Part shown: piece by piece, positions 1 through 64,000 of the stretch | Numbering within the stretch: position 1 is the first letter of the stretch | How the letters are laid out: every line of letters begins with the position of its first letter | Notes under the pieces: generated by a model | The model's database searches: none | Seen by the model: the letters and a program-made list of their open reading frames with translations, nothing else | Told to the model about the DNA's origin: nothing | Made by a program: the position numbers and the translations under genes | NCBI GenBank assembly: GCA_015521085.1 | Contig: WAOW01000006.1 | Coordinates: forward strand, 124,001 to 188,000 | DNA length: 64,000 bases | Direction: 5' to 3' | Source of the DNA: Candidatus Thermodiscus eudorianus | GTDB taxonomy: Archaea > Thermoproteota > Thermoprotei_A > Sulfolobales > Acidilobaceae

Positions 1-98
1 GCTGAGGCCTTGAAGTAGCCGTTAGAAGCGAATATCTTCATCGCTGCCTCTACGATCCGCTCCTTGACCTCCTCTTTATCCCTCCCCAAGGCCAGCAC
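1..98 (-). CDS. TetR/AcrR-family transcriptional regulator (N-terminus only; cut by window edge)
   Basis: Translating the minus strand from a GTG at 98 gives about 32 residues, including KERIVEAAMKIFASNGYFKA. This is the first helix and turn of a TetR DNA-binding domain (family pattern: ILxAAxxLFxxxGYxxTS). An in-frame TTG at 89 is an alternative start. The rest of the gene lies outside the window. It starts about 30 bases downstream of the frameshifted permease on the same strand, so the two probably share a transcript, and the repeats at 1249-1281 are the natural candidate operator. The TetR assignment rests on one helix, so confidence is moderate. Confidence 0.55.
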   Translation of the reverse strand, partial: MLALGRDKEEVKERIVEAAMKIFASNGYFKAS

Positions 99-127
99 CC
101 CAGCACGCCACGGGTGTATCCAGATAT

Positions 128-1245
128 TTACCGGGCGCTGGTTCCAACGCCGAGCCACCCCTTAACTCTGGGCAGGCTCCAGAGGTATAACACGGCTACC
201 ACAGGCTGGATCGCCGGTATCAACGCGGCTGGGACAGCGGCGGTTGCACTGATCGCCATAACGCTTACTGCAGCCGCTACGCTTTCGTTCTTGGTCAGGG
301 ATATGAATGCCATTGCAGAGTGGTCCTCGTATGATAGGTGTAGTGCTCTAGTCGCTGCGATCAAGGATGCTATTATTGTAGCGTATATCAATGCCTGGAG
401 CCCTATTATTTCCCCGCCAGTGCGGGTTTCGAGACTAGTAGCTGGGCCTTCGCGGAGATTAGAGTTGCTATGAGTGTCAGCATTGCTATTATCGTCCATA
501 TGCTTAGGTATGGCTTTATCCGCTTCCCAAGCCTTCTCTCGATGCATTCGAGTGCATCCTCTATGTGTGAAAGCGCCTCTTCCAGACTCGTATACCCTTT
601 ACTTCTCTTACAGGGCATGTCCTCGCTGGAGTCCCTTAGTATCGCCTTCGCACGGTGCTTGACCAGGTAGTATCTAGCCAGTTGTCCCAGTATGAATGGT
701 GTTAGCAGGGCAATGCCCACCGACTCGCCTAGTAGGCCTAGGGGGATGCTCACAGATAGGGTCTTTGCGTATAGCCCTATGCATGCTGGGACCGCGGCTA
801 GCGCGCCGAATATGCTGATTATGGCTAGTAGTGTAGCAAATTCTATATTCCCCTCGGCGAGTAGGACGTAGGCTATCGATGCACTAGAAGCGGGCACGCT
901 GTTCGCGGCCACGAACCCGATTGATATTGGCTTCGAGGGGAGGAGTCCCGCTAGGATCATGGCCGCGATGGGGCCGACGCCGAATATTATGGCTAGGGCT
1001 ACTAGTGTCTCCAGCTTCTTCCCGGCGAGTTCAGCACCGAATCTCTCTGCTCTTAGCTGGATCATCGACGGGAGTAGCGTTAGTACTGCTAGCGTTATTA
1101 TAATGTCTTTTATTAGTTGTTTATGGGTTTTGATGTAGGGGCCTGCATGGTAGCCTATGGGTAGAGCGGCTATGATTACTATGATGATGTAGGCTAGGAG
1201 GTACTTCCTCAGGTGTTCCGAGAGCCTTAGGGCAGCTCCCTCCAC
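128..1245 (-). pseudogene. BASS/ACR3-superfamily permease, interrupted by a -1 frameshift
   Basis: Reading from a GTG at 1245, the first frame gives a multi-spanning membrane protein of 279 residues that stops at TAA 408-406. Its helices fit the bile-acid/arsenite permease superfamily, for example SVPASSASIAYVLLAEGN followed by a Pro/Cys helix. The missing C-terminal helices continue in another frame, from about 412 down to a stop at 128, with the family-like block FISLTKNESVAAAV. Joining the frames gives about 372 residues, a normal length for ACR3 proteins. The switch point is a run of four G followed by AAA and the stop (minus strand, 415-406). The cause may be a genuine disruption, a sequencing error or programmed frameshifting. 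The substrate (arsenite, bile-acid-like or other organic anion) cannot be read from the sequence. The TetR gene downstream suggests inducible efflux. Confidence 0.62.
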
Positions 1246-1248
1246 TTA

Positions 1249-1295
1249 TTGACCACCAAGTCAATCTAACCAGTCAGTCAATAGTATTTATCCTT
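1249..1295 (-). promoter_or_regulatory. Promoter with TTGAC-repeat operator before the permease
   Basis: On the minus strand, a BRE/TATA-like element (AAGG then ATAAATAC, 1295-1284) predicts transcription starting near 1262. The start region overlaps TTGAC repeats. TTGAC-CACCAA-GTCAA is a perfect inverted repeat at 1249-1264, another GTCAGTCAA lies at 1273-1281, and TTGAC recurs at 1294-1298. Repeats between TATA box and start codon are where an archaeal repressor would block transcription. The TetR-family gene just downstream is the obvious candidate binder (inference). Confidence 0.45.
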
Positions 1296-1351
1296 GACAC
1301 AAGACGACGATAAAGGAACCACAGCGAAGCCGACTTATAGACGGGGAACGA

Positions 1352-2941
1352 CTAGAACCACTCCCTAACCCTGCGAGACACGACAAAAGCACTAAACAAT
1401 GTCAACGACAACAACACCGAAGCACACGCGCTAGCCGGGCCAAGCAACCTACCACCCCCATACAGCTGATAAGTCAAGACACCAAGACTCCACGTAGAAG
1501 GCTCCGTCAACACGAGAACAGCCCCAAACTCGCCCAGACTAGCCGCCACAGCCAGGAGAGCCGCCGACGATAAGCCCGGGCCAGCGACCCTAGCCAGCTG
1601 ATAGAGAAGCCTATACCCCCTCAAGCCAATCGACAACATGTACTCGACCGCCTCCCGGGGTATCCTGGAGAGGCCCGAGTCGACGGCCCTCGAAGCCAGC
1701 GGCAGTGACATCGAGACGTGGGCGAGGCCGATCAACAAAACTATAGTCAACGTGTGCCCTAGGACACTCCTTAATGCGAGGTAGAGAGTGAGGTATAGGG
1801 CGACGCCGACAGTCACCGGAGAGAAGAGTATCGGAGCCAGCCCCGCTAGGCGGCCGAACACTCTATCCCTCTCCACGACCAGGGGTATGGAGAGCGTGAC
1901 GGCTCCAGCCATGGCTATGACGGCGTATAGGAGGCTGTTGAGAAGGGCCCTGGAGAAGCTTGCCCCCGGCGGGACTGGCAGGGGACCGGCTACGAGGCGC
2001 CTGTAGTTCTCCAGGGTTAGGTGGCCGTGGATTGTTAGAGATTCCAGGAACACTCCGAGGAGGGGGAGGTACAGGTATCCCAGTAGGAGGATAGAGTAGG
2101 CCTCCAAGGCCAGGGAGGCGGGGTCCCTCCTGGGCCTACGGATCCTCTCGCCCAGCTCGCCCCTGGGAGTCCTCGCCTGGACCCGTAGTAGTATGAGGGC
2201 CGTCACCGCTAGGAGGGATGCCTGGAGTAGTGCTAGTAGGGCTGAGAGGGATCGGTAGGCGGGGAATCCCTTGAATATCGTGTAGATCCAGGCCTCCAGA
2301 GTGTAGTACTTGTACGCGGCGCCCTCTACCATGAGCGGGGCCGCCAGCCCCGTGAAGCTGTATATGAATGTGAGTAGCCACGCGGAGAGTATGCCTGGCA
2401 TCGAGGCGGGGAGTATCAGGTGGCGCCACAGCCTGTACCCCCTTATCCCCGCTGTCTCGACATAGTCGTAGACTTCTGCCGGTATGCCGGCCAGGCTGGA
2501 GTATACTAGTACGGCGGCTAGCGGTATGTTGAACCATGAGTGTATTATTATGATCCCGTGGGGTGCCCGGGCGAGCCACTCCGGCGTATGGGGTAGCTGG
2601 GCGAGCCACCTGAAGCCTAGTACCACCGCGACCGATGGAGCCATGAATACTGGGAGCCCGAGCACGCGGTATAGCCGGGCTATCCTCGACCCGTAGTATC
2701 CGCTGGCGACGCCGACGGGGGCTCCTACAGCTACTGCTATGGTGGCGGAGGCAGTCGCCTGCATTATAGTCCATTCGAGTATCCATGGCAGGTTGAGCTG
2801 GCCGAGCAGGCCTAGGCTTGACCGGGGGAGGAGGTATAGGAGGAGTATTGGGGGTAGGGTGAAGGCTAGCAGCGTCGCTAGGGCTAGTGCCTTCACGGGC
2901 CAGGGTAGTAGCTTGCCGGCTAGCCTCCAGGCCTTTGCCAA
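1352..2941 (-). CDS. ABC importer permease with two fused transmembrane domains (ThiP-like)
   Basis: This 529-residue membrane protein contains two binding-protein-dependent permease domains in tandem. Each has a cytoplasmic EAA-type loop that docks on the ATPase: near residues 161-185 (VETAGIRGYRLWRHLILP) and near 433-460 (SIGLRGYRLLYQL). Fused permeases of this length are typical of ThiP (thiamine) and FbpB (ferric iron) importers. The gene follows a ThiB-like binding protein by 26 bases, and the matching ATPase is encoded at 6176-7195, across the aldehyde oxidoreductase gene. ATG start at 2941. Thiamine or a related compound is the best substrate guess because of the binding protein; the permease alone would not decide it. 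Confidence 0.8.
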   Translation of the reverse strand: MAKAWRLAGKLLPWPVKALALATLLAFTLPPILLLYLLPRSSLGLLGQLNLPWILEWTIMQATASATIAVAVGAPVGVASGYYGSRIARLYRVLGLPVFMAPSVAVVLGFRWLAQLPHTPEWLARAPHGIIIIHSWFNIPLAAVLVYSSLAGIPAEVYDYVETAGIRGYRLWRHLILPASMPGILSAWLLTFIYSFTGLAAPLMVEGAAYKYYTLEAWIYTIFKGFPAYRSLSALLALLQASLLAVTALILLRVQARTPRGELGERIRRPRRDPASLALEAYSILLLGYLYLPLLGVFLESLTIHGHLTLENYRRLVAGPLPVPPGASFSRALLNSLLYAVIAMAGAVTLSIPLVVERDRVFGRLAGLAPILFSPVTVGVALYLTLYLALRSVLGHTLTIVLLIGLAHVSMSLPLASRAVDSGLSRIPREAVEYMLSIGLRGYRLLYQLARVAGPGLSSAALLAVAASLGEFGAVLVLTEPSTWSLGVLTYQLYGGGRLLGPASACASVLLSLTLFSAFVVSRRVREWF

Positions 2942-2967
2942 GTCTTATGCATCCGGTCTTGTATTGG

Positions 2968-4095
2968 TTAGCCTTGGCCCATTAATTGTGTCCACTGGAG
3001 GAGCCACTTCTCGTAGTTGGCCTGTATCTCGTCGGGCGTTAGTAGGTTGTTCGCTATCACGTCCACATCGTCTAGGGTTAGGGCGTACTTGTAGTAGTCT
3101 GGCAGTGGCGCCTGGCTGTTGGCTGGAAGCATCCACTGGTTGCTTGGGAATAGCGACTGTATGTCCCGTGAGAGGAGCCAGTCCACGAACTCCTTAGCAA
3201 GCTCTGTCCCGGGCTGGCCCTTGACTACCAGCGCCCCCTCGACCTGCAGCCACGCCGTGGATTCTCCCTCGTGGTAGATTAGGGCGGCGTGTATCGTAGG
3301 CTCTCCCTTGTTGTACCACGCGCTGTAGGCGGGGTCTGTGCCGTAGCTCACTACTATCCCCCTAGTCCCGCCTTCTCTGAGGAACTCGTCGTAGGCGTCG
3401 CCCCAGCTGGGGGCCACGTAGACGTAGTCCCTCACGCTATTCCACCAGTCCCGCCAGTCCGCTCCCATTAGCTTCTCCGAGACCGCTATCTCCCAGTAGA
3501 GGAATGAGAGGCCTGGACTGCTCTTCGTCGGGTCCTCAACTATCAGCTTGCTAGCGATCTCTGGCTTGGCCAGGTCTTCTAGCGTCGGCCCCTTCTCTAG
3601 GATTTGCAGTGTCTCGTCGTCGAGCTTGGAGGGGTCGTAGACGAGTGTTATCAGCCCGTAGTCTATTGGCGTCACGCAGTGGCTGGGGTCTAGGACGTTG
3701 GCTATGTCCTTGGGCACCGTTTCCTCTGCTACTGGGCTGTAGTAGCACTCAATTATCCCAGCCTTCTTGGCCTCGTAGACGAGGAGGTTGTCGACTCCTA
3801 TTACGAGGTCTGCTGTTCTAACACCCCTCTGGTACTCGTCTATAACTGCGAGGAGCGCTGTCCTGGCGTCGTCGAAGGTCCTGACAGTCACCTTGACGCC
3901 GTGCTTCTCCCCGAAGGAGTCGAAGACCTGCTTCCAGACCTGCTCCGGGTTCTCGCCCCATGCCAGGAAGTCGCTGTAGGTGTATATCACTAGCTCGCGT
4001 GGCTTTGTCTTGGCCGTCATCGTGTAGTAGGCGAGGCCTCCTATGACGATTGCGACTATGATTAGGCCGAGTATGGCTGCGAGGGTCCTGGACAC
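2968..4095 (-). CDS. Thiamine-type ABC transporter substrate-binding protein (ThiB/TbpA family)
   Basis: A 375-residue extracytoplasmic solute-binding protein with one hydrophobic N-terminal anchor (about residues 4-27). The body shows the TbpA/ThiB layout: LVIYTYSDFLAWG at the start of the mature domain, ADLVIGVDNLLVYEA, IDYGLITLVYD, LIVEDPTKSSPGLSFLYW, and late Trp/Tyr-rich segments. These correspond to family blocks that line the thiamine pocket. It starts at GTG 4095 with GGTGG just upstream and precedes the fused permease. A TATA-like element lies at 4134-4141 and a perfect palindrome at 4158-4172. No TPP riboswitch consensus was seen upstream. Binding of thiamine, its phosphates or a pyrimidine is the family expectation, not proven. 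Confidence 0.78.
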   Translation of the reverse strand: MSRTLAAILGLIIVAIVIGGLAYYTMTAKTKPRELVIYTYSDFLAWGENPEQVWKQVFDSFGEKHGVKVTVRTFDDARTALLAVIDEYQRGVRTADLVIGVDNLLVYEAKKAGIIECYYSPVAEETVPKDIANVLDPSHCVTPIDYGLITLVYDPSKLDDETLQILEKGPTLEDLAKPEIASKLIVEDPTKSSPGLSFLYWEIAVSEKLMGADWRDWWNSVRDYVYVAPSWGDAYDEFLREGGTRGIVVSYGTDPAYSAWYNKGEPTIHAALIYHEGESTAWLQVEGALVVKGQPGTELAKEFVDWLLSRDIQSLFPSNQWMLPANSQAPLPDYYKYALTLDDVDVIANNLLTPDEIQANYEKWLLQWTQLMGQG

Positions 4096-4133
4096 GGTCT
4101 TCCACCGTTGGGTTTGGAGGGACCCCCTCTGGG

Positions 4134-4141
4134 GCTTAAAT
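4134..4141 (-). promoter_or_regulatory. Predicted TATA box for the ThiB-like operon
   Basis: The minus strand reads ATTTAAGC about 40 bases before the GTG at 4095, placing the predicted start near 4112. The divergently oriented ATPase gene has a very similar element (GATTTAAG at 6138-6145), consistent with joint expression of a split importer. Confidence 0.4.
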
Positions 4142-4157
4142 GGGATATCTATACTAT

Positions 4158-4172
4158 GATAACCTAGTTATC
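4158..4172. repeat. Perfect 15-bp palindrome GATAAC-CTA-GTTATC
   Basis: GATAAC and GTTATC flank a CTA spacer. The element sits between the oxidoreductase stop at 4179 and the TATA box of the binding-protein gene. It is too short and too lacking in a T-run to look like a terminator. An operator for a dimeric regulator acting upstream of the TATA box is the simplest reading. Confidence 0.5.
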
Positions 4173-4178
4173 GGGATT

Positions 4179-6053
4179 CTAGCCGGACACCACGCTACGC
4201 GCCAACCCCAGCAAGACCCCGGGCACTACGCCAGCCAAATCAAGGCGTACTAGAGTACTAGCCAGAGGGACCCCGTCCGGAGACCAGCCCCTGGCGGCAT
4301 AATACTCCCGCCTAAGCACCTCCATAACCCTCCTATCAACGGCCTCGCCGCTACTCGGCCCATCCGATATAGGCTCCCTATAATAACGGGGAGGCAGCTC
4401 GTCGTGGACCTCTGGCTCTAGCCCGAGCCAGAGGTTGACCAGCCTCTCCAACGTAACAGTCCTCTCGCCTGAGAGGAGCAAGTCGCCCGGAGTATAGGAG
4501 TACCCTGTTAGAGCCGAGATTAGACCAGCCGTGTTCTCGGGGTATATAGTCCCCCTGGAGAACTTACATATGCCCGTGTTATCGTAGAACGCCATCAAGT
4601 CTTCCCCGTCCTTGACAAGCTGCGCTTTACCCTCATAGACTAGCCTGTCAACGCTGGAGTACCTCCAGAGCCTCCCATACAGCTCGAAGGCATAGGCCCC
4701 GCTAGTCAAGTGGTCGGCGCCCCTGCTCGAAACCATGTATCCCAGGGCCATGCCCTTCAACCCCCTAGCATCATAGGCCGGGGGCTCAAGGCCCTTCACA
4801 TCGACTAGCAGGTCATGGCCCGCTCCAAGCCTGTCAGCGGCCCTACGGGACCCGTCGGCAAGCAGGGCTCCAAGCCTGCCCCTCCTATAAGCCATGTCCT
4901 CGACCAGCCTCGCCACCTCCTCCGCATCACCCCACGCCAGGGCCCCATCCAGGTACCCCTTCTCGCCGGCATGCATCGCCCAGGCGATAGTGGCGCCGAG
5001 GCTTATGGTGTCGAATCCGAGCTCGTCAGCTAAATGGTTGAGGTAGGCCACGTCCCTGATGTTGCAGATCCCTATATCGGAGCCCAGCGCGTAGACGGTC
5101 TCGTACTCGGGGCCGTCCACGCTGGGCGAATCCCCGACCCTTATCACCTGTGTACAGGGCCTTCCGCAGCCGATGCAGGGATTGCGGCCAACCCTGTATC
5201 TAGGGGCGAACCGTGATAGCTCCTCGTGAGCTCTCTCGGGGTCTGGGCACCAGGATAGCGTGCTCCTCTTCCAGTTGAGCGATGGCAGGACGCCGTAGGC
5301 CTTGTTTGTATAGTCTAGCATAAGCGGCGTGCCATACTCCACTAGCGCCTTGGAGGCTCTGGCTTCGTGGGTAGCCTTGTTGAGCCTCCCCGCCTCCTCC
5401 AACACCCTGGACCTGTCGGCCGCCTTTGGCGGGGTGTTGCCTTTCACTAGTATCGCCTTGAGCTTCTTAGAGCCCATGACTGCTCCGAGCCCCGTCCTGC
5501 CAGCCTGCCTGCCGCCAGCGTCTATCATGGAGATGGCCGATAGGTTCTCGCCGGCAGGGCCTATGATGGCGTCGGCGTAGCCAGGGTGTCTCTCCTTTAG
5601 AGCCCCCCTAGCCTCTCCTATCCTCTTACCCCATAGGCTCCCAGCCTCCTCTATCCTCACGCCATCATTATCAACGACTAGGATTCCGGGGTCGTCGAGG
5701 GCTCCCTTGACGACTATAAGGTCGTAGCCAGTCCTCCTGATCTCCCACCCTATCCTGCCCCCCGCCATAGATCTGCCGAGTAGGCCTGTTAGTGGGCTCC
5801 TCGCGACGAACGCTGTTTTACTGGCTGTCGAGAGCCCGCTCCCAACCAGGGCCCCGGGAGATATAACTAGCGGGTTGTCGGGGGATAGGGGCTCGGGAGG
5901 GGTCTTGCCTGCGTGGAGGCTCCAGACTAGCACTCCGAGGCCCCTTCCACCCAGCAGTAGCCTGTAGGCTTCCCAGGGTATCTCGAAACCGGTATACTCT
6001 GCGTTATCCCCCTTCAGCTCCACTAGGAGGCCCTTGCCCCAGAACCAGTGCAT
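4179..6053 (-). CDS. Tungsten-dependent aldehyde:ferredoxin oxidoreductase (AOR family)
   Basis: This 624-residue protein would oxidise aldehydes to carboxylates using a tungsten-bispyranopterin centre and a [4Fe-4S] cluster, passing electrons to ferredoxin. The cluster ligands are visible as CIGCGRPC (Cys293, Cys296, Cys300) plus Cys496 in DNTGICKF. The active-site region carries PEYE (Glu316/318) and RGADH (His448), at positions matching the catalytic Glu and His of Pyrococcus AOR. The N-terminal GGRGLG, ISPGALVGSG and GRSMAGGRIG blocks are family landmarks. Length is normal for AOR (about 600-625). The ATG start at 6053 is clear. It lies between the binding-protein gene and the ATPase gene of one ABC importer, which is unusual. 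Which AOR subfamily (AOR, FOR, GAPOR or other) cannot be settled here. Confidence 0.88.
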   Translation of the reverse strand: MHWFWGKGLLVELKGDNAEYTGFEIPWEAYRLLLGGRGLGVLVWSLHAGKTPPEPLSPDNPLVISPGALVGSGLSTASKTAFVARSPLTGLLGRSMAGGRIGWEIRRTGYDLIVVKGALDDPGILVVDNDGVRIEEAGSLWGKRIGEARGALKERHPGYADAIIGPAGENLSAISMIDAGGRQAGRTGLGAVMGSKKLKAILVKGNTPPKAADRSRVLEEAGRLNKATHEARASKALVEYGTPLMLDYTNKAYGVLPSLNWKRSTLSWCPDPERAHEELSRFAPRYRVGRNPCIGCGRPCTQVIRVGDSPSVDGPEYETVYALGSDIGICNIRDVAYLNHLADELGFDTISLGATIAWAMHAGEKGYLDGALAWGDAEEVARLVEDMAYRRGRLGALLADGSRRAADRLGAGHDLLVDVKGLEPPAYDARGLKGMALGYMVSSRGADHLTSGAYAFELYGRLWRYSSVDRLVYEGKAQLVKDGEDLMAFYDNTGICKFSRGTIYPENTAGLISALTGYSYTPGDLLLSGERTVTLERLVNLWLGLEPEVHDELPPRYYREPISDGPSSGEAVDRRVMEVLRREYYAARGWSPDGVPLASTLVRLDLAGVVPGVLLGLARSVVSG

Positions 6054-6137
6054 CCCGGACCAGCCCCCAAGACACCGTGTGTGCCGGGGACGTTAATGTA
6101 GTGATGGGAGGGTCCCTCTGCTACGGTCTGTAGTCTG

Positions 6138-6145
6138 GATTTAAG
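6138..6145 (+). promoter_or_regulatory. Predicted TATA box for the ABC ATPase gene
   Basis: GATTTAAG lies about 38 bases before the TTG at 6176 and predicts transcription from near 6167. A complete GAGGGTCCCTC palindrome lies just upstream at 6108-6118. Confidence 0.38.
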
Positions 6146-6175
6146 GGGGCGCCGGGGCCACAGGATAGGGATCGG

Positions 6176-7195
6176 TTGAAGGTTGTGAAGGACTCTAGGG
6201 GTCCGCTGGTCGAGGCCAGGGGCATATGGAAGAGATACGAAGGAGTAGTAGCCCTGAGGGATGTGAGCCTAAGGGCAGCGCCGGGCGAGGTCACTGTTAT
6301 AGCGGGGCCGAGTGGTAGTGGCAAGTCAACCCTCCTCAGGATTCTGGCCGGGTTAGAGGACCCCGATAGTGGAGATGTTTTATTCAACGGTGTGAGCGTC
6401 GCGAGGGACCCTCCCTGGGCTAGGAACACGGTGATGCTGAGCCAGAGGCCCATACTACTACCCCACCTGACGGTCAGGGAGAACCTGGTGCTAGCAGCCG
6501 AGGCACGGGGGGCTCCGAGGGGCGAAGCCAGGGAGCTGGCCGAGGAGGTGGCTAGACGGCTTGGCATAACGGGCTTGCTCGACAGGAAGCCTGGCACCCT
6601 GAGCGGGGGCCAGTTGCAGAGGGCTAGCCTAGCGACGGTGCTGGCGGCCAGGCCCAGGGTGTTATTGTTGGACGAGCCATTCGCCCACTTGGACTTGCCT
6701 CTTAGGGAGTCTTTTAGGAGGCTTGTACGCGGGCTCGCGCATAGCGAATCCATCACAGTCATACAGGTGACCCATGACCAGGATGAGGCCCTGGAGGTGG
6801 CTGATTCGCTTGCCATACTCGTGAATGGCAGGGTTCTTGAGGAGAGGGACCCTCAATCCACCTACTACGACCCAGGGAGTATTGAGACCGCCGTGTTCCT
6901 GGGGCATAATGTAGCGTGCAGTCCCCCCCTATCGCCCCGCAAGGGGGTCCCAGTAACGTTTCCCCCGGAGGCTGTGAGCCTAGGCGAGGGACCCCTCGAT
7001 GGCGTCGTGACTTATGTGGCGGCCAGGAAACACCACACCCTCGTGTATATAGACTTGGATGGAGTTGAGGTAAAGGCTGTCCTCGCCGGGGTGAGGGGTG
7101 TCAGAGTGGGGGCTAGGGTCAAGTTCGCTGTGGATCGCGGCATGGTTAAGGAGTGGCCTGGCGTGTCCGAGTGTGGGGTCAGCCTCTACGAGTAA
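6176..7195 (+). CDS. ABC importer ATPase with C-terminal TOBE-like domain
   Basis: A 339-residue ATPase. Counting from TTG 6176, Walker A is GPSGSGKST (44-52), the signature is LSGGQ (142-146), Walker B is RVLLLDEP (161-168) and the H-loop His is 200 (QVTHDQDEA). A C-terminal extension (about 235-335) resembles the TOBE regulatory domain of the MalK/PotA/FbpC class. It would power the two-domain permease at 1352-2941, since no other permease of this type is nearby. The gene is divergent from the oxidoreductase. GTG 6185 is an alternative start. Substrate as for the ThiB-like protein: thiamine-type, inferred. Confidence 0.82.
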   Translation: MKVVKDSRGPLVEARGIWKRYEGVVALRDVSLRAAPGEVTVIAGPSGSGKSTLLRILAGLEDPDSGDVLFNGVSVARDPPWARNTVMLSQRPILLPHLTVRENLVLAAEARGAPRGEARELAEEVARRLGITGLLDRKPGTLSGGQLQRASLATVLAARPRVLLLDEPFAHLDLPLRESFRRLVRGLAHSESITVIQVTHDQDEALEVADSLAILVNGRVLEERDPQSTYYDPGSIETAVFLGHNVACSPPLSPRKGVPVTFPPEAVSLGEGPLDGVVTYVAARKHHTLVYIDLDGVEVKAVLAGVRGVRVGARVKFAVDRGMVKEWPGVSECGVSLYE

Positions 7196-7234
7196 GTGCC
7201 CGGGCCCATGGGCTTTTGAGAGGGCCACGGGTGT

Positions 7235-8536
7235 TTAGGTGGATAGGAGGCTCCTTCTACGCCTCTCGGCCATGTACCTGGAGATCCTCTTGAGGAGTGG
7301 GTGGCCTACTATCATGGTCTCCGGGCTTAGTAGCCTGGCCGCTATCAGGGTCCAGGCTATGCCGTGGATGACTAGTCCGATGCCCGATAGCGCTATTATG
7401 GTCTGCTTCCCCGTTATCCCTGCTGACACGAACATGGCTAGTAGGGCGTATGGGTCTATCGAGATGGCGGCTTTGAGTGTTGCTGGGAGTTGTGTGAGGT
7501 CGAGGCCCATGAACATGGGGAAGAGGGGTATGGCTAGGATGAAGCTTATGTAGCTGGCCGCCATCTGGCTGCTCCTCACGTCTCCGGCCTGTGAGCCGAT
7601 TATGAAGCCGATCACTATGTTGGTGTAGAGTGTGAGGGCGAGGCCGAGCGCGAGGAGGCCCAGGACGTAGCCCGGTAACACTATGCTAGTAGGCGCCTCT
7701 CCCCCTCCAGCGGCGGCCACGTTCATGACCATCCTCATGTAGATGTATAGGCCGAGCATGTAACTGATAACGCCTCCAATAGCTAGGACCGTGACAGCTA
7801 TGAGCTTGCCCAGGAGTAGGGAGCGCCTCGATACGGGTAGCGTGAACAGCTTCTCAAGGGTCTTAGCCTCCTTCTCCAAGCCAAAGCTTATAGCGGCCAC
7901 CTGAGTTGACGCGATCGCCGTCATGAGCACCGCCAGGGGGAGCGCGATGCTGACCCCCATCACGAGCCCCATCAATTGCTGCGGCGAAACCGTTTCCCCC
8001 TTATAGTAGAATTGCGTGTTGAAGCGTACGGGGCTAGATAGGAACTCCGGGGTTATGCCGGGCATGTACCTCTTCAGGTTCTCAGCCACGATAGACTTCA
8101 CTATAGAATCCACTATACCCGTTATCTGGTCCGGCTTGCTGAGCTCAGCGTAGCTCAGAGTCCGGGGCTTGTAGATGAGGCTGACACTAGCCTGTACCCC
8201 CTTCAACAGGTCCTCGTCGAATCCAGGCGGTATCACTAGGACCGCGTCATACCCCTTCCCAAGCAGGGTCTCCGGGTCTACGGTCGTGTATATGGGGGAG
8301 CCGAGGGCTTCCGCTAGGGCCCTTGTTATGTTTCCGGGCTTCCAGGTGTCGCTCGTAAGGACCGCTATCCTGGGCTTGTAAGCGGCCTGCTGGCTTACCT
8401 GGGAGAACGAGGCCGAGGCTACGCCTCCCATCACAGCATACATGAGCAGGGGGCCTAGGAGGAGGCCGAATAAGACTATCCTCTCCCTTAACAGCTCCCT
8501 GATCTCCTTCCTTACAAGCACCCAGACCTTGCTCAT
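7235..8536 (-). CDS. ABC-2 type exporter permease (NatB-like)
   Basis: A 433-residue membrane protein with one N-terminal helix (about 22-45), a long extracytoplasmic domain (about 46-190), then five to six helices. The segment after the second helix has the ABC-2 signature ISFGLEKEAKTLEKLFTLPV followed by SRRSLLLGK, where cytoplasmic contacts to the ATPase are made. The architecture matches NatB/YhaP exporters. Its ATG overlaps the stop of the ATPase gene by four bases, so the two are translationally coupled and form one exporter. The substrate is unknown. The gene ends 39 bases from the convergent ATPase gene of the importer. Confidence 0.8.
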   Translation of the reverse strand: MSKVWVLVRKEIRELLRERIVLFGLLLGPLLMYAVMGGVASASFSQVSQQAAYKPRIAVLTSDTWKPGNITRALAEALGSPIYTTVDPETLLGKGYDAVLVIPPGFDEDLLKGVQASVSLIYKPRTLSYAELSKPDQITGIVDSIVKSIVAENLKRYMPGITPEFLSSPVRFNTQFYYKGETVSPQQLMGLVMGVSIALPLAVLMTAIASTQVAAISFGLEKEAKTLEKLFTLPVSRRSLLLGKLIAVTVLAIGGVISYMLGLYIYMRMVMNVAAAGGGEAPTSIVLPGYVLGLLALGLALTLYTNIVIGFIIGSQAGDVRSSQMAASYISFILAIPLFPMFMGLDLTQLPATLKAAISIDPYALLAMFVSAGITGKQTIIALSGIGLVIHGIAWTLIAARLLSPETMIVGHPLLKRISRYMAERRRRSLLST

Positions 8537-9270
8537 TCTAGCCCCGCCTCCCCCTCGACTGCCTTGATGAATGCCTCTTCGAGGTTCTTTGCGTCGTAGG
8601 TTCTCTTGAGCTCCTCTGGTTTCCCGGAGGCGATTATGCGTCCCCTGTTTATGAAGGCCACCCGGTCGCAGAGGTATTCTACTTCAAGCATGTTATGGCT
8701 TGATAATAGTATGGCGGCCCTCGACTCCCTGACGTAGTCCTTTATGGTGTTCCTCATGACGACGCTGTGGTACACGTCTAGGCCGCTGGTCGGCTCATCT
8801 AGTATCGCTAGCCTGGGCCTGGTCATTAGCGTTGTAGCTAGTAGGAGCCTCCTCTTCATCCCCTTGCTGTAGGTGTTCATGGGATCGTATAGCCTGGTGC
8901 CTAGGCCCGAGGTCTTGACCGCGTAGTCCACCATGTCCCTCACGAGGCTCTTATCCTCAGCGTATACCTCGGCGATGAACTCTATGAAGTCTATCCCCCT
9001 GAGGTGCCTATAGACGCCGGCATCCTCGGGCAGGTAGCTGATAATCCTCTTCACCTTGACCTCGTCCTGGAACGGGTCCAATCCATAAATTGATACTCGG
9101 CCGGCGTCGGGCTTCAATAGGCCAGCCACTATACGGAGGGTAGTGGTCTTGCCAGCCCCGTTGGGCCCGATTAACCCGAATATCTCCCCTTCGTTCACCG
9201 TAAAGCTTACGCCGCGTAGTGCCTCGATGCCGTCGAAGGACTTCCGCAGGCCTCTCACGTCTAATGGCAT
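8533..9270 (-). CDS. ABC exporter ATPase (NatA/CcmA-type)
   Basis: A single ATPase domain of about 245 residues: Walker A GPNGAGKT, a degenerate signature YSKGMKRR as usual for NatA-type exporters, Walker B RLAILDEPTSGLD and switch HNMLEVEYLCDR. I place the start at ATG 9270. The TATA-like elements on the minus strand (about 9319-9333) predict transcription from near 9300, so the upstream ATG at 9315 would fall outside the mRNA. Pairs with the ABC-2 permease through a four-base overlap. Substrate unknown; drug, peptide or Na+ export are family possibilities. Confidence 0.84.
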   Translation of the reverse strand: MPLDVRGLRKSFDGIEALRGVSFTVNEGEIFGLIGPNGAGKTTTLRIVAGLLKPDAGRVSIYGLDPFQDEVKVKRIISYLPEDAGVYRHLRGIDFIEFIAEVYAEDKSLVRDMVDYAVKTSGLGTRLYDPMNTYSKGMKRRLLLATTLMTRPRLAILDEPTSGLDVYHSVVMRNTIKDYVRESRAAILLSSHNMLEVEYLCDRVAFINRGRIIASGKPEELKRTYDAKNLEEAFIKAVEGEAGLE

Positions 9271-9339
9271 AGTCGACAACCGGTACAACCACCGGCGTCT
9301 ATGATTAATCAGCATCCATATTAAGTCTATATCTGCATC

Positions 9340-10212
9340 CTAAGCCTCTTGCCCGCCCTCTTCCAGGGTCGAGACGAGGTTCGAGGGCACACCCAGGGTC
9401 TCCGGGGACAAGTCGATCTTTATCACGGCCCTCCTATCGGCGGTGGCTATAGTGTATAGGACGTCTAGGTGCTTCTTCAGCACCTCGTACTCGTCATCGT
9501 CGAGCTCCTCTATCCTCTTTATCAGCTCTATCAACAGCCTCTTCCTACCCTCCAGAGGCGAGACCTCGCCCTCGACCATGACAATCCTCACCAGGCCCGC
9601 CGCTAGGGTCGATAGGAAGAACGTGAACATGCCGATCCCGACCAGCATGAGCATACTGGCCACCATCCGGCCCTCGGGCGTGACCGGGACCATGTCACCA
9701 TAGCCAACCGTGGTTATCGTGACTAGCGTAAGCCACAACGCATCCGTCAGGGAGTGTACGTGACTGCCGGGGGCCCCGTACTCTACTATGTAGATGGTTA
9801 GGCTCCCTCCGAGCACGGTTATCATAGCGAGCAGGCCGGCCTGGATTATGACAGAATCGAGCAGCCGGCCGAGCCTCCCCATCCCCGATAAAATCTCCCT
9901 TACGTCATAGACGAGCCTCAACCCCCGGACACCCATAACCGTTATCCCGGCAATGAGGGCATAGTCCGGGTTTAGGGGCGTACTGGAGACTAGGAGTATG
10001 GGGAGGCTCGACGGGATCACGAGGGCCAGGGGGGTCCTAGAGAGTATCCCGATTACGAGGAGGAGCCCAGCGAACACGAGGTCCGCTAGTAGGGCGACCT
10101 GATGGCCTGGATTAACTAGGAGGGCGTAGGCTATACCTATGCCTATGGCTGTCGTGAACGCGTCCATTAGCCTCCTGAAACCGTGGGTCATAACCCTGTC
10201 GGCATACACCAT
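9340..10212 (-). CDS. KvAP-like six-helix potassium channel
   Basis: Starting at ATG 10212 the protein is 290 residues, close to KvAP (295). Helices S1-S4 lie at about 18-110, S5 at 120-145, and the pore loop with the K+ selectivity filter TTVGYGD at 167-173, then S6 (184-212) and a charged cytoplasmic tail with a predicted coiled coil. The turret segment YIVEYGAPGS and the filter region closely resemble KvAP. The putative S4 (GVRGLRLVYDVREIL) has only three Arg and lacks the regular every-third Arg pattern, so voltage sensing may be weak or lost. An upstream extension to 10473 would overlap the divergent AlaX gene and its promoter and was rejected. A TTG at about 10233 is an alternative start. 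Confidence 0.8.
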   Translation of the reverse strand: MVYADRVMTHGFRRLMDAFTTAIGIGIAYALLVNPGHQVALLADLVFAGLLLVIGILSRTPLALVIPSSLPILLVSSTPLNPDYALIAGITVMGVRGLRLVYDVREILSGMGRLGRLLDSVIIQAGLLAMITVLGGSLTIYIVEYGAPGSHVHSLTDALWLTLVTITTVGYGDMVPVTPEGRMVASMLMLVGIGMFTFFLSTLAAGLVRIVMVEGEVSPLEGRKRLLIELIKRIEELDDDEYEVLKKHLDVLYTIATADRRAVIKIDLSPETLGVPSNLVSTLEEGGQEA

Positions 10213-10316
10213 GGCTCTGTTGGATTCAATCAATTCCCGAGGCCCTAGGGAGTGATAGGGCTGGGCGTCGTGTATTGGTGGACGACCCCGGTAATACCCT
10301 TCCGGGGGGGGCGTTG

Positions 10317-10324
10317 CTTTAAGA
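10317..10324 (+). promoter_or_regulatory. Predicted TATA box for the AlaX gene
   Basis: CTTTAAGA lies about 27-34 bases before GTG 10351, so the mRNA would be nearly leaderless. This supports the GTG as the true start. Confidence 0.4.
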
Positions 10325-10350
10325 GCCGCCCCCGGGCCTAGTGTATCCCG

Positions 10351-11088
10351 GTGTATAGTGCTTTGGAGGGCACCCGTCTCCTCTTCCAAGAGGACAGCTA
10401 CCTGAGGGAGTTCGAGGCCAGAGTCGTCTCCGTCGAGGGGGACCGCGTAGTATTGGATAGGACGGCCTTCCACCCCAGACCCAGCGGAGGGCTAGACGCG
10501 GATAGAGGAGTGCTTGAGGGACCCCTAGGCATTTACAAGGTCGTCGACACCGTAGCGGAGGGAGACGTTGTAGTCCACATAGTGCCGGGCCACAGGCTCA
10601 AGCCGGGAGACCGGGTTGTGGGTAGGATAGACTGGGAGAGGAGGTATCGTATGATGAAGCTACACACGGCGAGCCATATACTCGCGGCGATCCTCTACAA
10701 GAGGTATGGAGCGTTGGTGACGGGCGGCCATATTTCGCCAGAGCAGGCTAGGGATGACTTTGATCTATCAATGGTTGAGGGCGACTGGAAGGAGGTCCTC
10801 CGGAGGGCGTTGGAGGAGGCCGAGGAGATAGCGGGTAGATGCCTCGAAGTCAAGATTTACTGGCTGCCCCGGGAGGAGGCTCTAAAGATACCGGGCCTGG
10901 TGAAGCTTGCCGAGAAGATGCCTCCAGGCGCCAATAGGCTGCGGATAGTCGAGATACCTGGAGTCGACGTCCAGGCTGATGGGGGCCCACACGTGAGGAA
11001 CACCTGTGAGATCGGCGGGTTGAAGCTATTGAGGCTTGAGAGTAAGGGTAGGAAGAGGAGGAGAATCTACTACACGCTAAACCAGTAG
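10351..11088 (+). CDS. AlaX-type alanyl-tRNA editing protein (trans-editing deacylase)
   Basis: A 245-residue free-standing homologue of the alanyl-tRNA synthetase editing domain, which hydrolyses mischarged Ser- or Gly-tRNA(Ala). An N-terminal beta-barrel (about 1-95) is followed by the zinc site. HTASH supplies His105 and His109. The second half, normally CxxxH, here reads DGGPH (Asp210...His214). The rest of the block, VDVQADGGPHVRNTCEIG, is family-like. Length and barrel fit the AlaX-M class. The GTG start is supported by the TATA position. The Cys-to-Asp change at the zinc site is seen directly; it may be a known archaeal variant. Confidence 0.82.
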   Translation: MYSALEGTRLLFQEDSYLREFEARVVSVEGDRVVLDRTAFHPRPSGGLDADRGVLEGPLGIYKVVDTVAEGDVVVHIVPGHRLKPGDRVVGRIDWERRYRMMKLHTASHILAAILYKRYGALVTGGHISPEQARDDFDLSMVEGDWKEVLRRALEEAEEIAGRCLEVKIYWLPREEALKIPGLVKLAEKMPPGANRLRIVEIPGVDVQADGGPHVRNTCEIGGLKLLRLESKGRKRRRIYYTLNQ

Positions 11089-11130
11089 GTGAGTCGGGCT
11101 AGCGTATGAGCGACGAGTAAACCCTGGGTG

Positions 11131-11138
11131 GCTATATC
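11131..11138 (+). promoter_or_regulatory. Predicted TATA box for the MoaD-like gene
   Basis: CTATATCC predicts transcription from near 11160. This would exclude the upstream in-frame GTG at 11128 and favour TTG 11188, which has GGTGGG before it. Confidence 0.35.
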
Positions 11139-11187
11139 CCGTGATATAATCCTCTCATCCCATAGTGTATTTCTAGGTGGGTCGGGC

Positions 11188-11460
11188 TTGGAGGCTATTA
11201 GCGTTAAACTAAGAGTCTATGCCACTTTGATTGAGGCGGTCGGTAGACGCGCTATGGATGTTAGTATGCCTCGGGGCTCTAGGGTGATCGACCTGCTCCT
11301 CAGGACAGGGCTTGCCGGGGTTGTGTTGGAGGATGGGAGGGTTAGGGAGATGTATAAGGTCCTGGTTAATGGGAGGGATATAGAGTTCCTCGATGGCTTG
11401 GATACCGTCTTGAGGGATGGCGATGTTGTCGACGTGTTCCCCCCGGTGGCTGGCGGCTAG
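11188..11460 (+). CDS. MoaD/ThiS-family ubiquitin-like sulfur carrier
   Basis: About 90 residues with the beta-grasp pattern of MoaD. It opens with VKLRVYATLIEAVG, has a central helix (SRVIDLLLRTG), then VLVNGRDIEFL and DGDVVDVFPPVAGG. It ends in a free Gly-Gly, the site that is adenylated and thiocarboxylated in molybdopterin synthesis or conjugated in SAMP systems. A pterin role would suit the tungsten-pterin oxidoreductase in this window (inference). Its stop shares a CTAG with the convergent PsiE-like gene. No E1 or MoaE gene is nearby. A start at GTG 11128 would add 20 residues but probably precedes the transcription start. Confidence 0.72.
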   Translation: MEAISVKLRVYATLIEAVGRRAMDVSMPRGSRVIDLLLRTGLAGVVLEDGRVREMYKVLVNGRDIEFLDGLDTVLRDGDVVDVFPPVAGG

Positions 11461-11867
11461 GTGGCCATGGCCTCCCTCAGCTTCCCCTGGGTTTCCAGCC
11501 TGCCTATGATGATCCACATGAACGATAATATGAGGAATACCACGCCGAGCGAGACCAGCATCGACCAGTCCAGGTGCCGTATCTCTACGCTGATTATCTC
11601 TCTGAGGACCGCTAGCATCGCGGCCTCTATGACTATCCTTATCGGGAAGCGCCTCCTGACCACGGCGGTTAGGAGGGTCCTGAGTATGTCTATTGCTAGG
11701 AGGAGTAGCAGTATCATGTCTAGTATCTCTAGCACCTTCGTCTTGTTCAGCTCGGACTCTACTAGGTCGATGTACATCAGCTTGATTAGCTTGGCCGATG
11801 CTATGAGGATCGCGGCAGCTAGTATCGTGGCTAGGATTACTTCAAGGGTATCTATTATACCCCGCAT
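11457..11867 (-). CDS. PsiE-like small membrane protein
   Basis: A four-helix membrane protein of 136 residues from ATG 11867, or 148 from TTG 11903. The stretch AAMLAVLREIISVEIRHLDW followed by a long last helix resembles the phosphate-starvation-inducible PsiE family. The ATG has a good Shine-Dalgarno (GAGGAGAGAGG) about ten bases upstream, so I prefer it. A TATA-like ATTATTAA lies at 11943-11936 (minus strand). Function in archaea is not established. It converges on the MoaD-like gene with a four-base overlap. Confidence 0.6.
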   Translation of the reverse strand: MRGIIDTLEVILATILAAAILIASAKLIKLMYIDLVESELNKTKVLEILDMILLLLLAIDILRTLLTAVVRRRFPIRIVIEAAMLAVLREIISVEIRHLDWSMLVSLGVVFLILSFMWIIIGRLETQGKLREAMAT

Positions 11868-12024
11868 TAACCGGTATCCTCTCTCCTCGCATTCACTCTC
11901 CAATCTGCATCCAGGTCACATGTAGGGCCCCCGGTTTAATAATGATGGGGGATGACCAGGTGGTATACAGTTGACGCCTCAGGACGAGAGCCTATACCAT
12001 AGAGTGATATAGCCTCGCCAACCC

Positions 12025-12432
12025 ATGTATTCATGGGGAAGGGTATTGACTTGGAACTGGTGGGGTAGAGGACGTGGAAGAGGCAGGATGGGATGGGGCC
12101 CAGGATGGGGGCCGCTTCCTCCCCAGGTACTGCAGCCTCCGGAGCTGGAGCCAGGCCTTACGCCGCTTAGCCTAGCCCCTCAGGGGGCTCGTGTGGTTGT
12201 GAGGGCTATAGTAGCCGGTCAGGGGGCCTATTATCGTATACTGAGTCTCGGCATCGCTCCTGGCACCGAGCTTGAGGTTGTCGAGAACTTGATGACTTAC
12301 CCCTGGAGCCCGGTGATTGTTAGGGTGCGGGGCGTGGAGGTGGCTCTTGGCAGGGGTATGGCTGATAAGGTTTTGGTGAAGATCGTCTCCGCACCAACCA
12401 CTAGCGGCATAGAAAACAAGAATGAAAAATAA
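12025..12432 (+). CDS. FeoA-domain protein with Trp/Gly/Arg-rich N-terminus
   Basis: A 135-residue protein. Residues about 45-125 form a FeoA SH3-like domain: LSLAPQGARVVVRAIVAGQG, YRILSLGIAPGTELEVV, then VIVRVRGVEVALGRGMADKV. FeoA supports ferrous iron uptake with FeoB, which is encoded 12.6 kb away at 25025. The first 40 residues are low complexity (WNWWGRGRGRGRMGWGPGWG) then Pro-rich, unlike a standard 75-residue FeoA. ATG start at 12025, with a TATA-like CTATACC near 11991-11997, gives an almost leaderless mRNA. A bidirectional terminator overlaps its 3' end. Confidence 0.75.
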   Translation: MYSWGRVLTWNWWGRGRGRGRMGWGPGWGPLPPQVLQPPELEPGLTPLSLAPQGARVVVRAIVAGQGAYYRILSLGIAPGTELEVVENLMTYPWSPVIVRVRGVEVALGRGMADKVLVKIVSAPTTSGIENKNEK

Positions 12433-12448
12433 ATATAAAATATTTATT
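12428..12448. terminator. AT-rich inverted repeat, bidirectional terminator
   Basis: AATAAATAT-AAA-ATATTTATT is a perfect 9+3+9 inverted repeat between the convergent feoA-like and atoE-like genes. Both strands give U-rich RNA downstream (TATTTATTGTTTCTT on plus; TATTTATTTTTCATT on minus), as expected for archaeal U-tract termination in both directions. Confidence 0.55.
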
Positions 12449-12457
12449 GTTTCTTGC

Positions 12458-13939
12458 CTAGTAGGGGATTAGCAATAGTCCGAGGGCTATCACCGGGGCT
12501 ATCAATAGCATTAGTGTCAGCGTGTAGCCGAAGACGTCTCTAGCCCTAGTATTGGTTATGTGGAGCAGTGGGATGGCCCAGAAGGGCTGGAGCAGGTTGG
12601 TCCAGGCGTCTCCTACGGAGTAGGCTATTATTGTCTTCCCTATCGGTACTCCTAGGGCGTGGCCGGCTCTGATCAGTATCTCGCCTATCGCGGCCCACTC
12701 TCCTCCTCCGCTGGGGACGAATATGTTGACTAGACCGGCTATCAGCCAAGCTACTATCGGCCATGTCGTCGGGGTTGCTACGGAGGCTATCTTGTTGGCT
12801 ATGATCATCGCGGCGCTAACGCCGGTTGCTGGCAGCTTCGTGTTGAATAGCCCGAATATACCGGCGTAGAAGTGGAACTGGAGTATGACGCCCGCCGCCG
12901 AGCGTACGCTGTTGTAGAATACCCTGGCGTATCTTATCGGGTTGCCGTAGAGTAGGAGTCCGAATATCAGGAAGATGAAGTTCATCGTGTTGAGGTTTAG
13001 GGCCCTGCTTATTCCCTTCGTGCCTAGGTCGTAGCCTATGGCTATGAGGCCGAGTAGTACGGTTATGTAGGCTAGCGTCCTGGAGTTCTCTAGCTTGTCT
13101 GCTAGGGTCTTTGCCTCAACCTTCTCGAAGCGGGGTACTTCCTCCTCTCTCTCCACGGCTTTGGGGTCGTATTCCTCGATGCCCTTGACGTTCTCGTGGC
13201 TTGGGGAGATGAACCAGAAGATTATCATGGCGAATATGGTGACTAGTATGAAGTTTGCTATGGTGTAGGGGTGGAATATCGTCTCGCTCAACGGTATAGT
13301 CTCCCTGCCGTATAGCTCCTTGACCACCTTCCCCAGGAAGTAGCCTGGCGTGTTCATTAGCAGGGACGCGCTAGCCGTCAGACCCCAGTGCCATGTGAGG
13401 CCGAGGCCAGCGTATGCCGCTGCCACCACTGCGGGGTAGTGGATTTTGCGTTTCTTGAAGTAGGCTTGTCTCCCTATCTCCCTCGCCAGCACTGCACCGC
13501 CTATTAGGCTTAGGCCCCAGCTTATGTAGGAGAGCAGTATTGATACCAGTGCGGCGAGTACTGCTGCCTGTTTGGTGTTTTTGGGCCATCCGGCTAGCTT
13601 CGATAGCCCCCTGTAGATGTAGGGGTGGTATGCTATGACGTAGCCGGTTACGAGTATTAGTGTCATTTGCATGCTGAACTTTAGCAGCTTCCAGAAGCCT
13701 CCGTACCATGCGCTGTACACTAGGAATTTTACTGTTCCTCCCCATCCCAGGTGTTTTGGCGTGTCTAGTACCCATACTACTATTATCATTCCTATTATTG
13801 TTAGTATTATTGCGAATATGAATGGGTCGGGCATCCAGCTCCGGACCCAGGCTTCTGCCTTTTCTCCGAATACTTCCAGCCAAGGACGCTTTGAGGACTC
13901 CTTACCCTGGGGCAAGGAGTTCACCGGACTCCTAACCAT
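12458..13939 (-). CDS. Short-chain fatty acid / acetoacetate transporter (AtoE family)
   Basis: A 493-residue membrane protein with about 12 helices. It carries family landmarks AGLVNIFVPSGGGEWA (about 405-420), LTWHWGLTASASLL and VGDAWTNLLQPFWAIP. AtoE-family carriers move short-chain carboxylates such as acetoacetate and butyrate. A charged cytoplasmic loop near 255-290 is longer than usual. ATG start at 13939 with GGGATGG upstream. It lies downstream of the amidase and acyl-CoA synthetase genes on the same strand. Together they suggest uptake and activation of carboxylates released from amides. Confidence 0.85.
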   Translation of the reverse strand: MVRSPVNSLPQGKESSKRPWLEVFGEKAEAWVRSWMPDPFIFAIILTIIGMIIVVWVLDTPKHLGWGGTVKFLVYSAWYGGFWKLLKFSMQMTLILVTGYVIAYHPYIYRGLSKLAGWPKNTKQAAVLAALVSILLSYISWGLSLIGGAVLAREIGRQAYFKKRKIHYPAVVAAAYAGLGLTWHWGLTASASLLMNTPGYFLGKVVKELYGRETIPLSETIFHPYTIANFILVTIFAMIIFWFISPSHENVKGIEEYDPKAVEREEEVPRFEKVEAKTLADKLENSRTLAYITVLLGLIAIGYDLGTKGISRALNLNTMNFIFLIFGLLLYGNPIRYARVFYNSVRSAAGVILQFHFYAGIFGLFNTKLPATGVSAAMIIANKIASVATPTTWPIVAWLIAGLVNIFVPSGGGEWAAIGEILIRAGHALGVPIGKTIIAYSVGDAWTNLLQPFWAIPLLHITNTRARDVFGYTLTLMLLIAPVIALGLLLIPY

Positions 13940-14008
13940 TGATCCATCCCACTATTAATCCATTAGGCTATAGAATGTATGTACCACATATATACAAAAA
14001 TCATATAT

Positions 14009-15358
14009 TTATTTATTTAAGAATTTATAAAGTAATATCGAGTAGCCCACCAGGGCCCCCGTAGACGAGGCAGAAGCCAACTGCAAGGGGAAGGGGATAC
14101 CGCTCGGGAGCCTGACACTCCAGATAGGAACACTAGCCGCTGGCAAGTCTAGCACATTGAAGGGACCCGTAAGCCACGTAAACGTTGATGACGCCGAAAG
14201 CTCCGGGGTCACCTCGTCTAGCTTAGGCGCATCTCTTGGAACCGTTGGAAGCAACACCAGGTCATACTCACCCAGCAACAGCCTCGCCAAGCGTCTAACC
14301 CTCCCAAGCATACCCCGGGCCTCCATGTAGAGCGCGTGGTCAATGCGAGAACCCAGATCAAGTATCAGCCTAATATCATCTCCCATAACATCGCTGAAGA
14401 CCCTGTACTCGCGGTATAGGCTCAAATACGCTTCTCTAAGGGCTATTATCGCTCTAAGCCTCTCCGCAGCCATAAACCAGGCTAGCCTACCCTCCGGTAT
14501 AACACGATACGTGAGCCCGGCCTCGTCTAGGAGCGCCAGGACCCGATGGTAGGCCTCAGAGACCTCCTCGGAGATCCTCCGGGTGAACTTGAATACTCCA
14601 ATCGTGGCCTTCCTAGTGGCGAGTTTCTTGTAGGCTTGGAGGACCTCCTCTAATTCGATCAGTCCAGCCAGGTATAGTGGAGGTACCACGTGTAGGGGCG
14701 TCTTTGCCAGGAAACCAGCGGTTTCAAGGCTAGGCATGACTGTGTAGAAGTCGGCATCACTGGTCTCGTCCATAACGGGTTTAACGCCATAGACTCCCGT
14801 GAATGCCGCTGGCACGCGTATGCTCCCAGCGGCATCGGTTCCCACGCCAAGGTATACCTCTCCCGTGGCTACGGCTGCCGCCGGGCCGCCGCTACTGCCC
14901 CCAGTTATCCTACCCGGCGCCACAGGGTTTACCGGCGTTCCCGTGTGCGGGTTGACGTTGGTGGTGCCTAGGCCTAGCTCGTGCATGTTGCCTCTCCCAA
15001 GGAGCTTGAACCCTGCGCTGGCGAGTTTCTCAAGGAGCCATGAGGTTGTCTGGGGGTGTAGGGTGAGGTAGCCTGTGCCTAGGCTTGCAGGTTCCCCGGA
15101 TCTCATGAAGTTGTCCTTGTAGACTATCAATGGACCGCATGTCTCGCCGCTCACCGGGGGGTGTACTAGTATTCTCTGCTCTAGTAGCCTACGGACTAAG
15201 CCTTCGTGGCATTTTCCTACCTCGCTCGATATTATATCGCTGACATCTTCCACCACGCCCTTGAAGTCTCCTAGCCCACTCCATATCGAGTCTACCAGCA
15301 TCTTCTCCAGTTCAAGCCCCTTGGCTAGTTTACCAGCTATGCCGCCTGACAACGTCAT
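14009..15358 (-). CDS. Amidase-signature hydrolase
   Basis: A 449-residue amidase. The Ser-cisSer-Lys triad is visible: Lys in IVYKDNF (about 81), cis-Ser in GGSSGGPAAAVA (about 155-156) and the nucleophile Ser in GTDAAGSIRVPAAF (about 179). It would hydrolyse an amide to a carboxylate and ammonia. The presence of AtoE and an acyl-CoA synthetase beside it suggests a catabolic amidase rather than GatA, and no GatB/GatC genes are nearby. I chose ATG 15358 because the TATA element at 15391-15400 (minus strand TTTAATATAT) predicts transcription from about 15370. A TTG at 15373 would be at the very 5' end. The substrate is unknown. Confidence 0.8.
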   Translation of the reverse strand: MTLSGGIAGKLAKGLELEKMLVDSIWSGLGDFKGVVEDVSDIISSEVGKCHEGLVRRLLEQRILVHPPVSGETCGPLIVYKDNFMRSGEPASLGTGYLTLHPQTTSWLLEKLASAGFKLLGRGNMHELGLGTTNVNPHTGTPVNPVAPGRITGGSSGGPAAAVATGEVYLGVGTDAAGSIRVPAAFTGVYGVKPVMDETSDADFYTVMPSLETAGFLAKTPLHVVPPLYLAGLIELEEVLQAYKKLATRKATIGVFKFTRRISEEVSEAYHRVLALLDEAGLTYRVIPEGRLAWFMAAERLRAIIALREAYLSLYREYRVFSDVMGDDIRLILDLGSRIDHALYMEARGMLGRVRRLARLLLGEYDLVLLPTVPRDAPKLDEVTPELSASSTFTWLTGPFNVLDLPAASVPIWSVRLPSGIPFPLQLASASSTGALVGYSILLYKFLNK

Positions 15359-15415
15359 AACACCTCTATGCAACCAAATAATATTAATTTATATATTAAA
15401 AAAGGCTGTATAGCT

Positions 15416-17383
15416 TTATCCGCTCTTCATAAGCTCTTTGAAGACCCTCCTCACATACTCCAGGCTCTCGGGGTTCTCCATCACGGGGCTCGCTTGAACC
15501 TCCATTCCACGGGCTATGGCCCGTATGATCCTCCTCATTATCTTCCCGCTCCTCGTCCTAGGCAGGTCGTCGACGGGGAATATCCTGCTGGGAGTGAAGG
15601 GCTTGCCCAGCTCCCGGGCCACGAGCCCCTTTATCTCGGCCTCGTCACTGCTCGTGATCTCCTCGCCGGGCTTCGGCGTTACGAGGCAGACTATCGCCTC
15701 GCCCTTAACGGGGTCTGGTACTCCAACGCAGGCGGTCTCCTTGACCTTGGGGTACCTGTTTATTATAGCCTCTATCTCGGCAGGCCCTATCCTCTTACCA
15801 GCGACCTTTATCACGTCATCAGCCCTACCCAGTATGAACCAGTAGCCGTCCTCGTCGATCAGGGCTAGGTCGCCATGGTACCACATGCCGGGGAACCTGG
15901 ACCAATACGTCTCGATATACCTCTGGGGGTCCCTCCAGAGACCCCTGGTCATGCTCGGGGCAGGCTTCTTAGCCACTAGATACCCGGGCGTGCCCCTGAC
16001 CGGCTTGCCCTCGTCGTTGACGACATCGACGTCCATACCGAGACCTGGGCCCCACAGGGTCGACGGCTTAAGCGGTACCACGGGGCTTGGTAGGACGAAG
16101 CAGCCGAATATCTCCGTCCCGCCCGACAGGTTTATCATGGGGCGCTTCTCCTGGCCCACGTCCCTCACTATCCAGAGCCACGTCTGCGGATCTATGGGCT
16201 CGCCCGTGTTCCCGAAGGCCCTCAGGCTCGATACATCGTGTTTCTCGACTTCCTCTGTACCATAGCTCCTGAGCATCCTGGCCACGGTTGCGGCGAAGCC
16301 GAAGTGGGTGACCTTGTACTTCTCGATCAGCATCCAGACCCTGTCCCTGCTAGGGTAGTCGATCCCGCCCTCGACTATTAGGTGGCTCACCCCGTGGAAC
16401 TGCGCCCCGAAGACTTGCCAGGGACCCATCATCCAGCCTAGATCGGTTATCCACCACAACCTATCGCTACTGCCAGGCTTCATGTCGAGGTTGAAGTAGT
16501 GCTCCTTCGAGGGCTGGAGCAGGGTCCCTGCATGGCTTATCACTGCCCCCTTAGGCTTCCCCGTGGTTCCACTGGTGTAGAGTAGGAGCGCCGGGTCCTC
16601 GGCTTCCATCTCCTCGGGCTCCGCTACAGGCCTCTTCCCAGATAATGCATCATCCCACCACTCGTCTACGTCGTCGTCCCAGGGTATGTCCACGCCGAGC
16701 CTCTTGATCACGACGACCTTTGAGGGGTAGCCTGCAAGCTTCCTGGCCTCGTCGGCGTTGTGTTTTAAGACTATCTTGCGGCCCTTCCTATAGTAGCCGT
16801 CGACTGTGACCATAACCTTGGCCTCCGAGTCGGCTAGCCTCTGCGCCACGGCTGAGGGAGCGAAGCCCGAGAAGATCGGGCTGGCTATCGCCCCGATCTC
16901 TAGAGCCGCCAGCATAGCCGTTATCGACTCTGGGATCATTGGGGCGTATATGGCTACGACGTCGCCCTTCCCCACCCCGATCTCCTTGAGGTACGCCGCG
17001 AACCTCCATACAGTGTCGCGTAGCTCGCCGTAGGTTACACGTTTCTCGGCGCCGTCTTCGCCCACCCAGGTGAACGCCTCCTTGCTGGCTCCGTAGCGTT
17101 TAACGGGGAGGTCTACCGTGTTGTAGGCGGCGTTCAGCTTGCCTCCGATGTACCACTTCGCCCATTCCGGCCCCTTCGAGAGGTCCACGACCTCCTGCGG
17201 CTCCTTGAACCATTCAACGCCTATCCACTCGGGTAGATTGCCCCAGAACCATTTGATGTCTCGTGTAGACGCCTCCACTAGCTCCTTGTAGCTCTTGAAG
17301 CCGTGCTTCTCCATGAAGCTAGTAACGTTCGCGTTGGATACAACCTCCCTTGGGGGGCGCCATATGTATCCCACTATTTGCAC
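15416..17383 (-). CDS. AMP-forming acyl-CoA synthetase (Acs superfamily)
   Basis: 655 residues, the usual length of acetyl-CoA-synthetase-type enzymes. It has the P-loop YTSGTTGKPKG (269-279), the adenylate-binding NLSGGTEI block, the hinge GRADDVIKVAGKRIGP and the C-terminal catalytic Lys motif RTRSGKIMRR. Acetate-specific enzymes carry Trp in the TWWQTETG block; the equivalent position here is Gly421 in NLSGGTE. That opens the acyl pocket and points to propionyl, branched or medium-chain acids (inference from known Acs mutants). GTG start at 17383; GTG 17374 is possible. It is divergent from the thiolase-like cluster, with a TATA-rich zone at 17410-17421 between them. Likely feeds acyl-CoA to that cluster. 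Confidence 0.87.
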   Translation of the reverse strand: MQIVGYIWRPPREVVSNANVTSFMEKHGFKSYKELVEASTRDIKWFWGNLPEWIGVEWFKEPQEVVDLSKGPEWAKWYIGGKLNAAYNTVDLPVKRYGASKEAFTWVGEDGAEKRVTYGELRDTVWRFAAYLKEIGVGKGDVVAIYAPMIPESITAMLAALEIGAIASPIFSGFAPSAVAQRLADSEAKVMVTVDGYYRKGRKIVLKHNADEARKLAGYPSKVVVIKRLGVDIPWDDDVDEWWDDALSGKRPVAEPEEMEAEDPALLLYTSGTTGKPKGAVISHAGTLLQPSKEHYFNLDMKPGSSDRLWWITDLGWMMGPWQVFGAQFHGVSHLIVEGGIDYPSRDRVWMLIEKYKVTHFGFAATVARMLRSYGTEEVEKHDVSSLRAFGNTGEPIDPQTWLWIVRDVGQEKRPMINLSGGTEIFGCFVLPSPVVPLKPSTLWGPGLGMDVDVVNDEGKPVRGTPGYLVAKKPAPSMTRGLWRDPQRYIETYWSRFPGMWYHGDLALIDEDGYWFILGRADDVIKVAGKRIGPAEIEAIINRYPKVKETACVGVPDPVKGEAIVCLVTPKPGEEITSSDEAEIKGLVARELGKPFTPSRIFPVDDLPRTRSGKIMRRIIRAIARGMEVQASPVMENPESLEYVRRVFKELMKSG

Positions 17384-17457
17384 CCCATGTATTTACTGTC
17401 CGAGACCTAACTGTTAAATCTAAAATCCGCTATGTATAGATTGGTGAGGAGTCTCCT

Positions 17458-18627
17458 ATGGAGCGTGCCGCAATCATAGGGGTTGGTTGGTACGGGTTCA
17501 AGCCAACAACCCCCGAGGTCTCGTTCCGGGAAATGATGTTTGAGGCGGCGACGAGAGCCTATCAGGACGCAGGCATAGACCCCAGAAGGGACGTAGACGC
17601 GTTCCTAAGCGCGCAGGAAGACTTCTGGGAGGGAATAGCGATAGCAGACGAGTTCGCCCCCGAGCCGATAGGCGGGGTCCTGAGGCCCACAGTGACCGTA
17701 GCGGGAGACGGAATGCAAGCTCTAGCCAACGCCGTGATGCTAGTACAGACCGGGTACTTCGACATCGTAGCCGTTGAGGCCCATGGGAAGCCGAGCGACA
17801 TAGCGTCTCTAGGGGAGATCTATGATCTAGCCCTCGACCCCATACACCACAGACCGGTCAAGCCAGCCCACCCATTCTTCATGATGGCGTTCGACGCGCA
17901 AGCCTACATGATGAGGGCCGGGGCAGAGCCAGCCCACCTGGCACTGGTCGCGGCTAGCAACCGTAACGCTGGCCTAAGGAATCCCAGGGCCAGCTACGCG
18001 GCGAGAATCGGGGTCGACGAGGTGCTCGACGCGGAGCCCGTTATAGACCCCCTGACCAGGTACGACATAGCTGGCTTCTCGGACGCGGCGATAGTGATGG
18101 TAGTGGCCAGGGAGAGCGTCGCGAAGACCCTGACCGACAAGCCCGTCTACATAGACGGTATTGGATATGCGACCGAGACCGGGACTGGTACCCTGGAGTG
18201 GCACTCCTGGGGTAGGATGCCTAGCATGAGGATAGCGGCGATGATAGCCTACAGGCAGGCCGGGATAAGTGACCCCTCGACGGCAACGGACTTCGCCGAG
18301 GTGGAGGATAGAGCCAGCCACTACCAGTTAATCGCCTTGGAAGAGCTTGGGCTGGCCCCGGAGGACCAGGCCCATAAACTCTTCGAGAAAGGCGAGTACA
18401 GCCCGGACAGCAGCTACCCCGTCAACCCGAGCGGAGGGACCCTCTCCTTGGGTGTATCGCTTGAAGCCACGGGACTGGCCAGGGTCTTGGAGGCCGTGCT
18501 ACAGCTTAGGGGGGAGGCTGGAAGCCACCAGCTGAGCGGTGTAGAGAGGGCTATCGTCGCCTCCTGGCGTGGACCGCCCACCACTACGTCCATGGTGGCT
18601 GTTTTGAGCGGCCCAGAGTTCGGTTAG
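17458..18627 (+). CDS. Cys-free thiolase-superfamily protein (SCPx/Ltp-like), first of a pair
   Basis: A 389-residue thiolase-fold protein of the sterol-carrier-protein-x / lipid-transfer class. The N-terminal AAIIGVGWYGF and the C-terminal VNPSGGTLSLGVSLEATG blocks define the fold. The nucleophile block, normally ACASGLQAL, reads VAGDGMQAL with Ala82 at the Cys position, and the whole protein contains no cysteine. The His of the GHPxGA block is Ser. It therefore cannot use classical thiolase chemistry. Family members lacking Cys act as aldolases with DUF35 partners in steroid side-chain breakdown (Ltp2 with ChsH2). ATG start with GAGGAG upstream. First gene of a four-gene plus-strand operon. 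Confidence 0.75.
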   Translation: MERAAIIGVGWYGFKPTTPEVSFREMMFEAATRAYQDAGIDPRRDVDAFLSAQEDFWEGIAIADEFAPEPIGGVLRPTVTVAGDGMQALANAVMLVQTGYFDIVAVEAHGKPSDIASLGEIYDLALDPIHHRPVKPAHPFFMMAFDAQAYMMRAGAEPAHLALVAASNRNAGLRNPRASYAARIGVDEVLDAEPVIDPLTRYDIAGFSDAAIVMVVARESVAKTLTDKPVYIDGIGYATETGTGTLEWHSWGRMPSMRIAAMIAYRQAGISDPSTATDFAEVEDRASHYQLIALEELGLAPEDQAHKLFEKGEYSPDSSYPVNPSGGTLSLGVSLEATGLARVLEAVLQLRGEAGSHQLSGVERAIVASWRGPPTTTSMVAVLSGPEFG

Positions 18628-18643
18628 ATGGAGGTGTGTTGGT

Positions 18644-19822
18644 GTGAGGGCTAACTTGCATGTGAAGGATCGCGTGGCTATTGTAGGGGCTGGGATGACC
18701 CTCTTCAGGAGGAGATTCCTTGAGACTCCAAGGGAGCTGGCTTGGGATGCCGTGAAGCAGGCCCTCGACAACGCAGGGCTAACATTGAATGACATAGACT
18801 GTGTGGTGATCGGTACCGCCCCGGACGCCTTCGATGGAGTACACTTCAACGGGGAGTATCTAGCCGATGGAGCTGGAGGCTTCGGGAAGCCGGTTGACAG
18901 GATATACATCGGCGGCGGGACCGGCGTCATGGTGCCAATCTCCGCCTGGTGGCACGCCGCTAGCGGGCACTGCAACACGGTGCTGGCCGTTGCGGAGGAG
19001 AAGATGAGCCCTGCCATGCCACACCCACAGTATGTGTTCGCGTACATCTGGGACCCTATACTTGAGAGGCCGCTTGGGCCAAACCTGATATGGATATTCG
19101 CCATGGAGATGAGGAGGTACATGCACAAGTGCGGGGCGAAGAAGGAGGACATAGCCCTCGTGAGCGTTAAGAACAAGAGGAACGCCCTAGACCATCCAGC
19201 CGCCCAGGCCGCGGCTAAGATCACGGTCGAGGACGTGCTCAACAGCGAGCTACTAGTGTGGCCCGTTAACAGGCTAGATATAAGCCCGGTCAGCGACGGG
19301 GCCGTGGCGCTGGTCATAGCCAGGGAGAAGGAGGCTCGCAGGATCACGGACTCCCCCGTATGGATAGAGGGGGTTGGGTGGACGCTTGACAACACCCACT
19401 GGTACAACAGGGAGCTGGCATACCCCAGGTACGTGGAGTACGCCGCCAGGATGGCCTATAGGATGGCTGGGATAGAGAGGCCGTGGAAGGAGATAGACGT
19501 TGCAGAGCCCTACGACCCCTTCGACTACAAGGAGCTACACCACATAGAAGGGCTACAGCTGGCCAGGAGATGCGAGGCCTGGAAGCTTGTCAAGGAGGGA
19601 TACTTCGACAGGGACGGAGAGCTGCCTACGAGTCCAAGCGGGGGCCTGCTAGGAGTAGGCAACCCGATAGCCGCTGCCGGCTTGATGAAGGTCGCAGAGC
19701 TATTCTGGCAGCTGCGCTATGAGGCCGGGAAGAGGCAGGTAAAGAAGCCGGTGCACAAGGGCGTCGCCCAGGCCTGGGGCGATCTAATGCAGGCTGGCAC
19801 CGTGATTGTTTTAGGGAATTAG
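18644..19822 (+). CDS. Thiolase-superfamily protein lacking the catalytic Cys and His, second of the pair
   Basis: 392 residues with thiolase fold (VAIVGAGMTLFRRRF at the start, TSPSGGLLGVGNPIAAAG near the end). The nucleophile position is Gly91 in YIGGGTGVMVP, and the GHPxGA His is Asn. Four cysteines are present, none at the active-site position. The usual HDxF motif near 290 is altered to EPYDPFDYKE. GTG start is set by GGAGGTG seven bases upstream. It begins 16 bases after the first thiolase-like gene and 19 bases before the first DUF35 gene. It probably forms a heteromeric thiolase-fold complex with its neighbour. Trp/Tyr-rich insertions (YVFAYIWDPI, THWYNRELAYPRY) are unusual. Confidence 0.74.
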   Translation: MRANLHVKDRVAIVGAGMTLFRRRFLETPRELAWDAVKQALDNAGLTLNDIDCVVIGTAPDAFDGVHFNGEYLADGAGGFGKPVDRIYIGGGTGVMVPISAWWHAASGHCNTVLAVAEEKMSPAMPHPQYVFAYIWDPILERPLGPNLIWIFAMEMRRYMHKCGAKKEDIALVSVKNKRNALDHPAAQAAAKITVEDVLNSELLVWPVNRLDISPVSDGAVALVIAREKEARRITDSPVWIEGVGWTLDNTHWYNRELAYPRYVEYAARMAYRMAGIERPWKEIDVAEPYDPFDYKELHHIEGLQLARRCEAWKLVKEGYFDRDGELPTSPSGGLLGVGNPIAAAGLMKVAELFWQLRYEAGKRQVKKPVHKGVAQAWGDLMQAGTVIVLGN

Positions 19823-19841
19823 AGGATGGAGGTGGTGTGTG

Positions 19842-20402
19842 ATGAGTGAAGGCGGGAAGAGTGGAATGCCCAGGGAACCCCTACCGGGTGTCTACCTGAA
19901 GAGGAAGGATCTGGAGGAGCTACCGGGCCTTATACGATACAAGCCTGTGGCCAAGTACATGTTCTCGGCGGGACAGGCCCAGTCCAGGTTCCTCAAGGGA
20001 TTGAAGGCTGGCAAGATACTAGGGGTCAAGTGCCCGGTCTGCGGTAGAGTCTACGTGCCTCCAAGGGCGTACTGCGAGTACTGCCATGCGCCCACCTCAG
20101 AGTGGGTGGAGCTGCCTGGCACTGGCGAGATACATACCGCCGTGGTGAGTTATATAGCGACTGATAGGAGCCGGCTTGAAGAGCCCGAGATCGTGGGCGT
20201 AATAAAACTAGACGCGCCCGGCTACAGAGACGGCCAATACGAGTTCGCGGGAATGTTCCACAGGATATGCGGTGTCACGCCGGAGCAGGTGATGGATGGA
20301 TCAGCGATAGGATTGAGGGTGAAGCCTAGGTGGAAGCCCCCGGAGGAGAGGACTGGCTCGGTTAACGACATCGAGTGCTTCGAGCCCGTGGAGGAGGGGT
20401 GA
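19842..20402 (+). CDS. DUF35 acyl-CoA-binding protein with intact zinc ribbon (first)
   Basis: About 186 residues. A helical N-terminal part (1-60) leads into a rubredoxin-like zinc ribbon, CPVCGRVYVPPRAYCEYC, then an OB-fold (about 85-165). DUF35 proteins bind CoA thioesters and bridge partner enzymes, as in the archaeal thiolase/HMG-CoA synthase complex and ChsH2. Start at ATG 19842 with GGAGGTGG upstream. Located directly after the two thiolase-like genes, so it most likely belongs to their complex. It is longer than the DUF35 at 63561 because of the N-terminal extension. Confidence 0.83.
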   Translation: MSEGGKSGMPREPLPGVYLKRKDLEELPGLIRYKPVAKYMFSAGQAQSRFLKGLKAGKILGVKCPVCGRVYVPPRAYCEYCHAPTSEWVELPGTGEIHTAVVSYIATDRSRLEEPEIVGVIKLDAPGYRDGQYEFAGMFHRICGVTPEQVMDGSAIGLRVKPRWKPPEERTGSVNDIECFEPVEEG

Positions 20403-20408
20403 TGGGCT

Positions 20409-20876
20409 GTGAGCTGGGATAAGAGGGCTCTGCCGGGAGACGTTATACACTATCCCGGCAAGCAGGAGACCGAGTACTACCTCTACACGCCCGGCATACA
20501 CGGGAGGGAGATGGCCGAGTTCCTGAAGCGGGGCAAGGTGCCAGGCATGCTGTGCGGCGATCAACTCCTCCTACCGCCTAAGACCTTCTGCCCCGACGCG
20601 GAGCTGAGCAAGGGCGATGTAATAGAGGTTACCGGTCCCTTCACTGTAGCCCTGGTAACGGTGGTCTACGAGGACTTCTACGGGAACAAGCTTGAAGAGC
20701 CACAGGTGCTGGGCTTGATAACGGTTCCAGGCGCGGTCGGAGGCTATCTTGGCGTGATCAACGCTGACCCCGACAGCGTGTACCCTGGCATGAAGGTCAG
20801 GCCGGTCTTCAAGAAAGAAGAGGAGAGGACCGGGGCCATCACAGACATCATGTACTGGGAGCCAGTTGAAGACTAG
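20409..20876 (+). CDS. DUF35 protein with degenerate zinc ribbon (second)
   Basis: 155 residues, homologous in layout to the preceding gene: helical lead, ribbon position, OB-fold, and shared EERTGAITDI near the C-terminus (EERTGSVNDI in its neighbour). The ribbon region keeps only two cysteines (GMLCGDQLLLPPKTFCPDA), so it probably does not bind zinc. GTG start six bases after the previous stop. The two DUF35 genes appear to be a duplicated pair matching the two thiolase-like genes, suggesting a 2+2 complex. Its TAG stop shares CTAG with the convergent SDR gene. Confidence 0.78.
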   Translation: MSWDKRALPGDVIHYPGKQETEYYLYTPGIHGREMAEFLKRGKVPGMLCGDQLLLPPKTFCPDAELSKGDVIEVTGPFTVALVTVVYEDFYGNKLEEPQVLGLITVPGAVGGYLGVINADPDSVYPGMKVRPVFKKEEERTGAITDIMYWEPVED

Positions 20877-21673
20877 TGAATACTAGAGTGGAGGCCGCCG
20901 CTCACCGGGACCAACGCGCCTGTAATGTAGGACGCCCTGCGCGAAGCCAGGAAGGCCACCGCCCATCCAATATCCAAGGGGTCCCCAAGCCTCCCGAGAG
21001 GGACCCCCCTAGCCATTTTTGCTAGCTCTTCCTCAACCGAGGAGCCCAGCTCCCTGGACCTCATGCCAGCTACAGCCCGTAGCCTGTCAGTCTCTATATA
21101 ACCCGGGACTATGGCGTTTACCCTGATCCCTGAGGGGCCTAGCTCTCTAGCCAGGAGTATCGTCATCGCGTGTAGGCCGGGGCGGAGCACGCTACTAGTA
21201 GCTATCTCGGGTAGGGGCTCCCAAGCCGCTATACTAGTTACGAATGTTATGGAGGGGTTCTCGGATTTTTCAAGGTAGGGGTAGGCGGTGGAAACTGCCT
21301 CGATAGCGGCCTCTATCAGCAGCCTGTAGCTGAGTCTCCAAGCCTTCATCTCCACGGCGAGGAATCTGCCTCCTGGCACGGGTGGCGGGACGTAGACGAG
21401 CGAGTCCAGGCCCCCGAGGAGCCCTGCCGCCTCCTCGACGAACCTTGCAGCCTCTCCCTCCTTCGACAGGTCAGCCGCTACCCCGTAAACCTCCCCCTTA
21501 TCCTTCAAGGACTCCAGAGCCTTTTCAACCCCCTCAGGCTCTCTACCGTTTATAACCACCTTGGCCCCACAGGAGGCCAGTGCAGTGGCTATACCCCTGC
21601 CTATACCCTTGGTAGACGCCGTTACTGCCGCTCTCAAGCCTGTAAGCGATAAATCACAGTCCAAGGACTCCAC
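20873..21673 (-). CDS. Atypical short-chain dehydrogenase/reductase (SDR fold)
   Basis: 266 residues. The NAD(P)-binding motif is AASTKGIGRG-like (TASTKGIGRGIA, about 18-29), with VVINGR and AADLS following as usual. SITFVTSIAA supplies the conserved Ser. The catalytic YxxxK is replaced: the aligned segment is SSVLRPGLHAMT, giving Ser for Tyr and Arg for Lys, while the downstream GIRVNAIVPGYIETDR is conserved. A group of SDRs with this Ser/Asn...Arg pattern exists, and their chemistry differs or is unclear. It converges on the DUF35 gene with a four-base overlap. It could act on a hydroxyacyl/oxoacyl-CoA of the neighbouring cluster (inference). Confidence 0.75.
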   Translation of the reverse strand: MESLDCDLSLTGLRAAVTASTKGIGRGIATALASCGAKVVINGREPEGVEKALESLKDKGEVYGVAADLSKEGEAARFVEEAAGLLGGLDSLVYVPPPVPGGRFLAVEMKAWRLSYRLLIEAAIEAVSTAYPYLEKSENPSITFVTSIAAWEPLPEIATSSVLRPGLHAMTILLARELGPSGIRVNAIVPGYIETDRLRAVAGMRSRELGSSVEEELAKMARGVPLGRLGDPLDIGWAVAFLASRRASYITGALVPVSGGLHSSIH

Positions 21674-21739
21674 CCTATTCTACCTCATCGAGGTATTCGC
21701 GGTTAGTGTAGATTGCCGAGTACGGTTCTTTAAGGTTAA

Positions 21740-23245
21740 CTATAGCCCGCTTACCGGGGGTTGAGCTGTTGGAGGGACCCTCACCCAGTAGACCCGGCTT
21801 ATCCTGGAGGAGGCCGGATCAGTGCTTGTCCATATGAGGCTCGCTGGAGCGCCAGCCTCCACTTTTCCAAGCATCGCCACCGGACCCCCGGAGGCCTGGG
21901 CGCTGCCGATTGTATAGTAGCGTATGGAGTCCCTTTGGCTTAGGGCCTCCTCGGGCCTGCAAGCCCTCTGCCTGCACTCTGACATTGCAGCCTTTATGGT
22001 GGCTAGAGGGTCTATAGGCTCGATAGGGGCGTCGGTTGAGAATGCAAGGTTGACTCCGGCTCCGGCCATAGTCTTGAACGGGTATGCCCATTCCATCCTA
22101 TCGCCTCCTATTCTATCCTCTATCCACCAGTCGGAGACCCTGAAGTGGGGTTGAACCACGACGTGGACCCCTAGCCCAGCGAGCTCGTGGATCTGGCTTC
22201 TCCTCGCTATGCTTGCATGCTCGACTCTACCCGAGGCTCCGGGCTGTAGCTCGCTGTAGGCTTCTATCACCTCGTCGAGTGCCGCGTCTCCTATGGCGTG
22301 GACTGCTATCCTGAGACCCCTCTCTAGAACTCTCCCCCCTATATCGACTATCTCCCTGCTGGTCAGCAGCCTTATGCCCCGGTTCCCGGGGTCGTCGCTG
22401 TAGTCCCTGGAGAGGTATGCGGTTCTAGCACCTAGGCTCCCGTCTGCAAACTCCTTCACGCCAGCCACCGCTGCCTGCAGCGAGCCCTTTAGGACTGCTA
22501 TCGAGTCTGCGAGGTCCCGGGTCCTGGGATAGCATGCTACCCTAAGTGGTGGCATTTCTCCCCTGTCCTCTAGGGCCTTTAGAGCTCTCGCCTCGGAGAG
22601 CGGGCATGACATGCTGGATACTCCGCCTATCCCGTGGGAGTATGCCTCTTCTAGCCCAGTCTTGACTAGGTCGACTACGTCTACTAGGTTGAGGAGCTGG
22701 TTTACCACATGCTCGACGGCATCCTCATATACTATGCCTCGCTCCCTATCGACCAGGTCCGGATACTTCTCGTGGACTCGCGTCATTTCTAGAGCCCTGG
22801 TGTTGACTACCGCCAGGTGGCCGCATACTCTAACGGCGACGGCCGGCCTGTCATCGATGTACTGGTCTAGGATCCTCCTGGTTGGTAGGGTCCCTCTATC
22901 GGTGAAGGATTCCTGGTCCCAGCCCCTCCCATAGGCCAGGGGGCCCTGGGCTCTTGCCAGCTGTCTCGCCACGTCCTCAGGGCTCCTGGCATTCGAGAGG
23001 TCCACCCCATTCTTCAACAATCCTATCCAGGTCAAGTGGAGGTGGGCGTCTACGAACGAGGGAAGCACGTAGCCCTCTACCACGATATCTCTCGCGTAGG
23101 AGGCCCTTCTATTTACTCCCCTGATGTACCCGTCCTCGACTAGTAGCACGTCTCCAACATAGTCCATGCTTCCATCGTATACGCCGAGGGACACGATATT
23201 ATACGCCGGCAAGAGCAGCACACCATGCTTAACGTGACTATACAC
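21740..23245 (-). CDS. Metal-dependent amidohydrolase (Amidohydro_3, YtcJ-like)
   Basis: 501 residues with TIM-barrel amidohydrolase motifs: first metal His pair DAHLHL (about 67-72), the possible carboxylated Lys/Glu segment GVKEFADGSLGART, HAIGDAALDEV, VEHAS, and late catalytic Asp in FSTDAPIEPIDP. The family hydrolyses N-substituted amides or formamides; the substrate here is unknown. Together with the amidase at 14009 it adds a second amide-cleaving enzyme to this island. Start uncertain: GTG 23245 gives the full length, while a GTG at 23221 also fits. A TATA-like element lies near 23251-23260. Confidence 0.8.
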   Translation of the reverse strand: MYSHVKHGVLLLPAYNIVSLGVYDGSMDYVGDVLLVEDGYIRGVNRRASYARDIVVEGYVLPSFVDAHLHLTWIGLLKNGVDLSNARSPEDVARQLARAQGPLAYGRGWDQESFTDRGTLPTRRILDQYIDDRPAVAVRVCGHLAVVNTRALEMTRVHEKYPDLVDRERGIVYEDAVEHVVNQLLNLVDVVDLVKTGLEEAYSHGIGGVSSMSCPLSEARALKALEDRGEMPPLRVACYPRTRDLADSIAVLKGSLQAAVAGVKEFADGSLGARTAYLSRDYSDDPGNRGIRLLTSREIVDIGGRVLERGLRIAVHAIGDAALDEVIEAYSELQPGASGRVEHASIARRSQIHELAGLGVHVVVQPHFRVSDWWIEDRIGGDRMEWAYPFKTMAGAGVNLAFSTDAPIEPIDPLATIKAAMSECRQRACRPEEALSQRDSIRYYTIGSAQASGGPVAMLGKVEAGAPASLIWTSTDPASSRISRVYWVRVPPTAQPPVSGL

Positions 23246-23331
23246 CTGTAATTTAGGCTAGCACCTAGAGGGTCCACCACCATATTTTACTCTCCAACAC
23301 ACAACGCCTTCAACTAAACGGGGCTAGCGGC

Positions 23332-24072
23332 GTGGAGAAGGGGCTAATGCTGAAGGTGCCGTGGCGGATAATGGCGGGAGAAGAGATCCGCCTCGGCGAT
23401 ATCAAGATCAAGCGAAGCAGTGACGGCGACCTCGAGGCTTGCGACAGGTATGGATGCGTATCGGCGAGGGTCCCTCCGGAGCGGCCTGTGCACGCGGTCC
23501 CGATACCAGCAATCTATAGGGTGCTCTCGGCGACCCCCTACATCTACGTCGACTTCGATAAGAGGATACTGATCGAGGAGGGCGAGGACTACTGGACGCT
23601 AGCACCCATAGAGATAGAAGTGTATGCAGGGGAGCTAGCCCTGGTCAGGCTCGCGCCCTCTAAAGTGAAGCACACACTGATAGGCGATGTGGTAGAGGGG
23701 ACCCTCGCCCGCTACTACAAGGCAAGCGCAGTATTCGACGAGGAAGACCTTGAGTACCAGGAGGGCACCGCGATCGTCCGCTTCATAGTGAGGGGGTCGA
23801 GCGTGCTATTGCCTGGAGTGGGCTTCAACGCTTCTGGAGCAGACTTCTACGTCGACGACGAGGGGAGACTCTATTATCCACAGCTAGAGGTGGCAGTCCA
23901 GGGTAATGTGGCGGTGACCAGGAGGTTCGAGGTGCCCCCCAAGAACGGGCTTAGACCCGTCCGCTTCGAGCCCTACCGCATAAGGAGGATGCATATACCG
24001 GTCGGCTTCACCTACACGCTACCCTTCACGATGAAGGTCGACGTCGTCAAGAGGTATCTACCGCAGCCCTAG
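23332..24072 (+). CDS. DUF432-family archaeal protein
   Basis: A 246-residue soluble beta-rich protein resembling the archaeal DUF432 family, which is often encoded beside small mechanosensitive channels. Recognisable segments are YIYVDFDKRILIEEGEDYW, TLIGDVVEGTLARYY and IPVGFTYTLPFTMKVDVV. No enzymatic motif is visible. GTG start (GTG GAG AAG); an in-frame ATG follows at 23347. The gene ends 14 bases before the MscS gene and is surely co-transcribed with it, so a role in channel regulation or in the envelope response to osmotic stress is a reasonable inference. Confidence 0.65.
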   Translation: MEKGLMLKVPWRIMAGEEIRLGDIKIKRSSDGDLEACDRYGCVSARVPPERPVHAVPIPAIYRVLSATPYIYVDFDKRILIEEGEDYWTLAPIEIEVYAGELALVRLAPSKVKHTLIGDVVEGTLARYYKASAVFDEEDLEYQEGTAIVRFIVRGSSVLLPGVGFNASGADFYVDDEGRLYYPQLEVAVQGNVAVTRRFEVPPKNGLRPVRFEPYRIRRMHIPVGFTYTLPFTMKVDVVKRYLPQP

Positions 24073-24086
24073 GAGGTGTATGGTCA

Positions 24087-24944
24087 ATGGCTAGCAGCGC
24101 CCTAGCGTCCCTGGAGTCGCTTGAGCAGACTATCGTGACGAACGCGGGCAAGGTGCTGGTGGCGCTAGCGATACTGGTGGCCGGGATCCTCTTCGCGGTG
24201 CTGGTCAAGCTGGTGATAAAGAGGAGCCTCTACCAGAGGCTACCAGCACACGTCTATAAGCCCCTGGAATCCGCGGTCTACTACTCGCTCCTGATACTCG
24301 CTGGGGTGGCCGCCCTCACGCCTTTCGGCATAAGCCTTAGCTCCCTGGTTATAGCGGGTGGCTTCGCCGGCATCGTGGTCGGCCTCGCCACCCAGAGCAC
24401 TCTCAGCAACCTCGTCAGCGGTATCATGATACTTATAGAGCAGCCATTGAAGATAGGGGATCCCGTCACGATATCGAATTATTCCGGGATCATAACAGGG
24501 ATCAACGTCTTCTCCACCCTCCTGAGAACCTGGGACGGGCCGATCGTCAGGATACCTAACAACGAGGTATTCAACAGTATAATCACGAACTACTCGCGCA
24601 TGAAGGCTAGGAGGGTCGAGTTCGCCATAGGAGTACACTATGAGTCCGATATAGACCACGTCGTCAGCACCCTGAAGAAGTTCATGGAAGAACACCCACT
24701 ATGCCTAGTTAACCCGGGGCCGGAAGTCTTCGTAGACAAATACGGCGACAGCAGTATAGTATTCAAGATGAGATGCTGGACTCCAACCCAGGCCTGGTTC
24801 GCAACCAAGATAGAGCTACAGACCAGGCTGAAGAAAGTACTGGAAGAGGCTGGGATAAAGATACCCTACCCACAGCTAGACGTGCACTTCATAGACGAGC
24901 TACGCGTTAGGCTAGGTGAGCCGCGAAGAGAAGGGAAAGACTAG
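24087..24944 (+). CDS. Small-conductance mechanosensitive channel (MscS family)
   Basis: 285 residues. Three N-terminal helices (about 18-42, 64-85, 88-115) end in the pore-lining TM3 (GGFAGIVVGLATQSTLSNLVSGIMI), followed by the beta domain (IEQPLKIGDPVTI, RTWDGPIVRIPNNEVFNSII) and the alpha/beta C-domain. This is a minimal MscS arrangement that releases osmolytes under hypo-osmotic stress. ATG 24087 has GGAGGTG ten bases upstream. Downstream of the DUF432 gene. No odd residues noted. Confidence 0.88.
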   Translation: MASSALASLESLEQTIVTNAGKVLVALAILVAGILFAVLVKLVIKRSLYQRLPAHVYKPLESAVYYSLLILAGVAALTPFGISLSSLVIAGGFAGIVVGLATQSTLSNLVSGIMILIEQPLKIGDPVTISNYSGIITGINVFSTLLRTWDGPIVRIPNNEVFNSIITNYSRMKARRVEFAIGVHYESDIDHVVSTLKKFMEEHPLCLVNPGPEVFVDKYGDSSIVFKMRCWTPTQAWFATKIELQTRLKKVLEEAGIKIPYPQLDVHFIDELRVRLGEPRREGKD

Positions 24945-24973
24945 AAGGAACTTCTAACAAGCACTCTTTCACG

Positions 24974-24983
24974 AAGTATATAG
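24974..24983 (+). promoter_or_regulatory. Predicted TATA box for feoB
   Basis: AAGTATATAG predicts transcription from about 25004, giving a leader of about 20 bases before ATG 25025 with GATGGTGG immediately upstream of the start. Confidence 0.4.
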
Positions 24984-25024
24984 CCCCACACCTATAGCCT
25001 CCACGCCGTCATACTAGATGGTGG

Positions 25025-27199
25025 ATGAAGGAAGTGCACAGCCACCACGCGGCGACAAGAGAGTCGGGAGCTATAAGCGAGTTAAAGGACTGCGACAGGA
25101 TAGTAGTCCTAGTCGGAGCTCCCAACGCCGGTAAAAGCGTCCTGTTCAACACGCTCACGGGAAGATCATCCACCGTAGCAAACTGGCCTGGAGTAACAGT
25201 TGACCTACATATAGGCAGGCTAGAGGCAGACGGGAAGCGTATATGTATCGTGGACGCCCCAGGGGCATATGGCCTGGTGCCGACAAGCCCCGAGGAGAAC
25301 GTTACACTCGAAGCCCTACTCAAGCTTAAACCCGACGTCATAATAGCACTGCTAGACTCCACGAATCCGGAGGGGAGCCTTAACCTTATAGTCCAGCTCA
25401 TCGAAATGGCTCCCCACAAGACGATTATCGCTTTAACCAAGCACGCGCTCAGCCACACGCTAGGCATACACATTGACGTCGAGCAACTGAGTAAAGCCCT
25501 TGGCGTGCCTATTGTAGTCACGTCGGCTCTGGAGGGAGAGGGTCTAAACCTACTATACGACTACATCACCGGCGAGTCTGGGTGGAGCTCGAAGCCTCTC
25601 CTCATAGACTATGGATTACTAGAGGATGAGATAGGAAGGCTGGCTTCCAACCCGGGAGTAAGAGAGGTGGCCGCTCGGTTCGACGTCTCTCCCAGATGGA
25701 TCGCCGTGCAACTTCTAAATAGAAACGAGGCGCTCGCATACATAATAGAAGAGTTCGGCTATAACGATGTGCTCGAAGAAGCGGGCAGAATCTACGAGAG
25801 TGCTGAGAAGAAGGTCTCCCTGCAACCGGAGCTCTACCTAGCAGAGAGGAGGCTTAAGTTCGTAGAGGATCTAGCCTCTAGTGTCATCGTTAAGAGAAAG
25901 CCAGCGGGCGGCTACTGGCAGAAGCTCGCCGACGTACTACTGCACCCTCTCTATGGGCCTATTGCCAGCTTCCTTGGGCTCTTCGCGACCTTTGGGGCGG
26001 TATTCTCTCTAAACACGGGCTTTCCCCTAAACATGATCTTCAGGTACATGGGGTGGGAGGGTGCTGCTAGAGCTCTGGAGGAGTACAACCTCTCTAGCCT
26101 GCTGGAGTCCCTGTTCGCGCGTCTATCCGGTGTTGTTGGAGAGCACCTATCCCAGCCTTGGGCGGGCCTCATCGGAGACGGTATAATAGGTGGAGTCGGG
26201 TTCGTGTTGAGCTTCCTCCCGCTAGTTATGCTTGTCTACCTCTCACTGGGTATATTGGAGGATTCCGGTATAGCTACTCGAATGGCGATAAGCTTCCATC
26301 CCCTATTCTATAGGTTTGGGCTCTCCGGTCGCAGCGTTTTCCCGCTCCTACTGGGCATGGGTTGCAACGTCCCAGCCGAGTACGCTACCAGGGGGTTGCC
26401 CGAGGATGAACGGTTCCGAGCAGCTTTCGCCGTCCCCTTCATACCGTGCCAGGCCAGGCTTGCGGTCATAATAGCGATAACCAGCGTTTTGATACACAGC
26501 GTTCTCATCCAGACTATAGCTGTCTCTATTGTATACGTTGAGGCATTAATCGCGGCACTGATGACGGCCTGGATAGCCTCCAGATTCATCCAGAAACGCA
26601 TCTATATGAAGAAGAGAATACCCTACGAAGCAAAGCCCGAACTCATAATGGAGCTACCCCCCGTTCATAGACCCCACTGGAAAGTCATATGGTGGTATGT
26701 CCGCGACAACACAGCCCACTTCATAAAGAAGGCCGGAACCATAATCTTCCTATTGGCAATCGTGACCTGGGGACTACTCTCCTACGGTCCAACCGGCTAC
26801 ACTGAGGACCCTGCGCTCAGCTATGGCGGGATAATAGGAGAGAGAGTGGGCGACCTCATGAGGCTAATCGGCGTGGGCGAGGACAGAGACCAGGTGCTCG
26901 GACTAGCACTGGTGGATGGGCTTATAGCTAAGGAGGGTGTTTTGACCGCTATCGCCATCACTCTGGGCTATAGCGAGGAGACTAGTCAAGTCGCTGTTGA
27001 GAAACTCGGCCTCTCAGTACCCCAGGCGGTGGGCTTCCTGGTAATGATAACACTGTACTTCCCCTGCATAGCGACCCTGGCGGCCATGAGGAGCATTGTG
27101 AAATCGTGGAGACTAGTGGCACTCTACGCTATCTACTCTATACTAATAGCTATCCTATTCGCTACTATAACGTATCACGTGGTGGAGATGCTTGTCTAG
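25025..27199 (+). CDS. feoB: Ferrous iron transporter FeoB
   Basis: 724 residues. An N-terminal GTPase-like domain has G1 GAPNAGKS (31-38), G2 Thr in GVTVD (58), G3 DAPGAYGL and G5-like VTSA. The guanine-specificity G4 motif, normally NxxD, reads TKHA in IIALTKHALSHTLG. A helical spacer follows and then the Fe2+-conducting membrane domain with LGMGCNVPAEYATRG and FIPCQARLAV and a second gate block with PCIATLAAM. Short His-rich start (HSHH). The next gene, encoding a small FeoC-like protein, begins inside its 3' end. FeoA is encoded at 12025. The G4 loss is seen directly and makes nucleotide preference uncertain. Confidence 0.9.
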   Translation: MKEVHSHHAATRESGAISELKDCDRIVVLVGAPNAGKSVLFNTLTGRSSTVANWPGVTVDLHIGRLEADGKRICIVDAPGAYGLVPTSPEENVTLEALLKLKPDVIIALLDSTNPEGSLNLIVQLIEMAPHKTIIALTKHALSHTLGIHIDVEQLSKALGVPIVVTSALEGEGLNLLYDYITGESGWSSKPLLIDYGLLEDEIGRLASNPGVREVAARFDVSPRWIAVQLLNRNEALAYIIEEFGYNDVLEEAGRIYESAEKKVSLQPELYLAERRLKFVEDLASSVIVKRKPAGGYWQKLADVLLHPLYGPIASFLGLFATFGAVFSLNTGFPLNMIFRYMGWEGAARALEEYNLSSLLESLFARLSGVVGEHLSQPWAGLIGDGIIGGVGFVLSFLPLVMLVYLSLGILEDSGIATRMAISFHPLFYRFGLSGRSVFPLLLGMGCNVPAEYATRGLPEDERFRAAFAVPFIPCQARLAVIIAITSVLIHSVLIQTIAVSIVYVEALIAALMTAWIASRFIQKRIYMKKRIPYEAKPELIMELPPVHRPHWKVIWWYVRDNTAHFIKKAGTIIFLLAIVTWGLLSYGPTGYTEDPALSYGGIIGERVGDLMRLIGVGEDRDQVLGLALVDGLIAKEGVLTAIAITLGYSEETSQVAVEKLGLSVPQAVGFLVMITLYFPCIATLAAMRSIVKSWRLVALYAIYSILIAILFATITYHVVEMLV

Positions 27200-27434
27200 C
27201 ACGATAGTAGAGTTCCTGGAAAAGGCTAGAGCTGGAAAAAGCGTTGAGCAGATAGCCCGGGAACTCGGCATCCCCCTCTCCAGGGCTAGGCTACTGGCTT
27301 CAACACTAGCCGGGAGCGGCCTCATCAAGCCCCTCGGAGATACCGGTGCTAGCTCCACCTGTGGGGACTGCTCCGTGTGCCCGCTTCGACGCTTCTGCGG
27401 GTTCACTCCACTCCGACGCGCTGAGCGGTCTTAA
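27192..27434 (+). CDS. FeoC-like winged-helix protein with four-Cys cluster
   Basis: 80 residues from TTG 27192, overlapping feoB by eight bases. A winged-helix N-terminal half (SVEQIARELGIPLSRARLLASTL) is followed by CGDCSVCPLRRFC, a CxxCxxCx5C arrangement typical of FeoC proteins proposed to bind an iron-sulfur cluster and to sense oxygen or iron for FeoB. No other DNA-binding partner is nearby. The 3' end overlaps the convergent SCP2-domain gene by 32 bases. Confidence 0.72.
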   Translation: MSSTIVEFLEKARAGKSVEQIARELGIPLSRARLLASTLAGSGLIKPLGDTGASSTCGDCSVCPLRRFCGFTPLRRAERS

Positions 27435-27822
27435 CCATCTCAAGCGCAGCTATAGGGTACCTCATGATCACCGAGTAGTTACCCTTCTCGACCACTAGCT
27501 TCCTCCTCAGTATGGCGGTTAGCGGGTTGATCTTCCCGGATATAATGTCTAGCCAGTCGTTGTACGTGGCTGACAGGATGAAGGGCGCGTCCGCCTGGCT
27601 AGCGTCATCGTACCACTCTACTCCCTCGCACTTGCCATTGTTCAGCTTAAGTATGAAGCCTGGCTTCTTCCCTTCGAACTCCTTATCGAGTTCCTCGGGG
27701 AGCTTTGATATCTTGAAGAGTATCGGCCACACCCATCCTTTGCCGCTCCTCTCGTAGTTCGGGTTGTTGTTGAGCTCGCGGCAGTAGGCTTCTGCCCACT
27801 CCTTGCTAGGAAAACGGGGCAT
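27403..27822 (-). CDS. SCP2 sterol-binding-domain protein
   Basis: 139 residues. The fold pattern of the SCP2/sterol-carrier domain is present: FILKLNNGKCEGVEWYD, then DAPFILSATYNDWLDIISGKINPLTAILRRKLVVEKGN, which is the lipid-tunnel and carrier helix region. SCP2 domains bind acyl-CoAs and lipids. Given the neighbouring acyl-CoA dehydrogenase, it may shuttle acyl-CoA (inference). ATG start at 27822 is unambiguous. Its 3' end lies inside the FeoC-like gene on the other strand. Confidence 0.72.
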   Translation of the reverse strand: MPRFPSKEWAEAYCRELNNNPNYERSGKGWVWPILFKISKLPEELDKEFEGKKPGFILKLNNGKCEGVEWYDDASQADAPFILSATYNDWLDIISGKINPLTAILRRKLVVEKGNYSVIMRYPIAALEMVKTAQRVGVE

Positions 27823-27893
27823 GGCTCTGCACCGTTACCCTTTATGTGTTGAGAGGCGATATATTTCGGTTTGCCCGGATGGATTAATGCAGC

Positions 27894-29054
27894 CTAGTAG
27901 AGCGACTCCAGTAGCTCCCTGAGCTCCTCGGGCGCCGGTATTAGTCTTGCGTACGCGATAGATGGATCGTGATAGGCTTCCTCCACGACCAGGTCTATCA
28001 CCTCCTCGAACCTGGACCTTTCCACGCCATAGTCTCTTATCCTGTGCTTGAACCCGACCTCCTTGTAGAACGCTAGTATGTGATCATATAGTGTATCTCG
28101 CGGCTCTAGGCCGTAGACGGATTCCAGGATTGTCTTAACCATTTCATACTTCCTCTTCGAATATTCATCTTTATAGTTGTACTTGACTACCGCAGGGATC
28201 ACTATACCAACCATAGTCCCGTGGTGTATCCTTAGCTTAGCGCCCAAGGGATGCGCTATGGCGTGGATCAAGCCTAGACCCCCATTCGTAAATGCCATCC
28301 CAGCCATTGTAGCCGCCATGTGTATCTCAGCCATGCGGTCTATCTCGCCCTCCAGCGCCTCCTTTAGTCCAGTCATTATAACCGGGACCACTTTCTCAGC
28401 CAACGCGTCTGTGAAGGGATTAGCCTGGTTAGCCACTAGGGCTTCCAGCGCGTGTCCCAGCGCGTCGAGCGCCGCCCCTACTATAATGCTCCTCGGCGCT
28501 GATTGAGGCAGTCTTGGGTCTAGGATAGTGGCGTAGGGTATTATATCGTAGCTGGCTACATCTATCTTCTCTCTACCCCGTTCCCCCACCTTAGTCAACA
28601 CTATGCCGAAACTCGCATCGCTCCCCGTGCCAGCGGTCGTAGGCATCGCGACAAGTATGGGCTTCTCAAACTCTATCCGGAGCGGGTTAAAGGGAGCGAT
28701 ATCCTCTATACTGGTATCGGGCCGGAGAAACCTTATCTTCCCGGCCTTCGCCGCGTCTATGACGCTCCCGCCCCCAACGGCTAATAGGAGGTCTGGATCA
28801 ACCCTTCGGATAGCATTAGCCACCTCGTCTGCCACATCCAGACTGGGCTCTGGATCGACCTCGACGTAGACCTCGACCTCTAAGCCGTTTGAAGCCAGTG
28901 TGTTCATCATCGCGTCGAACCAGTCTAGACTCCTTATGACCTTGTCGGTAACCACTAGTATCTTGGAGGCGTCCAGGTCGCTTGCGAGGGCTACTAGGGC
29001 CTCGGCCGAGCCCTCGTTCCAGATTATCCTCCTCGGGAGTACTATCACTGCCAT
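27894..29054 (-). CDS. Iron-containing alcohol dehydrogenase (group III)
   Basis: 386 residues. The N-terminal Rossmann part has VGGGSVIDAAKAGK, then AMPTTAGTGSDAS (nucleotide contact). The metal-binding helical part has DALGHALEA (Asp and His ligands) and GLIHAIAHPLGAKLRIHHG with two further His ligands. It would interconvert alcohols and aldehydes with NAD(P)H. In this genome an AOR could take up the aldehyde product. ATG start at 29054. It lies 32 bases after the acyl-CoA dehydrogenase gene on the same strand, so the two may form one unit. Confidence 0.88.
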   Translation of the reverse strand: MAVIVLPRRIIWNEGSAEALVALASDLDASKILVVTDKVIRSLDWFDAMMNTLASNGLEVEVYVEVDPEPSLDVADEVANAIRRVDPDLLLAVGGGSVIDAAKAGKIRFLRPDTSIEDIAPFNPLRIEFEKPILVAMPTTAGTGSDASFGIVLTKVGERGREKIDVASYDIIPYATILDPRLPQSAPRSIIVGAALDALGHALEALVANQANPFTDALAEKVVPVIMTGLKEALEGEIDRMAEIHMAATMAGMAFTNGGLGLIHAIAHPLGAKLRIHHGTMVGIVIPAVVKYNYKDEYSKRKYEMVKTILESVYGLEPRDTLYDHILAFYKEVGFKHRIRDYGVERSRFEEVIDLVVEEAYHDPSIAYARLIPAPEELRELLESLY

Positions 29055-29086
29055 CTAGGCACCGCCCGGGTTCCCTGACTCCGGGG

Positions 29087-30247
29087 CTATGCTTTGGGTG
29101 CACGGACCTTTCCAAGCAACGCCTTTACGATGACCATTCTCTGGACTTCATTGGTGCCGTCGCCTATCTCGATCATCTTTATATCCCTGTAGTGTCTCTC
29201 GATCGTGCTCTCCTTGCTGTAGCCTATACCCCCCATGACCTGCATGGCCATCCGGACCAGGTCTACGCCCCATTTCGCCGCTGCTAGCTTGGCCATGCTA
29301 CTCCACATGGGATAGTCCGGCTCGTTTCGATCGACTTTAACCGCTGCCGTGTATATGAGCTGGCGAGAAGCCTCTAGTAGTACCTTCATCTCCGCTATCA
29401 TGTGCTGGACCATCTGGTGCTCTATCAATGCCTTCCCCATGGATGTCCTCTGCTTGCTGTACTCCAGTGCCTCCTCGAAGGCTGCTTGCATTATGCCTAG
29501 CCCTGTTGAGGCCGTGATTATCCTGCCCTCGTTGAGCCCGTCCATGATTATCTTAAAGCCCTTGTTAACCTCTCCGACCATGTTCTCCTTCGGGACGCGG
29601 CAATCCTCGAAGACCACCTCGCTAGTCCCGCTCCCCCTGTAACCCATCATCTCAAGCTTCGAGACCTCGATACAGTCGCTCTTGTCAACAACAAACACAG
29701 ACACGCCCCTGTGCCTGTCCTCGGGCTTCCCAGTACGGGCGGCCACCAGGAAGAATGTCGCATATGGAGCATTCGTGATGAAGACCTTCCTGCCGTTTAT
29801 AACCCATTCATCCCCGTCCAGGACGGCCCTCGTCGTTATCGAGGCTGCATCGGTGCCGCAGCACGGCTCTGTCAGCGCGAAGGCACCTAGCTCCCCATTC
29901 GCCAGGCGGGTTAGGTATCTTTCCTTTATCTCGTCGCTTGCATAGTGAACTAGCGGATACGCCACCATCGTGCCGGAGACTGTAGCCATTATAGCTACGG
30001 CGCTAGAGTATCTTGCCAGCTCCTCTACGACCACAGCGCTCTCCAGCGTAGAGAGGCCAGGCCCCCCATACTCCTCCGGCACACGTAGCGCGAAGTAGCC
30101 CATCTCGGCGACAGCCTTAATAATATCGTCGGGGACCACGTTGGACTCGTCAATCTTCTTAGCGATTCCCGCCAGGTACTTCTCCCCGAACTCCCTCACA
30201 CTACTGCGTAGAAGCCTGATCTCCTCCGAGTCAAATAGACTTGTCAA
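29087..30247 (-). CDS. Acyl-CoA dehydrogenase
   Basis: 386 residues with all three ACAD regions: an N-terminal helical domain, the beta domain with AFALTEPCCGTDAASI (FAD/substrate contact) and INGRKVFITNAPYA, and the C-terminal helical domain with RTSMGKALIEHQMVQHMIAEM and MQVMGGIGYSKE. The usual catalytic-base block YEGT reads GDGTNEVQR, so Asp replaces Glu if the base is at the short/medium-chain position. The base may instead lie elsewhere, as in isovaleryl-CoA dehydrogenase. FAD-dependent alpha,beta-desaturation of acyl-CoAs is expected. No ETF genes are in the window. Confidence 0.88.
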   Translation of the reverse strand: MTSLFDSEEIRLLRSSVREFGEKYLAGIAKKIDESNVVPDDIIKAVAEMGYFALRVPEEYGGPGLSTLESAVVVEELARYSSAVAIMATVSGTMVAYPLVHYASDEIKERYLTRLANGELGAFALTEPCCGTDAASITTRAVLDGDEWVINGRKVFITNAPYATFFLVAARTGKPEDRHRGVSVFVVDKSDCIEVSKLEMMGYRGSGTSEVVFEDCRVPKENMVGEVNKGFKIIMDGLNEGRIITASTGLGIMQAAFEEALEYSKQRTSMGKALIEHQMVQHMIAEMKVLLEASRQLIYTAAVKVDRNEPDYPMWSSMAKLAAAKWGVDLVRMAMQVMGGIGYSKESTIERHYRDIKMIEIGDGTNEVQRMVIVKALLGKVRAPKA

Positions 30248-30408
30248 GGCCCTCTAACACCTCTAGAATAACCATATAAGCCGTTAGCCTAGGCAAGATA
30301 AAAACTTGAAGTAGGCTAAGCGTACTAATAGGGCTATGAGGGGGAACCCGGGAACCGACTAGACGGATGGAGACTGCTCAAGAGCGCCGAGCCCCAACCC
30401 TGTGATTG

Positions 30409-30416
30409 CTTATAAG
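30409..30416 (+). promoter_or_regulatory. Predicted TATA box for aIF5A
   Basis: CTTATAAG places the start near 30438. The short leader carries GGGTG about seven bases before ATG 30453. The rest of 30248-30408 shows no further feature. Confidence 0.45.
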
Positions 30417-30452
30417 TGAAAGCACGTCTACTCCGATATGCGGGTGTAGTGT

Positions 30453-30863
30453 ATGAGCGTGAACTACGCTAGCCTAGGTGAGTTGAAGAAGGGTAGCTAC
30501 ATAGTGATCGACGGTGAGCCCTGCAGGATAGTCGAGATCACGAGGGCCAAGACCGGGAAACACGGAAGCGCCAAGGCCCACGTAGTGGCTATAGGAGTCT
30601 TCTCAGGCCAGAAGAAAACCCTTGTTGCCCCAGTCGATACAAGAGTCCAGGTGCCTGTTATAGAGAAGAGGATTGGACAGGTAATTGCCGACATGGGAGA
30701 CATGATCCAGGTCATGGATATGGAGACTTTCGATACCTTCGAAGTAGAGAAGCCAGGCGAGGACTCGAACCTAGCTGGTAGACTAGAGCCAGGCGTGACT
30801 GTCGAGTATTGGCTGATAATGGGTAGGCCGAAGATAATACGCATCAGGGAGAAGCAGGCCTAA
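30453..30863 (+). CDS. Translation initiation factor aIF5A
   Basis: 136 residues, the standard length. An N-terminal SH3-like domain carries the hypusination loop KTGKHGSAK; Lys36 is the residue modified by deoxyhypusine synthase, which is encoded in this window at 39955-40878. The C-terminal OB-fold follows. aIF5A rescues ribosomes stalled on poly-Pro and assists termination. ATG start supported by promoter spacing. Its TAA stop overlaps, through CTAA, the TAG stop of the convergent TrmY-like gene. Confidence 0.95.
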
Positions 30864-31363
30864 CAGGGACCCAGGCCGGATTCGATGCGATCCAAGATAA
30901 TATTCACGAGGACAGCAGACCTCCAAACACCCCATGCCGGAACACTATAAACACTACGCGCCCTAACAGGGCATTCCACCGCCTCATCCTCGCCCTCCAA
31001 GTAGCAGAAGATCCTCTCTCCGGCTAATCCATCGCGGCGTAGACTTTCTCCACCCGCCCCTACTCTATGGACTATAAGAGCCGCTTCTCCCGGAACCTGT
31101 ATATTATCTAGCAGTATCGCGCCGAGCTTCTTGCCCTTCAATACAGCTCTGACCCAGCCCTCGCTTGTATCGGCATCAGGTCTTAGGTGGCGTAGCTTGT
31201 CGCCGGATGCAATTATCCATTTACCATCTAGCCTGGTCACCGAGACCGTGTTCTTTCTTATGCCGTTGCTTATGAGGAGCGACATCGCTAGGAACCTGGA
31301 TGCTTCCCTAATGTTACGCGGTTTAGGGTATATGTGTACCCGGCTGTAGCCTTCCCAGTTCAT
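30860..31363 (-). CDS. SPOUT-type RNA methyltransferase, probably TrmY-like (DUF358)
   Basis: 167 residues. Layout resembles archaeal TrmY, which methylates N1 of pseudouridine-54 in t[24 protein letters not shown] matches the region of the family where LSHDIRRD occurs, [20 protein letters not shown] matches the GSELKKVSPDE region, and the C-terminal [20 protein letters not shown] fits the knotted SAM-binding end. The SPOUT GDH-type glycine motif is poorly conserved, so I am only moderately sure. ATG start overlaps the SRP54 stop by four bases, indicating coupling to srp54. Confidence 0.45.
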
Positions 31364-32685
31364 GTTAGCCCCAGCCTTCTCAGGAGCCTTCTGTCCCGTT
31401 TCAGCTTCTTCATCATTAGCTTGAGGTTCTTATAGTATACGAGTAGCTCCTTGACATCGTCCATTGTGGTCCCTGATCCAAATGCGATACGCCTCATGCG
31501 GCTCCTATCTATTATCTCAGGTTTATCGAGCTCTTCATAGGTCATACTCTCAATTATGGCCAGCCACTTCTTTATCTTCTCCTCCCCAAGCCTAGCCGTC
31601 TCCTCGTTTAGCTGGGCCATCAAGCCGAATCCGGGGAGCATCTGTAGGACCTTCGATAGAGGCCCCATCTTCCTCATGCTCTTCAACTGCCTATAGACTA
31701 CGCGCATGTTAATCCTGCCCTTGAAGATGTCCTCCATGGCCTCTTCAAGCTCCTTGGCCTCCTCCAGTCCCCTCAACTTCTCCAATAGCGCCTCAAGGTC
31801 TCCTAGGCCGAGGACTCTCCCAACAAACATCGCCGGCCTAAAGGGTTCCAGTTCATCGATCTTCTCGCCAGTCCCGATGAACTTTACCGTGGCCCCGGTA
31901 GCGGCCGCGGCGGACAATACGCCGCCTCCCCTCGCGGTCCCATCGAGCTTCGTAACGATCAATGAGCCTATGGGAGTTGATTCGTGAAACCTCCTTGCCA
32001 GGTCATACGCCTTCTGGCCTATAGCCGCGTCGAGGACGAGTATCACCTCGTCCGGCTTAATAGCCTCGGCTATCTCTCTCATCTCCCGGAGAAGCCCTTC
32101 TTCATCGCCGAAACCATGCCTCCCAGCCGTATCTACTATAATTATCTCAGCCCCCCGCTCCAGGGCATGCTCGATTCCCCTCTTCGCTATCTCGGCCGGG
32201 TCGCCTCTATCCTCTCCATAGAATATGGCTCCGGCCTGGTCCGCCAGCGTCTTTAGCTGGTCCAAGGCGCCGGGCCTGTAGGTGTCCGTGGATACTAATG
32301 CGACACGGTATCCGCGCCTGGTATAGTAGTAGGCTAGCTTCCCAGCTGTGGTTGTTTTTCCACTACCCTGGACTCCGACGAGTAGTATGATCCAGGGGGT
32401 TTTTGGTGGAGTCACCTTTGGCTGCTTGTCGCCTCCGAAGAGCTTGGCTAGCTCTTCGTAGACTATCTTGATGAACCATTCCCTCCTGCTTGCTCCGGGC
32501 GGGGGCTTCTCCTTTGAAGCCCTCTCTTTGATCTTCTTCGTGAGCTGGAAGACTAGCTTCACGTTGACATCGGCCTTTATCAGCTCCTTCTGTAAATCCT
32601 TTATGAACTCCTGGACAGCCTTCTCATAAGTCCCCCCGCCTTTAAGGAACTTGGCGACAGCCTTCCTTACACCATCAAGCACCAA
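31360..32685 (-). CDS. srp54: Signal recognition particle GTPase SRP54
   Basis: 441 residues. An N domain (about 1-90) is followed by the G domain with G1 GVQGSGKTTTAGK (104-116), DTYRPGALDQL, G3 DTAGRHGF, G4 TKLDGTARGGG and closing FIGTGEKIDELEPF. The Met-rich M domain (about 300-441) has the RNA-binding segment RSRMRRIAFGSGTT. It binds signal peptides and 7S RNA and docks on FtsY. ATG at 32685. FtsY and the 7S RNA are not in this window. Confidence 0.95.
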   Translation of the reverse strand: MVLDGVRKAVAKFLKGGGTYEKAVQEFIKDLQKELIKADVNVKLVFQLTKKIKERASKEKPPPGASRREWFIKIVYEELAKLFGGDKQPKVTPPKTPWIILLVGVQGSGKTTTAGKLAYYYTRRGYRVALVSTDTYRPGALDQLKTLADQAGAIFYGEDRGDPAEIAKRGIEHALERGAEIIIVDTAGRHGFGDEEGLLREMREIAEAIKPDEVILVLDAAIGQKAYDLARRFHESTPIGSLIVTKLDGTARGGGVLSAAAATGATVKFIGTGEKIDELEPFRPAMFVGRVLGLGDLEALLEKLRGLEEAKELEEAMEDIFKGRINMRVVYRQLKSMRKMGPLSKVLQMLPGFGLMAQLNEETARLGEEKIKKWLAIIESMTYEELDKPEIIDRSRMRRIAFGSGTTMDDVKELLVYYKNLKLMMKKLKRDRRLLRRLGLT

Positions 32686-32813
32686 TCCCTACATCCCCGC
32701 CGGAGTAGAGGGTCCTTCCACGAGGCACCCACGCATTTACTATCTCGTAGGACGTTTATAGGTTAAGCTGGTAGCAGGTTCTGAAGGATGGACGATGGAG
32801 GTCGGCTAGGAAG

Positions 32814-33092
32814 ATGATGCTAGTCGTACTACTGATTGCTGGAATCGTGAGCGGCTACCTGCTATCTACCCTGGGGTATAGGGACCTGGCTGGTAGAGCT
32901 GAGAAGGCGATGTCCGTGACAGTATATGGGATAGTACTCCTCGTCGGGCTAGAGGCAGGCCGTCTAGTAACTAGTATGGGTTTCCTTCTACCCAGGCTTG
33001 CCATAGAGACCCTAGTATACCTTATGTTGCCAGCCGCGGCTAGCCTCCTCGCGGCGACTATCCTCTGGAAGGCTGGTCTGCTATGCAAGTAA
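32814..33092 (+). CDS. LysO (DUF340) lysine exporter, N-terminal half
   Basis: 92 residues with three predicted helices (VVLLIAGIVSGYLLSTLGY, VTVYGIVLLVGLEAG, LVYLMLPAAASLLAATILW). On its own it looks like a small membrane protein, but it overlaps by ten bases the gene for the rest of a LysO/YbjE-type carrier. In Escherichia coli the two parts form one polypeptide of about 300 residues; split versions occur in other prokaryotes. ATG 32814, with another ATG directly after it. Confidence 0.7.
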   Translation: MMLVVLLIAGIVSGYLLSTLGYRDLAGRAEKAMSVTVYGIVLLVGLEAGRLVTSMGFLLPRLAIETLVYLMLPAAASLLAATILWKAGLLCK

Positions 33093-33688
33093 AACACTCC
33101 CATTACCTAGTAGGTGTCGTATTCTCGCTAGTGGCGGGTCTCGTACTGGGAGCAACGAGTATAGTAGAGCCTAGCGAATACCTTGTAAAGCTCCTACTCT
33201 ATATCCTCGTACTCTCAGCCGGCTTCGCTATTGGAGGAATGTGGAGCGAGAAGGGCCTGCCAAGCGGTAGAGAGGCTCTATCCGGCATAGCGCTCGGCTT
33301 GAGCGTCATGGCGGCTGGAGGGTTTGCAGGCTATGCGACATCGCTGGCGTTGAACGAGGACCCGAGGCTTGCCACGGTTATAGGCTTGGTTTCAGGCTGG
33401 TACAGTCTTGCCGGGCCGCTGATAGCGTTGCATGACCCTGTCCTCGGACTCGTCGCCTTCCTAGCAAACCTTCTCCGCGAGATACTCCATATATCGATAT
33501 ACCCGGTCTTAGCGGCGCGTGGATGGTCCTGCCGGGGGGTTTCAATAGGGGGAGCGACAACCATGGACACGGGGCTGCCAGTCGTGGTTAAGTTCGGCGG
33601 GCCCAGCGCCGCGTTGCTTGCACTCGGCCAGGGAGCCGTTATAACTATGCTAGCCCCCATGGCGTCATCATTCCTGGTCAATGGCTAG
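33083..33688 (+). CDS. LysO (DUF340) lysine exporter, C-terminal half
   Basis: 201 residues, about six helices. The conserved LysO blocks are clear: VSGWYSLAGPLI, AFLANLLREILHISIYP and SIGGATTMDTGLPVVVKFGG. Exports L-lysine or toxic analogues in bacteria. ATG 33083 lies ten bases before the end of the preceding small membrane gene; both parts together equal one LysO. Ends 34 bases from the convergent tldE-like gene. Confidence 0.78.
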   Translation: MQVKHSHYLVGVVFSLVAGLVLGATSIVEPSEYLVKLLLYILVLSAGFAIGGMWSEKGLPSGREALSGIALGLSVMAAGGFAGYATSLALNEDPRLATVIGLVSGWYSLAGPLIALHDPVLGLVAFLANLLREILHISIYPVLAARGWSCRGVSIGGATTMDTGLPVVVKFGGPSAALLALGQGAVITMLAPMASSFLVNG

Positions 33689-33722
33689 GGTGGACCACGG
33701 CCTGCTGGAGCCCGGGAGGCCC

Positions 33723-35033
33723 TTATTCACTCGTTATGCCTGCCTTGGATACTAGTATATGTGGTAGTAGACTTGGCGTTGCAACCTCCCACCATTCGAT
33801 GGGCCATCTCGTCGTGCCTACACCCTCAATGTTTAATAGTAACTCTCTCATCGAGCCGGTTATCCTAACCCTATTGCTGCATCCAACGGGCTTACCCCTT
33901 TTCACCACGAACAATGCGTCCCTTGTCACAGTCGAGAAGAGGCCTTCAGTATAGTTTTGGAACCTGGTGTACCAGTTGTTGGTAGCATACACACCGTCTC
34001 CGAGGACTTCTAGCATCTCCGCATCCTTCATGTCGCCCGGCTCGATCTCTAAGTTAAAGGGCCTAGGCCATAGTAGGCCCGCGTTACCGGTAGTCTCGCC
34101 TCCCAATAGCTTTGCCGTCTTGGAATTATGTAGCAACGTCTTCAAGACGCCGCGCTCAATGATGTACTTGTCCCTAGTCTCTACGGCCTCCTCGTCGAAC
34201 AACGTGTACCCGGGTAGATCCTTGTTGAGGGGCCTATCCAGGAGCGACAGCTTCTCGCTTGCAACACCACCGCCCACCTCGTCATTGCGGAAGAAGCTCA
34301 TGCCAAATATCACTGCGGCCCCGGAAGCCGCCCTCACTGTAGCCTCCATGAGGTTGCCGACCACCATTGGAGACAGTAGGACGCGGTGAACCCCGGTCTC
34401 TAGCTTCACTTTGGGGAGCTTGCCGCACTCCTTGGCGAGGTTCTCTGCGGTGGATATAGCCTTCTTGGCTAGATTCGGGTCGTAGCGTGTCGAAGTCCAG
34501 CTCCACTGTCCACTCGTGTCGTCCGCTACGAAGACCCTCATATAGCCGTTGAAGTGGGTCCTCTCTCCCTCCAGCATGCCCCCGTTACTCGTCTCAAGCG
34601 CTGTCCTCTCCAGGCTTACTGTGATCATGCCAGCGGCATTGCCTAGGGCTTCCAGCTCTAGGTCCTCTATGAGCGTGGATAGATCGCTGGACCCTGCCAT
34701 TTCGATTATTTTCTCGTCGACGTTGCTGAATGGTTTACCGGTGGGTTCTGGTAGTGGGGCGTAGAGTGGGGATGGCTGTAGTTTATCTATTATATCGATA
34801 GACCTCTTGACAGCCTCTTCTGGAGCCGTGAATTTGAAGCTGGAGATTAGGATCTTGTTGTTCTTAGCGGCGTATAGCGATACCGTGTATTCCCTCCACG
34901 ACTGGATGATGCTGGGCTCTCCGTTGGCTAGTTTCAGCATTGAGGAGGTGTTCTCGTTTACGATTACTATGTACTCGGGCACTCTGCCTTTTACGACTCT
35001 GACTATATCCTCGACTATTTCGACCGGGTTCAT
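33723..35033 (-). CDS. TldE/PmbA-family protease subunit (pair 1)
   Basis: 436 residues. The TldE-type layout is seen, with no HExxxH: ETSNGGMLEGERTHFNGYMRV, LLSPMVVGNLMEATVRAASG, GGGVASEKLSLLD and a C-terminal MRELLLNIEGVGTTRWP. TldE pairs with the metalloprotease TldD to degrade unfolded or modified peptides. ATG 35033 overlaps the tldD stop by four bases. A second, diverged TldE/TldD pair is at 57403-60164. The 34-base gap to LysO contains no clear terminator. Confidence 0.82.
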   Translation of the reverse strand: MNPVEIVEDIVRVVKGRVPEYIVIVNENTSSMLKLANGEPSIIQSWREYTVSLYAAKNNKILISSFKFTAPEEAVKRSIDIIDKLQPSPLYAPLPEPTGKPFSNVDEKIIEMAGSSDLSTLIEDLELEALGNAAGMITVSLERTALETSNGGMLEGERTHFNGYMRVFVADDTSGQWSWTSTRYDPNLAKKAISTAENLAKECGKLPKVKLETGVHRVLLSPMVVGNLMEATVRAASGAAVIFGMSFFRNDEVGGGVASEKLSLLDRPLNKDLPGYTLFDEEAVETRDKYIIERGVLKTLLHNSKTAKLLGGETTGNAGLLWPRPFNLEIEPGDMKDAEMLEVLGDGVYATNNWYTRFQNYTEGLFSTVTRDALFVVKRGKPVGCSNRVRITGSMRELLLNIEGVGTTRWPIEWWEVATPSLLPHILVSKAGITSE

Positions 35034-36475
35034 ATTATCCTCACCCCCCTAAGCCTTACATGGGGACCCCCAAACCATACCGGGACCCCTTGTCCAGGCT
35101 CTCCCTTGCCACATGTTCCAGCCTGGAACTCCAGGTCCCTGCCAGCGGCATCTACACCGGAGTAGAACTCCTTGCTGTTTACCTCCAGGGCTGGATTCTT
35201 AACGGGCCTCCCTATCCTTCCATCTACTATCTCGTAGGCCTCAAACCCCACGTACCTGGCGATCCACCTGTAGTCGTCTATGTTCCACTCCATGTACTTC
35301 TTTATGTAGACGCCATGCTTGACATCCTCCACCAGCTCCTCGAACGAATAGTCCCCGGGGGCAAAGTACGTGTTAGCCATCCTCACTATGGGTTCAGCCC
35401 ACCATTCCTTGGCCCTCGCAGCAGCGTTGCTCTTCGTATCCATGGCATAGGCCGTCTCGCGGTTGTGGAGATACTCTTCTAGAACCCCGTTTCTAATAAG
35501 GTACCTTGGCCTGGCTGGGACTCCCTCGTCGTCGTAGAGGTAGAATCCATAGCTACCCGGGATAGTAGGGTCGTCAATGACCGTTGCATACTCGCTACCT
35601 ATAACCTCGCCCGGCTTCATCCTCCTCCTGTAACTCAGCCCCGCTTGGGCGGCTTCCCTCCCCATCACCCTGTCAGCTTCGCTGGGATGGCCCGCTGACT
35701 CGTGGACCGCGAGGCCCACGACTTCCGGGCCCAGTACCACGTCCATCCTGCCCTTTGGAGGCTTGCCGGCCTTGGTCAAGTAGAGTTTGAGACTTGCCAG
35801 GTCATCCTCTATGGATTCCTTCAGTTTCAGGTCCCTCACTAGCTCTAACCCGCCTACTCCGCCGAGCTGGTTCCATCTATTAGCCCTCTCGCCAGAGTAT
35901 TGCGTAGTTAGCGAGTAGAACATGCCCACCCTTGGTATACGCGACTCGACAAGCGCCCCATCGCTAGTTACCAGGATCTTATCCTCGAACTCATAGCTGA
36001 ACCCGATGAGCACGTTCTTGACCTCAACCCCGATGTCCAGGTTTATCGACTTGTATATCTCCTGTATGACGCTTATCTTGTCCCAGTCCTCAATGCCATC
36101 CAGCGGCTTTACCTGAGACGCCTCATACCTAGCCCTTCCAAGCCTCTCTTCAGATAATCCTATCCTGCTACCACCCATCGCCGCGGCAGACCTGGCGCCC
36201 TTAACCGCTTTAGCAGCAGCCTCTAGTACGTGATCCCGCCGGAGGGAGTCGGTGGACGAGAACCCGAGGCCCCCATTGTATAATGCCCTAACCGCCACGC
36301 CTGTAGAGTCAGTGTAGCTTGTCCCGATCAGCATGCCATTCATTAAGACGAAGGAGAACCCCCTTATACTATGATAGCGGGCCTCTGCATAGCTTGCTCC
36401 ATCAGCCAGGGCCCTGTCAACTGCTTCATAGAGCAGTGATCTATCAAACGAGCCAATCGAGGTCGGGTGTGCCAA
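35030..36475 (-). CDS. TldD-family zinc metalloprotease (pair 1)
   Basis: 481 residues. The TldD zinc site HExxxH is intact as VHESAGHPSEADRV (about 248-260). Flanking blocks RMKPGEVIGSEYATVIDDP and GFYLYDDEGVPAR are family-typical, and the C-terminal GTCGKGEPGQGVPVWFGGPHVRL carries the third metal-site region. Active as a heterodimer with the TldE encoded next. TTG start at 36475; a TATA-like element at 36498-36505 puts the transcription start there, so the mRNA is probably leaderless. Confidence 0.87.
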   Translation of the reverse strand: MAHPTSIGSFDRSLLYEAVDRALADGASYAEARYHSIRGFSFVLMNGMLIGTSYTDSTGVAVRALYNGGLGFSSTDSLRRDHVLEAAAKAVKGARSAAAMGGSRIGLSEERLGRARYEASQVKPLDGIEDWDKISVIQEIYKSINLDIGVEVKNVLIGFSYEFEDKILVTSDGALVESRIPRVGMFYSLTTQYSGERANRWNQLGGVGGLELVRDLKLKESIEDDLASLKLYLTKAGKPPKGRMDVVLGPEVVGLAVHESAGHPSEADRVMGREAAQAGLSYRRRMKPGEVIGSEYATVIDDPTIPGSYGFYLYDDEGVPARPRYLIRNGVLEEYLHNRETAYAMDTKSNAAARAKEWWAEPIVRMANTYFAPGDYSFEELVEDVKHGVYIKKYMEWNIDDYRWIARYVGFEAYEIVDGRIGRPVKNPALEVNSKEFYSGVDAAGRDLEFQAGTCGKGEPGQGVPVWFGGPHVRLRGVRII

Positions 36476-36497
36476 GATCGAACACCACTCGGTTTAC

Positions 36498-36505
36498 AAT
36501 ATATC
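36498..36505 (-). promoter_or_regulatory. Predicted TATA box for tldD/tldE pair 1
   Basis: GATATATT on the minus strand lies 23-30 bases before TTG 36475, consistent with leaderless transcription. Confidence 0.4.
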
Positions 36506-36530
36506 GGTACAGGTTACTTAAAAGTTAGTA

Positions 36531-37616
36531 TTACCCACGCCGACCCTCCAGTTCCTCCCTCAACCTCTCCATCCAATACCGGAATCGTTCCCACTGCCAT
36601 TTTCCGGAGGCTGTTACCGGCTCCCCAAGACTATGGCCTCTGGTCACCCCGGCGACGAAGGCAGGCAGACCCTCCCTCAACCCGGCCTCATACCCACCCT
36701 CCAGGACTATCGCCACAGAGGCGTCGAGGCGCCCCACGAGGCCCCCGATTAGACTGTATGTGTATCTCGTTGCCTTCATACCAGCGTAGTCCCCCTGGTA
36801 GGCGTCGAACCCGGCTGAGACCACTAGGTAGTCGGGATCATAATCCCGGATTAGATCGAACGCGTAGGTTACCGCCTCCTGGTAGATGTCGTCCCCTGAT
36901 CCGGGTGGCACGATTAAATTGATCTTCGTGCCCCTGACGCCACCGCTCTGCCATGGGAATCCGGTTCCAGGGTATATGGTTGACGGATCCTGATGTATGT
37001 CTATGTGGACGATGCCATCATTCCATAGGATGTCTTGAGTCCCGTTACCATGGTGTAGGTCAAAGTCCAGTACGGCAACCCGCCCCTTCTCGCTGAGCAT
37101 CTTGGAGACCAGTGCGGACGTGTTGAAAATGCAGAATCCGAGGGTAGGGGCGCCTAGGGCCCTCCCCCTTCTACCTGCATGGTGGCCTGGCGGCCTTCCC
37201 AGGATAAACGCGTCTCGGCCAGCTAGGAGGAGTTCTACGGTCTCTGTGGCAGCGCCGGCTAGTCTCTCTAGAGCGGTTATGGTTCCCTTGACAACGTATG
37301 TATCGGCGTCGATCCATGCCGGCTCGAAGGCTCTTTCAGCAGCGTCGTACACCAGGTTTATGTAGTGTTCGTCGTGGACCATCGAGTACCTCTCTTTTGC
37401 ATCCTCTGGCTCCGGCTCTCTCCATGTAATGCCTCCTACGGCTTTCAGGGAAGCGGTGGCTAGTGCTAGCCTCTCAGGGTTTTCGGGGTGGTATATGGGG
37501 GTTGGGTCGTGTAGGAGGAAGTCCTGGTGGTATAGTATTATTAGAGGGCGGCCTCCGCGATGCGGAGTGCCTTCATAGCCCCCTGTGCGGGCTCCTTTAT
37601 CGGGGTTCCACTGCAT
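36531..37616 (-). CDS. Histone-deacetylase-family amidohydrolase (AcuC/APAH-like)
   Basis: 361 residues. HDAC-fold motifs: HPENPERL near the start, catalytic His pair RPPGHHA, zinc ligands DFDLHHGNGTQ and AGFDAYQGD, then ILEGGYE. These enzymes deacetylate lysines (for example Alba or acetyl-CoA synthetase) or acetylpolyamines; polyamine chemistry would fit an organism making hypusine, but this is speculation. ATG 37616; the first 25 residues are not conserved in the family and the true start could be later. Confidence 0.85.
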   Translation of the reverse strand: MQWNPDKGARTGGYEGTPHRGGRPLIILYHQDFLLHDPTPIYHPENPERLALATASLKAVGGITWREPEPEDAKERYSMVHDEHYINLVYDAAERAFEPAWIDADTYVVKGTITALERLAGAATETVELLLAGRDAFILGRPPGHHAGRRGRALGAPTLGFCIFNTSALVSKMLSEKGRVAVLDFDLHHGNGTQDILWNDGIVHIDIHQDPSTIYPGTGFPWQSGGVRGTKINLIVPPGSGDDIYQEAVTYAFDLIRDYDPDYLVVSAGFDAYQGDYAGMKATRYTYSLIGGLVGRLDASVAIVLEGGYEAGLREGLPAFVAGVTRGHSLGEPVTASGKWQWERFRYWMERLREELEGRRG

Positions 37617-37665
37617 TGCCGCCCTCCTGTCTAAAGATACTATTCATGTGGGGATTTAGATGTGG

Positions 37666-38655
37666 CTAGGCTTCGTTGAACTTTGTTATGAGTGCGTGGC
37701 ATAGTATTACGTTCTCGGCTATATCGATTATCCTGGCTATATCGATTATTTTTGCTAGTAGGTATGCGAAGGCTGGGCTGTCTTCCTCGATCACCTCCTT
37801 GAGGTTCCCCTCCAAGTCTAGTATGCTCCGGACCTTCCAGTAGGATTCCTCTGCTTTCTTGACGCTTGGGGGTTCGAGGCTGAGGACCACTGTTGAGACT
37901 GCGACTTCTAGTACCTGGAGTAGGAACGCTAGCCTCTCCTTTTCGTTCTTGCTGAGATGGTCTATCATGTACAGGAGGTCTACTCCGAACTTGTACACGG
38001 ACTCGTTCACGATGCCTATTAGGTTGGTTGCGCTTACCATGTATCTTGCCTGCTTGTCTTCGAGGATGTCTATCGACTTCAAACTATTTGCGGTACGTAG
38101 GAGTAGGTAGTTGGTGCTTAGGAGGTTACTGTACTCGATGTCCAGGTCCTCCTTGGTTAGGTCTACCTTGCCCTGTAGGAAGCCTGAGAGCCTGTTTAGT
38201 ACACGGCTTATACTTCTGCCGTACTCCATTAGTAGGTTTAAGAGGTCGTGGTCCTTCTCGCCGAGGTCTATGTCTATTAGATGTTTCTCTACCAGTGATA
38301 TCCTCGTTCCAGGTAGTAGATCCTCCATTTTGCTTAGACGCTCTATTATGTGCTCCTTTATATTTTTACTTGACTTGAATTTTATACTGTCGAAGCCGAA
38401 GACGTACGTGCATAGGGTTATACGGGAGGAGTGTTTCTCCACGCTGAAGTGGGACAGGTTGAATTCCAGGCTGATTTTCACGGAGGCGTTCTCGGGGGTT
38501 ATGATGAGTTTATCTCCACTATCATAGATATGGAGCATGTCCCCTACCTTTACCTTGTTCCTCCTGGCCCATTCCTTGGGTAGGGTAACTATTAGGGATG
38601 AGGCTCCGAGCCTCTGGATCTTTCGCTTGAGCGACCCGCCATTTTGGCCTGGCAA
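37666..38655 (-). CDS. AbrB-PhoU domain regulator (archaeal phosphate-uptake regulator type)
   Basis: About 329 residues from TTG 38655. The N-terminal SpoVT/AbrB swapped-hairpin DNA-binding motif is KRKIQRLGASSLIVTLPKEW, then VKVGDMLHIYDSGDKLIITP. Two PhoU-like helical bundles follow (about 115-325). Archaeal proteins with this layout regulate phosphate transport. I prefer TTG 38655 over TTG 38685, because TATA-like elements at about 38671-38710 place transcription start near 38680 or later. No pst genes are nearby, so the target is unknown. Confidence 0.75.
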   Translation of the reverse strand: MPGQNGGSLKRKIQRLGASSLIVTLPKEWARRNKVKVGDMLHIYDSGDKLIITPENASVKISLEFNLSHFSVEKHSSRITLCTYVFGFDSIKFKSSKNIKEHIIERLSKMEDLLPGTRISLVEKHLIDIDLGEKDHDLLNLLMEYGRSISRVLNRLSGFLQGKVDLTKEDLDIEYSNLLSTNYLLLRTANSLKSIDILEDKQARYMVSATNLIGIVNESVYKFGVDLLYMIDHLSKNEKERLAFLLQVLEVAVSTVVLSLEPPSVKKAEESYWKVRSILDLEGNLKEVIEEDSPAFAYLLAKIIDIARIIDIAENVILCHALITKFNEA

Positions 38656-38755
38656 GATGCTTGCACCTATATTTCCATATAACAACTTGTTTAGCCTCCC
38701 TTATAACTGTACTAGGCTACTTAAGGATAGCGTTGGTTTATGTATGTACGTATTA

Positions 38756-38850
38756 CCCCCATAAATAAATATATAATGTTATATTTTGGTTTTTGCTCCC
38801 GCCACGATAACCGAGACATATATAAACCCTTGATCTCACGATAATATAAT
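38756..38850 (+). promoter_or_regulatory. AT-rich intergenic block with two TATA boxes
   Basis: A run rich in ATAAATAAATATATAATG (38761-38795) stands out from the GC-rich surroundings. It is followed by ATATATAA at 38818-38825 and ATAATATA at 38841-38848. The first would start transcription near 38848 with a leader of about 33 bases carrying AGAGGTG before ATG 38881. This suggests a strong promoter for the unknown gene downstream. Confidence 0.4.
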
Positions 38851-38880
38851 AGTGAGGCTCAACCAAGAGGTGAATGAGTA

Positions 38881-39381
38881 ATGTTTGAGAACAGGAGCTG
38901 GAAGCTAGTCCTAAGGAGAACAGCCAGGGGACCGGTAATACAGTTCAGAAGCAGCACCCCGCAGACACGCGAGTCAACAATGATACGCATGGGCGGGCGG
39001 ATGGCTGAAGAGATATTCAAAACCATGGTAGAAGTACTGAAGAAGTACGAGTACACGACCGAGGAGGGAGGAGACGAGAAGAGATACAAGTACTATAGGC
39101 TGAAACCCGAGATAGGCCCCGTCGTAGGCGGGTTCATCGTACTGATAAGGAGGAGTAGGAAGCCGCAGGAGTGGATCCCCTACTTCGAGGGATTCATAAA
39201 GCAGGACCCATACAAGGGGGCTCATAAGCTCCTCACACACGCCCTAGCAACAGCACTAGACCTGAGCCAGGACTACCCGCCGCCAGAGAGGGTTAGAATG
39301 CAGCTACATCCAAAGGTGTTAGATAGCGTCAGTGCCGGGTTCAAGGTAATAATCAAGAAGCTCTGGGGCATCAAAAAGTAG
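38881..39381 (+). CDS. Uncharacterised basic protein
   Basis: 166 residues; I do not recognise a family. It is rich in Arg and Lys, has no membrane helix or signal peptide, and divides into an N-terminal beta-like part (WKLVLRRTARGPVIQFRSS), a middle helix (EEIFKTMVEVLKKYEYTTEE), a central VVGGFIVLIRRSRK strand pair and a basic amphipathic C-terminus (GFKVIIKKLWGIKK). Basic charge and a strong promoter context suggest a nucleic-acid-binding or ribosome-associated protein (inference only). ATG with GAGGTG upstream. The 3' end overlaps the convergent DUF429-like gene by 11 bases. Confidence 0.65.
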   Translation: MFENRSWKLVLRRTARGPVIQFRSSTPQTRESTMIRMGGRMAEEIFKTMVEVLKKYEYTTEEGGDEKRYKYYRLKPEIGPVVGGFIVLIRRSRKPQEWIPYFEGFIKQDPYKGAHKLLTHALATALDLSQDYPPPERVRMQLHPKVLDSVSAGFKVIIKKLWGIKK

Positions 39382-39958
39382 TATCAAAACATCTTTTAAA
39401 CAACTCCACGAACACTCTCCTACAATCTTTTCTAGGGAAAACCATGACTCCATCTACACCTGTAATGACTATAGAGTTACTATTGGCTAGGCAGTAGCCC
39501 GTCACGGCAGCTATAAACGCGTCATTAGTATCAGATTTAGGGATCTCAAGGGACAAGTCGAGTATTAATCGCGTCGACCCCGGGTGGGTCTCTATCGGCA
39601 GAGAGGCGGATTCCTCGTGAAGCCATAGGAGAGAGAGGCCGAGCCTCGTAAGAGCTCTCATCCCCTTTAAGGATCCAGGGAGTAGCCGCACTCCCAGGGT
39701 TTTGATTGCTTTACGCTCGACCCTTCTAAATCCCTTGTAGGGGAGGGCTAGGGGTGCGTCAATTACTACTAGTGTAGGAGGGCCGGGGCCTGATAACACA
39801 TCGTATAGCTGGCCTACTCCATGCGTGCATCGCACAATTCTACTATCCTCTAACTCTAGGCGGAAGTATCCGGTTGTACCGCTTGGCGATGGGTCGAGTC
39901 CTAGTATCGTTGCCTTCTCCTTCCGTGTGTATGAGGGGAGTAGCTTGCTGATATTCAT
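39371..39958 (-). CDS. DUF429-like predicted nuclease (RNase H fold)
   Basis: 195 residues from ATG 39958. Starts with ILGLDPSPSGTTGYFRL, the first acidic strand of an RNase-H-like fold, followed by LVVIDAPLALP and GFRRVERKAIKTLG, RLLPGSLKGMRALTRLG, and THPGSTRLILDL; this resembles DUF429 proteins. The ATG overlaps the stop of the deoxyhypusine synthase gene by four bases, so earlier in-frame starts, which lie inside that gene, were rejected. Biological role unknown. Confidence 0.6.
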   Translation of the reverse strand: MNISKLLPSYTRKEKATILGLDPSPSGTTGYFRLELEDSRIVRCTHGVGQLYDVLSGPGPPTLVVIDAPLALPYKGFRRVERKAIKTLGVRLLPGSLKGMRALTRLGLSLLWLHEESASLPIETHPGSTRLILDLSLEIPKSDTNDAFIAAVTGYCLANSNSIVITGVDGVMVFPRKDCRRVFVELFKRCFDTTF

Positions 39959-40878
39959 GTAGACTCTATCAAGGCCGAGGCTAGTATCGGGAGTACTATC
40001 GTCGCATCCGCATATACCACTGTCTTCTTGGCATCCGGTTTCAGCTTTCCCCAAGATACTGCCTCCCTCGGCCGGGCACCGCTCAGGCTCCCATCGTATT
40101 CCGGGGCAGTTGTGATATAGACTACGTAGTCTAAGCCTCCCCTGAATTGACTCCACCATATAGCGTGGTGTTTACTGATTCCCCCACCTATTATCAGTGC
40201 TGTAGCCTTTCCTTTACCCGGAAAGAATAGGTCCGAGAGCGTCTTCATGTCTAGCATATAATCCACTTGAATCCCCCTGCCCGCTTGCTTCTCCATGAAT
40301 AATGCCGTGCCGAAGGCACCATCTGGCCAGCCGGGCACGAATACCTTGGCCTTGCTCTCATGGGCTGCTTTCAAGATACTATTATCGTCATCTATCATCT
40401 GGCCGGCCAGATCAAGTAGCTCGTAGAGACTCCATTGTTCCCTTAGGCTTCTAGCTCTCGCAACTAGCTCTCTGACGAATTCCTCTACCACGGGTCCATA
40501 GTTCTCTACAGGTATGAAGATGTTTCCAAGCCTGTGCACCCCCTTCTTTGCTAAGAGGGAGTCGTCGGCCTCGAAATAGCCCTTGTAATAGTCTCTTCTA
40601 CTCCTAGCTATGTCGTGGTCTAGGGTTCCTGCAGTGGTGAAAACAACATTGAAGATTCCGTTTCTAATTAACTGGGCGAATATACCGCGTAGCCCTGTCG
40701 AGACCAGGTTCGCCGTAAACGTGAGTATACGTAGACCGGAATTCTCTAAACCCTCCTTTAGTATGTTGACAGCCTCCACTATGTGACCAGCCATAAATCC
40801 GTGTATGCGAGAGTACCATTCTAAGAGGTCCCTGACGCTAGCCCCTGGCTCGACCTTGACATCCTCGATGGGCTCCAT
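39955..40878 (-). CDS. Deoxyhypusine synthase
   Basis: 307 residues. Transfers the aminobutyl group of spermidine to Lys36 of aIF5A, using NAD. The catalytic Lys lies in GGGISKHHAIWWSQFRGG (Lys236), followed by YVVYITTAPEYDGSLSGA and REAVSWGK, which form the spermidine/NAD site. NLVSTGLRGIFAQL and FTTAGTLDHDI near the N-terminus are also conserved. ATG 40878 with a palindromic TATA element TTTATAAA at 40908-40915. Its substrate aIF5A is encoded 9.5 kb away. Confidence 0.93.
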   Translation of the reverse strand: MEPIEDVKVEPGASVRDLLEWYSRIHGFMAGHIVEAVNILKEGLENSGLRILTFTANLVSTGLRGIFAQLIRNGIFNVVFTTAGTLDHDIARSRRDYYKGYFEADDSLLAKKGVHRLGNIFIPVENYGPVVEEFVRELVARARSLREQWSLYELLDLAGQMIDDDNSILKAAHESKAKVFVPGWPDGAFGTALFMEKQAGRGIQVDYMLDMKTLSDLFFPGKGKATALIIGGGISKHHAIWWSQFRGGLDYVVYITTAPEYDGSLSGARPREAVSWGKLKPDAKKTVVYADATIVLPILASALIEST

Positions 40879-40907
40879 CGGGCTGGCACCCCTGCAGAGT
40901 CTATGGG

Positions 40908-40915
40908 TTTATAAA
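40908..40915 (-). promoter_or_regulatory. Predicted TATA box for deoxyhypusine synthase
   Basis: TTTATAAA, about 30-37 bases before ATG 40878; transcription would start near 40886, giving a very short leader. Confidence 0.45.
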
Positions 40916-40977
40916 TAATTAAATGATCAAACACCAATCACCCCCTCAAGCCATTCTAGACTAATCGATGAAGCGCC

Positions 40978-41418
40978 ATGAGAAGGGGCATGAGTAGGAA
41001 GAGGAGGGGACTCTCACCCCTGATAGCGTCTGTGTTGCTGATAAGTGCCACCGTACTAGGAGGAGTGCTAGTCTACCAATACTTCCAGAGCAGTCTATCC
41101 AACGTGAAGACACTCTCACAAGACGTCATGGTGACCGCTAACGCCATCGTGCTCAACGAGAACGCGACGATTGTGAAAGTCTCAGTCACAAACCAGTACA
41201 GTTACCCGATAACCCTTACAGGCGTGTTCCTATTAGACTCGGACGGGAACAGTATCCCGGCGACACCACTAGGATCGACCACCATAAACATACCCATTGA
41301 GCCCGGCGACAAGACCACTGTGCTCATGAAGACCACCAAGAACCCGGCTTTCGTATACGTTATCTACAAGGCCGACGGCGAAACTCATCGCTCAGAGCCG
41401 GTTCCCATAAACAAGTAG
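40978..41418 (+). CDS. Archaeal type IV pilin-like protein (class III signal peptide)
   Basis: 146 residues. The N-terminus has a basic stretch and a hydrophobic helix, RKRRGLSPLIASVLLISATV, the form cleaved by archaeal prepilin peptidase after the Arg/Gly before LSPL. A single beta-rich globular domain follows (about 45-146). It is followed by genes for a secretion ATPase and a platform membrane protein, so it is probably the major or a minor subunit of the pilus made by this operon. ATG 40978 or ATG 40990 could be the start. Confidence 0.78.
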   Translation: MRRGMSRKRRGLSPLIASVLLISATVLGGVLVYQYFQSSLSNVKTLSQDVMVTANAIVLNENATIVKVSVTNQYSYPITLTGVFLLDSDGNSIPATPLGSTTINIPIEPGDKTTVLMKTTKNPAFVYVIYKADGETHRSEPVPINK

Positions 41419-41428
41419 GGGGTAGCAA

Positions 41429-42859
41429 TTGAACCCCCTCCAAAAATTTTTTCAAAAAATAAGTAGAAGCCAGGTTTCCTCGAAACATTCACCGCCACGT
41501 GAACCCCTAGGAGAGGATGCAATCGCGATCCCCCCTTCCAGCCTCAGAATACACTACCGCCACGGCCCCGTAGAGTACTATGTATATAGCGATGACGAGG
41601 GTTTTCCACGCCTCAAAATAGTTGAGCCTAAAGAACCCCCTGCTGATAGAATAGCCGAGATAATAGCTGGCTTGGAGGAGCCAGCAAACGAGGTGGAAAC
41701 CTACTATGCTAGGAAGAAGACCAGTGGCTACGGGAAGCTATATCCGCTGGTAATCGACGATAACATAGAGGAGATAGCAGTCGATGGTCCTGGAAGACAT
41801 GTCAGCGTAATCCATAGACTTATACCGGGTTACTGGATTGACGTCGACCTAACGCTGGGCGAGGCAGACCTTGACTCTATAGCAATACAATTAGCTAGGA
41901 AAGCGGGGAGAATCGTAAGCCTAGCAACACCATACGCGGAAGGCATAACCACAGACGGGCATAGGATCGCTGTTACCATAGGCAGGGAAATAACGAGGCA
42001 CGGCACAACCATAGTGCTGAGGAAGTATCCCGACAAGCCCCTAACAATAGTCGACCTATTAGCCACGCGAGTCATAACCCCACTAGCCGCAGCCTACCTC
42101 TGGATCCTAATAGAAGCGCACAGCTTCATAATGATAATAGGAGGCATGGGGGCTGGCAAGACGACGTTGCTACAGGCACTATCCGGGCTGATACCACCAC
42201 ATCATAGAATTGTGACTATCGAGGATACACCCGAGATACGACTCTACCACAGACACTGGGATTCTCTTGTGACGAGGCCCCGGATACCAGGTGAAGAGAT
42301 CGAAGATATCGGCTTAGAGGATCTGCTTAGATTCGCCCTGCGGAGGAGAGCGGATCACGTCATAGTGGGTGAGGTCAGAGGGCGGGAGGCAAGGCTACTG
42401 GCTCAGGCAGCCGCTAGCGGCCACGGTAGTATAACGACATTCCACGCCGATTCAGCGGAGGCTGCGATATTGAGACTTAGACTGGATCCAATTAATCTGC
42501 CGCCCTTGTTCCTTAAGATAATAACGTCGTTCGTCCATGTACGTAGAATCCCAGTCTTAGGGGGAGGCTTCCTGAGACGTGTAACTAGTATAGTCGAGAT
42601 CCAAGACGACGAACTAACCCCTGTGTTCGAGTGGAATCCCAGTATCGATAAGATACTGCCCGATAAGGCCTCTGAGGTGGTGGAGAGGAGTGAAGCTCTG
42701 AGGAACGCGTGGATCAACCTAGGCCTACCTTCTGGTTCTCTAGAGGCGGAGCTCGATGAAAGGGCTAGATTCCTTGAGGAACGCATTAACCTGCCCCGGG
42801 AAACCTTCATGGCGAGCTTGGCCAAGTTCTATGCGGAGAAGTATGGTGTTACCTCTTGA
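41429..42859 (+). CDS. Type IV pilus / archaellum-type secretion ATPase
   Basis: 476 residues, GspE/VirB11-type ATPase. Walker A is GGMGAGKTT (238-246), an Asp-box-like block is IVTIEDTPEIRL, Walker B-like VIVGEVRGREARLLAQAA and the His-box GHGSITTFHA. It powers pilin assembly. TTG 41429 with GGGGG upstream. Lies ten bases after the pilin gene and overlaps the platform gene by four bases. Not archaellar FlaI as far as can be seen, since no flaF/G/H genes are present. Confidence 0.85.
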   Translation: MNPLQKFFQKISRSQVSSKHSPPREPLGEDAIAIPPSSLRIHYRHGPVEYYVYSDDEGFPRLKIVEPKEPPADRIAEIIAGLEEPANEVETYYARKKTSGYGKLYPLVIDDNIEEIAVDGPGRHVSVIHRLIPGYWIDVDLTLGEADLDSIAIQLARKAGRIVSLATPYAEGITTDGHRIAVTIGREITRHGTTIVLRKYPDKPLTIVDLLATRVITPLAAAYLWILIEAHSFIMIIGGMGAGKTTLLQALSGLIPPHHRIVTIEDTPEIRLYHRHWDSLVTRPRIPGEEIEDIGLEDLLRFALRRRADHVIVGEVRGREARLLAQAAASGHGSITTFHADSAEAAILRLRLDPINLPPLFLKIITSFVHVRRIPVLGGGFLRRVTSIVEIQDDELTPVFEWNPSIDKILPDKASEVVERSEALRNAWINLGLPSGSLEAELDERARFLEERINLPRETFMASLAKFYAEKYGVTS

Positions 42860-44265
42860 TAGCTGGTATAATTAATATTATCAAGAGAGGTATCGAAAGT
42901 GTTGCGAGAGACCGTGTAAGTGTCGAGGAGTTCGGCCCGACTATGACTACTAGGCTACGCTATACTACCAGGTATCTACTAGTAGCGTCGATGGCGATAT
43001 CGGCTGCGTCGCCTATATCTTTCGTGGTCAGCTATCCTTTCAACCTCATACTACCACTAGTACCTATATTATTAATAATTTTTATATATACAATGCCTAG
43101 GCTGTGGAAGCTCGCTCTAGCTACAGGCATAGACAGAGAGATACCATCGCTTCTAGCATACGCATTACCCTACTCGGCAGGACCAAAGTATTTGGCTGAT
43201 GTACTGGCCAATGCACCGCCAAGATATTTTCCATGGTTCCGTTGGGAGGCCGAACGCTTGAGATTCTTCAACAACTCGGGCCTAGATCCTATATCCTCTC
43301 TGAAGAGGCTCTCTGAAACCACGCCCTCCAGGAGCCTCCGCGATATAATAACCGACTATATACACTCTCACGAGCTCGGCTCTCCGAGGAGTCAAGCTAC
43401 ATTAAAACTCCTGGAAAAAGCCGTGTCTGAAACCCGGAGCCAGTGGAGATCCTATGTCGAGCTTGGGAGAGGGATTATAGAAGCACTTGTGGCGTTTGTA
43501 ATAGCGATTGTAGCTATAGCCCCCTTAAGCATATTGTCCTCAGGCGTGACCCCGGGAGTAGTCCTCATACCAGCGATCCTCTCTCCACTAGCCACCATAA
43601 TACTGACCCTCATGAGGCCTGGAATAGGAGACCTAGAGCTCGGTCTCCAATACATCACCCTAGCCCTTACCACAGCACTAGCATCAGGCCTATCATACTA
43701 CCTCGCGGGAGCCATACCAGCCCTCGTAATACTCCTAGCAGGCTTAACCCTACTCGAACTAGTGTACACTAGATACAAGGAGGTGGAAAGGACGGCTATA
43801 AACGTGCTCAGAGAAGTCGCGGTTAGCGCTAGATACGGTAGATTCATAGAGGAAGACCTAGCCAAGGCCAAACCCGTGGCTACGAGGGCTATAGGAGCCC
43901 TGTTATCCGCGCTTGCATATGCCGGCAAGCTAGGCATCGGCGAAGCTGTTTCCAACATTTTAAGGATAATAGAGGAAGCGAGAGAAGCGGTAGCGTCTGT
44001 ACGCGGTCAAGGCCTCGTGATGGCCGCTATAGCGACTGTGGTTTCCGCCGTGGCAGTCTATATTGTAAAGGCTATAGGGGGGCTGGCGTCGGGCGCACAG
44101 CAGTTTGGCGTTGATGCCAGCCTAGTTGAGGTCTTGGAGAAGAGTATAGTGGCCCTATCGCCACTAACGCCAATACCGGCAACAATACTGTGGAGAGGTA
44201 GGATTCCCTCGCTAATACCATCAGCTATATCATTTATATTATGTATAATAGTATCTAGAATGTAG
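42856..44265 (+). CDS. Pilus assembly platform membrane protein (TadC/FlaJ-like)
   Basis: 469 residues with a tandem T2SF layout: two N-terminal helices (about 38-80), a cytoplasmic helical domain (FPWFRWEAERLRFFNNSGLDP), three central helices (about 210-290), a second cytoplasmic domain and C-terminal helices. It anchors the ATPase and extrudes pilin. TTG start overlaps the ATPase stop by four bases. It ends two bases from the stop of the convergent endonuclease subunit gene. Confidence 0.78.
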   Translation: MIAGIINIIKRGIESVARDRVSVEEFGPTMTTRLRYTTRYLLVASMAISAASPISFVVSYPFNLILPLVPILLIIFIYTMPRLWKLALATGIDREIPSLLAYALPYSAGPKYLADVLANAPPRYFPWFRWEAERLRFFNNSGLDPISSLKRLSETTPSRSLRDIITDYIHSHELGSPRSQATLKLLEKAVSETRSQWRSYVELGRGIIEALVAFVIAIVAIAPLSILSSGVTPGVVLIPAILSPLATIILTLMRPGIGDLELGLQYITLALTTALASGLSYYLAGAIPALVILLAGLTLLELVYTRYKEVERTAINVLREVAVSARYGRFIEEDLAKAKPVATRAIGALLSALAYAGKLGIGEAVSNILRIIEEAREAVASVRGQGLVMAAIATVVSAVAVYIVKAIGGLASGAQQFGVDASLVEVLEKSIVALSPLTPIPATILWRGRIPSLIPSAISFILCIIVSRM

Positions 44266-44266
44266 T

Positions 44267-44758
44267 TTATGTTAGCGTAGATACACTCCTAGCCTCGTAA
44301 TAAGCCACAATCCCATAGCCGTCAACGATCGCCACAACAGGAATAAACCCGTCTCTAACAGACAACCGGCTCCACTCGGACAAATAACCGAAGGACGTCG
44401 GGGTCCCCTCGCTCAACACCAGCACCTCATAGTCTCTAGCCCCGCCCCGCGAGACTATCAACGTCCTCGGCCTAACTCCCTGGCGAACCCTCCTACCTCG
44501 ACGCCTCAAATCATAATAAACAATGAAGTAATCAATATCCCCTATAAGATCCGAGACAAGCCTAAGACCACCAAGCCAACCCTGCCCATAACCCTGCACC
44601 TCTAGCCTACCACGCACCAACTGATACGCTGCTTCAAGAACATTAACCTCGTTATCACCGCGTAAGGCGCCAGCACTCCTCAATTGATTACAGAAACGCG
44701 TACTGACACACTCCGATATAACCACCCTCCCCTGCTCGACACGAGCTAACGCGTCCAC
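44267..44758 (-). CDS. tRNA-splicing endonuclease, structural (non-catalytic) subunit
   Basis: 163 residues. The EndA fold is visible: N-terminal ARVEQGRVVISE, helix VNVLEAAYQLVRGRLEV, then YFIVYYDLRRRGRRVRQGVRP, a family hallmark, and the C-terminal beta strand VVAIVDGYGIVAYYEARS. The catalytic Tyr, His and Lys of active EndA are missing from their expected places (LIVSRGGARDYEV; RLSVRDGFIP). Crenarchaea use an alpha2beta2 enzyme with a catalytic and a structural subunit, and this fits the latter. The catalytic subunit is elsewhere. An intron-containing tRNA is in this window at 55043. GTG start. Confidence 0.6.
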   Translation of the reverse strand: MDALARVEQGRVVISECVSTRFCNQLRSAGALRGDNEVNVLEAAYQLVRGRLEVQGYGQGWLGGLRLVSDLIGDIDYFIVYYDLRRRGRRVRQGVRPRTLIVSRGGARDYEVLVLSEGTPTSFGYLSEWSRLSVRDGFIPVVAIVDGYGIVAYYEARSVSTLT

Positions 44759-44839
44759 GACTCCACTCCGATCCTACCTGGAGTTCCTAAGAGATTTATT
44801 TTAGGAAGCCGCCAAGACGAGCAGGGGGTGGATAAAGGA

Positions 44840-45013
44840 ATGGAGCTCCCGAAGGAGGTATTGGATAAGCTGAGCCAGAAGCTAGCTGCAGAGTCGAAGA
44901 AGACCCTAGAAAGAGCCGAGGAGAAGCTTGAGAAGAAGTACAATGAATTCGTGAATGAGATAAAGAAGAAGGGTGATGATTTAGTCAGAGAGTTCTCCTC
45001 GAAACTCGCATAA
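44840..45013 (+). CDS. Small coiled-coil protein, unknown
   Basis: 57 residues from ATG 44840 (61 from GTG 44828). Almost entirely one charged helix: KLSQKLAAESKKTLERAEEK then LEKKYNEFVNEIKKKGDDLV. No family recognised; a coiled-coil stalk or chaperone-like role is possible, as is an A-type ATPase peripheral-stalk-like fragment, but no ATPase genes are nearby. GGGGGTGG upstream of the ATG supports translation, and a TATA-like TTTATTTT lies at 44790-44797. Confidence 0.55.
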   Translation: MELPKEVLDKLSQKLAAESKKTLERAEEKLEKKYNEFVNEIKKKGDDLVREFSSKLA

Positions 45014-45069
45014 ACACCTAGTATTCAGGGATAATTAGGAAACAGGCCTTCAACCATAGGGTTTATGAC

Positions 45070-45077
45070 CTATAAAC
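45070..45077 (+). promoter_or_regulatory. Predicted TATA box for ridA-ilvA operon
   Basis: CTATAAAC lies 21-28 bases before GTG 45098, so the transcript is predicted to be leaderless and to begin at the start codon. Confidence 0.42.
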
Positions 45078-45097
45078 ACCAATAGTAGACATCATAG

Positions 45098-45505
45098 GTG
45101 GCATCCTCCTTGGAGGAGAACAGTAGAATAGAGGGTATCTTCACCGACAAGGCTCCCAGGCCCGTTGGACCTTATAGCCAAGCGGTGAAAGCCGGGTGCT
45201 TCATATTCATATCTGGCCAGATCCCCATCGACCCCTCGACGGGAGAGTTGATCAAGGAAGACTTCCAGAGAGCCGTGCATAGGGTTCTAGATAACCTTAA
45301 GGCGATAGTAGAGGCTTCCGGGGCCTCGCTAGATAACGTGGTAAAGGTCACCGTATATCTCCGCGACATTACGAGATTCCCCGAGTTCAACAAGATATAC
45401 TCCGAGTACTTTACAGGGGTGAAACCCGCTAGGGTAGTCGTAGGAGTGAAGGACCTACCCCTGGACTCCGACCTAGAGATAGAAGCCATAGCATACGTCT
45501 GCTGA
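45098..45505 (+). CDS. RidA (YjgF/YER057c) enamine/imine deaminase
   Basis: 135 residues. RidA blocks: APRPVGPYSQAVKAGCFIFISGQIP, VLDNLKAIVEASGASLDNVVK and the C-terminal KPARVVVGVKDLPLD with the catalytic Arg. It hydrolyses reactive 2-aminoacrylate/enamines released by PLP enzymes such as threonine ammonia-lyase, which is encoded 13 bases downstream. The first 15 residues are outside the usual family start, but the TATA position supports GTG 45098. Confidence 0.9.
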   Translation: MASSLEENSRIEGIFTDKAPRPVGPYSQAVKAGCFIFISGQIPIDPSTGELIKEDFQRAVHRVLDNLKAIVEASGASLDNVVKVTVYLRDITRFPEFNKIYSEYFTGVKPARVVVGVKDLPLDSDLEIEAIAYVC

Positions 45506-45517
45506 GGTAGGCGAGAA

Positions 45518-46747
45518 TTGGGAGACGCTACCGGGCTAATACACGATATCGCCAGGCGCAGTAGAGAGGCCAGCGAGGTAATAAGAGAGTATATACACGT
45601 GACCCCCCTCGAAGAATCGACCACATTCTCTAAAATGGCCGAAGCAAGGGTACTCTTGAAATACGAGAACCTACAGAAGACTGGCGCTTTCAAAGCAAGA
45701 GGAGCACTCTACAAGGTTTACAAGATAAAAGACGAGTACAACGGAGTTGTAGCGGCTAGCGCCGGCAACCATGCACAGGGAGTCGCATACGCGGGGCGCA
45801 TATTCAACCTCAAAACCATAATTGTCATGCCAGAGGGGGCGAGTATATCCAAGATAGAGGCAACCAAGAACTATGGAGCGGAGGTAATACTAGCTGGGCG
45901 CGTCTATGACGAGACGCTTAAGGTCGCCAAGAAGATAGCCGAAGAGAAGGGATACGCCCTAATCCATGCATTCGACGATCCCGACATAATAGCGGGCCAA
46001 GGGACCATAGCCCTCGAACTCCTAGAACAGATGGACGATTTCGAAGCCGTGGTAGCTCCTATAGGGGGAGGCGGACTAATCTCAGGGCTCGCATCCGTCC
46101 TAAAGACATACAAGCGCGATATCAGCGTTTACGGAGTCGAGCCGTCCGCGGCGCCTAAAACCCTCTACTCGCTAAAGGAGGGCAGGCCAGTCACCATAGA
46201 GCCCAAGCCTACGATAGCCGACGGTTTGGTAGTGAAGAGGCTCGGGACAATAACCTTCCAGATTATACGGGAGGCCGTGGACGGGGTGACCCTAGTCGAG
46301 GAGGACGAGCTAGCCCACACCATATACCTTCTCCTGGAGCGGGGCAAGGTCCTAGCAGAGGGTGCTGGAGCCGCCGCTCTAGCAGCGATGATACATGGGA
46401 AGATCCCCGCTGTGAGGAATAGGAAGTCAATAGCAGTTGTGAGCGGTGGTAACATCGACTTGACCCACATATACAGGATAACCCTGAGGGGCTTGGCCAA
46501 GGCTGGCAGGCTAGCCAAGATAACTGGTTTCGTGCCAGACGCTCCGGGCCAGTTGAAGACAGTCCTCGAAGTCATTGCATCGCATCGCGGGAACGTTATA
46601 GGGATCTTCCATGATAGGACGAGCCAGAATATACCGGCTTGGTCTGCCCTAGTCTCTATAACAGTCGAGGTCCCAGGCAGGGACGCTATTAAGCTGATAA
46701 TCGACGAGTTAAGGAGGAGTGGCTATGAGTTCTGGTTGAGCGACTAG
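45518..46747 (+). CDS. Threonine ammonia-lyase (threonine deaminase) with ACT domain
   Basis: 409 residues, fold-type II PLP enzyme. The PLP lysine is Lys59 in KTGAFKARGA. SAGNHAQGVAYAG and the Gly-rich phosphate loop APIGGGGLISG follow, then SGGNIDLTHIYRI. A C-terminal ACT domain (about 325-405) starts at LAKITGFVPDAPGQLKTVL. It makes 2-oxobutanoate from threonine for isoleucine synthesis or catabolism; the ACT domain suggests allosteric control. TTG start with GAGGTAGG upstream. Stop shares CTAG with the convergent CoA-transferase gene. Confidence 0.92.
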   Translation: MGDATGLIHDIARRSREASEVIREYIHVTPLEESTTFSKMAEARVLLKYENLQKTGAFKARGALYKVYKIKDEYNGVVAASAGNHAQGVAYAGRIFNLKTIIVMPEGASISKIEATKNYGAEVILAGRVYDETLKVAKKIAEEKGYALIHAFDDPDIIAGQGTIALELLEQMDDFEAVVAPIGGGGLISGLASVLKTYKRDISVYGVEPSAAPKTLYSLKEGRPVTIEPKPTIADGLVVKRLGTITFQIIREAVDGVTLVEEDELAHTIYLLLERGKVLAEGAGAAALAAMIHGKIPAVRNRKSIAVVSGGNIDLTHIYRITLRGLAKAGRLAKITGFVPDAPGQLKTVLEVIASHRGNVIGIFHDRTSQNIPAWSALVSITVEVPGRDAIKLIIDELRRSGYEFWLSD

Positions 46748-48399
46748 GCCTTGAGGCTCTCCCTGACCTCCCTTTCTATGCCCATTCTACCCTTGCTGAA
46801 TATCCTTCTATCCATATACCTCAAATCCTTTGATATGACTGGCTCGAACTCCATTCTCCCAATTACATCCCTCTCCAAGTCGACTCCTGGGGCTACCTCT
46901 ACAAGCTCCAGTCCCTTGTGGGTTAGCTTGAACACCGCTCTCTCCGTAATGTAGAGGTGTTCCCTGCCCTGTTCGACGGCCTCACAGGGACAGTAGAGGG
47001 TCTTGTAGAGTTTTTTGACGAATTTGCTAATGGGGCCGTCCTCTATTATCTTCAAACCGTCCTCTCCGACTTGTATATTCTGCTTGCCAGCGGTAAAGCG
47101 CCCCGCGAAGTATATTCTGGGGGCGCCCATGCTTATGCATGGGAACCCGCCTGGACCGGTTAGCCTACCCGGCAATATGCTTGCATTTACGTGTCCCTGT
47201 TGGTTCACCTGTAGGAATCCTAGGCTGGCTGCATCTATGATTCCTCCCTCGTAGAAGACGAATTGCTCGCTTAACGGGATTATCGCCCTGGGGCTAATGG
47301 CCACTCCGAAGTCCTGGCCGTGTAGCGGTATACCGCCCCAGGGCCCGGACTCGACCGTCGGGATGATTAGGTCGGATATATTCTCCTCGGCGGCTAGCGT
47401 GCTAACCAGGCTCGGAATCCCCACCCCTAGATTCACAACTATGTACGAGCCGCGTTTCTTCACGAGTTCGACCATCTCCAGGAGTACTCGCCTGGCTATG
47501 ACCTTCTTGGCGGAGAGGGGTTCGGGCCTGACGTCCAGGTACTCCATGGGAACTGATACCTGGCCGCTTATCCTGGGATCGTACGGGATAGAGGCGCTCT
47601 GCCAGTGCCTCTCGGGGGGAGCCCGGACTATATAGTCGACTATGGGTCCTGGGACCACGACTTTCTTCGGCTCTATGGTGCCGCTCCTAACCGGGTATAG
47701 TATCTGTGCGATGACTATGCCCCGGCGGCCCTTGGCCTTGGCAGACTGGGCTATCTGCAGTACTGGGCCCACCACTCCCTCCTCGTCTAGGCTGATATTC
47801 CCTTGCTCGTCAGCCCTACTACCCCGGATTAATGCTACCGTGGGTAGCGGCGCCTTGTACATAAGATATTCCTCGTCGTCAACGACTATGACTTCGGTCC
47901 TAGCGGTCATCCTCTCTTTGGCCAAGTCGTTGAGGGCCCCGCCATCAAACCGGGGGTCAATGAAGGTTCCAAGGCCAACCCTGGATATGGTGCCTGGCTT
48001 TCCCGAGGCCACATCCCTGAACCAACTGGCTAGAACACATATAGGCCATGTATAGGCTTCGAAGAGATTCTTCTCTGCCATAAGCTGTAGCCACTTGCTC
48101 CATCCATAGTATGCGACTAGCATGCCTCTAATGAACTCCTGGTGCTCTCCCTCATCCCTGTACAGCTTCTCCGCGACCCAGTCTAGACCCCTCCCAGGCG
48201 TGCCCGGAAAGGTGTCGGACACAATGAATAGGTTCCTAGGATGGCCAGTGGTCCTGTAGAGATGATAGAGCCCCTGGATAAGGTACTCCGGGGTTAACGG
48301 CATGTTGAAACCGGATATAGCCACGACACTGTCGTCCCGGATATGGCCAAGGGCGTACCAGGCCTCGACGAACTTCACCGTAGCCTTTGGAAGCGTCAA
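46744..48399 (-). CDS. Family I CoA-transferase with fused alpha and beta domains
   Basis: 551 residues, equal to both subunits of an acyl-CoA:carboxylate CoA-transferase (propionate/acetate type, as in YdiF). The N-terminal half carries the CoA-binding Gly-rich region DDSVVAISGFNMPLTP. The C-terminal half has VVNLGVGIPSLV and the catalytic Glu in TVESGPWGGIP (Glu350), which forms the glutamyl-CoA intermediate. It could move CoA between acids handled by the acyl-CoA enzymes of this genome. TTG start with AGAGGGG upstream. The gene is slightly longer than YdiF. Confidence 0.82.
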   Translation of the reverse strand: MTLPKATVKFVEAWYALGHIRDDSVVAISGFNMPLTPEYLIQGLYHLYRTTGHPRNLFIVSDTFPGTPGRGLDWVAEKLYRDEGEHQEFIRGMLVAYYGWSKWLQLMAEKNLFEAYTWPICVLASWFRDVASGKPGTISRVGLGTFIDPRFDGGALNDLAKERMTARTEVIVVDDEEYLMYKAPLPTVALIRGSRADEQGNISLDEEGVVGPVLQIAQSAKAKGRRGIVIAQILYPVRSGTIEPKKVVVPGPIVDYIVRAPPERHWQSASIPYDPRISGQVSVPMEYLDVRPEPLSAKKVIARRVLLEMVELVKKRGSYIVVNLGVGIPSLVSTLAAEENISDLIIPTVESGPWGGIPLHGQDFGVAISPRAIIPLSEQFVFYEGGIIDAASLGFLQVNQQGHVNASILPGRLTGPGGFPCISMGAPRIYFAGRFTAGKQNIQVGEDGLKIIEDGPISKFVKKLYKTLYCPCEAVEQGREHLYITERAVFKLTHKGLELVEVAPGVDLERDVIGRMEFEPVISKDLRYMDRRIFSKGRMGIEREVRESLKA

Positions 48400-48591
48400 A
48401 CCCCTCTAAACCCCCATACCAGACCCATGTACCCGGGGAAGAGGTACTTAATCTAATCTACGCAAAACAACATTAACAGACACACATTATCACCGGTAGG
48501 AAGCCATTGCAAGAACAGTGAACAGGCTCCCCGGGAAAGAGCCCCAAGATAAATCCTCTGGAAGCCATGAGAATAAATGGGGTGCTAGGAC

Positions 48592-48837
48592 ATGGCTTGG
48601 CGAGCTTGGAGAAGGCCCTGGCCCCGTGGCTTCTGTAGATACTGGTACATGTGGATGCTCTCCTCCCTGTGGGCCAGCAAAGCTATAGCTCCCCCACCAA
48701 CGGTGATACCGGCCTACCCACCGATCCCCAGGGAAACCGAGATACAGGCATTGGAGAGCTACAAGAGATTCCTAGAGGAAGAGCTCGAACGCGTAGAGGA
48801 GAGGCTGAGACGGCTAAAGGAGCGGGTGGAGCCCTAG
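48592..48837 (+). CDS. Small Trp/Arg-rich protein with C-terminal coiled coil
   Basis: 81 residues. The first half is basic and aromatic (MAWRAWRRPWPRGFCRYWYM), then a Pro-rich linker (APPPTVIPAYPPIP) and a final helix EIQALESYKRFLEEELERVE predicted to coil. This resembles the layout of small DUF5320-type proteins (short aromatic head plus coiled coil), but I cannot assign a family. ATG with GGGGTG seven bases upstream. The 190 bases before it show no other feature. Confidence 0.5.
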   Translation: MAWRAWRRPWPRGFCRYWYMWMLSSLWASKAIAPPPTVIPAYPPIPRETEIQALESYKRFLEEELERVEERLRRLKERVEP

Positions 48838-48902
48838 AGGCCCCTGGAGACATAGGATTTTATCCCACATAAAACACACTATCCACCAAACAGTGAAGGC
48901 CC

Positions 48903-49802
48903 TTGACCGGTTATGAGAAGCTTGAGGTATGGTTCCCGTGTAGTGGCGTGGACTGCCATGGGATCCTCTACAAGCCCGCCGGGGAGGGACCCTTTCCGGG
49001 CCTGGTAATGGGTATGGGTTTCGGCATGGTTAAAGAGGCCCACTCAGACGATTATGGACCCGTGTTCGCTGAGAAGGGCATAGCGGTTCTGGCCTTCGAC
49101 TACAGGAGGTTCGGGAGGAGCCAAGGAGAGCCTAGACAGGCGCTCTACCCGGAGGATCAGGTGGCAGACTATAGATGCGCGGTGTCCTACATGCAGGACC
49201 TAGACTTCATAGACGGGAACAGCATGTGTGTCTGGGGGACGAGCTTCTCGGGGGGACACGTGTTCACGCTACTGGCGTTCCCCCAGCCCGGGGTCAAGTG
49301 CGGGATAGCACAAGTGCCGAACGTATACAGCTACAAGACCGCTTTGACCTACTTTGGGAGCCTGGAGCCCGTGATGCTTCTAGCCGAGCAGGGCAGGAAG
49401 CCCTGCTGTAGGGGCGAGCCAGCATATATACCAATCGTATCCAGGGAGGGACCCTCAGTCATAATGACGACGGAGGCCTACGAATACTACAGTGAGATCG
49501 CCGGGAAGATTCCATGGTTCGAGAACAGGGTGACCCTTGACAGCATAGAGCGCGTACTAGCATATAACCCCGGCGACTACGCGCATCTCATAAACAAGCC
49601 CTTCCTCGTCATACTGGCCGAGAGGGATAAGACCACGCCGCCAAGCCTAGCTAGGGAGGTTATAGAGAAGATACCGGGCAAAGTGGACGTAAAATCATAC
49701 GATGCAGGCCACTTCGACATCTACAAGCCACCGCTCATCCAAGAAATAGCTGGGCTAGAGGCCGAGTGGATCAAGGAAACCCTACTCGGGACCACAGGCT
49801 AG
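48903..49802 (+). CDS. Alpha/beta hydrolase (CocE/dienelactone-hydrolase-like)
   Basis: 299 residues. The nucleophile elbow is GTSFSGG (Ser about 115), the oxyanion region is VMGMGFGMVKE, the acid is in LAERDKTTPP and the His in DAGHFDIY, completing the triad. Resembles small-molecule ester or lactone hydrolases. It heads a set of four closely spaced plus-strand genes (hydrolase, MBL hydrolase, aldolase, FGGY kinase). TTG 48903 start is weakly supported; the family core begins a few residues later. Confidence 0.75.
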   Translation: MTGYEKLEVWFPCSGVDCHGILYKPAGEGPFPGLVMGMGFGMVKEAHSDDYGPVFAEKGIAVLAFDYRRFGRSQGEPRQALYPEDQVADYRCAVSYMQDLDFIDGNSMCVWGTSFSGGHVFTLLAFPQPGVKCGIAQVPNVYSYKTALTYFGSLEPVMLLAEQGRKPCCRGEPAYIPIVSREGPSVIMTTEAYEYYSEIAGKIPWFENRVTLDSIERVLAYNPGDYAHLINKPFLVILAERDKTTPPSLAREVIEKIPGKVDVKSYDAGHFDIYKPPLIQEIAGLEAEWIKETLLGTTG

Positions 49803-49808
49803 CCTGGC

Positions 49809-50765
49809 ATGAGGAGCTCGACGGGGGTGCATGAAGTGCCTGGGTGTGAATGGTGCAGGGTCGAGGAACTAGATACAGGGGTTTACGCCCTGATAGATGT
49901 TGATGGTGGATGGTTCCGGAGCAATACTGGGCTAATCGACGCGGGAGACTACACGATAGTGGTGGACACCCAGTATAACGAGCCCAGGGCCAAGGCCGTG
50001 AGAAGCATCATTGAGGAGCTAGGGCTCCCTAGGCCGGGCCTCGTGATTAACACGCACCACCACGGAGACCATGCATGGGGGAACCACGTCTTTGAGGCGA
50101 TATCCATCATGCACGAGCAGGCGGCAAGCCTAGTGGAAGCTCTGAAGGACGTGGCCCCAGACATCTACAAGCCCTTCTTCCCCCAGCTAGACTTCACTGG
50201 GTCCAAGTACACTATACCGAACATCGCCGTGGGCGACAGGGTTGTCGTGAACACGCCTAGGGGCAGGTTGATTGTGAGGCATATGGGGCCAGCGCATACG
50301 ATAGGGGACATAGTGGTAGAGTTGTCGCGGAGCAACATAGTATTCGCTGGGGACCTGGTGTTCAACAAGGTAACGCCGCTAGCCATCGATGGGAGTGTGA
50401 AGGAGTGGATCAACGCCCTTGAAGCGCTGAGGCGAGAGTATCGGGGATACACGATCGTCGGAGGCCACGGACCGCTTGCCGGCGAGGACGTGTTAGAGAC
50501 GCTCATCGCCTACCTCCGACACGTTATGGAAGGGACATCCCACTTCTATAGGCTCGGCGTGAGAGACCCTCTAGAGGTTGCCAAGAGGATTGGAAACGGC
50601 CCTATATCGGATTGGAGCGAGGGGGAGAGGATAGTCCTAAACATAGCTAGGGCCTTCATGGACCTCGAAGGCCAGCCCCCGGGCTCCACAGTCGATAACT
50701 TGCCGGAGCTAGCCCAGAAGATGATGCTGTACAAAGAGGCTAGGGGATATTCCACACGCCCTTAA
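49809..50765 (+). CDS. Metallo-beta-lactamase-fold hydrolase
   Basis: 318 residues. The MBL zinc motif HxHxDH is present as THHHGDHAWGN (about 78-88), with further ligand positions in HMGPAHTIGDIVV, FAGDLVFNKV and GGHGPL. Resembles the SoxH-like or lactonase-like subgroup. Seven bases separate it from the hydrolase gene. The C-terminal helical extension (about 240-318) may cover the active site. Could open a lactone or thioester formed in the same pathway (inference). Confidence 0.78.
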   Translation: MRSSTGVHEVPGCEWCRVEELDTGVYALIDVDGGWFRSNTGLIDAGDYTIVVDTQYNEPRAKAVRSIIEELGLPRPGLVINTHHHGDHAWGNHVFEAISIMHEQAASLVEALKDVAPDIYKPFFPQLDFTGSKYTIPNIAVGDRVVVNTPRGRLIVRHMGPAHTIGDIVVELSRSNIVFAGDLVFNKVTPLAIDGSVKEWINALEALRREYRGYTIVGGHGPLAGEDVLETLIAYLRHVMEGTSHFYRLGVRDPLEVAKRIGNGPISDWSEGERIVLNIARAFMDLEGQPPGSTVDNLPELAQKMMLYKEARGYSTRP

Positions 50766-50801
50766 ACTCAAGGGTCTACACTTGAGGGTTGGTGGAGCTG
50801 A

Positions 50802-51710
50802 TTGCGGGGTCATGAGCTGACTAGGATTATAGCGCCGATGGTAACTCCCTACAACGAAGACCTCACGATCGACACGCACGGAGCCGAGGCTCTAGCGTCA
50901 CGCCTTGCCAGGGAAGGAGTAGGCGTGTTCATAGCAGGCACCACTGGCGAGATGCCGCTGTTAATGCCGGAGGAGAAGAAGAGGCTCTTGGCGGCTGCTA
51001 GAAAGGGTGTTGGAGAGCGGGTGCCGTTGCTGGCAGGGTCTGGATGGCCCAACCCGTACCTGGTGCTCCAGGAGGCTAGCGAGCTTGGATCGGCTGGTGC
51101 AGACGTCCTCGTGATACCGCCACCTTACTATTATCCGGCTCCAGTGTACGCGATCGAGGGCTTCTACAGGTGGCTCTCAAGGAACCTAGAGACGCCTATA
51201 CTCGTGTACAACATACCCTCCCACACCGGGATCCACATACCCGTAGACCTTGTAATTTCTCTTGCGGAGGAAGATAACATCATAGGGGTCAAGGCTACAG
51301 TAGCCGATGTAAAGTACCAGGCACGCCTCATAGAAGAGGCGAAGAAGGCCTACAGCGGCTTCCACGTGTACTCGGGCTTCGACCAGCTCCTAGCCTATAA
51401 TATCTTATCTGGGGGAGATGGCGGCATCGTGGCCGGGTCGAACTTGACCCCAAAGCTACACACTGCCCTTGTAGAGGCTCTAGTTGACGGGAGGCTGCGC
51501 GAGGCGATGAAACTCCACAGACTCCTCCTCAAGCTGGACTGGGTCCTAGAACCGGCTAGAAGCGTCCAGGGAGGAATAAAGGCTATCCTGGCCTTCGAGG
51601 GCCTGCTCGGAAGCGACCTAGTAAGGCCGCCATTGCCCGGTGAAGACGACGTGTCTCGGAGGGAAGTGATTGAGAGGTGGAAGAGTAGCGGCTTGAGAGA
51701 TTACTTCTAG
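50802..51710 (+). CDS. DapA-family aldolase/synthase (2-keto-3-deoxy sugar acid aldolase type)
   Basis: 302 residues, class I TIM-barrel enzyme. GTTGEMPLL is the carboxylate loop, the catalytic Tyr is in LVYNIPSHTG and the Schiff-base Lys in GVKATVADV. DHDPS is the textbook member, but 2-keto-3-deoxygluconate/galactonate aldolases of crenarchaea share the fold. Being next to a sugar kinase and not to lysine genes favours an aldolase for a keto-deoxy sugar acid (inference). TTG start with GGTGGAG upstream. Confidence 0.78.
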   Translation: MRGHELTRIIAPMVTPYNEDLTIDTHGAEALASRLAREGVGVFIAGTTGEMPLLMPEEKKRLLAAARKGVGERVPLLAGSGWPNPYLVLQEASELGSAGADVLVIPPPYYYPAPVYAIEGFYRWLSRNLETPILVYNIPSHTGIHIPVDLVISLAEEDNIIGVKATVADVKYQARLIEEAKKAYSGFHVYSGFDQLLAYNILSGGDGGIVAGSNLTPKLHTALVEALVDGRLREAMKLHRLLLKLDWVLEPARSVQGGIKAILAFEGLLGSDLVRPPLPGEDDVSRREVIERWKSSGLRDYF

Positions 51711-51725
51711 GAGCTGGGATGCTGT

Positions 51726-53126
51726 ATGCCCGCTGCGGTGGCCGGGATAGATGTCGGTACGAGCAGGATCAAGCTAGACGTCTACCGTGGAGACGAGCTC
51801 GTTGAGAGGAGGTCCTGGGCTAACGAGTTCCTCAGGAGCGGGGGAGTGGTTGAGCAGGATCCAGAGCTTGTTAGGGCTAGGGTCCTCGAAGCACTCGACG
51901 TTGCCAGGGGGCTTGGGGCCCGGTGTGTAGGCCTCTCCACCTACCGGGGTAGCGTCGTCGTGTGGCGTGCAGGCGGCGGTAAGGTCACTAACGTGGTTAC
52001 CTGGATGGATAGGAGGAGCCTCGAACTCTACAGGACCCTGCCCCTGAGGGCTAGAGCGGCTTCTAGGCTCCCGGTACTAGGCTCTACTCTCTCGCCGGAG
52101 TCCCCTATGGTCAAGCTCCGCATCCTACTGGGCGAGAGGAGGGATCTCCGTGAGGGACTAGCCAGTGGGAGGTTCCGTGCCTGGAATATCGACGCTTACC
52201 TTGTAGAGGCATTGACTGGTGGCTACAAGAGTGATCCGTCGAATAAAGCGTTGATGGGTATTGTGCATCCTAGAGACTTGAGGCCTCTCTGGCTGGTGGC
52301 CAGGTTACTCGGCCTGCCCAGGATCCCTATCCCCGACACGCTATACCACGACGAGGTCGTGGAAGCTGGCGGATTCACCCTGGGGGTTGTGATTGGCGAT
52401 CAGCAGGCTACTAACCATGGCACTGGGTGCCTGGAGCCAGGATGCGTCAGGGTCGGGATGGGGAGCGGGTTGTTCGCCTCGCTGGTAACCGGGCCTCGGC
52501 TAGAGTTGTCGCCTGGCAGGGGCCTTGTCCCCCTAGTCATATATAGGGACAGGGCCTCATCCATCTATGGCCTCGAAGGCTATATAACCGGGCTTGGCAG
52601 GGCAGTTGAATGGTTCATAGACAACTTCTTCAGAGGGAGCTACAACATCCTAGACGAGGTATCCCGTGAAGCCGGGAGACCACCCGTGGTACTACCCTTC
52701 TTCTGGGGGCTACGCTACCCCAGGAGGACTAGTGGCCTAGCCGGAGTGCTCGGGATCGAGCCCCACCACACGCTGAGAGACATCGCCAAGGGTGTGGCCC
52801 ACTCTATAGCGGCCTCGATAGCTTTCCAGGTAAGACTGCTCTCGCCGGCCAGCCCAGGCAGGGTTAGAGTGGTGGTTACTGGAGGGTTATCCAGGCTCCA
52901 TGGGCTCGTCTCTCTAACTGCCTCCTACTTGGGACGTAACGTGGAGAGGACTATTGACCCGGATACCGCTGCGCTCGGGGTCGCGGGGATTGCGGCTCGT
53001 AACTGTGGCGTTGAGGGACCCTCCCCTGCCGTGACCGAGGTCGTCGACCCGGCTGAGGGGGTTGATATTATTGAGCCTGAGCGCTTCTTTGAGTGGATAG
53101 GGTCCCTCGGGTCAGCTAATCCTTAG
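51726..53126 (+). CDS. FGGY-family carbohydrate kinase
   Basis: 466 residues, actin-like ATPase fold. The phosphate-1 loop is AGIDVGTSRIKLDVY, catalytic-region WMDRRSLELY, GDQQATNHGTGC, GMGSGLFASL, and VVVTGGLSRLHGL near the C-terminus binds ATP. Glycerol, xylulose and gluconate kinases share this family; the sugar cannot be named. It begins 15 bases after the aldolase gene, so both act on one substrate path. The 3' end overlaps the convergent methylase gene by 15 bases. Confidence 0.82.
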   Translation: MPAAVAGIDVGTSRIKLDVYRGDELVERRSWANEFLRSGGVVEQDPELVRARVLEALDVARGLGARCVGLSTYRGSVVVWRAGGGKVTNVVTWMDRRSLELYRTLPLRARAASRLPVLGSTLSPESPMVKLRILLGERRDLREGLASGRFRAWNIDAYLVEALTGGYKSDPSNKALMGIVHPRDLRPLWLVARLLGLPRIPIPDTLYHDEVVEAGGFTLGVVIGDQQATNHGTGCLEPGCVRVGMGSGLFASLVTGPRLELSPGRGLVPLVIYRDRASSIYGLEGYITGLGRAVEWFIDNFFRGSYNILDEVSREAGRPPVVLPFFWGLRYPRRTSGLAGVLGIEPHHTLRDIAKGVAHSIAASIAFQVRLLSPASPGRVRVVVTGGLSRLHGLVSLTASYLGRNVERTIDPDTAALGVAGIAARNCGVEGPSPAVTEVVDPAEGVDIIEPERFFEWIGSLGSANP

Positions 53127-54911
53127 CTTGACTGATAGCAGTTCCTGGAATATCCTGGAGAGCCTTGTCCCATACTCGGCCTCCCTCTCTGATAGCCCGG
53201 TTGACCTGACGATCCTCCACGTCCATTTGAGGGGTTCTAGTGCTTCGCCCGAGGTCTTGGAGCCCTTCCTGGCTAGGACCACGTAGACGAGCTTGCTCAT
53301 GGCCCTGCCGAAGACGCCTCTAGCCTCTCCAACGACTGGTAGTACCGATATTATCCCGGCTCCCGCGTCTTCTATCTCAGACAGGATATCCGCTATGAGC
53401 GATAGACCCTCTACCGAGGGGCTTGAGATGAAGAGGAGGAGGACCGCGTTATCGGAGCTCTGGGAGAGCGATATCCTGAGGGACCCCACCACGCCCCTCC
53501 TATAGGATTCGTGGTCCCTCGTGTCTATCTCAGACCAGTCCAGCGATGCCTCCTCGCCCGCTAGGTGCCTGGCGTGGGCGTAGAAGAGGCTCATATCCCT
53601 ATACGTGTGGAGGCCGGGATATGGGGGGTCGGTCGCCACTATGTGGTAGCCGTGCCCGGGCTGCCTCACCCTTGAGTCGCCTTCGAAGAACGAGGGCGGC
53701 TCGCTGCACTCGTCACCGGCTCCACAGGAGGATGTATAGGAGTTTAGGAGTGATATGAAAGTCCCCCTACCCACGGGGCGTGGATCTCCCCCTGGGGGAT
53801 ACGGCATTCTGTCGTGGGAGAATGGGTTGAGCTCGACGGGGTTACGTGGGACCCAATAGCTTTTGACTACCATGCCTGGGTTGACCTTGGCCATGGGCTG
53901 GTAGTAGAGTGCCAGGAGGCTTGTGGAGAGCGAGGCTGTCGCCACCAGCAGCTCGGCTTCCCTGGTACAGGTGGAGGCCCTGTTTAGGAAGTAGCGGTAG
54001 GTGGCGTTCTGCCTCCACGTGTATAGCCTGTCGGTTGTCATCCTGTTACGCCTGTATAGCCTGCGGGTCTCTTCCATGAGCGGGATCCGCACACCCCCTA
54101 TGGAATTAGAGATCCTCTCGGCGATCTTACTAGTCTCTTCCAGGTATCTCCTCCACCTCAATGCCTCTGTCGAGGAGCCGATGAGCGATATCCACCTTCT
54201 CCTCTTACCGGGGCCTAGGACCTCGATCGCATATACAATATAGTCCTCGGCCTCTCGGGGAAGGCTCGGAGGGAGGCTGATTACTGGGTCATCGGGCGAG
54301 AGGTCTGAGGGGTTAGTCCAGTAGAGGCCGCCGTCATCACCTATAACCAGTGCCTTAACCGGTCTAGACCCCCTTCTCTTGCTCGAAACCCACCTAGGAG
54401 CAGTACAGGGGGGGCACCTGGCGAGTAATGCATGTATAATGCACTCTACCCCATTGCACCAGAGGCCCCTTATCGCGGGCCAGGCCTGTTCTAGGGCTCG
54501 CTTCAAGCAGGCTGTTTTGGCCATGCAACCGCCCGTGCACAGGTCGGATAGGGCCCTGCTAATGGCAACCGCATACGGGTTCACATCCTGTCCAACGGCC
54601 TCGTATCCCAGGCGAGCAGCTTCGAGCGGTATGAGGCCCGAGCCCGAGAAGGGATCTATCAGCTTCGTGCCCAGAGCCCTTTTCCGGACTACTCCAACGG
54701 CCTCCGGGCTCCCCCTGGCCGCCTCTATAGCCGTTTCCTCGTCTACCCCAGCTAGCAGAGCCAGGAAGCCCCTCACTAGTATCCTAGGCCTCCTCCCCCA
54801 CCACTTGAATATAGTCGGCCTCCTATTGGCCTCCGAGGCTAGTATAGCCCTGCTTAGGTCCACGAGGAACCTAGCCGACACCGGACTGCCTTCCAGCCTC
54901 CCCGGCTCCAA
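53112..54911 (-). CDS. DUF1156-like adenine-specific DNA/RNA methylase
   Basis: 599 residues. KWWGRRPRILVRG (about 36-48) resembles the DUF1156 start. SAM motif I is LIDPFSGSGLIPLEAARLG and motif IV is ATDPPYPGLHTYRD, an N6-adenine or N4-cytosine amino-methylase type. A cysteine-rich stretch between (CTGGCMAKTACL ... ARCPPC) could bind zinc. DUF1156 proteins can belong to defence islands with helicase or DUF499 partners; none are seen here, since it is flanked by a sugar operon and a tRNA. TTG start. Target unknown. Confidence 0.7.
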   Translation of the reverse strand: MEPGRLEGSPVSARFLVDLSRAILASEANRRPTIFKWWGRRPRILVRGFLALLAGVDEETAIEAARGSPEAVGVVRKRALGTKLIDPFSGSGLIPLEAARLGYEAVGQDVNPYAVAISRALSDLCTGGCMAKTACLKRALEQAWPAIRGLWCNGVECIIHALLARCPPCTAPRWVSSKRRGSRPVKALVIGDDGGLYWTNPSDLSPDDPVISLPPSLPREAEDYIVYAIEVLGPGKRRRWISLIGSSTEALRWRRYLEETSKIAERISNSIGGVRIPLMEETRRLYRRNRMTTDRLYTWRQNATYRYFLNRASTCTREAELLVATASLSTSLLALYYQPMAKVNPGMVVKSYWVPRNPVELNPFSHDRMPYPPGGDPRPVGRGTFISLLNSYTSSCGAGDECSEPPSFFEGDSRVRQPGHGYHIVATDPPYPGLHTYRDMSLFYAHARHLAGEEASLDWSEIDTRDHESYRRGVVGSLRISLSQSSDNAVLLLFISSPSVEGLSLIADILSEIEDAGAGIISVLPVVGEARGVFGRAMSKLVYVVLARKGSKTSGEALEPLKWTWRIVRSTGLSEREAEYGTRLSRIFQELLSVKLRIS

Positions 54912-55042
54912 TCAAACCCTTCCCCGTGTTGTCTGTAGAGGGCCTAGATATATGGGGGGTTTAGGTGGCGGTAGCCTATGCGCCAGCCCGCAGATGGAAA
55001 CCTTTATAGCCAATAACAACGGGTTAGACGAGACTGGCGGAT

Positions 55043-55157
55043 GGGCCCGTAGCTCAGCCTGGTAGAGCGGCGGGCTCTTAGCAGTGGAGGGGGTCCCTCC
55101 CTCACTAGTGGGGGAGACACCCGTAGGTCCCGGGTTCAAATCCCGGCGGGCCCGCCA
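55043..55157 (+). tRNA. tRNA-Lys (CUU) with a 38-nt intron at 37/38
   Basis: Acceptor GGGCCCG (55043-55049) pairs with CGGGCCC (55147-55153), discriminator G and encoded CCA (55155-55157). D-arm GCTC...GAGC; anticodon stem GCGGG (55070-55074) with CCCGT (55120-55124); loop C-T-CTT-A, anticodon CUU at 55077-55079. T-arm CCGGG-TTCAAAT-CCCGG. The intron is 55081-55118. CUCU (75-78) pairs with GGAG (113-116) as the four-base central helix, with three-base bulges UA|G and AC|A. This is a bulge-helix-bulge, so cleavage follows A55080 and C55118. The splicing endonuclease structural subunit is encoded at 44267. Confidence 0.93.
55081..55118 (+). other. tRNA-Lys intron (BHB-spliced)
   Basis: 38 bases. 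It can fold CTCCCTCA with TGGGGGAG into an 8-bp hairpin, and it contains one copy of the over-represented motif GGGTCCCTC (55091-55099), which can form a second, competing hairpin (GGAGGG-GGT-CCCTCC). Confidence 0.85.
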
Positions 55158-55254
55158 CAGTAGACTAGGGCTCCTAGCCCCTCCATATCCACTAGATAAT
55201 TACCCTCTAGGATACAATGGAGTTACCCTGGGGTTTGTTTTGCTGGATAGTGGT

Positions 55255-56019
55255 TTGGAGAGGCTAGGTGGTGCTGGCGAGAAGGGGGTCTTGCTGGTTA
55301 GAGGCTACCCTGCAGTATACGTCGAGTGGCTAGACATGTTCGTGATTGCTGATTTACACCTGGGCTTCGAAGAGGCTATGGCTTCTACCGGGGTGTTCTT
55401 ACCGCGCGTGCAGTTGAGGAACGCCATACGCCTACTCGAAAGCCTCTCAACGGTTAAGCCCGGGGCCCGGCTCGCCGTGGCCGGGGATATGAAGCACGCC
55501 TTCCATACCCTGACTAGGCAGGAGCGTATAGAGCTCGTCAAGTTCGTTAGGAGTGTTGAGAGCCTTGGCTTCAGGGAGCTGGTGGTCGTCAGGGGCAATC
55601 ACGATAATTATGTTAAGAACGTGCTGGCGCCCCTCGGTGTCGAAGTCGTCGAGCCCCTACTGGACCTGGGTAGGGGGGTAATCGTAGCCCACGGCCATAA
55701 GAGGATCGACCAGGACTACGAGCTAGTCATAATGGGCCACGAGCATCCAGCGATAACAGTATCGGTTGGCGGGGGTAGATCTAAGTTCCCGGTCTTCCTA
55801 ATGGTGCCCTTGGAGGGCGGGGGCCAGGCGCTGGTACTGCCTCCGTCCGGAAGCTATCAGGTCGGTAATGTCGTCTCAACGGATAGATCCTCGTATCTCA
55901 GCCCGGTTATAAGGGAAAGGGGTGTTGTGAAAGACGCGGTGCCCGTTATTGTCGATGAGGAGACTGGTCTCATGCCCCTTGTAAGGCTGTCACTGTTGGA
56001 GGAGCTCTTTCTGGCCTAG
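55255..56019 (+). CDS. Metallophosphoesterase (archaeal YfcE/ICC-like)
   Basis: About 254 residues. Calcineurin-like motifs in order: IADLHLGFEEA (D-x-H), AGDMKHAF (GD), VVRGNHDN (GNHD), VAHGHKRID and IMGHEHPAI. These make a two-metal phosphoesterase of unknown substrate. In-frame codons continue upstream into the tRNA gene, so the true start must be later. TTG 55255 (GGATAGTGG before it) or TTG 55240 fit the position of a weak TATA element near 55193-55205. Confidence 0.8.
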   Translation: MERLGGAGEKGVLLVRGYPAVYVEWLDMFVIADLHLGFEEAMASTGVFLPRVQLRNAIRLLESLSTVKPGARLAVAGDMKHAFHTLTRQERIELVKFVRSVESLGFRELVVVRGNHDNYVKNVLAPLGVEVVEPLLDLGRGVIVAHGHKRIDQDYELVIMGHEHPAITVSVGGGRSKFPVFLMVPLEGGGQALVLPPSGSYQVGNVVSTDRSSYLSPVIRERGVVKDAVPVIVDEETGLMPLVRLSLLEELFLA

Positions 56020-56161
56020 CGGGTCCCTCAGCGCTCAGCACTGCTCCTCATTGCACTCCCACGGCTCGGTATTCCCGGCCTATAGTTCATTGGGACCGTA
56101 GCGTGTCTCGTTGCGGCCTGTATCTATTGTTAAGGAGTCTCCATGGATAAAGCTTTGGGGT

Positions 56162-56749
56162 CTAATCGGCTGGCCCCAGTATGCATCCAGCCTCCTTCAG
56201 GGTCTTGTATATGTTCTCGACTGCACGCTTCACGTCTTCCTCCTTCTTAGCACCGGTTATGACCATCTTTCCACTACTGAATATCAACAGTACGACTCTG
56301 GGGTCGTTCATCCTGTAGATTAGGCCTGGGAACTGTTCGGGCTCGTACATGCTTCTTTCGAGGACGAATGCGGCCTTGTCGAGATCAATGTAGACGTGTA
56401 GGTTCGCGCTGGCCACTATGTTCTGTATCTGGAGCCTGGGCTTCCCGACGATCTCTATCCCCGAGTCTCTGAGGCTCTTGATGATCTTCTTGACGGCTAG
56501 CACGAGCTCCGATATGCTCTTGGCCCCCGTCACAACCATTTTACCCGACTTGAATATAAGAGCCGTCACTTTTGGAGTGCCTAGCCTATAGACTAGGCCT
56601 GGGAAGGTGTCTGGATTGTAGTCTACGTCTGGTATACGGGCTTCTATTAGGTTTAGATCGAGGTTCTGGTCTAGGATCACCGTGGCGACTATGTTCTCGA
56701 TCTTGGATTCTGGTTTAGGAAGAGCTTCTCCTCTTACCTTCTCGCTCAA
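56162..56749 (-). CDS. tbp: TATA-box-binding protein (TBP)
   Basis: 195 residues, two direct repeats of the TBP saddle: [20 protein letters not shown] ... [30 protein letters not shown] and [16 protein letters not shown] ... [29 protein letters not shown]. The DNA-intercalating aromatic positions are retained. GTG 56758 lies inside the Shine-Dalgarno (AGGAGGTG); TTG 56749 stands eight bases after AGGAGG and is the better start. The TATA element TTTTAAAT at 56785-56792 fits. Confidence 0.94.
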
Positions 56750-56781
56750 TACCGGCACCTCCTTTTAAACTGTGACGGCGA

Positions 56782-56816
56782 GATATTTAAAAGGCGTATT
56801 GACTCCGCGTATAAAT
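56782..56816. promoter_or_regulatory. Divergent promoter between TBP and the unknown gene
   Basis: ATATTTAAAAGG (56783-56794) can serve as TATA for either strand; on the minus strand it gives a start near 56763 for TBP. A second plus-strand TATA, CGTATAAAT (56808-56816), lies before ATG 56835. The arrangement would allow TBP to bind at its own promoter. Confidence 0.4.
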
Positions 56817-56834
56817 TCCCCTGACCGGGTAGGG

Positions 56835-57425
56835 ATGGTGAGCGTCACTATAAAACCTCGCAGAGACAAGGATATATCCTATATGGGCGGTGGCATGAAG
56901 AAGCGAGCAGCCAAGGACGCTGGGGCGAGTGAAGAGCCTAGTCTCACACCGACCACCGCCCATAGACTCGCGGTACAAGGCACCATTATCTTGATAGACA
57001 TAGACGCCATGGAAGAGGTTATGATGGAACGCGGCTGGAACGAATACAAGCCCAACGAGGCGACAGGGCTCCTTTCGAACCTGGTTGAGGATCTAGTGCG
57101 TAGGCGCCATGCAGTCGTGATACATGGTCTCGACTGGGAGAGAGGCACAGAGGAGGCCCTACTAGAACTCCCGGTTACAAGACCCGAGGAGATTGAGAAT
57201 GACCTAGTGGAGATAGCTAAGCTCATGTGTAGCCAGGCCGGTGTCAGTGTGACTATAGTAGCCGTCGAGGGTCCCGTGGGCTTGAAACCTGTTGACAGGA
57301 AGCGCGTATACACGGGGTCGCGTGGCTATGCTAAGAGGCTTTTGGAGGCTCTTAAGCGTAGGGGAGGGGGTGTCGTCTATGTCGGGGGGAGGGTGGTTTA
57401 CGTTAGCCCTTGCCGGAGAAGGTGA
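56835..57425 (+). CDS. Uncharacterised protein with cyclase-like core
   Basis: 197 residues from ATG 56835; alternative ATGs at 56883 and 56895. I do not recognise a family. After a basic lead, GTIILIDIDAMEEVMMERGW gives a strand with alternating acids, then LVEDLVRRRHAVVIHGLDWERGTEEALLELP and a later strand VSVTIVAVEGP. This order resembles the beta1-alpha-beta core of nucleotide-cyclase or GGDEF folds, though the glycine motif is missing (inference). Basic C-terminus. Divergent from TBP; the 3' end overlaps tldE pair 2 by 23 bases. Confidence 0.55.
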   Translation: MVSVTIKPRRDKDISYMGGGMKKRAAKDAGASEEPSLTPTTAHRLAVQGTIILIDIDAMEEVMMERGWNEYKPNEATGLLSNLVEDLVRRRHAVVIHGLDWERGTEEALLELPVTRPEEIENDLVEIAKLMCSQAGVSVTIVAVEGPVGLKPVDRKRVYTGSRGYAKRLLEALKRRGGGVVYVGGRVVYVSPCRRR

Positions 57426-58761
57426 CCTCCCTTGAGTGGAGTGCTGATGTGCACACGCCTCCCCGACACTCGGGCTCTCCACCCGCGTTGACGAACCTCG
57501 GTCCGAGCACCTCGTATATGTTGTCTGTTAGGACTAGGCCCTTTACGGGCCTCTCTATAGATCCTTTGGACACTAGGAAGCCGAAGCTTATCGTAGCGTT
57601 TATCTGGCCGTTAACTGGGTTCGACATCCACGAGCCGATGGTCCTTACCACTAGTATCCCGGTTTCTATCTCGGCTAGTAGATCATCAATGCTCCTTACA
57701 CGGTCTTTCACTTTGACGACTAGGTTTGCGGGTGCTGGTGTCGGAGTGGACCATGGCATCCTCCTCGACGCGTTCCCGGTGGAGCTCTTTCCCTCTCTTG
57801 AAGCGGCGTAGTAGTCATATAGGAATGTTTTGAAGACGCCGTCCTCGAACACGGCTTTCCTAGATGTGGGGTGACCCTCGTCGTCCCACGTGGCAGAGCC
57901 CGGCTCCCATGGTAGGAAGGGGTCGTCGATAATCGATATCCCCTTATCGAGCACCTGGACCCCCAACCTATCCTTTAGAGGACTCCTACCCTTCTGGGCC
58001 TGTTCCGCTGAGATAGCTGGCGATATCAATGTAGCTATTATACTACTGGCCTCGTCGGGTGTTAGGACTAGGTCTCCTCTGATAGTCTCTATAGGCCTGG
58101 CCTTGACGGCCTCTGACACCATCTTGAGTGCGTTCAGCGTAGTCGTCTCGACACGGTCCGGCTCTAGCCTTGCCTTGGTGAAGTAGTCGTAGAAGGTGCC
58201 CTCCCCCTCGGATCCCGTTTTCTTCAGCTCGATGCCATAGCTGAAGAACGATCTCCTCCCCTCAACGATGCCTCCGCCGGTGTTAGTATATGTAGCCTCC
58301 ACGATACCGGCTTCTACTCCAGCCTCGGAGGCGACCACGTTCTCTTCAGCCTTCACGATCTTCAACTGGCCGAGGAGTAGCTCTACTAGGTCTTCCGAGG
58401 AGAGGCTGGCCGTTGGCTCGTCGAAGACATCCAGCTTATACTGCGCTGCGCCGACGTTTGGGTTGAATCCAGGCCAGTTGGGGTCCTCTGGCGCGGTCCT
58501 GGCTATCTTTATAGCCTCCTCTATAATTTTCTCCGCGTCGCTCTCGGATGCGGCGACTCCTCCTGCGGCTCCTACTTTCTTGCCGATCGCTGTCCTCACG
58601 CCTATACGCGTTACCTCGTCCATTGATGCCTGTTCCAGCTCGCTACGCCGGGCTTCCACGGATACGGACTTGCTGCGTACTATGTAGATCTCTGCCTCTG
58701 AGGCGCCGAGCCTCTTGGCAAGCGAGAGTAGCTTTTCCACGTCTACATGCATTGTCTTCAC
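57403..58761 (-). CDS. TldE/PmbA-family protease subunit (pair 2)
   Basis: 452 residues, TldE layout without HExxxH: FSYGIELKKTGSEGEG, GDLVLTPDEASSIIATLISPA, PWEPGSATWDDEGHP and KTFLYDYYAASREGKSSTGNA, ending in LVLTDNIYEVLG and a Cys pair near the end (PECRGGVC). Partner of the TldD gene that precedes it (four-base overlap). Diverged from the pair at 33723-36475; the two pairs may process different substrates. ATG 58761. Confidence 0.84.
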   Translation of the reverse strand: MKTMHVDVEKLLSLAKRLGASEAEIYIVRSKSVSVEARRSELEQASMDEVTRIGVRTAIGKKVGAAGGVAASESDAEKIIEEAIKIARTAPEDPNWPGFNPNVGAAQYKLDVFDEPTASLSSEDLVELLLGQLKIVKAEENVVASEAGVEAGIVEATYTNTGGGIVEGRRSFFSYGIELKKTGSEGEGTFYDYFTKARLEPDRVETTTLNALKMVSEAVKARPIETIRGDLVLTPDEASSIIATLISPAISAEQAQKGRSPLKDRLGVQVLDKGISIIDDPFLPWEPGSATWDDEGHPTSRKAVFEDGVFKTFLYDYYAASREGKSSTGNASRRMPWSTPTPAPANLVVKVKDRVRSIDDLLAEIETGILVVRTIGSWMSNPVNGQINATISFGFLVSKGSIERPVKGLVLTDNIYEVLGPRFVNAGGEPECRGGVCTSALHSREVTFSGKG

Positions 58762-60164
58762 CTCCCTCCTACCACTATACCCTTAACCCTGACGTGGGGG
58801 CCACCTGTTCCTACGCGGACTAGCTGTCCTCCCTTTCCACAACCACCGAATACGCTGGTTTCGACCTCGAAGTCCCTCCCTACGGCGTCGATCCTCGATA
58901 GGACCTCTAGTATCTGGCCCGTGAGGCTGACCCCCCTGAGGGGCTTAGAGAGCTTTCCCTTCTCGATTAGCCACGAGACTCCTACGCTGAATGTGAAGGT
59001 TCCCATGCCGGGGTCCACCTGGCCTCCTTTAGCCCCCTTAGCGGTCGTGTATATGCCGTAGTCTATGTCTTCTATCAACTCCTCGAACGAGTAGTCGCCT
59101 GGCTCCATATAGTAGTTGGTTTGCCTCACGATCACGGGGTTCGAGTAGTACATGACTCTCCCGTTGCCGGTCGGTTTAAGGCCTAACTTGTAGGCGTTCA
59201 CTCTATCGGCTAGGAGCCCCTTGAGCACGCCATTCTCGACGACCATAACCTTCTCTTTCTCAACACCTTCATCGTCGTACGGGACATAGTATCCGCCCGG
59301 TACCAGGCCGTCATCGTATATAGTCACCTTCTCCGAGCCTATCCTCGATCCAAGCCTCCCCTCAAGAACGCTAGACCCGCTGGCCACCAGGTCGCCCTCG
59401 CTCGCGTGGCCTAACGCCTCGTGGAGGAGTAAGCCGACTACCCTGGGCTCCAATACGGCCTCGTATTCTCCGCCTTTTGGGACGTCGGCGTTTGATGCTA
59501 CGACGGCTAGCGTTGACGTCTCTCTAGCCATCTCCTCCCAGTCCATGGATCTTATGAATTCGAAGCCTGCCACCCTGGATTCGTAGTCCGACGCGTATTC
59601 CAGGCCTTTCTCTCCCTTGGCTATCGATGCCTGTGATATGCCGGTCATGACTGTCTCTACATCGACGTGCGTGCCCTCGCTAGATAATACTATCCTTCTA
59701 TCCCGTTGCACTCCAAGCCTCGTAACGGCCGACACCACGCCTTTGACCTCCATCGCCACCTTGTTAGCCGTCTCCGCTATCTCAAGCTTCTCCAAGTCAA
59801 CAGTGAATGGGTCGACTATGTAGCTTGAACGGGCCTTGGCCTGCACGGCCTTATAATCTGCTAGCCGCACTTTCTCCTCCACGTTGTTTGATAGCGACCT
59901 GGCCGCCCTTACGGTCTCCTCTACAGTCTCAATGATCGATTCCCTTGATAGCCTCGCCGTGGAGCCGTAGGCCACTGCGCCCTTGTAGATTACCCTGAAT
60001 CCCAGGCCCTTACGTGCGGTGTAGGTGTGTTCTTTAAGTAAACCATTATCATATACTATCAACTCGTAATCGTAGGATTGGAGTCTTGCATCAACGAACT
60101 CGGCCCCGAGGGTTTCGGCCTTCTTAAACGCTTCTAGGATATAGTCGATTACCTCATCCAACAT
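58758..60164 (-). CDS. TldD-family zinc metalloprotease (pair 2)
   Basis: 468 residues. Zinc motif LLHEALGHASEGDLV (HExxxH, about 249-260), then GSEKVTIYDDGLVPGGYYVPYDDEG and C-terminal GGCGKGGQLVRVGTGGPHVR, the region supplying a further metal ligand. Together with the adjacent TldE it makes a second TldD/E protease in the window. ATG 60164, with AACTACCTCA-like upstream sequence only; no strong Shine-Dalgarno. Confidence 0.88.
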   Translation of the reverse strand: MLDEVIDYILEAFKKAETLGAEFVDARLQSYDYELIVYDNGLLKEHTYTARKGLGFRVIYKGAVAYGSTARLSRESIIETVEETVRAARSLSNNVEEKVRLADYKAVQAKARSSYIVDPFTVDLEKLEIAETANKVAMEVKGVVSAVTRLGVQRDRRIVLSSEGTHVDVETVMTGISQASIAKGEKGLEYASDYESRVAGFEFIRSMDWEEMARETSTLAVVASNADVPKGGEYEAVLEPRVVGLLLHEALGHASEGDLVASGSSVLEGRLGSRIGSEKVTIYDDGLVPGGYYVPYDDEGVEKEKVMVVENGVLKGLLADRVNAYKLGLKPTGNGRVMYYSNPVIVRQTNYYMEPGDYSFEELIEDIDYGIYTTAKGAKGGQVDPGMGTFTFSVGVSWLIEKGKLSKPLRGVSLTGQILEVLSRIDAVGRDFEVETSVFGGCGKGGQLVRVGTGGPHVRVKGIVVGGR

Positions 60165-60222
60165 TATCCCCGCTACCTCTCCCGTTGGAAACCGGGCTAT
60201 TTAATCTAAGGCGCTGGAGGCG

Positions 60223-60843
60223 TTATCCATTATTGACAAGGGATCTATAGAATCCTTCGACGTCGCTGGCGAATCTCTCCGGGTCGCTTAGATACATCGC
60301 ATGACCCGCTCCTTCGTAGACCACCAGGCGAGCCCTTAGCTTTTCGGCTAGCTTCCTATGTATGCGTAGGGGTATGAAGTCGCGGGCTCCACGTAGTATG
60401 ACCACTGGGCTCCTTATCAATTTGATATACTCCCATATCTCCTCGTCGTCCTTTACCGCTGGCGACGCGAGGAGTAGGCCCTTGACAGGGTATCGAGCCG
60501 CGTAGTAGAGAGCTACCCGTCCCCCAATACTAGCGCCGACTATAATGGGTGGTCTCCTACCCGGCACGATATTCGAGACCTCTCTCACGGCTTTTACGTT
60601 AACGTCTATGTTCCTCGTCCTCTTAGTACAGGCTGTCTTCCTCCCATACGGCATGTCTGGCATGAGAGAGGGAATCCCCTTTGCGTCTAGTATCCCGGCT
60701 ATCCCCGTCTCTATCCAGACTCTCCTGTTGAAGTTGAAGCCGTGTAGGAGGATTACGGGGAGTTCCGCCCTCCTCACGTTTTCATTGTAGGTTACTGGGC
60801 ATTCTATACTGCCGACTCCATACAGTGCCTCTTTAAGCTTCAT
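60223..60843 (-). CDS. Alpha/beta-hydrolase-fold protein
   Basis: 206 residues. VILLHGFNFNRRVW (oxyanion region), nucleophile elbow GASIGGRVALYYAARYP (Ser about 105), acid in LRGARDFIPL, His in EGAGHAMYLSDPERF. Shorter than most hydrolases, lacking a lid domain. The Cys-containing YGRKTACTKRTRNID insertion before the nucleophile is unusual. Substrate unknown. ATG 60843. Divergent from a small membrane protein gene. Confidence 0.78.
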   Translation of the reverse strand: MKLKEALYGVGSIECPVTYNENVRRAELPVILLHGFNFNRRVWIETGIAGILDAKGIPSLMPDMPYGRKTACTKRTRNIDVNVKAVREVSNIVPGRRPPIIVGASIGGRVALYYAARYPVKGLLLASPAVKDDEEIWEYIKLIRSPVVILRGARDFIPLRIHRKLAEKLRARLVVYEGAGHAMYLSDPERFASDVEGFYRSLVNNG

Positions 60844-60863
60844 CCTTAACGCACCTCTTATAG

Positions 60864-61214
60864 GTGGGCCCGGGTATGCCGATATTGGTGGCTCTCTTTA
60901 GGCTGGCTACATTACTACTGGTTATCGGGTATGTGGCGATAAACTTTCTCGCAGACTTGCCCCTCTTCCTCATAGCGGAGAACCTCATATACGCTGTAGT
61001 CTACGCTGGACTCCTATATCTTTCAGCAACGGGAAATGGATACGCCTATTGCCTAATATCAGCTGTAGCAATGTTTAACGCTGGAAGAGTGTCTAGGAGC
61101 GTTGTGACGCCTGAGGGCGGCCTTGCCGAGTTGGCCGTCGAGCACATACCGCTCTTGGCGCTAATTCTGTTCGTGGGGCTATTGGCTCTATACCTAGGCC
61201 TGAGCAAGACTTAG
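60864..61214 (+). CDS. Small membrane protein, unknown
   Basis: 112 residues from ATG 60876, or 116 from GTG 60864. Four hydrophobic segments: LFRLATLLLVIGYVAINFLA, AENLIYAVVYAGLLYLSA, YCLISAVAMFNA and LLALILFVGLLALYLGL. No family recognised. A GRVSRSVVTPEGG loop separates helices three and four. It lies between a hydrolase gene and the HMG-CoA synthase operon. Confidence 0.55.
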   Translation: MGPGMPILVALFRLATLLLVIGYVAINFLADLPLFLIAENLIYAVVYAGLLYLSATGNGYAYCLISAVAMFNAGRVSRSVVTPEGGLAELAVEHIPLLALILFVGLLALYLGLSKT

Positions 61215-61276
61215 TCCCTGAGGAGTCCACGAGGTTTAGACTATTGTCTAAATTAGTATCGTCGATTGGCTTAACG

Positions 61277-61284
61277 CTTTTAAT
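61277..61284 (+). promoter_or_regulatory. Predicted TATA box for the HMG-CoA synthase operon
   Basis: CTTTTAAT predicts transcription from near 61305. GTG 61308 would be leaderless; ATG 61329 would have a leader of about 24 bases. Confidence 0.4.
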
Positions 61285-61328
61285 GGGACCAGGGGCATAG
61301 AAGAGGAGTGAAACAGTGGGGATCAACG

Positions 61329-62411
61329 ATGAACTTCGACATTCAAAGAGAATATCATGGAGGAGCCGGGATACATGGCTGGGGAGGCTACATCCCAAGA
61401 TACAGACTCCCGGTAGATAAGATAGCCGAGACCTGGGGTTGGCCTCCTCAACAGTACAAGGGCTTGAACGTGAGCCACAAGTCAGTCGACGGCCCAGACG
61501 AGGACTCTACGACCATGGGCTTCGAAGCGGCATACAACGCATTACTGAGGGCCCGGATAGATCCCTCGCTCATCGGAGCAGTATTCTTCGGCAGCGAGTC
61601 GAAGGTTTATGCCGTAAAACCCTCTGCAACCCTGATAGCAGAGATGATCGGGGCCACGCCAGCTACAATGGCCAGCGACCTGGAATTCGCCTGCAGAGCT
61701 GGTAGCGAGGGCCTTAAAGCCTCGCTGGGACTAGTCTCCTCCGGCATAGTGAAATACGCCCTAGCCGTGGGCAGCGATACCGCCCAGGCGGAGCCTGGGG
61801 ATGTACTCGAATTCACAGCCTCAAGCGGGGCAGCCGCCTTCATCGTCGGCCCGAGCGAGGGGTCAGCGGCAGTCGTCGAGGCGACCTATACCTATGTAAC
61901 CGACACCCCGGACTTCTGGAGGAGAGCCGAGAAACCCTATCCGAGGCATGGAGAGGGCTTCACAGGTGAGCCAGCCTACTTCCACCATATAATAAACGCC
62001 GTCAAGGGCCTCTTCGAGAAGACAGGGCTTAAGCCAGAGGACTTCGACTACGCGATATTCCACCAGCCTAATGGAAAGTTCCCCCTTAGGGTGGGAAAGC
62101 GCCTCGGGTTCACAGATAAACAACTGGAGAGGGGGCTTGTGACTCCCTTCATCGGGAATACCTATAACGCGAGTGCGTTGCTAGGCCTCGCCAGGGTCCT
62201 GGATGTGGCCAAGCCTGGCCAGAGGATCCTGGTGGCGCCCTTCGGCAGTGGGGCTGGTAGCGATGCCTACAGCATCCTTGTAACCGACGAGATAAGTGAG
62301 AGGCAGGGGCTAGCGCCTGGGATCGATGACTACCTCAAGAGGAGTAAGGAGGTCGACTACGCAACCTACACCAGGTATAGGAGGATACTTGTGATGTTGT
62401 CCAGGGGGTGA
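61329..62411 (+). CDS. Hydroxymethylglutaryl-CoA synthase (archaeal type)
   Basis: 360 residues from ATG 61329; GTG 61308 would add seven. Condenses acetyl-CoA with acetoacetyl-CoA in the mevalonate route to isoprenoid lipids. The N-terminal GIHGWGGYIPRYRL is family-typical. The nucleophile Cys122 is in DLEFACRAGSEG; FHQPNGKFP gives the His and Asn, and GNTYNASALLGLARVL the C-terminal block. So this thiolase-fold enzyme keeps its active site, unlike the other three thiolase-like proteins of the window. Overlaps the next gene region and is followed by a DUF35 gene, the known archaeal complex order. Confidence 0.92.
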   Translation: MNFDIQREYHGGAGIHGWGGYIPRYRLPVDKIAETWGWPPQQYKGLNVSHKSVDGPDEDSTTMGFEAAYNALLRARIDPSLIGAVFFGSESKVYAVKPSATLIAEMIGATPATMASDLEFACRAGSEGLKASLGLVSSGIVKYALAVGSDTAQAEPGDVLEFTASSGAAAFIVGPSEGSAAVVEATYTYVTDTPDFWRRAEKPYPRHGEGFTGEPAYFHHIINAVKGLFEKTGLKPEDFDYAIFHQPNGKFPLRVGKRLGFTDKQLERGLVTPFIGNTYNASALLGLARVLDVAKPGQRILVAPFGSGAGSDAYSILVTDEISERQGLAPGIDDYLKRSKEVDYATYTRYRRILVMLSRG

Positions 62412-62416
62412 TCGTT

Positions 62417-63547
62417 ATGGTTTACGTTACTAGCGTCGGGATGACTAGGATTGACAGGCACTTCGAAAAGGGGGTTAGGGATCTGGCCTTCGAGGCCGCT
62501 AGGAAGGCTTTGGAGGACGTCGACATAGACTCGATCGACTACCTGATTGTAGCCTCAAGCCTATCATACCAGCAAGCGCCGCAACTGGATCTGGCAGCCT
62601 ATATCGCGGGCGAGCTTGGGGTTGCAGTGAAGTCAGCGCTCGCAGTAGAGGCTGGGGAGAATAGTGGATTGGCCGCCGTCGAGGTGGCCTACAATCTCCT
62701 CCAGGCTCACGCCGCCGAGAGGGTTCTCGTGGTTGGAGTTGATAAGCTAACCGAGTATCCAAGTGGGCCAACGTATAGGATGCTTGAGGCGCTCTACGAT
62801 ACAGAGACTGACGCGGTATACAATATTGGCCATGCAACGCCGCTCGCCCTATTAATGAGAATCTACATGGAGAGGTATGGCGTGCCTAGGGAGACGCTGG
62901 CCTACTGGCCCGCCATGATGCACTTGCACGGCAAGGAGAACCCCTATGCCATGCTTAGGTTTGCCATAAAGCCTGAGAAGGTCCCTAGCTCGATGCCCAT
63001 TGCAGAGCCGATAACACTGCTCGACGCGTATCCATTGGGCGACGGTGCCGCTGCTGTGCTGTTGTCGTGCGAGGACCAGCAAGGAGACCATTTGGCTAGG
63101 CTAGCCAACATAGTCTCCGGGGTCGGCGCTCAATCAATAGCGTTGAGGGAAGACCCGCTGAGGATTGAGGCCGTCGAGAAGCTCGTACACGAACTAGATC
63201 TAAAGCCGGAAGACTTCGACGTAGTAGAGGTTCACGACAACTTCACCATAATGGGTATACTTCTACTGGAGGCTCTAGGCCTAGCACCTAGGGGGAAGGC
63301 GGCTGAACTAGTAAAGCAAGGATACTTCAGCATCAACGGAGAGGGACCCCTGGTCAACCCGAGCGGAGGGCTTAAGTCCCGGGGCAACCCTATCGGCGCC
63401 ACCGGAGTATACATGATCGCTGAGACAGCGCTCCAACTAGCCGGAGAGTTCCCTGGAGTCACTAGAAGCGGGGCCGAGAAGGGCCTAGTGGTTGGAGTCA
63501 ACGGCCATGGCTCTTCCGCCCGGATAGGCGTATTGGAGAGAGTCTAG
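62417..63547 (+). CDS. Thiolase-superfamily protein without catalytic Cys (partner of HMG-CoA synthase)
   Basis: 376 residues. In other archaea the gene here encodes acetoacetyl-CoA thiolase, which hands its product to HMG-CoA synthase through DUF35. The nucleophile block, expected as VEAACASG, reads VEAGENSG with Glu81 in place of Cys. The GHPIGATG block is GNPIGATG (His to Asn). The late Cys block reads VGVNGHGS. The whole protein contains one cysteine, in LLSCEDQ, away from the active site. Residues that bind CoA (NPSGGLKSRGNP) are kept. Start at ATG 62417, eight bases after GGGGGTG. Confidence 0.82.
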   Translation: MVYVTSVGMTRIDRHFEKGVRDLAFEAARKALEDVDIDSIDYLIVASSLSYQQAPQLDLAAYIAGELGVAVKSALAVEAGENSGLAAVEVAYNLLQAHAAERVLVVGVDKLTEYPSGPTYRMLEALYDTETDAVYNIGHATPLALLMRIYMERYGVPRETLAYWPAMMHLHGKENPYAMLRFAIKPEKVPSSMPIAEPITLLDAYPLGDGAAAVLLSCEDQQGDHLARLANIVSGVGAQSIALREDPLRIEAVEKLVHELDLKPEDFDVVEVHDNFTIMGILLLEALGLAPRGKAAELVKQGYFSINGEGPLVNPSGGLKSRGNPIGATGVYMIAETALQLAGEFPGVTRSGAEKGLVVGVNGHGSSARIGVLERV

Positions 63548-63560
63548 GAGGTGGTGTGTA

Positions 63561-63962
63561 ATGGTCCTGTCTAGGTGGTGGAGGAAGAGGATTCCCCGGT
63601 ATAGGCTAGAGGGGGCTGTATGCGAGGAGTGTGGCAAGATACACTATCCACCGAGAAACTCTTGCCCCTACTGCGGTTCAGTAAACCTCAAGAGGGTCCC
63701 TCTGCCGAGGAGGGGAGTGCTGGAGAGCTACACTGTAGTCTACAGTGTTCCGGGCGATAACAGGCTCCAAGCCCCGGTGATAGTTGGTCTAGTCAAGCTC
63801 AACGGCGGTATCCGCATAGTCACTGAGATAACCGACGCGGATCCCGGCGAGCTGAGGACTGGTATGGAGGTTGAAGCCGCTATTAGGAGGATAAGGGAGG
63901 ACGGCGATAACGGTGTTATACTCTACGGCGTGAAGTTTAGACCTGTCCTGGGGACAGGCTAA
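63561..63962 (+). CDS. DUF35 OB-fold zinc-ribbon protein (HMG-CoA synthase complex)
   Basis: 133 residues. Zinc ribbon CEECGKIHYPPRNSCPYC (about 21-38) and an OB-fold (about 50-120) with LESYTVVYSVPGDNRLQAPVIVGLV. In archaeal complexes this subunit holds thiolase and HMG-CoA synthase together and shares a CoA tunnel. ATG with GGAGGTGG upstream; the same leader wording precedes the DUF35 gene at 19842. The stop TAA overlaps the next ATG by one base. Confidence 0.87.
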   Translation: MVLSRWWRKRIPRYRLEGAVCEECGKIHYPPRNSCPYCGSVNLKRVPLPRRGVLESYTVVYSVPGDNRLQAPVIVGLVKLNGGIRIVTEITDADPGELRTGMEVEAAIRRIREDGDNGVILYGVKFRPVLGTG

Positions 63963-64000
63963 TGAGCGACGGACTCGACGAGGTAATAGAAAAGCTGGCC
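63962..64000 (+). CDS. Start of a further gene in the mevalonate operon (partial)
   Basis: Only 13 residues are visible (MSDGLDEVIEKLA) before the window ends. ATG overlaps the previous stop by one base (TAATG), so it is in the same operon. HMG-CoA reductases of archaea often begin with a similar DEVxEKL stretch and act next in the pathway; with so few residues this is a guess. Confidence 0.4.
   Translation, partial: MSDGLDEVIEKLA

What the first reader, a model, noticed from the sequence alone, without database searches (positions are those of the whole stretch)
17458..20876. Two Cys-less thiolase-fold proteins with two DUF35 proteins: a candidate aldolase-type acyl-CoA complex
Seen: two adjacent thiolase-superfamily genes whose nucleophile positions are Ala82 (first) and Gly91 (second); the first has no cysteine at all and the GHPxGA His is Ser or Asn. 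They are followed by two DUF35 genes, one with an intact zinc ribbon and one with two of its cysteines missing. Known: Ltp2 with the DUF35 protein ChsH2 in actinobacterial steroid breakdown is a retro-aldolase, not a thiolase. Inference: this is a hyperthermophilic 2+2 complex that cleaves or forms a carbon-carbon bond in a hydroxyacyl-CoA made by the neighbouring acyl-CoA synthetase and SDR. I know of no described archaeal counterpart.
Basis: partly seen in the sequence, partly recalled or inferred. Interest (0 to 1): 0.78.

Follow-up and report, generated by a model that had tools for sequence, protein, structure and literature searches.

The report
Archaeal Cys-less thiolase pair, likely aldol-lyase
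A four-gene unit kept almost unchanged across many heat-loving archaea encodes two thiolase-shaped proteins that have lost the thiolase catalytic cysteine plus two helper proteins, and it most likely cuts or joins a carbon-carbon bond in short acyl-CoAs by aldol chemistry, like a paired bacterial sterol aldolase (Ltp3-Ltp4), though nobody has assayed it.

Summary
Two thiolase-fold proteins (ThiA 17458-18627, ThiB 18644-19822) lack the catalytic Cys (Ala82, Gly91), and two DUF35 proteins follow, one of them with a half zinc ribbon. One detail is wrong: the GHP His is Val333 in ThiA, not Ser; it is Asn340 in ThiB. This is no sequencing error or local decay. The unit thiA-thiB-duf35-duf35 recurs in nearly all of 101 loci from Thermoproteota, Bathyarchaeia, Geothermarchaeota and Baldrarchaeota. 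ThiB is 66-96% identical throughout, with a near-invariant YDPFDYKELHH and an invariant GNPI. Tyr290 sits at the catalytic-base position of the steroid aldolases Ltp2 and Sal. Trees place both proteins outside Cys-thiolases (p=0.008) and ThiB outside Sal-like proteins (p=0.02). Their nearest grouping is the actinobacterial pair PRK07937+PRK08313, seen here in a steroid cluster with a tandem DUF35 protein (one zinc, one zincless). That matches the Ltp4/Ltp3 'heteromeric aldol-lyase'. Recurrent neighbours are acyl-CoA dehydrogenase (39/101), acyl-CoA synthetase (29/101), a short-chain fatty-acid transporter and, in places, branched-chain oxoacid dehydrogenase or methylmalonyl-CoA mutase. Best reading: a ThiA-ThiB-DUF35-DUF35 aldol-lyase on short, perhaps branched, 3-hydroxyacyl-CoAs. 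Activity and substrate are inferred, not shown.

The parts
17458..18627 (+). ThiA: Cys-less thiolase-fold subunit (PRK06066); Ala82 at nucleophile, E283-D284-R285 at HDC, V333 at GHP His
   Evidence: (554 bits, cut-off 516)
18644..19822 (+). ThiB: Cys-less thiolase-fold subunit, probable catalytic aldolase (PRK06065); Gly91 at nucleophile, Tyr290-Asp-Pro-Phe, Asn340
   Evidence: (776 bits, cut-off 455)
19839..20402 (+). DufA: DUF35 protein with intact CxxC/CxxC zinc ribbon and OB fold
20409..20876 (+). DufB: DUF35 protein, OB fold, zinc ribbon reduced to two Cys; like SSO2064 (3irb)
15416..17383 (-). Acetyl-CoA-synthetase-like acyl-CoA synthetase, divergent from thiA; homologue near 29/101 loci
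14009..15373 (-). Amidase, same strand as the synthetase; adjacency not seen in relatives
12458..13939 (-). Short-chain fatty acid transporter (PF02667, 481 bits); homologue beside thiA also in L050 and L074
29087..30247 (-). Acyl-CoA dehydrogenase; 68-73% identical homologues lie directly beside thiA in L065-L067 and L078
20873..21673 (-). SDR, convergent; adjacent only in the two nearest relatives (L060, L061), so probably not a core part

Best explanation
ThiA, ThiB, DufA and DufB form a heteromeric thiolase-fold acyl-CoA aldol-lyase: a ThiA-ThiB heterodimer flanked by the two DUF35 proteins, the archaeal counterpart of the actinobacterial Ltp4-Ltp3-tandem-DUF35 system. ThiB is the catalytic chain: without a Cys it cannot form an acyl-enzyme; instead Tyr290 takes the proton from (or gives it to) the beta-hydroxyl of a 3-hydroxyacyl-CoA, the C2-C3 bond breaks (or forms), and an enolate of acetyl- or propionyl-CoA plus an aldehyde or ketone results. 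The enolate-protonating residue is unknown; Asn340 and Asp380 are the best-placed invariant or near-invariant candidates. ThiA keeps a different conserved polar set (D84, E281, D/E283, D284, R285, E336, R371) and is probably a partner that shapes or holds the site. In the cell the unit follows uptake, CoA-activation, dehydrogenation and hydration of short, probably branched, acyl chains. Shown: the genes, residues, conservation, gene order, predicted fold and tree. Inferred: complex, aldol chemistry, direction, substrate.
For: Residues: all thiolase catalytic residues are replaced in ThiB (Cys to Gly, HDCF to YDPF, GHP to GNP); Y290 in 78/80, N340 80/80, D380 79/80. Tyr is the base of Ltp2 (Y294DHF) and Sal (Y302DCY; Y302F abolishes activity) (PMC12329534); the spacing to the second site is 50 in all three (294/344, 302/352, 290/340). 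Tree: ThiA, ThiB and bacterial Cys-less pairs are separated 100/99 from Cys-thiolases and Sal-like proteins; grouping ThiA+ThiB with Cys-thiolases is rejected, p 0.008. Bacterial pair PRK07937+PRK08313 (YxPF, N at 340, no Cys) with a tandem DUF35 protein, in Tsukamurella inside a steroid cluster; Ltp3-Ltp4 is called a heteromeric aldol-lyase (PMC6678751). Fold: AF2 pLDDT 85 and 90; Ltp2 6ok1 and Sal 9myr among Foldseek matches. Context: acyl-CoA dehydrogenase 39/101, synthetase 29/101, SCFA transporter, oxoacid dehydrogenase and methylmalonyl-CoA mutase in some loci.
Against: ThiB has Pro292 where Ltp2 has His and Sal an essential Cys304, and Asn340 where Ltp2 has Tyr344, so no known acid is in place. 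Two orthologues have His at 290 (L090, L092). ThiB does not group with Sal-like proteins (p 0.023). Direct orthology ThiB-PRK08313 or ThiA-PRK07937 is unresolved (p 0.10, 0.20). No hydratase gene is in the unit and the genome has no MaoC hit (four crotonases). The nearest solved folds are ordinary thiolases. No complex model, ligand or activity data. Ltp3-Ltp4 itself rests on knock-outs as cited in reviews.
Confidence: 0.55

Rival explanations
1. The complex is a non-catalytic acyl-CoA binding scaffold or regulator that passes intermediates among the synthetase, dehydrogenase and other beta-oxidation enzymes, analogous to the scaffolding role of DUF35.
For: All known thiolase catalytic residues are gone in both chains; DUF35 proteins scaffold complexes (PMC6996347); ThiA is more variable, 37-61% identity across the sample.
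Against: ThiB is 66-96% identical across phyla with the four active-site loops near-invariant, which is not how a mere scaffold usually evolves; the conserved Tyr is at the proven aldolase position.
Confidence: 0.15
2. It is a Claisen-type or hydrolytic 3-oxoacyl-CoA cleaving enzyme that uses a non-Cys mechanism, i.e. it fills the thiolase step of short-chain fatty acid oxidation.
For: It sits where a thiolase is expected, beside synthetase, dehydrogenase and a short-chain fatty acid transporter; an SDR that could make the 3-oxo substrate is next door in the window.
Against: The genome also encodes a thiolase with all canonical residues (L001: CATGS, HDCF, GHPL), Bathyarchaeia carry one beside the unit, and no non-Cys thiolase mechanism in this fold is known to me.
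Confidence: 0.15
3. It works in the synthetic direction: an aldol addition of an acyl-CoA enolate to an aldehyde or ketone to build a branched 3-hydroxyacyl-CoA.
For: Aldol reactions are reversible; dehydrogenases and synthetases beside it can serve either direction.
Against: SCFA transporter, acyl-CoA synthetase and methylmalonyl-CoA mutase neighbours and lower expression of Saci_2230-2235 on xylose (PMC8578740) fit breakdown better.
Confidence: 0.1
4. Degenerate or mis-sequenced ordinary thiolases.
For: Similarity to Cys-thiolases at 30-35% identity.
Against: The same residues recur in about 100 loci; coding signal is normal; the tree rejects grouping with Cys-thiolases.
Confidence: 0.01

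Closest known systems
Actinobacterial Ltp3-Ltp4 heteromeric aldol-lyase with a tandem DUF35 protein (PRK08313 + PRK07937)
   Same: Two adjacent Cys-less thiolase-fold genes; a zinc and a zincless DUF35 module; Tyr in YxPF and Asn at the GHP position in PRK08313; synthetase and hydratase nearby; one clade with ThiA/ThiB in the tree.
   Different: About 36% identity at best; below PRK08313/PRK07937 cut-offs; DUF35 modules are two genes in archaea; no steroid genes; ThiA is not clearly the Ltp4 orthologue; identification of PRK08313/PRK07937 as Ltp3/Ltp4 rests on gene context and memory.
Ltp2-ChsH2(DUF35) and Sal-Shy(DUF35) steroid aldolases (PDB 6ok1, 9myr)
   Same: Thiolase fold, no nucleophilic Cys, catalytic Tyr in YDxF, DUF35 partner.
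   Different: Homodimeric aldolase core; His or Cys two residues after the Tyr is Pro here; Tyr344/Gln352 is Asn340; separate clade from Sal-like proteins.
Archaeal acetoacetyl-CoA thiolase with DUF35 and HMG-CoA synthase (PDB 6esq, 6et9)
   Same: Fold and DUF35 partnership; nearest structural match of ThiB.
   Different: Has Cys, HDCF and GHA; homodimeric thiolase; no ThiA-like partner.
SSO2064 (PDB 3irb), DUF35 protein of Sulfolobus solfataricus
   Same: Match to DufB over residues 1-115 (1.5e-11); thiolase neighbourhood reported for the family (PMC2954200).
   Different: Keeps all four zinc Cys; function only suggested (acyl-CoA binding).

Membership tests
NCBIfam PRK06066 / PRK06065 (uncharacterised thiolase-domain equivalogs) | Score over curated cut-off | tested here: met
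   P0001 554.4 > 516; P0002 775.9 > 455
Canonical acetyl-CoA C-acetyltransferase (thiolase) | Nucleophilic Cys, catalytic HDCF and GHP His | tested here: not met
   Gly91/Tyr290/Pro292/Asn340 in ThiB; Ala82/Glu283/Arg285/Val333 in ThiA
Ltp2/Sal steroid aldolases | Base Tyr in YDxF motif | tested here: met
   YDPF; Tyr in 78/80 ThiB, His in two
Ltp2/Sal steroid aldolases | Second catalytic residue (Tyr344, or Cys two after the Tyr) | tested here: not met
   Asn340 and Pro292
Ltp2/Sal steroid aldolases | Membership of the same clade | tested here: not met
   ThiB + Sal-like held together rejected, p-AU 0.023; true Ltp2 not in the set
Ltp3-Ltp4 heteromeric aldol-lyase | Two adjacent Cys-less thiolase-fold subunits with zinc and zincless DUF35 modules | tested here: met
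Ltp3-Ltp4 heteromeric aldol-lyase | Score over PRK08313 / PRK07937 cut-offs | tested here: not met
   P0002 265.9 vs 514; P0001 95.1 vs 419
Ltp3-Ltp4 heteromeric aldol-lyase | Orthology subunit by subunit | tested here: inconclusive
   ThiA+PRK07937 p 0.20, ThiB+PRK08313 p 0.10; ThiA and ThiB are sisters at 88/78
Ltp3-Ltp4 heteromeric aldol-lyase | Aldol cleavage of a 3-hydroxyacyl-CoA | not testable with these tools
   needs biochemistry
DUF35 (PF01796 / PF12172) | OB-fold domain over cut-off (both proteins) and zinc-ribbon domain over cut-off (DufA only) | tested here: met
   P0003 both; P0004 OB fold only, 28.3 vs 27.1

The most novel reading that the evidence does not exclude
A widespread archaeal aldol-lyase that opens a route for branched short-chain acids and branched-chain amino acids without biotin carboxylase or HMG-CoA lyase, for example 3-hydroxyisovaleryl-CoA to acetone plus acetyl-CoA or 2-methyl-3-hydroxybutyryl-CoA to acetaldehyde plus propionyl-CoA, using a Tyr-only ThiB site completed by the ThiA subunit.
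Probability: 0.15. Interest if true: 0.8.

Novelty: new variant of a known kind. Interest (0 to 1): 0.58.

Why it matters
Archaeal genomes are full of 'acetyl-CoA acetyltransferase' genes that are taken as evidence for fatty acid oxidation or synthesis. This pair cannot be a normal thiolase, yet ThiB is very strongly conserved across phyla. If it is an aldol-lyase, it changes how short and branched acyl-CoA metabolism is read in Sulfolobus, Aeropyrum, Pyrobaculum and Bathyarchaeia, gives the bacterial Ltp3-Ltp4 reaction an ancient non-steroid relative, and offers a heat-stable C-C bond-forming catalyst. It is directly testable: S. acidocaldarius is genetically tractable and its Saci_2230-2235 genes match this unit in order and content.

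Tried and rejected
Sequencing error or decay: rejected by recurrence and tree. Ltp2 as the direct counterpart: the Tyr agrees, the second residue does not, and the related Sal clade is rejected. SDR as a core partner: adjacent in 2 of 101 loci only. Branched-chain oxoacid dehydrogenase as an obligate partner: six loci of similar gene order, and the window's own genome has only a weak E1 hit. Methylmalonyl-CoA mutase co-occurrence: 70 of 73 ThiB genomes have it, but so do 39 of 124 without ThiB, so it is confounded by lineage. HMG-CoA lyase: no match over cut-off in 21 relatives, which leaves room for another lyase but proves nothing. The S. solfataricus operon was searched by locus names; little found. 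No papers on a branched-acid pathway with this gene set. Foldseek was run for both models; no coordinates are given, so active-site geometry could not be inspected.
Full report
What is there. The window holds four tightly packed plus-strand genes: ThiA (17458-18627, 389 aa), ThiB (18644-19822, 392 aa), DufA (19839-20402, 187 aa) and DufB (20409-20876, 155 aa), with gaps of 16, 16 and 6 bases. Pfam finds Thiolase_C_1 in both thiolase-like proteins, OB_ChsH2_C plus a zinc ribbon in DufA, and the OB domain alone in DufB. NCBIfam files ThiA under PRK06066 and ThiB under PRK06065, both equivalogs without a function. The genome is a 1.52 Mb archaeal draft; the nearest named loci are Acidilobaceae and other Thermoproteota MAGs.

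Active sites. Aligned with the M. thermolithotrophicus thiolase (6esq), BbsB and SCP2-thiolase, ThiB has Gly91 for the nucleophilic Cys, Tyr290-Asp-Pro-Phe for HDCF and Asn340 for the GHP His. ThiA has Ala82, Glu283-Asp284-Arg285 and Val333. Cys52, which most ThiA orthologues keep (58 of 75), is Ala here, which is why the window's ThiA has no Cys at all.

Conservation. A search of 84,980 species gave 516 relatives of ThiB, 80 kept. In 80 aligned ThiB sequences (window included) Y290 occurs in 78 (His in L090 and L092), and P292, F293, Y295, H299, N340, W378 in all, with D380 in 79. In ThiA the nucleophile position varies (A, S, T, G, P) but D84, E281, D/E283, D284, R285, E336, W370 and R371 are strongly kept. 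ThiA is therefore not simply decaying, but nothing in it matches a known catalytic set.

Gene order. thiA-thiB followed by DUF35 genes is seen in all of 20 Thermoprotei loci (one locus shows a single DUF35 gene) and in nearly all longer loci of the named set. Over 101 loci: thiA 97, acyl-CoA dehydrogenase 39, acyl-CoA synthetase 29, SCFA transporter 2 besides the window, SDR 2. Some of the 101 come from the same genomes by two routes, so these are counts of loci, not of independent events. In the window the divergent minus-strand genes are the acyl-CoA synthetase, an amidase and a short-chain fatty acid transporter (PF02667, 481 bits); a homologous transporter sits beside thiA in an Aeropyrum MAG (L074) and in L050. 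The window's acyl-CoA dehydrogenase at 29087-30247 has 68-73% identical homologues directly beside thiA in four other genomes. Six related loci add the branched-chain-type 2-oxoacid dehydrogenase genes and, in Bathyarchaeia, L121 adds methylmalonyl-CoA mutase genes (genes of the same lengths follow in L125 and L133); these Bathyarchaeia also carry a divergent ordinary thiolase with CASSG and GHPVGATG.

Sulfolobus. Genome G026 (2,225,959 bases, which I recall as the size of S. acidocaldarius DSM 639) has the order dufB-dufA-thiB-thiA-acyl-CoA dehydrogenase-acyl-CoA synthetase. This matches Saci_2230 to Saci_2235 as described in papers: acetyltransferases 2232 and 2233, dehydrogenase 2234, synthetase 2235 (PMC11486757), operon 2230-2233 (PMC6746942). 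These genes are lower on xylose (PMC8578740); PMC11486757 says relative to xylose with NZ-amines and that the cluster rises under nutrient excess. The tag assignment is by order, content and genome size, not by sequence record.

Known relatives. In Ltp2 the base is Tyr294 of YDHF and the acid Tyr344; in Sal they are Tyr302 and Cys304 of YDCY, with Gln352 at the Tyr344 place (PMC12329534). The distance is 50 residues in both and also from Tyr290 to Asn340 in ThiB. So ThiB shares the base position but neither known acid. On plasmids, S. clavuligerus and Tsukamurella carry a tandem DUF35 protein, then a 354-359 aa and a 388-390 aa thiolase-like protein; in S. clavuligerus the two are PRK07937 and PRK08313. 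Its DUF35 protein has two OB domains and one zinc ribbon, and in both species the first module has no zinc Cys. PRK08313 has no Cys at the site, YxPF and Asn at the 340 position. The Tsukamurella genes lie with a crotonase, an acyl-CoA ligase, a P450 and a steroid 3-ketoacyl-CoA thiolase, as ltp3 and ltp4 do with echA19 and fadD19 in Mycobacterium (PMC6593523). A review calls Ltp3-Ltp4 a heteromeric aldol-lyase that releases acetyl- or propionyl-CoA (PMC6678751). That these families are Ltp4 and Ltp3 is my inference from context and memory.

Tree. With 53 proteins, all Cys-less pairs form one side of a 100/99 branch against Cys-thiolases and Sal-like YDCY proteins. Holding ThiA+ThiB with Cys-thiolases is rejected (p 0.008) and ThiB with Sal-like proteins too (p 0.023). 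ThiA with PRK07937 and ThiB with PRK08313 are neither supported nor rejected (p 0.20, 0.10); in the best tree ThiA and ThiB are sisters with weak support. The root is not inferred, and TcLtp2 itself is not in the set. The groups were named after a first tree had been seen, so the p values are indicative.

Fold. AlphaFold2 gives pLDDT 85 (ThiB, pTM 0.89) and 90 (ThiA, pTM 0.92), with a weak loop at 333-339 in ThiB and 56-68 in ThiA. Foldseek returns thiolases first, then Ltp2 (TM 0.81-0.85) and Sal.

Mechanism and limits. I commit to an aldol or retro-aldol reaction on a 3-hydroxyacyl-CoA with ThiB Tyr290 as base, in breakdown of short, perhaps branched, acyl-CoAs. Upstream steps are available: six acyl-CoA dehydrogenases and four crotonases in the genome, no MaoC; a methylmalonyl-CoA mutase is present for propionyl-CoA; no HMG-CoA lyase over cut-off in 21 relatives. 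The substrate is a guess. No complex, no activity and no geometry were tested.

Noticed in passing
62408-63547: The thiolase between HMG-CoA synthase and a DUF35 gene has Glu at the nucleophilic Cys position (EAGENSG), HDNF and GNP. The Glu is present in all seven sampled genomes of the window's own family (L144-L150) and in L167/L169, while most other families keep Cys. The mevalonate-linked thiolase may be non-thiolytic here.
   Followed up: partly
L142 4712-10902: A second cluster in genome G055: two further thiolase-like proteins without the Cys (LYDAFS, Asn at the GHP place in one), one DUF35, acyl-CoA dehydrogenase and acyl-CoA synthetase: a paralogous system.
   Followed up: partly
L121 4124-5695, L123, L125, L133: Bathyarchaeia carry a canonical thiolase plus DUF35 divergent from the thiAB unit; methylmalonyl-CoA mutase genes follow the unit in L121.
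   Followed up: partly
L090, L092: The only two sampled ThiB proteins with His for Tyr290 (HDPF); both loci carry branched-chain-type oxoacid dehydrogenase genes.
   Followed up: no
L174 688-10345: Rhodococcus qingshengii plasmid cluster: two acyl-CoA dehydrogenases, two MaoC genes, a 304-aa very degenerate thiolase-like protein, a ThiB-like protein (VYAPF, NPIGATG), DUF35, CaiB transferase, SDR, ligase. Function unknown.
   Followed up: no
L187: Rhodococcus opacus plasmid thiolase-like protein with GGTSGG, FNPL and TNAG at the active-site loops: another Cys-less type.
   Followed up: no
4179-6053, 27894-29054: Aldehyde ferredoxin oxidoreductase and iron-containing alcohol dehydrogenase lie in the same window and could handle an aldehyde product; not linked to the unit elsewhere.
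   Followed up: no

Follow-up and report, generated by a model that had tools for sequence, protein, structure and literature searches.

A mevalonate-operon thiolase without its nucleophilic cysteine in Candidatus Thermodiscus eudorianus is probably retained as a non-catalytic partner of HMG-CoA synthase

The closest described counterpart of the locus analysed here is the complex of thiolase, HMG-CoA synthase (HMGS) and a DUF35 protein from M. thermolithotrophicus (PDB 6ESQ/6ET9), in which CoA is bound at an interface that each of the three proteins helps to form (PMC6392133) and for which channelling from thiolase to HMGS has been described. The multicomponent acyltransferase PhlABC (PDB 5M3K) is likewise assembled from HMGS-, thiolase- and DUF35-like subunits and retains one dead condensing subunit, the HMGS-like PhlA, which is kept without catalytic residues beside the active thiolase-like PhlC (PMC6392133). 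The window examined in this study, a stretch of 64,000 nucleotides of the Candidatus Thermodiscus eudorianus genome, carries the same three-gene set as the M. thermolithotrophicus complex, with a thiolase of the same subfamily and fold and with intact HMGS residues, but its thiolase lacks both the nucleophilic Cys and the His of the GHP motif. The arrangement is the reverse of PhlABC, where PhlC keeps Cys88 and PhlA is dead, in that here the thiolase appears dead and HMGS is intact. The nearest solved relative by sequence, the P. furiosus thiolase PFC_04095 (PDB 7YVY; E = 6e-67), keeps EAAC and GHP, unlike the window protein. Two kinds of thiolase-fold protein without a nucleophilic Cys are also comparable. 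The crenarchaeal SCP2-type protein ST0096 (PDB 4YZO) differs from the window protein in that its type has a Cys-to-Ser change and the motif LHDMA, forms a separate tree branch and does not lie beside HMGS in the relatives read, while Ltp2 and Sal, which have a DUF35 partner, are aldolases that catalyse other reactions without the nucleophile, act in a different pathway and depend on a YDHF/YDCY motif (PMC12329534) that is absent from the window protein. Our literature search, which did not include the original complex paper (PMC5879682; it may mention such proteins), returned no report of Cys-less mevalonate-operon thiolases. Plasmid records yielded nothing useful, all their thiolases lying below 60% identity.

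All genes of the locus lie on the + strand, in the order HMGS (61329-62411), Cys-less SCP2-type thiolase subunit (62417-63547; an open, full-length ORF of 376 aa), DUF35 subunit (63561-63962) and HMG-CoA reductase, of which the window holds only the start (63962-64000; 415 aa, running past the window end, recognized from its sequence by eye), overlapping the DUF35 stop codon. The HMGS exceeded the NF003274/TIGR00748 cut-off (550 bits in the NF003274 profile search, against a cut-off of 244) and has all its catalytic residues: Cys122 (EFACRAG), His245 (FHQPNGK) and Glu90 (GSESK). The DUF35 subunit matched PF12172 and PF01796, corresponding to a zinc ribbon and an OB fold, and has both zinc Cys pairs (CEEC and CPYC). 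These matches and residues agree with the earlier note, which had placed a thiolase gene between HMGS and DUF35 and had described the adjoining HMGS as intact.

In the thiolase, the former nucleophile loop reads VEAGENSG (62645-62668, + strand), and in an alignment with two solved thiolases, 7yvy and 6esq, E81 (codon GAG, 62657-62659) falls at the Cys of the EAAC motif that both of them have, with G80 replacing Ala. The former GHP His loop reads GNPIGATG (63383-63406, + strand), with N324 (codon AAC, 63386-63388) at the His position in the same alignment. The lone Cys of the protein lies outside the active site, and the HDxF His/Asp motif is kept as HDNF (residues 273-276). Thus, the Glu-for-Cys and Asn-for-His substitutions and the single Cys reported in the earlier note were all borne out by the ORF reading and this alignment. 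The protein scored above the gathering thresholds of PF22691, PF00108 and PF02803 and fell below the NCBIfam cut-offs of NF004720 (272 of 420 bits) and NF053570 (190 of 600 bits). Its single-chain AF2 model (pLDDT 94.1, pTM 0.94) gave a top Foldseek TM-score of 0.93, to 6esq_A, the thiolase chain of the M. thermolithotrophicus complex.

Loss of the Cys is conserved throughout the protein's own family (f1, whose named relatives are labelled Acidilobaceae): the position is Glu in 28 and Asp in 3 of the 31 orthologues read, mostly within EAGEASG, so that the homologue alignment proposed in the earlier note supports a conserved substitution at this site. Most of the 31 lack Cys anywhere in the protein, which rules out a relocated Cys for those orthologues. 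HMGS-linked Cys-less subunits were also found in all seven genomes read of f11 (GDASG and variants), in G081 and G101 (GDGSG), in f2, f5, f6, f8, f22, f33 and f35, and in part of f7, f10 and f18; the Cys was intact in the genomes read of f3, f4, f9, f14, f16, f21, f24, f30, f31, f38 and f39. Judging from genome features, f11 would be Sulfolobaceae and f19/f27 Thermoproteaceae. Elsewhere in the Thermoproteota the same operon gene has G, A, T, L or Q in place of the Cys. Glu or Asp is the replacement in 37 of 40 members of the largest Cys-less group, a count taken from the clade because a set picked for E/D would be circular, and the acidic residue goes with an A-to-G change at the preceding position that hardly varies. 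Most members of this group keep the GHP His and the HD motif; D237, R244, A260, G136 and the G362-G363 loop, invariant in Cys-type relatives, are changed or variable in Cys-less ones. In the genomes read, the Cys-less genes still adjoin HMGS and usually DUF35 as well, and wherever the partner is Cys-less (46 of 46 genomes) HMGS has kept its catalytic Cys, His and Glu. As a separate observation from the phylum sample, several families (L120-L130, L132) have an HMGS open frame longer than 500 codons, with no thiolase gene seen in the ~2.5 kb downstream of it.

The earlier note had treated the losses of Cys and His as a pair. The Cys loss proved clade-wide and old, whereas the His-to-Asn change, a single base (CAC to AAC), is private to the window genome within f1, and the alignment gives no support to its conservation there. 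Because it is a one-base, private change, and because GNP also occurs in three Cys-intact thiolases of another family, this substitution says little on its own; an assembly error may lie behind the base at 63386. In G080 (L113/L150), G066 (L238) and G087 (L237), the sole thiolase keeps its Cys and has GNP for GHP, so a thiolase may be able to work with Asn in place of this His.

The number of times the Cys was lost depends on the tree. The HMGS tree needs at least six changes of Cys state, and strongly supported branches make four of these unavoidable, while the thiolase tree with motif columns removed requires two changes (quick tree) or four (careful tree including paralogues), although its deep branches are poorly supported and the Cys-less genes may be drawn together by their fast evolution. 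These counts do not establish a single origin; the sequences are compatible both with repeated loss and with an ancient Cys-less lineage that was later sorted among its descendants. Genomes of f2 carry a Cys-less HMGS-linked copy together with a separate Cys-intact copy. Among Cys-less pairs dN/dS is 0.035-0.15, which shows purifying selection. The ratio of thiolase to HMGS distance was 2.34 for Cys-less and 1.43 for Cys-intact genes; this faster evolution relative to HMGS, combined with the low dN/dS, indicates a constraint that is relaxed but not lost.

A search of the window genome for a second, Cys-containing thiolase, as the earlier note had proposed, found two: an SCP2-type thiolase accompanied by a DUF35 gene of its own (C5:296903-298099; IEAACATG, HDCF and GHP intact) and a classical TIGR01930-type thiolase (C2:61288-62502; VDMVCASGM, Cys intact). 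The same pattern was seen across 65 genomes, where another Cys thiolase was present in 33 of the 35 with a Cys-less operon gene, against 2 of the 30 with a Cys-intact one (none/present: lost 2/33, intact 28/2; Fisher p = 9e-14, phylogeny ignored). Some of these genomes were searched only once the first 40 had revealed the pattern, and their results agreed with it. Among four phylogenetically independent, well-supported pairs, about three were concordant, none discordant and one uninformative (sign test p 0.25), and within-family contrasts (G041 vs G051 in f7; G080/G066/G087 vs G112/G179 in f18) agreed with the association. Missing genes are an unlikely cause of the single-thiolase pattern, since many of the Cys-intact single-thiolase genomes consist of one or few contigs and are 99% complete. 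In many heat-loving archaea, the gene for the first enzyme of mevalonate (membrane-lipid) synthesis has lost this Cys, usually to an acidic residue, and almost only in genomes with another, intact thiolase. Acetoacetyl-CoA is also formed in the 4-hydroxybutyrate cycle (PMC7078158), and 4-hydroxybutyryl-CoA dehydratase candidates (PF03241) were found in f11, f6, G051, G081 and others; the PF03241 search of the window genome found no such candidate, and the cycle was therefore rejected as the source in the window organism.

Family f8 does not fit this picture. In three near-complete genomes of this family (G042, G052 and G201), neither a Cys-type SCP2 thiolase nor a classical thiolase was found; the only thiolases found in them are a Cys-less HMGS-linked subunit and an ST0096-like, Ser-type protein with its own DUF35, with Ser, Gly, Gln or Glu in place of Cys. 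Most f8 HMGS-linked subunits have a non-acidic replacement, and Gln at the nucleophile occurs only in G042, a distant relative. A 4-hydroxybutyryl-CoA dehydratase candidate was absent from the two of these three genomes that were searched. In the ST0096-like thiolases of f8 (L253-L257, L271-L275), Ser replaces the Cys without exception (ENTSGSGG), the LHDMA motif is present and a DUF35 of their own accompanies them. That some hyperthermophilic archaea without a cysteine thiolase feed HMGS through a condensing enzyme that relies on Ser or a carboxylate, or by some other route, with a chemistry that the window subunit could share, is unlikely; the suggestion of the earlier note that a different chemistry supplies acetoacetyl-CoA survives only in f8, through these three genomes.

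We consider it probable that the window protein is a pseudo-thiolase kept for HMGS/DUF35 assembly and for a shared CoA site, acetoacetyl-CoA being made elsewhere. The thiolase fold and the place beside HMGS and DUF35 would have been kept as the Cys that carries the acetyl group was lost, and because that Cys is gone, no acetoacetyl-CoA would be expected from the subunit by thiolase chemistry. We infer an inactive subunit that stays associated with HMGS and DUF35 and, by analogy with the solved archaeal complex, may help to build the shared CoA-binding cleft and the assembly on which HMGS depends; the dead PhlA of PhlABC is a mirror-image precedent. Acetoacetyl-CoA would then come from another cellular thiolase, here the SCP2-type and classical enzymes, or, in lineages with the 4-hydroxybutyrate cycle, from that cycle, and would enter the complex from solution. 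The simplest view of the conserved carboxylate is that it may be a stable filler of the emptied oxyanion/nucleophile pocket. Of the two halves of the earlier note's first proposal, synthesis of acetoacetyl-CoA by other enzymes is well supported by the two Cys thiolases of the genome and the 65-genome association, while the structural role of the partner is deduced. The frequency of the acidic residue (37 of 40) and the retention of the His and HD motifs in most of the group go beyond what a purely structural role requires, and the acidic residue, together with its paired A-to-G change, suggests that the nucleophile pocket still matters. The three f8 genomes without any Cys-type thiolase also count against the scaffold reading.

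The same carboxylate, acting with the His and the oxyanion hole, might instead condense two molecules of acetyl-CoA through a mixed anhydride or by direct deprotonation and hand acetoacetyl-CoA to HMGS. The paired acidic and Gly residues, the GHP His kept in most Cys-less subunits and the three f8 genomes that lack a Cys thiolase for the task all speak for such Cys-free catalysis, yet we regard it as distinctly improbable, given that other Thermoproteota, including most f8 linked subunits, have G, A, T, L or Q at the position, that the window genome has lost the GHP His too, that positions fixed in Cys-type relatives (D237, R244, A260, G136 and the G362-G363 loop) have changed or vary, and that Cys loss goes together with other thiolases across the 65 genomes. 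The dead site might also bind CoA, acetyl-CoA or acetoacetyl-CoA and so tune HMGS; purifying selection, the retained CoA-family fold and the retained operon would fit such a regulatory subunit, to which we likewise assign only a slim chance, but by sequence it leads to the same expectation as the preferred scaffold role.

Poorer still are the prospects for a new reaction, in which the Cys-less site would run other CoA-ester chemistry such as decarboxylation, hydrolysis of stray acyl-CoA or retro-aldol cleavage. In KSQ domains a Cys-to-Gln change turns a ketosynthase into a decarboxylase, Ltp2 and Sal offer a precedent within the thiolase fold, and the acidic residue is conserved. However, the residue is Glu or Asp rather than Gln, on which ground a KSQ-type decarboxylating ketosynthase was rejected; the YDxF aldolase signature is missing, with VHDNF in its place, on which ground a thiolase-fold aldolase was rejected as well; and the strict HMGS/HMG-CoA reductase linkage suggests no new pathway. 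We give almost no credence to the view that a sequencing error or a decaying gene accounts for the locus: the one-base His-to-Asn change private to the window genome within f1 would suit it, but the ORF is full-length, the Cys-to-Glu change is clade-wide, dN/dS is 0.04-0.15 in relatives and the AF2 pLDDT is 94. At the Cys position itself, an error, which the earlier note had named as grounds for refutation, and a pseudogene were ruled out by Glu/Asp in all f1 orthologues read and by the dN/dS values.

The window also contains a second pair of Cys-less thiolase-like genes (17458-18627 and 18644-19822, + strand), followed by DUF35-like genes at 19839-20402 and 20409-20876. One member of the pair reads IYIGGGTG/PYDPF/GNPIAAAG and the other is more degenerate; the pair is kept in f1 and in several other families, and its YDPF motif resembles that of thiolase-fold aldolases.

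If the window subunit is inactive, the thiolase-to-HMGS channelling of the 6ESQ/6ET9 complex cannot operate here, and if the same is true in a large part of Thermoproteota, such channelling would not be general in that phylum. The operon genes annotated as acetoacetyl-CoA thiolase would then be misnamed, and the retained subunit would have to serve HMGS in some other way. The Cys-less subunits would thereby provide a natural experiment on the persistence of dead subunits.
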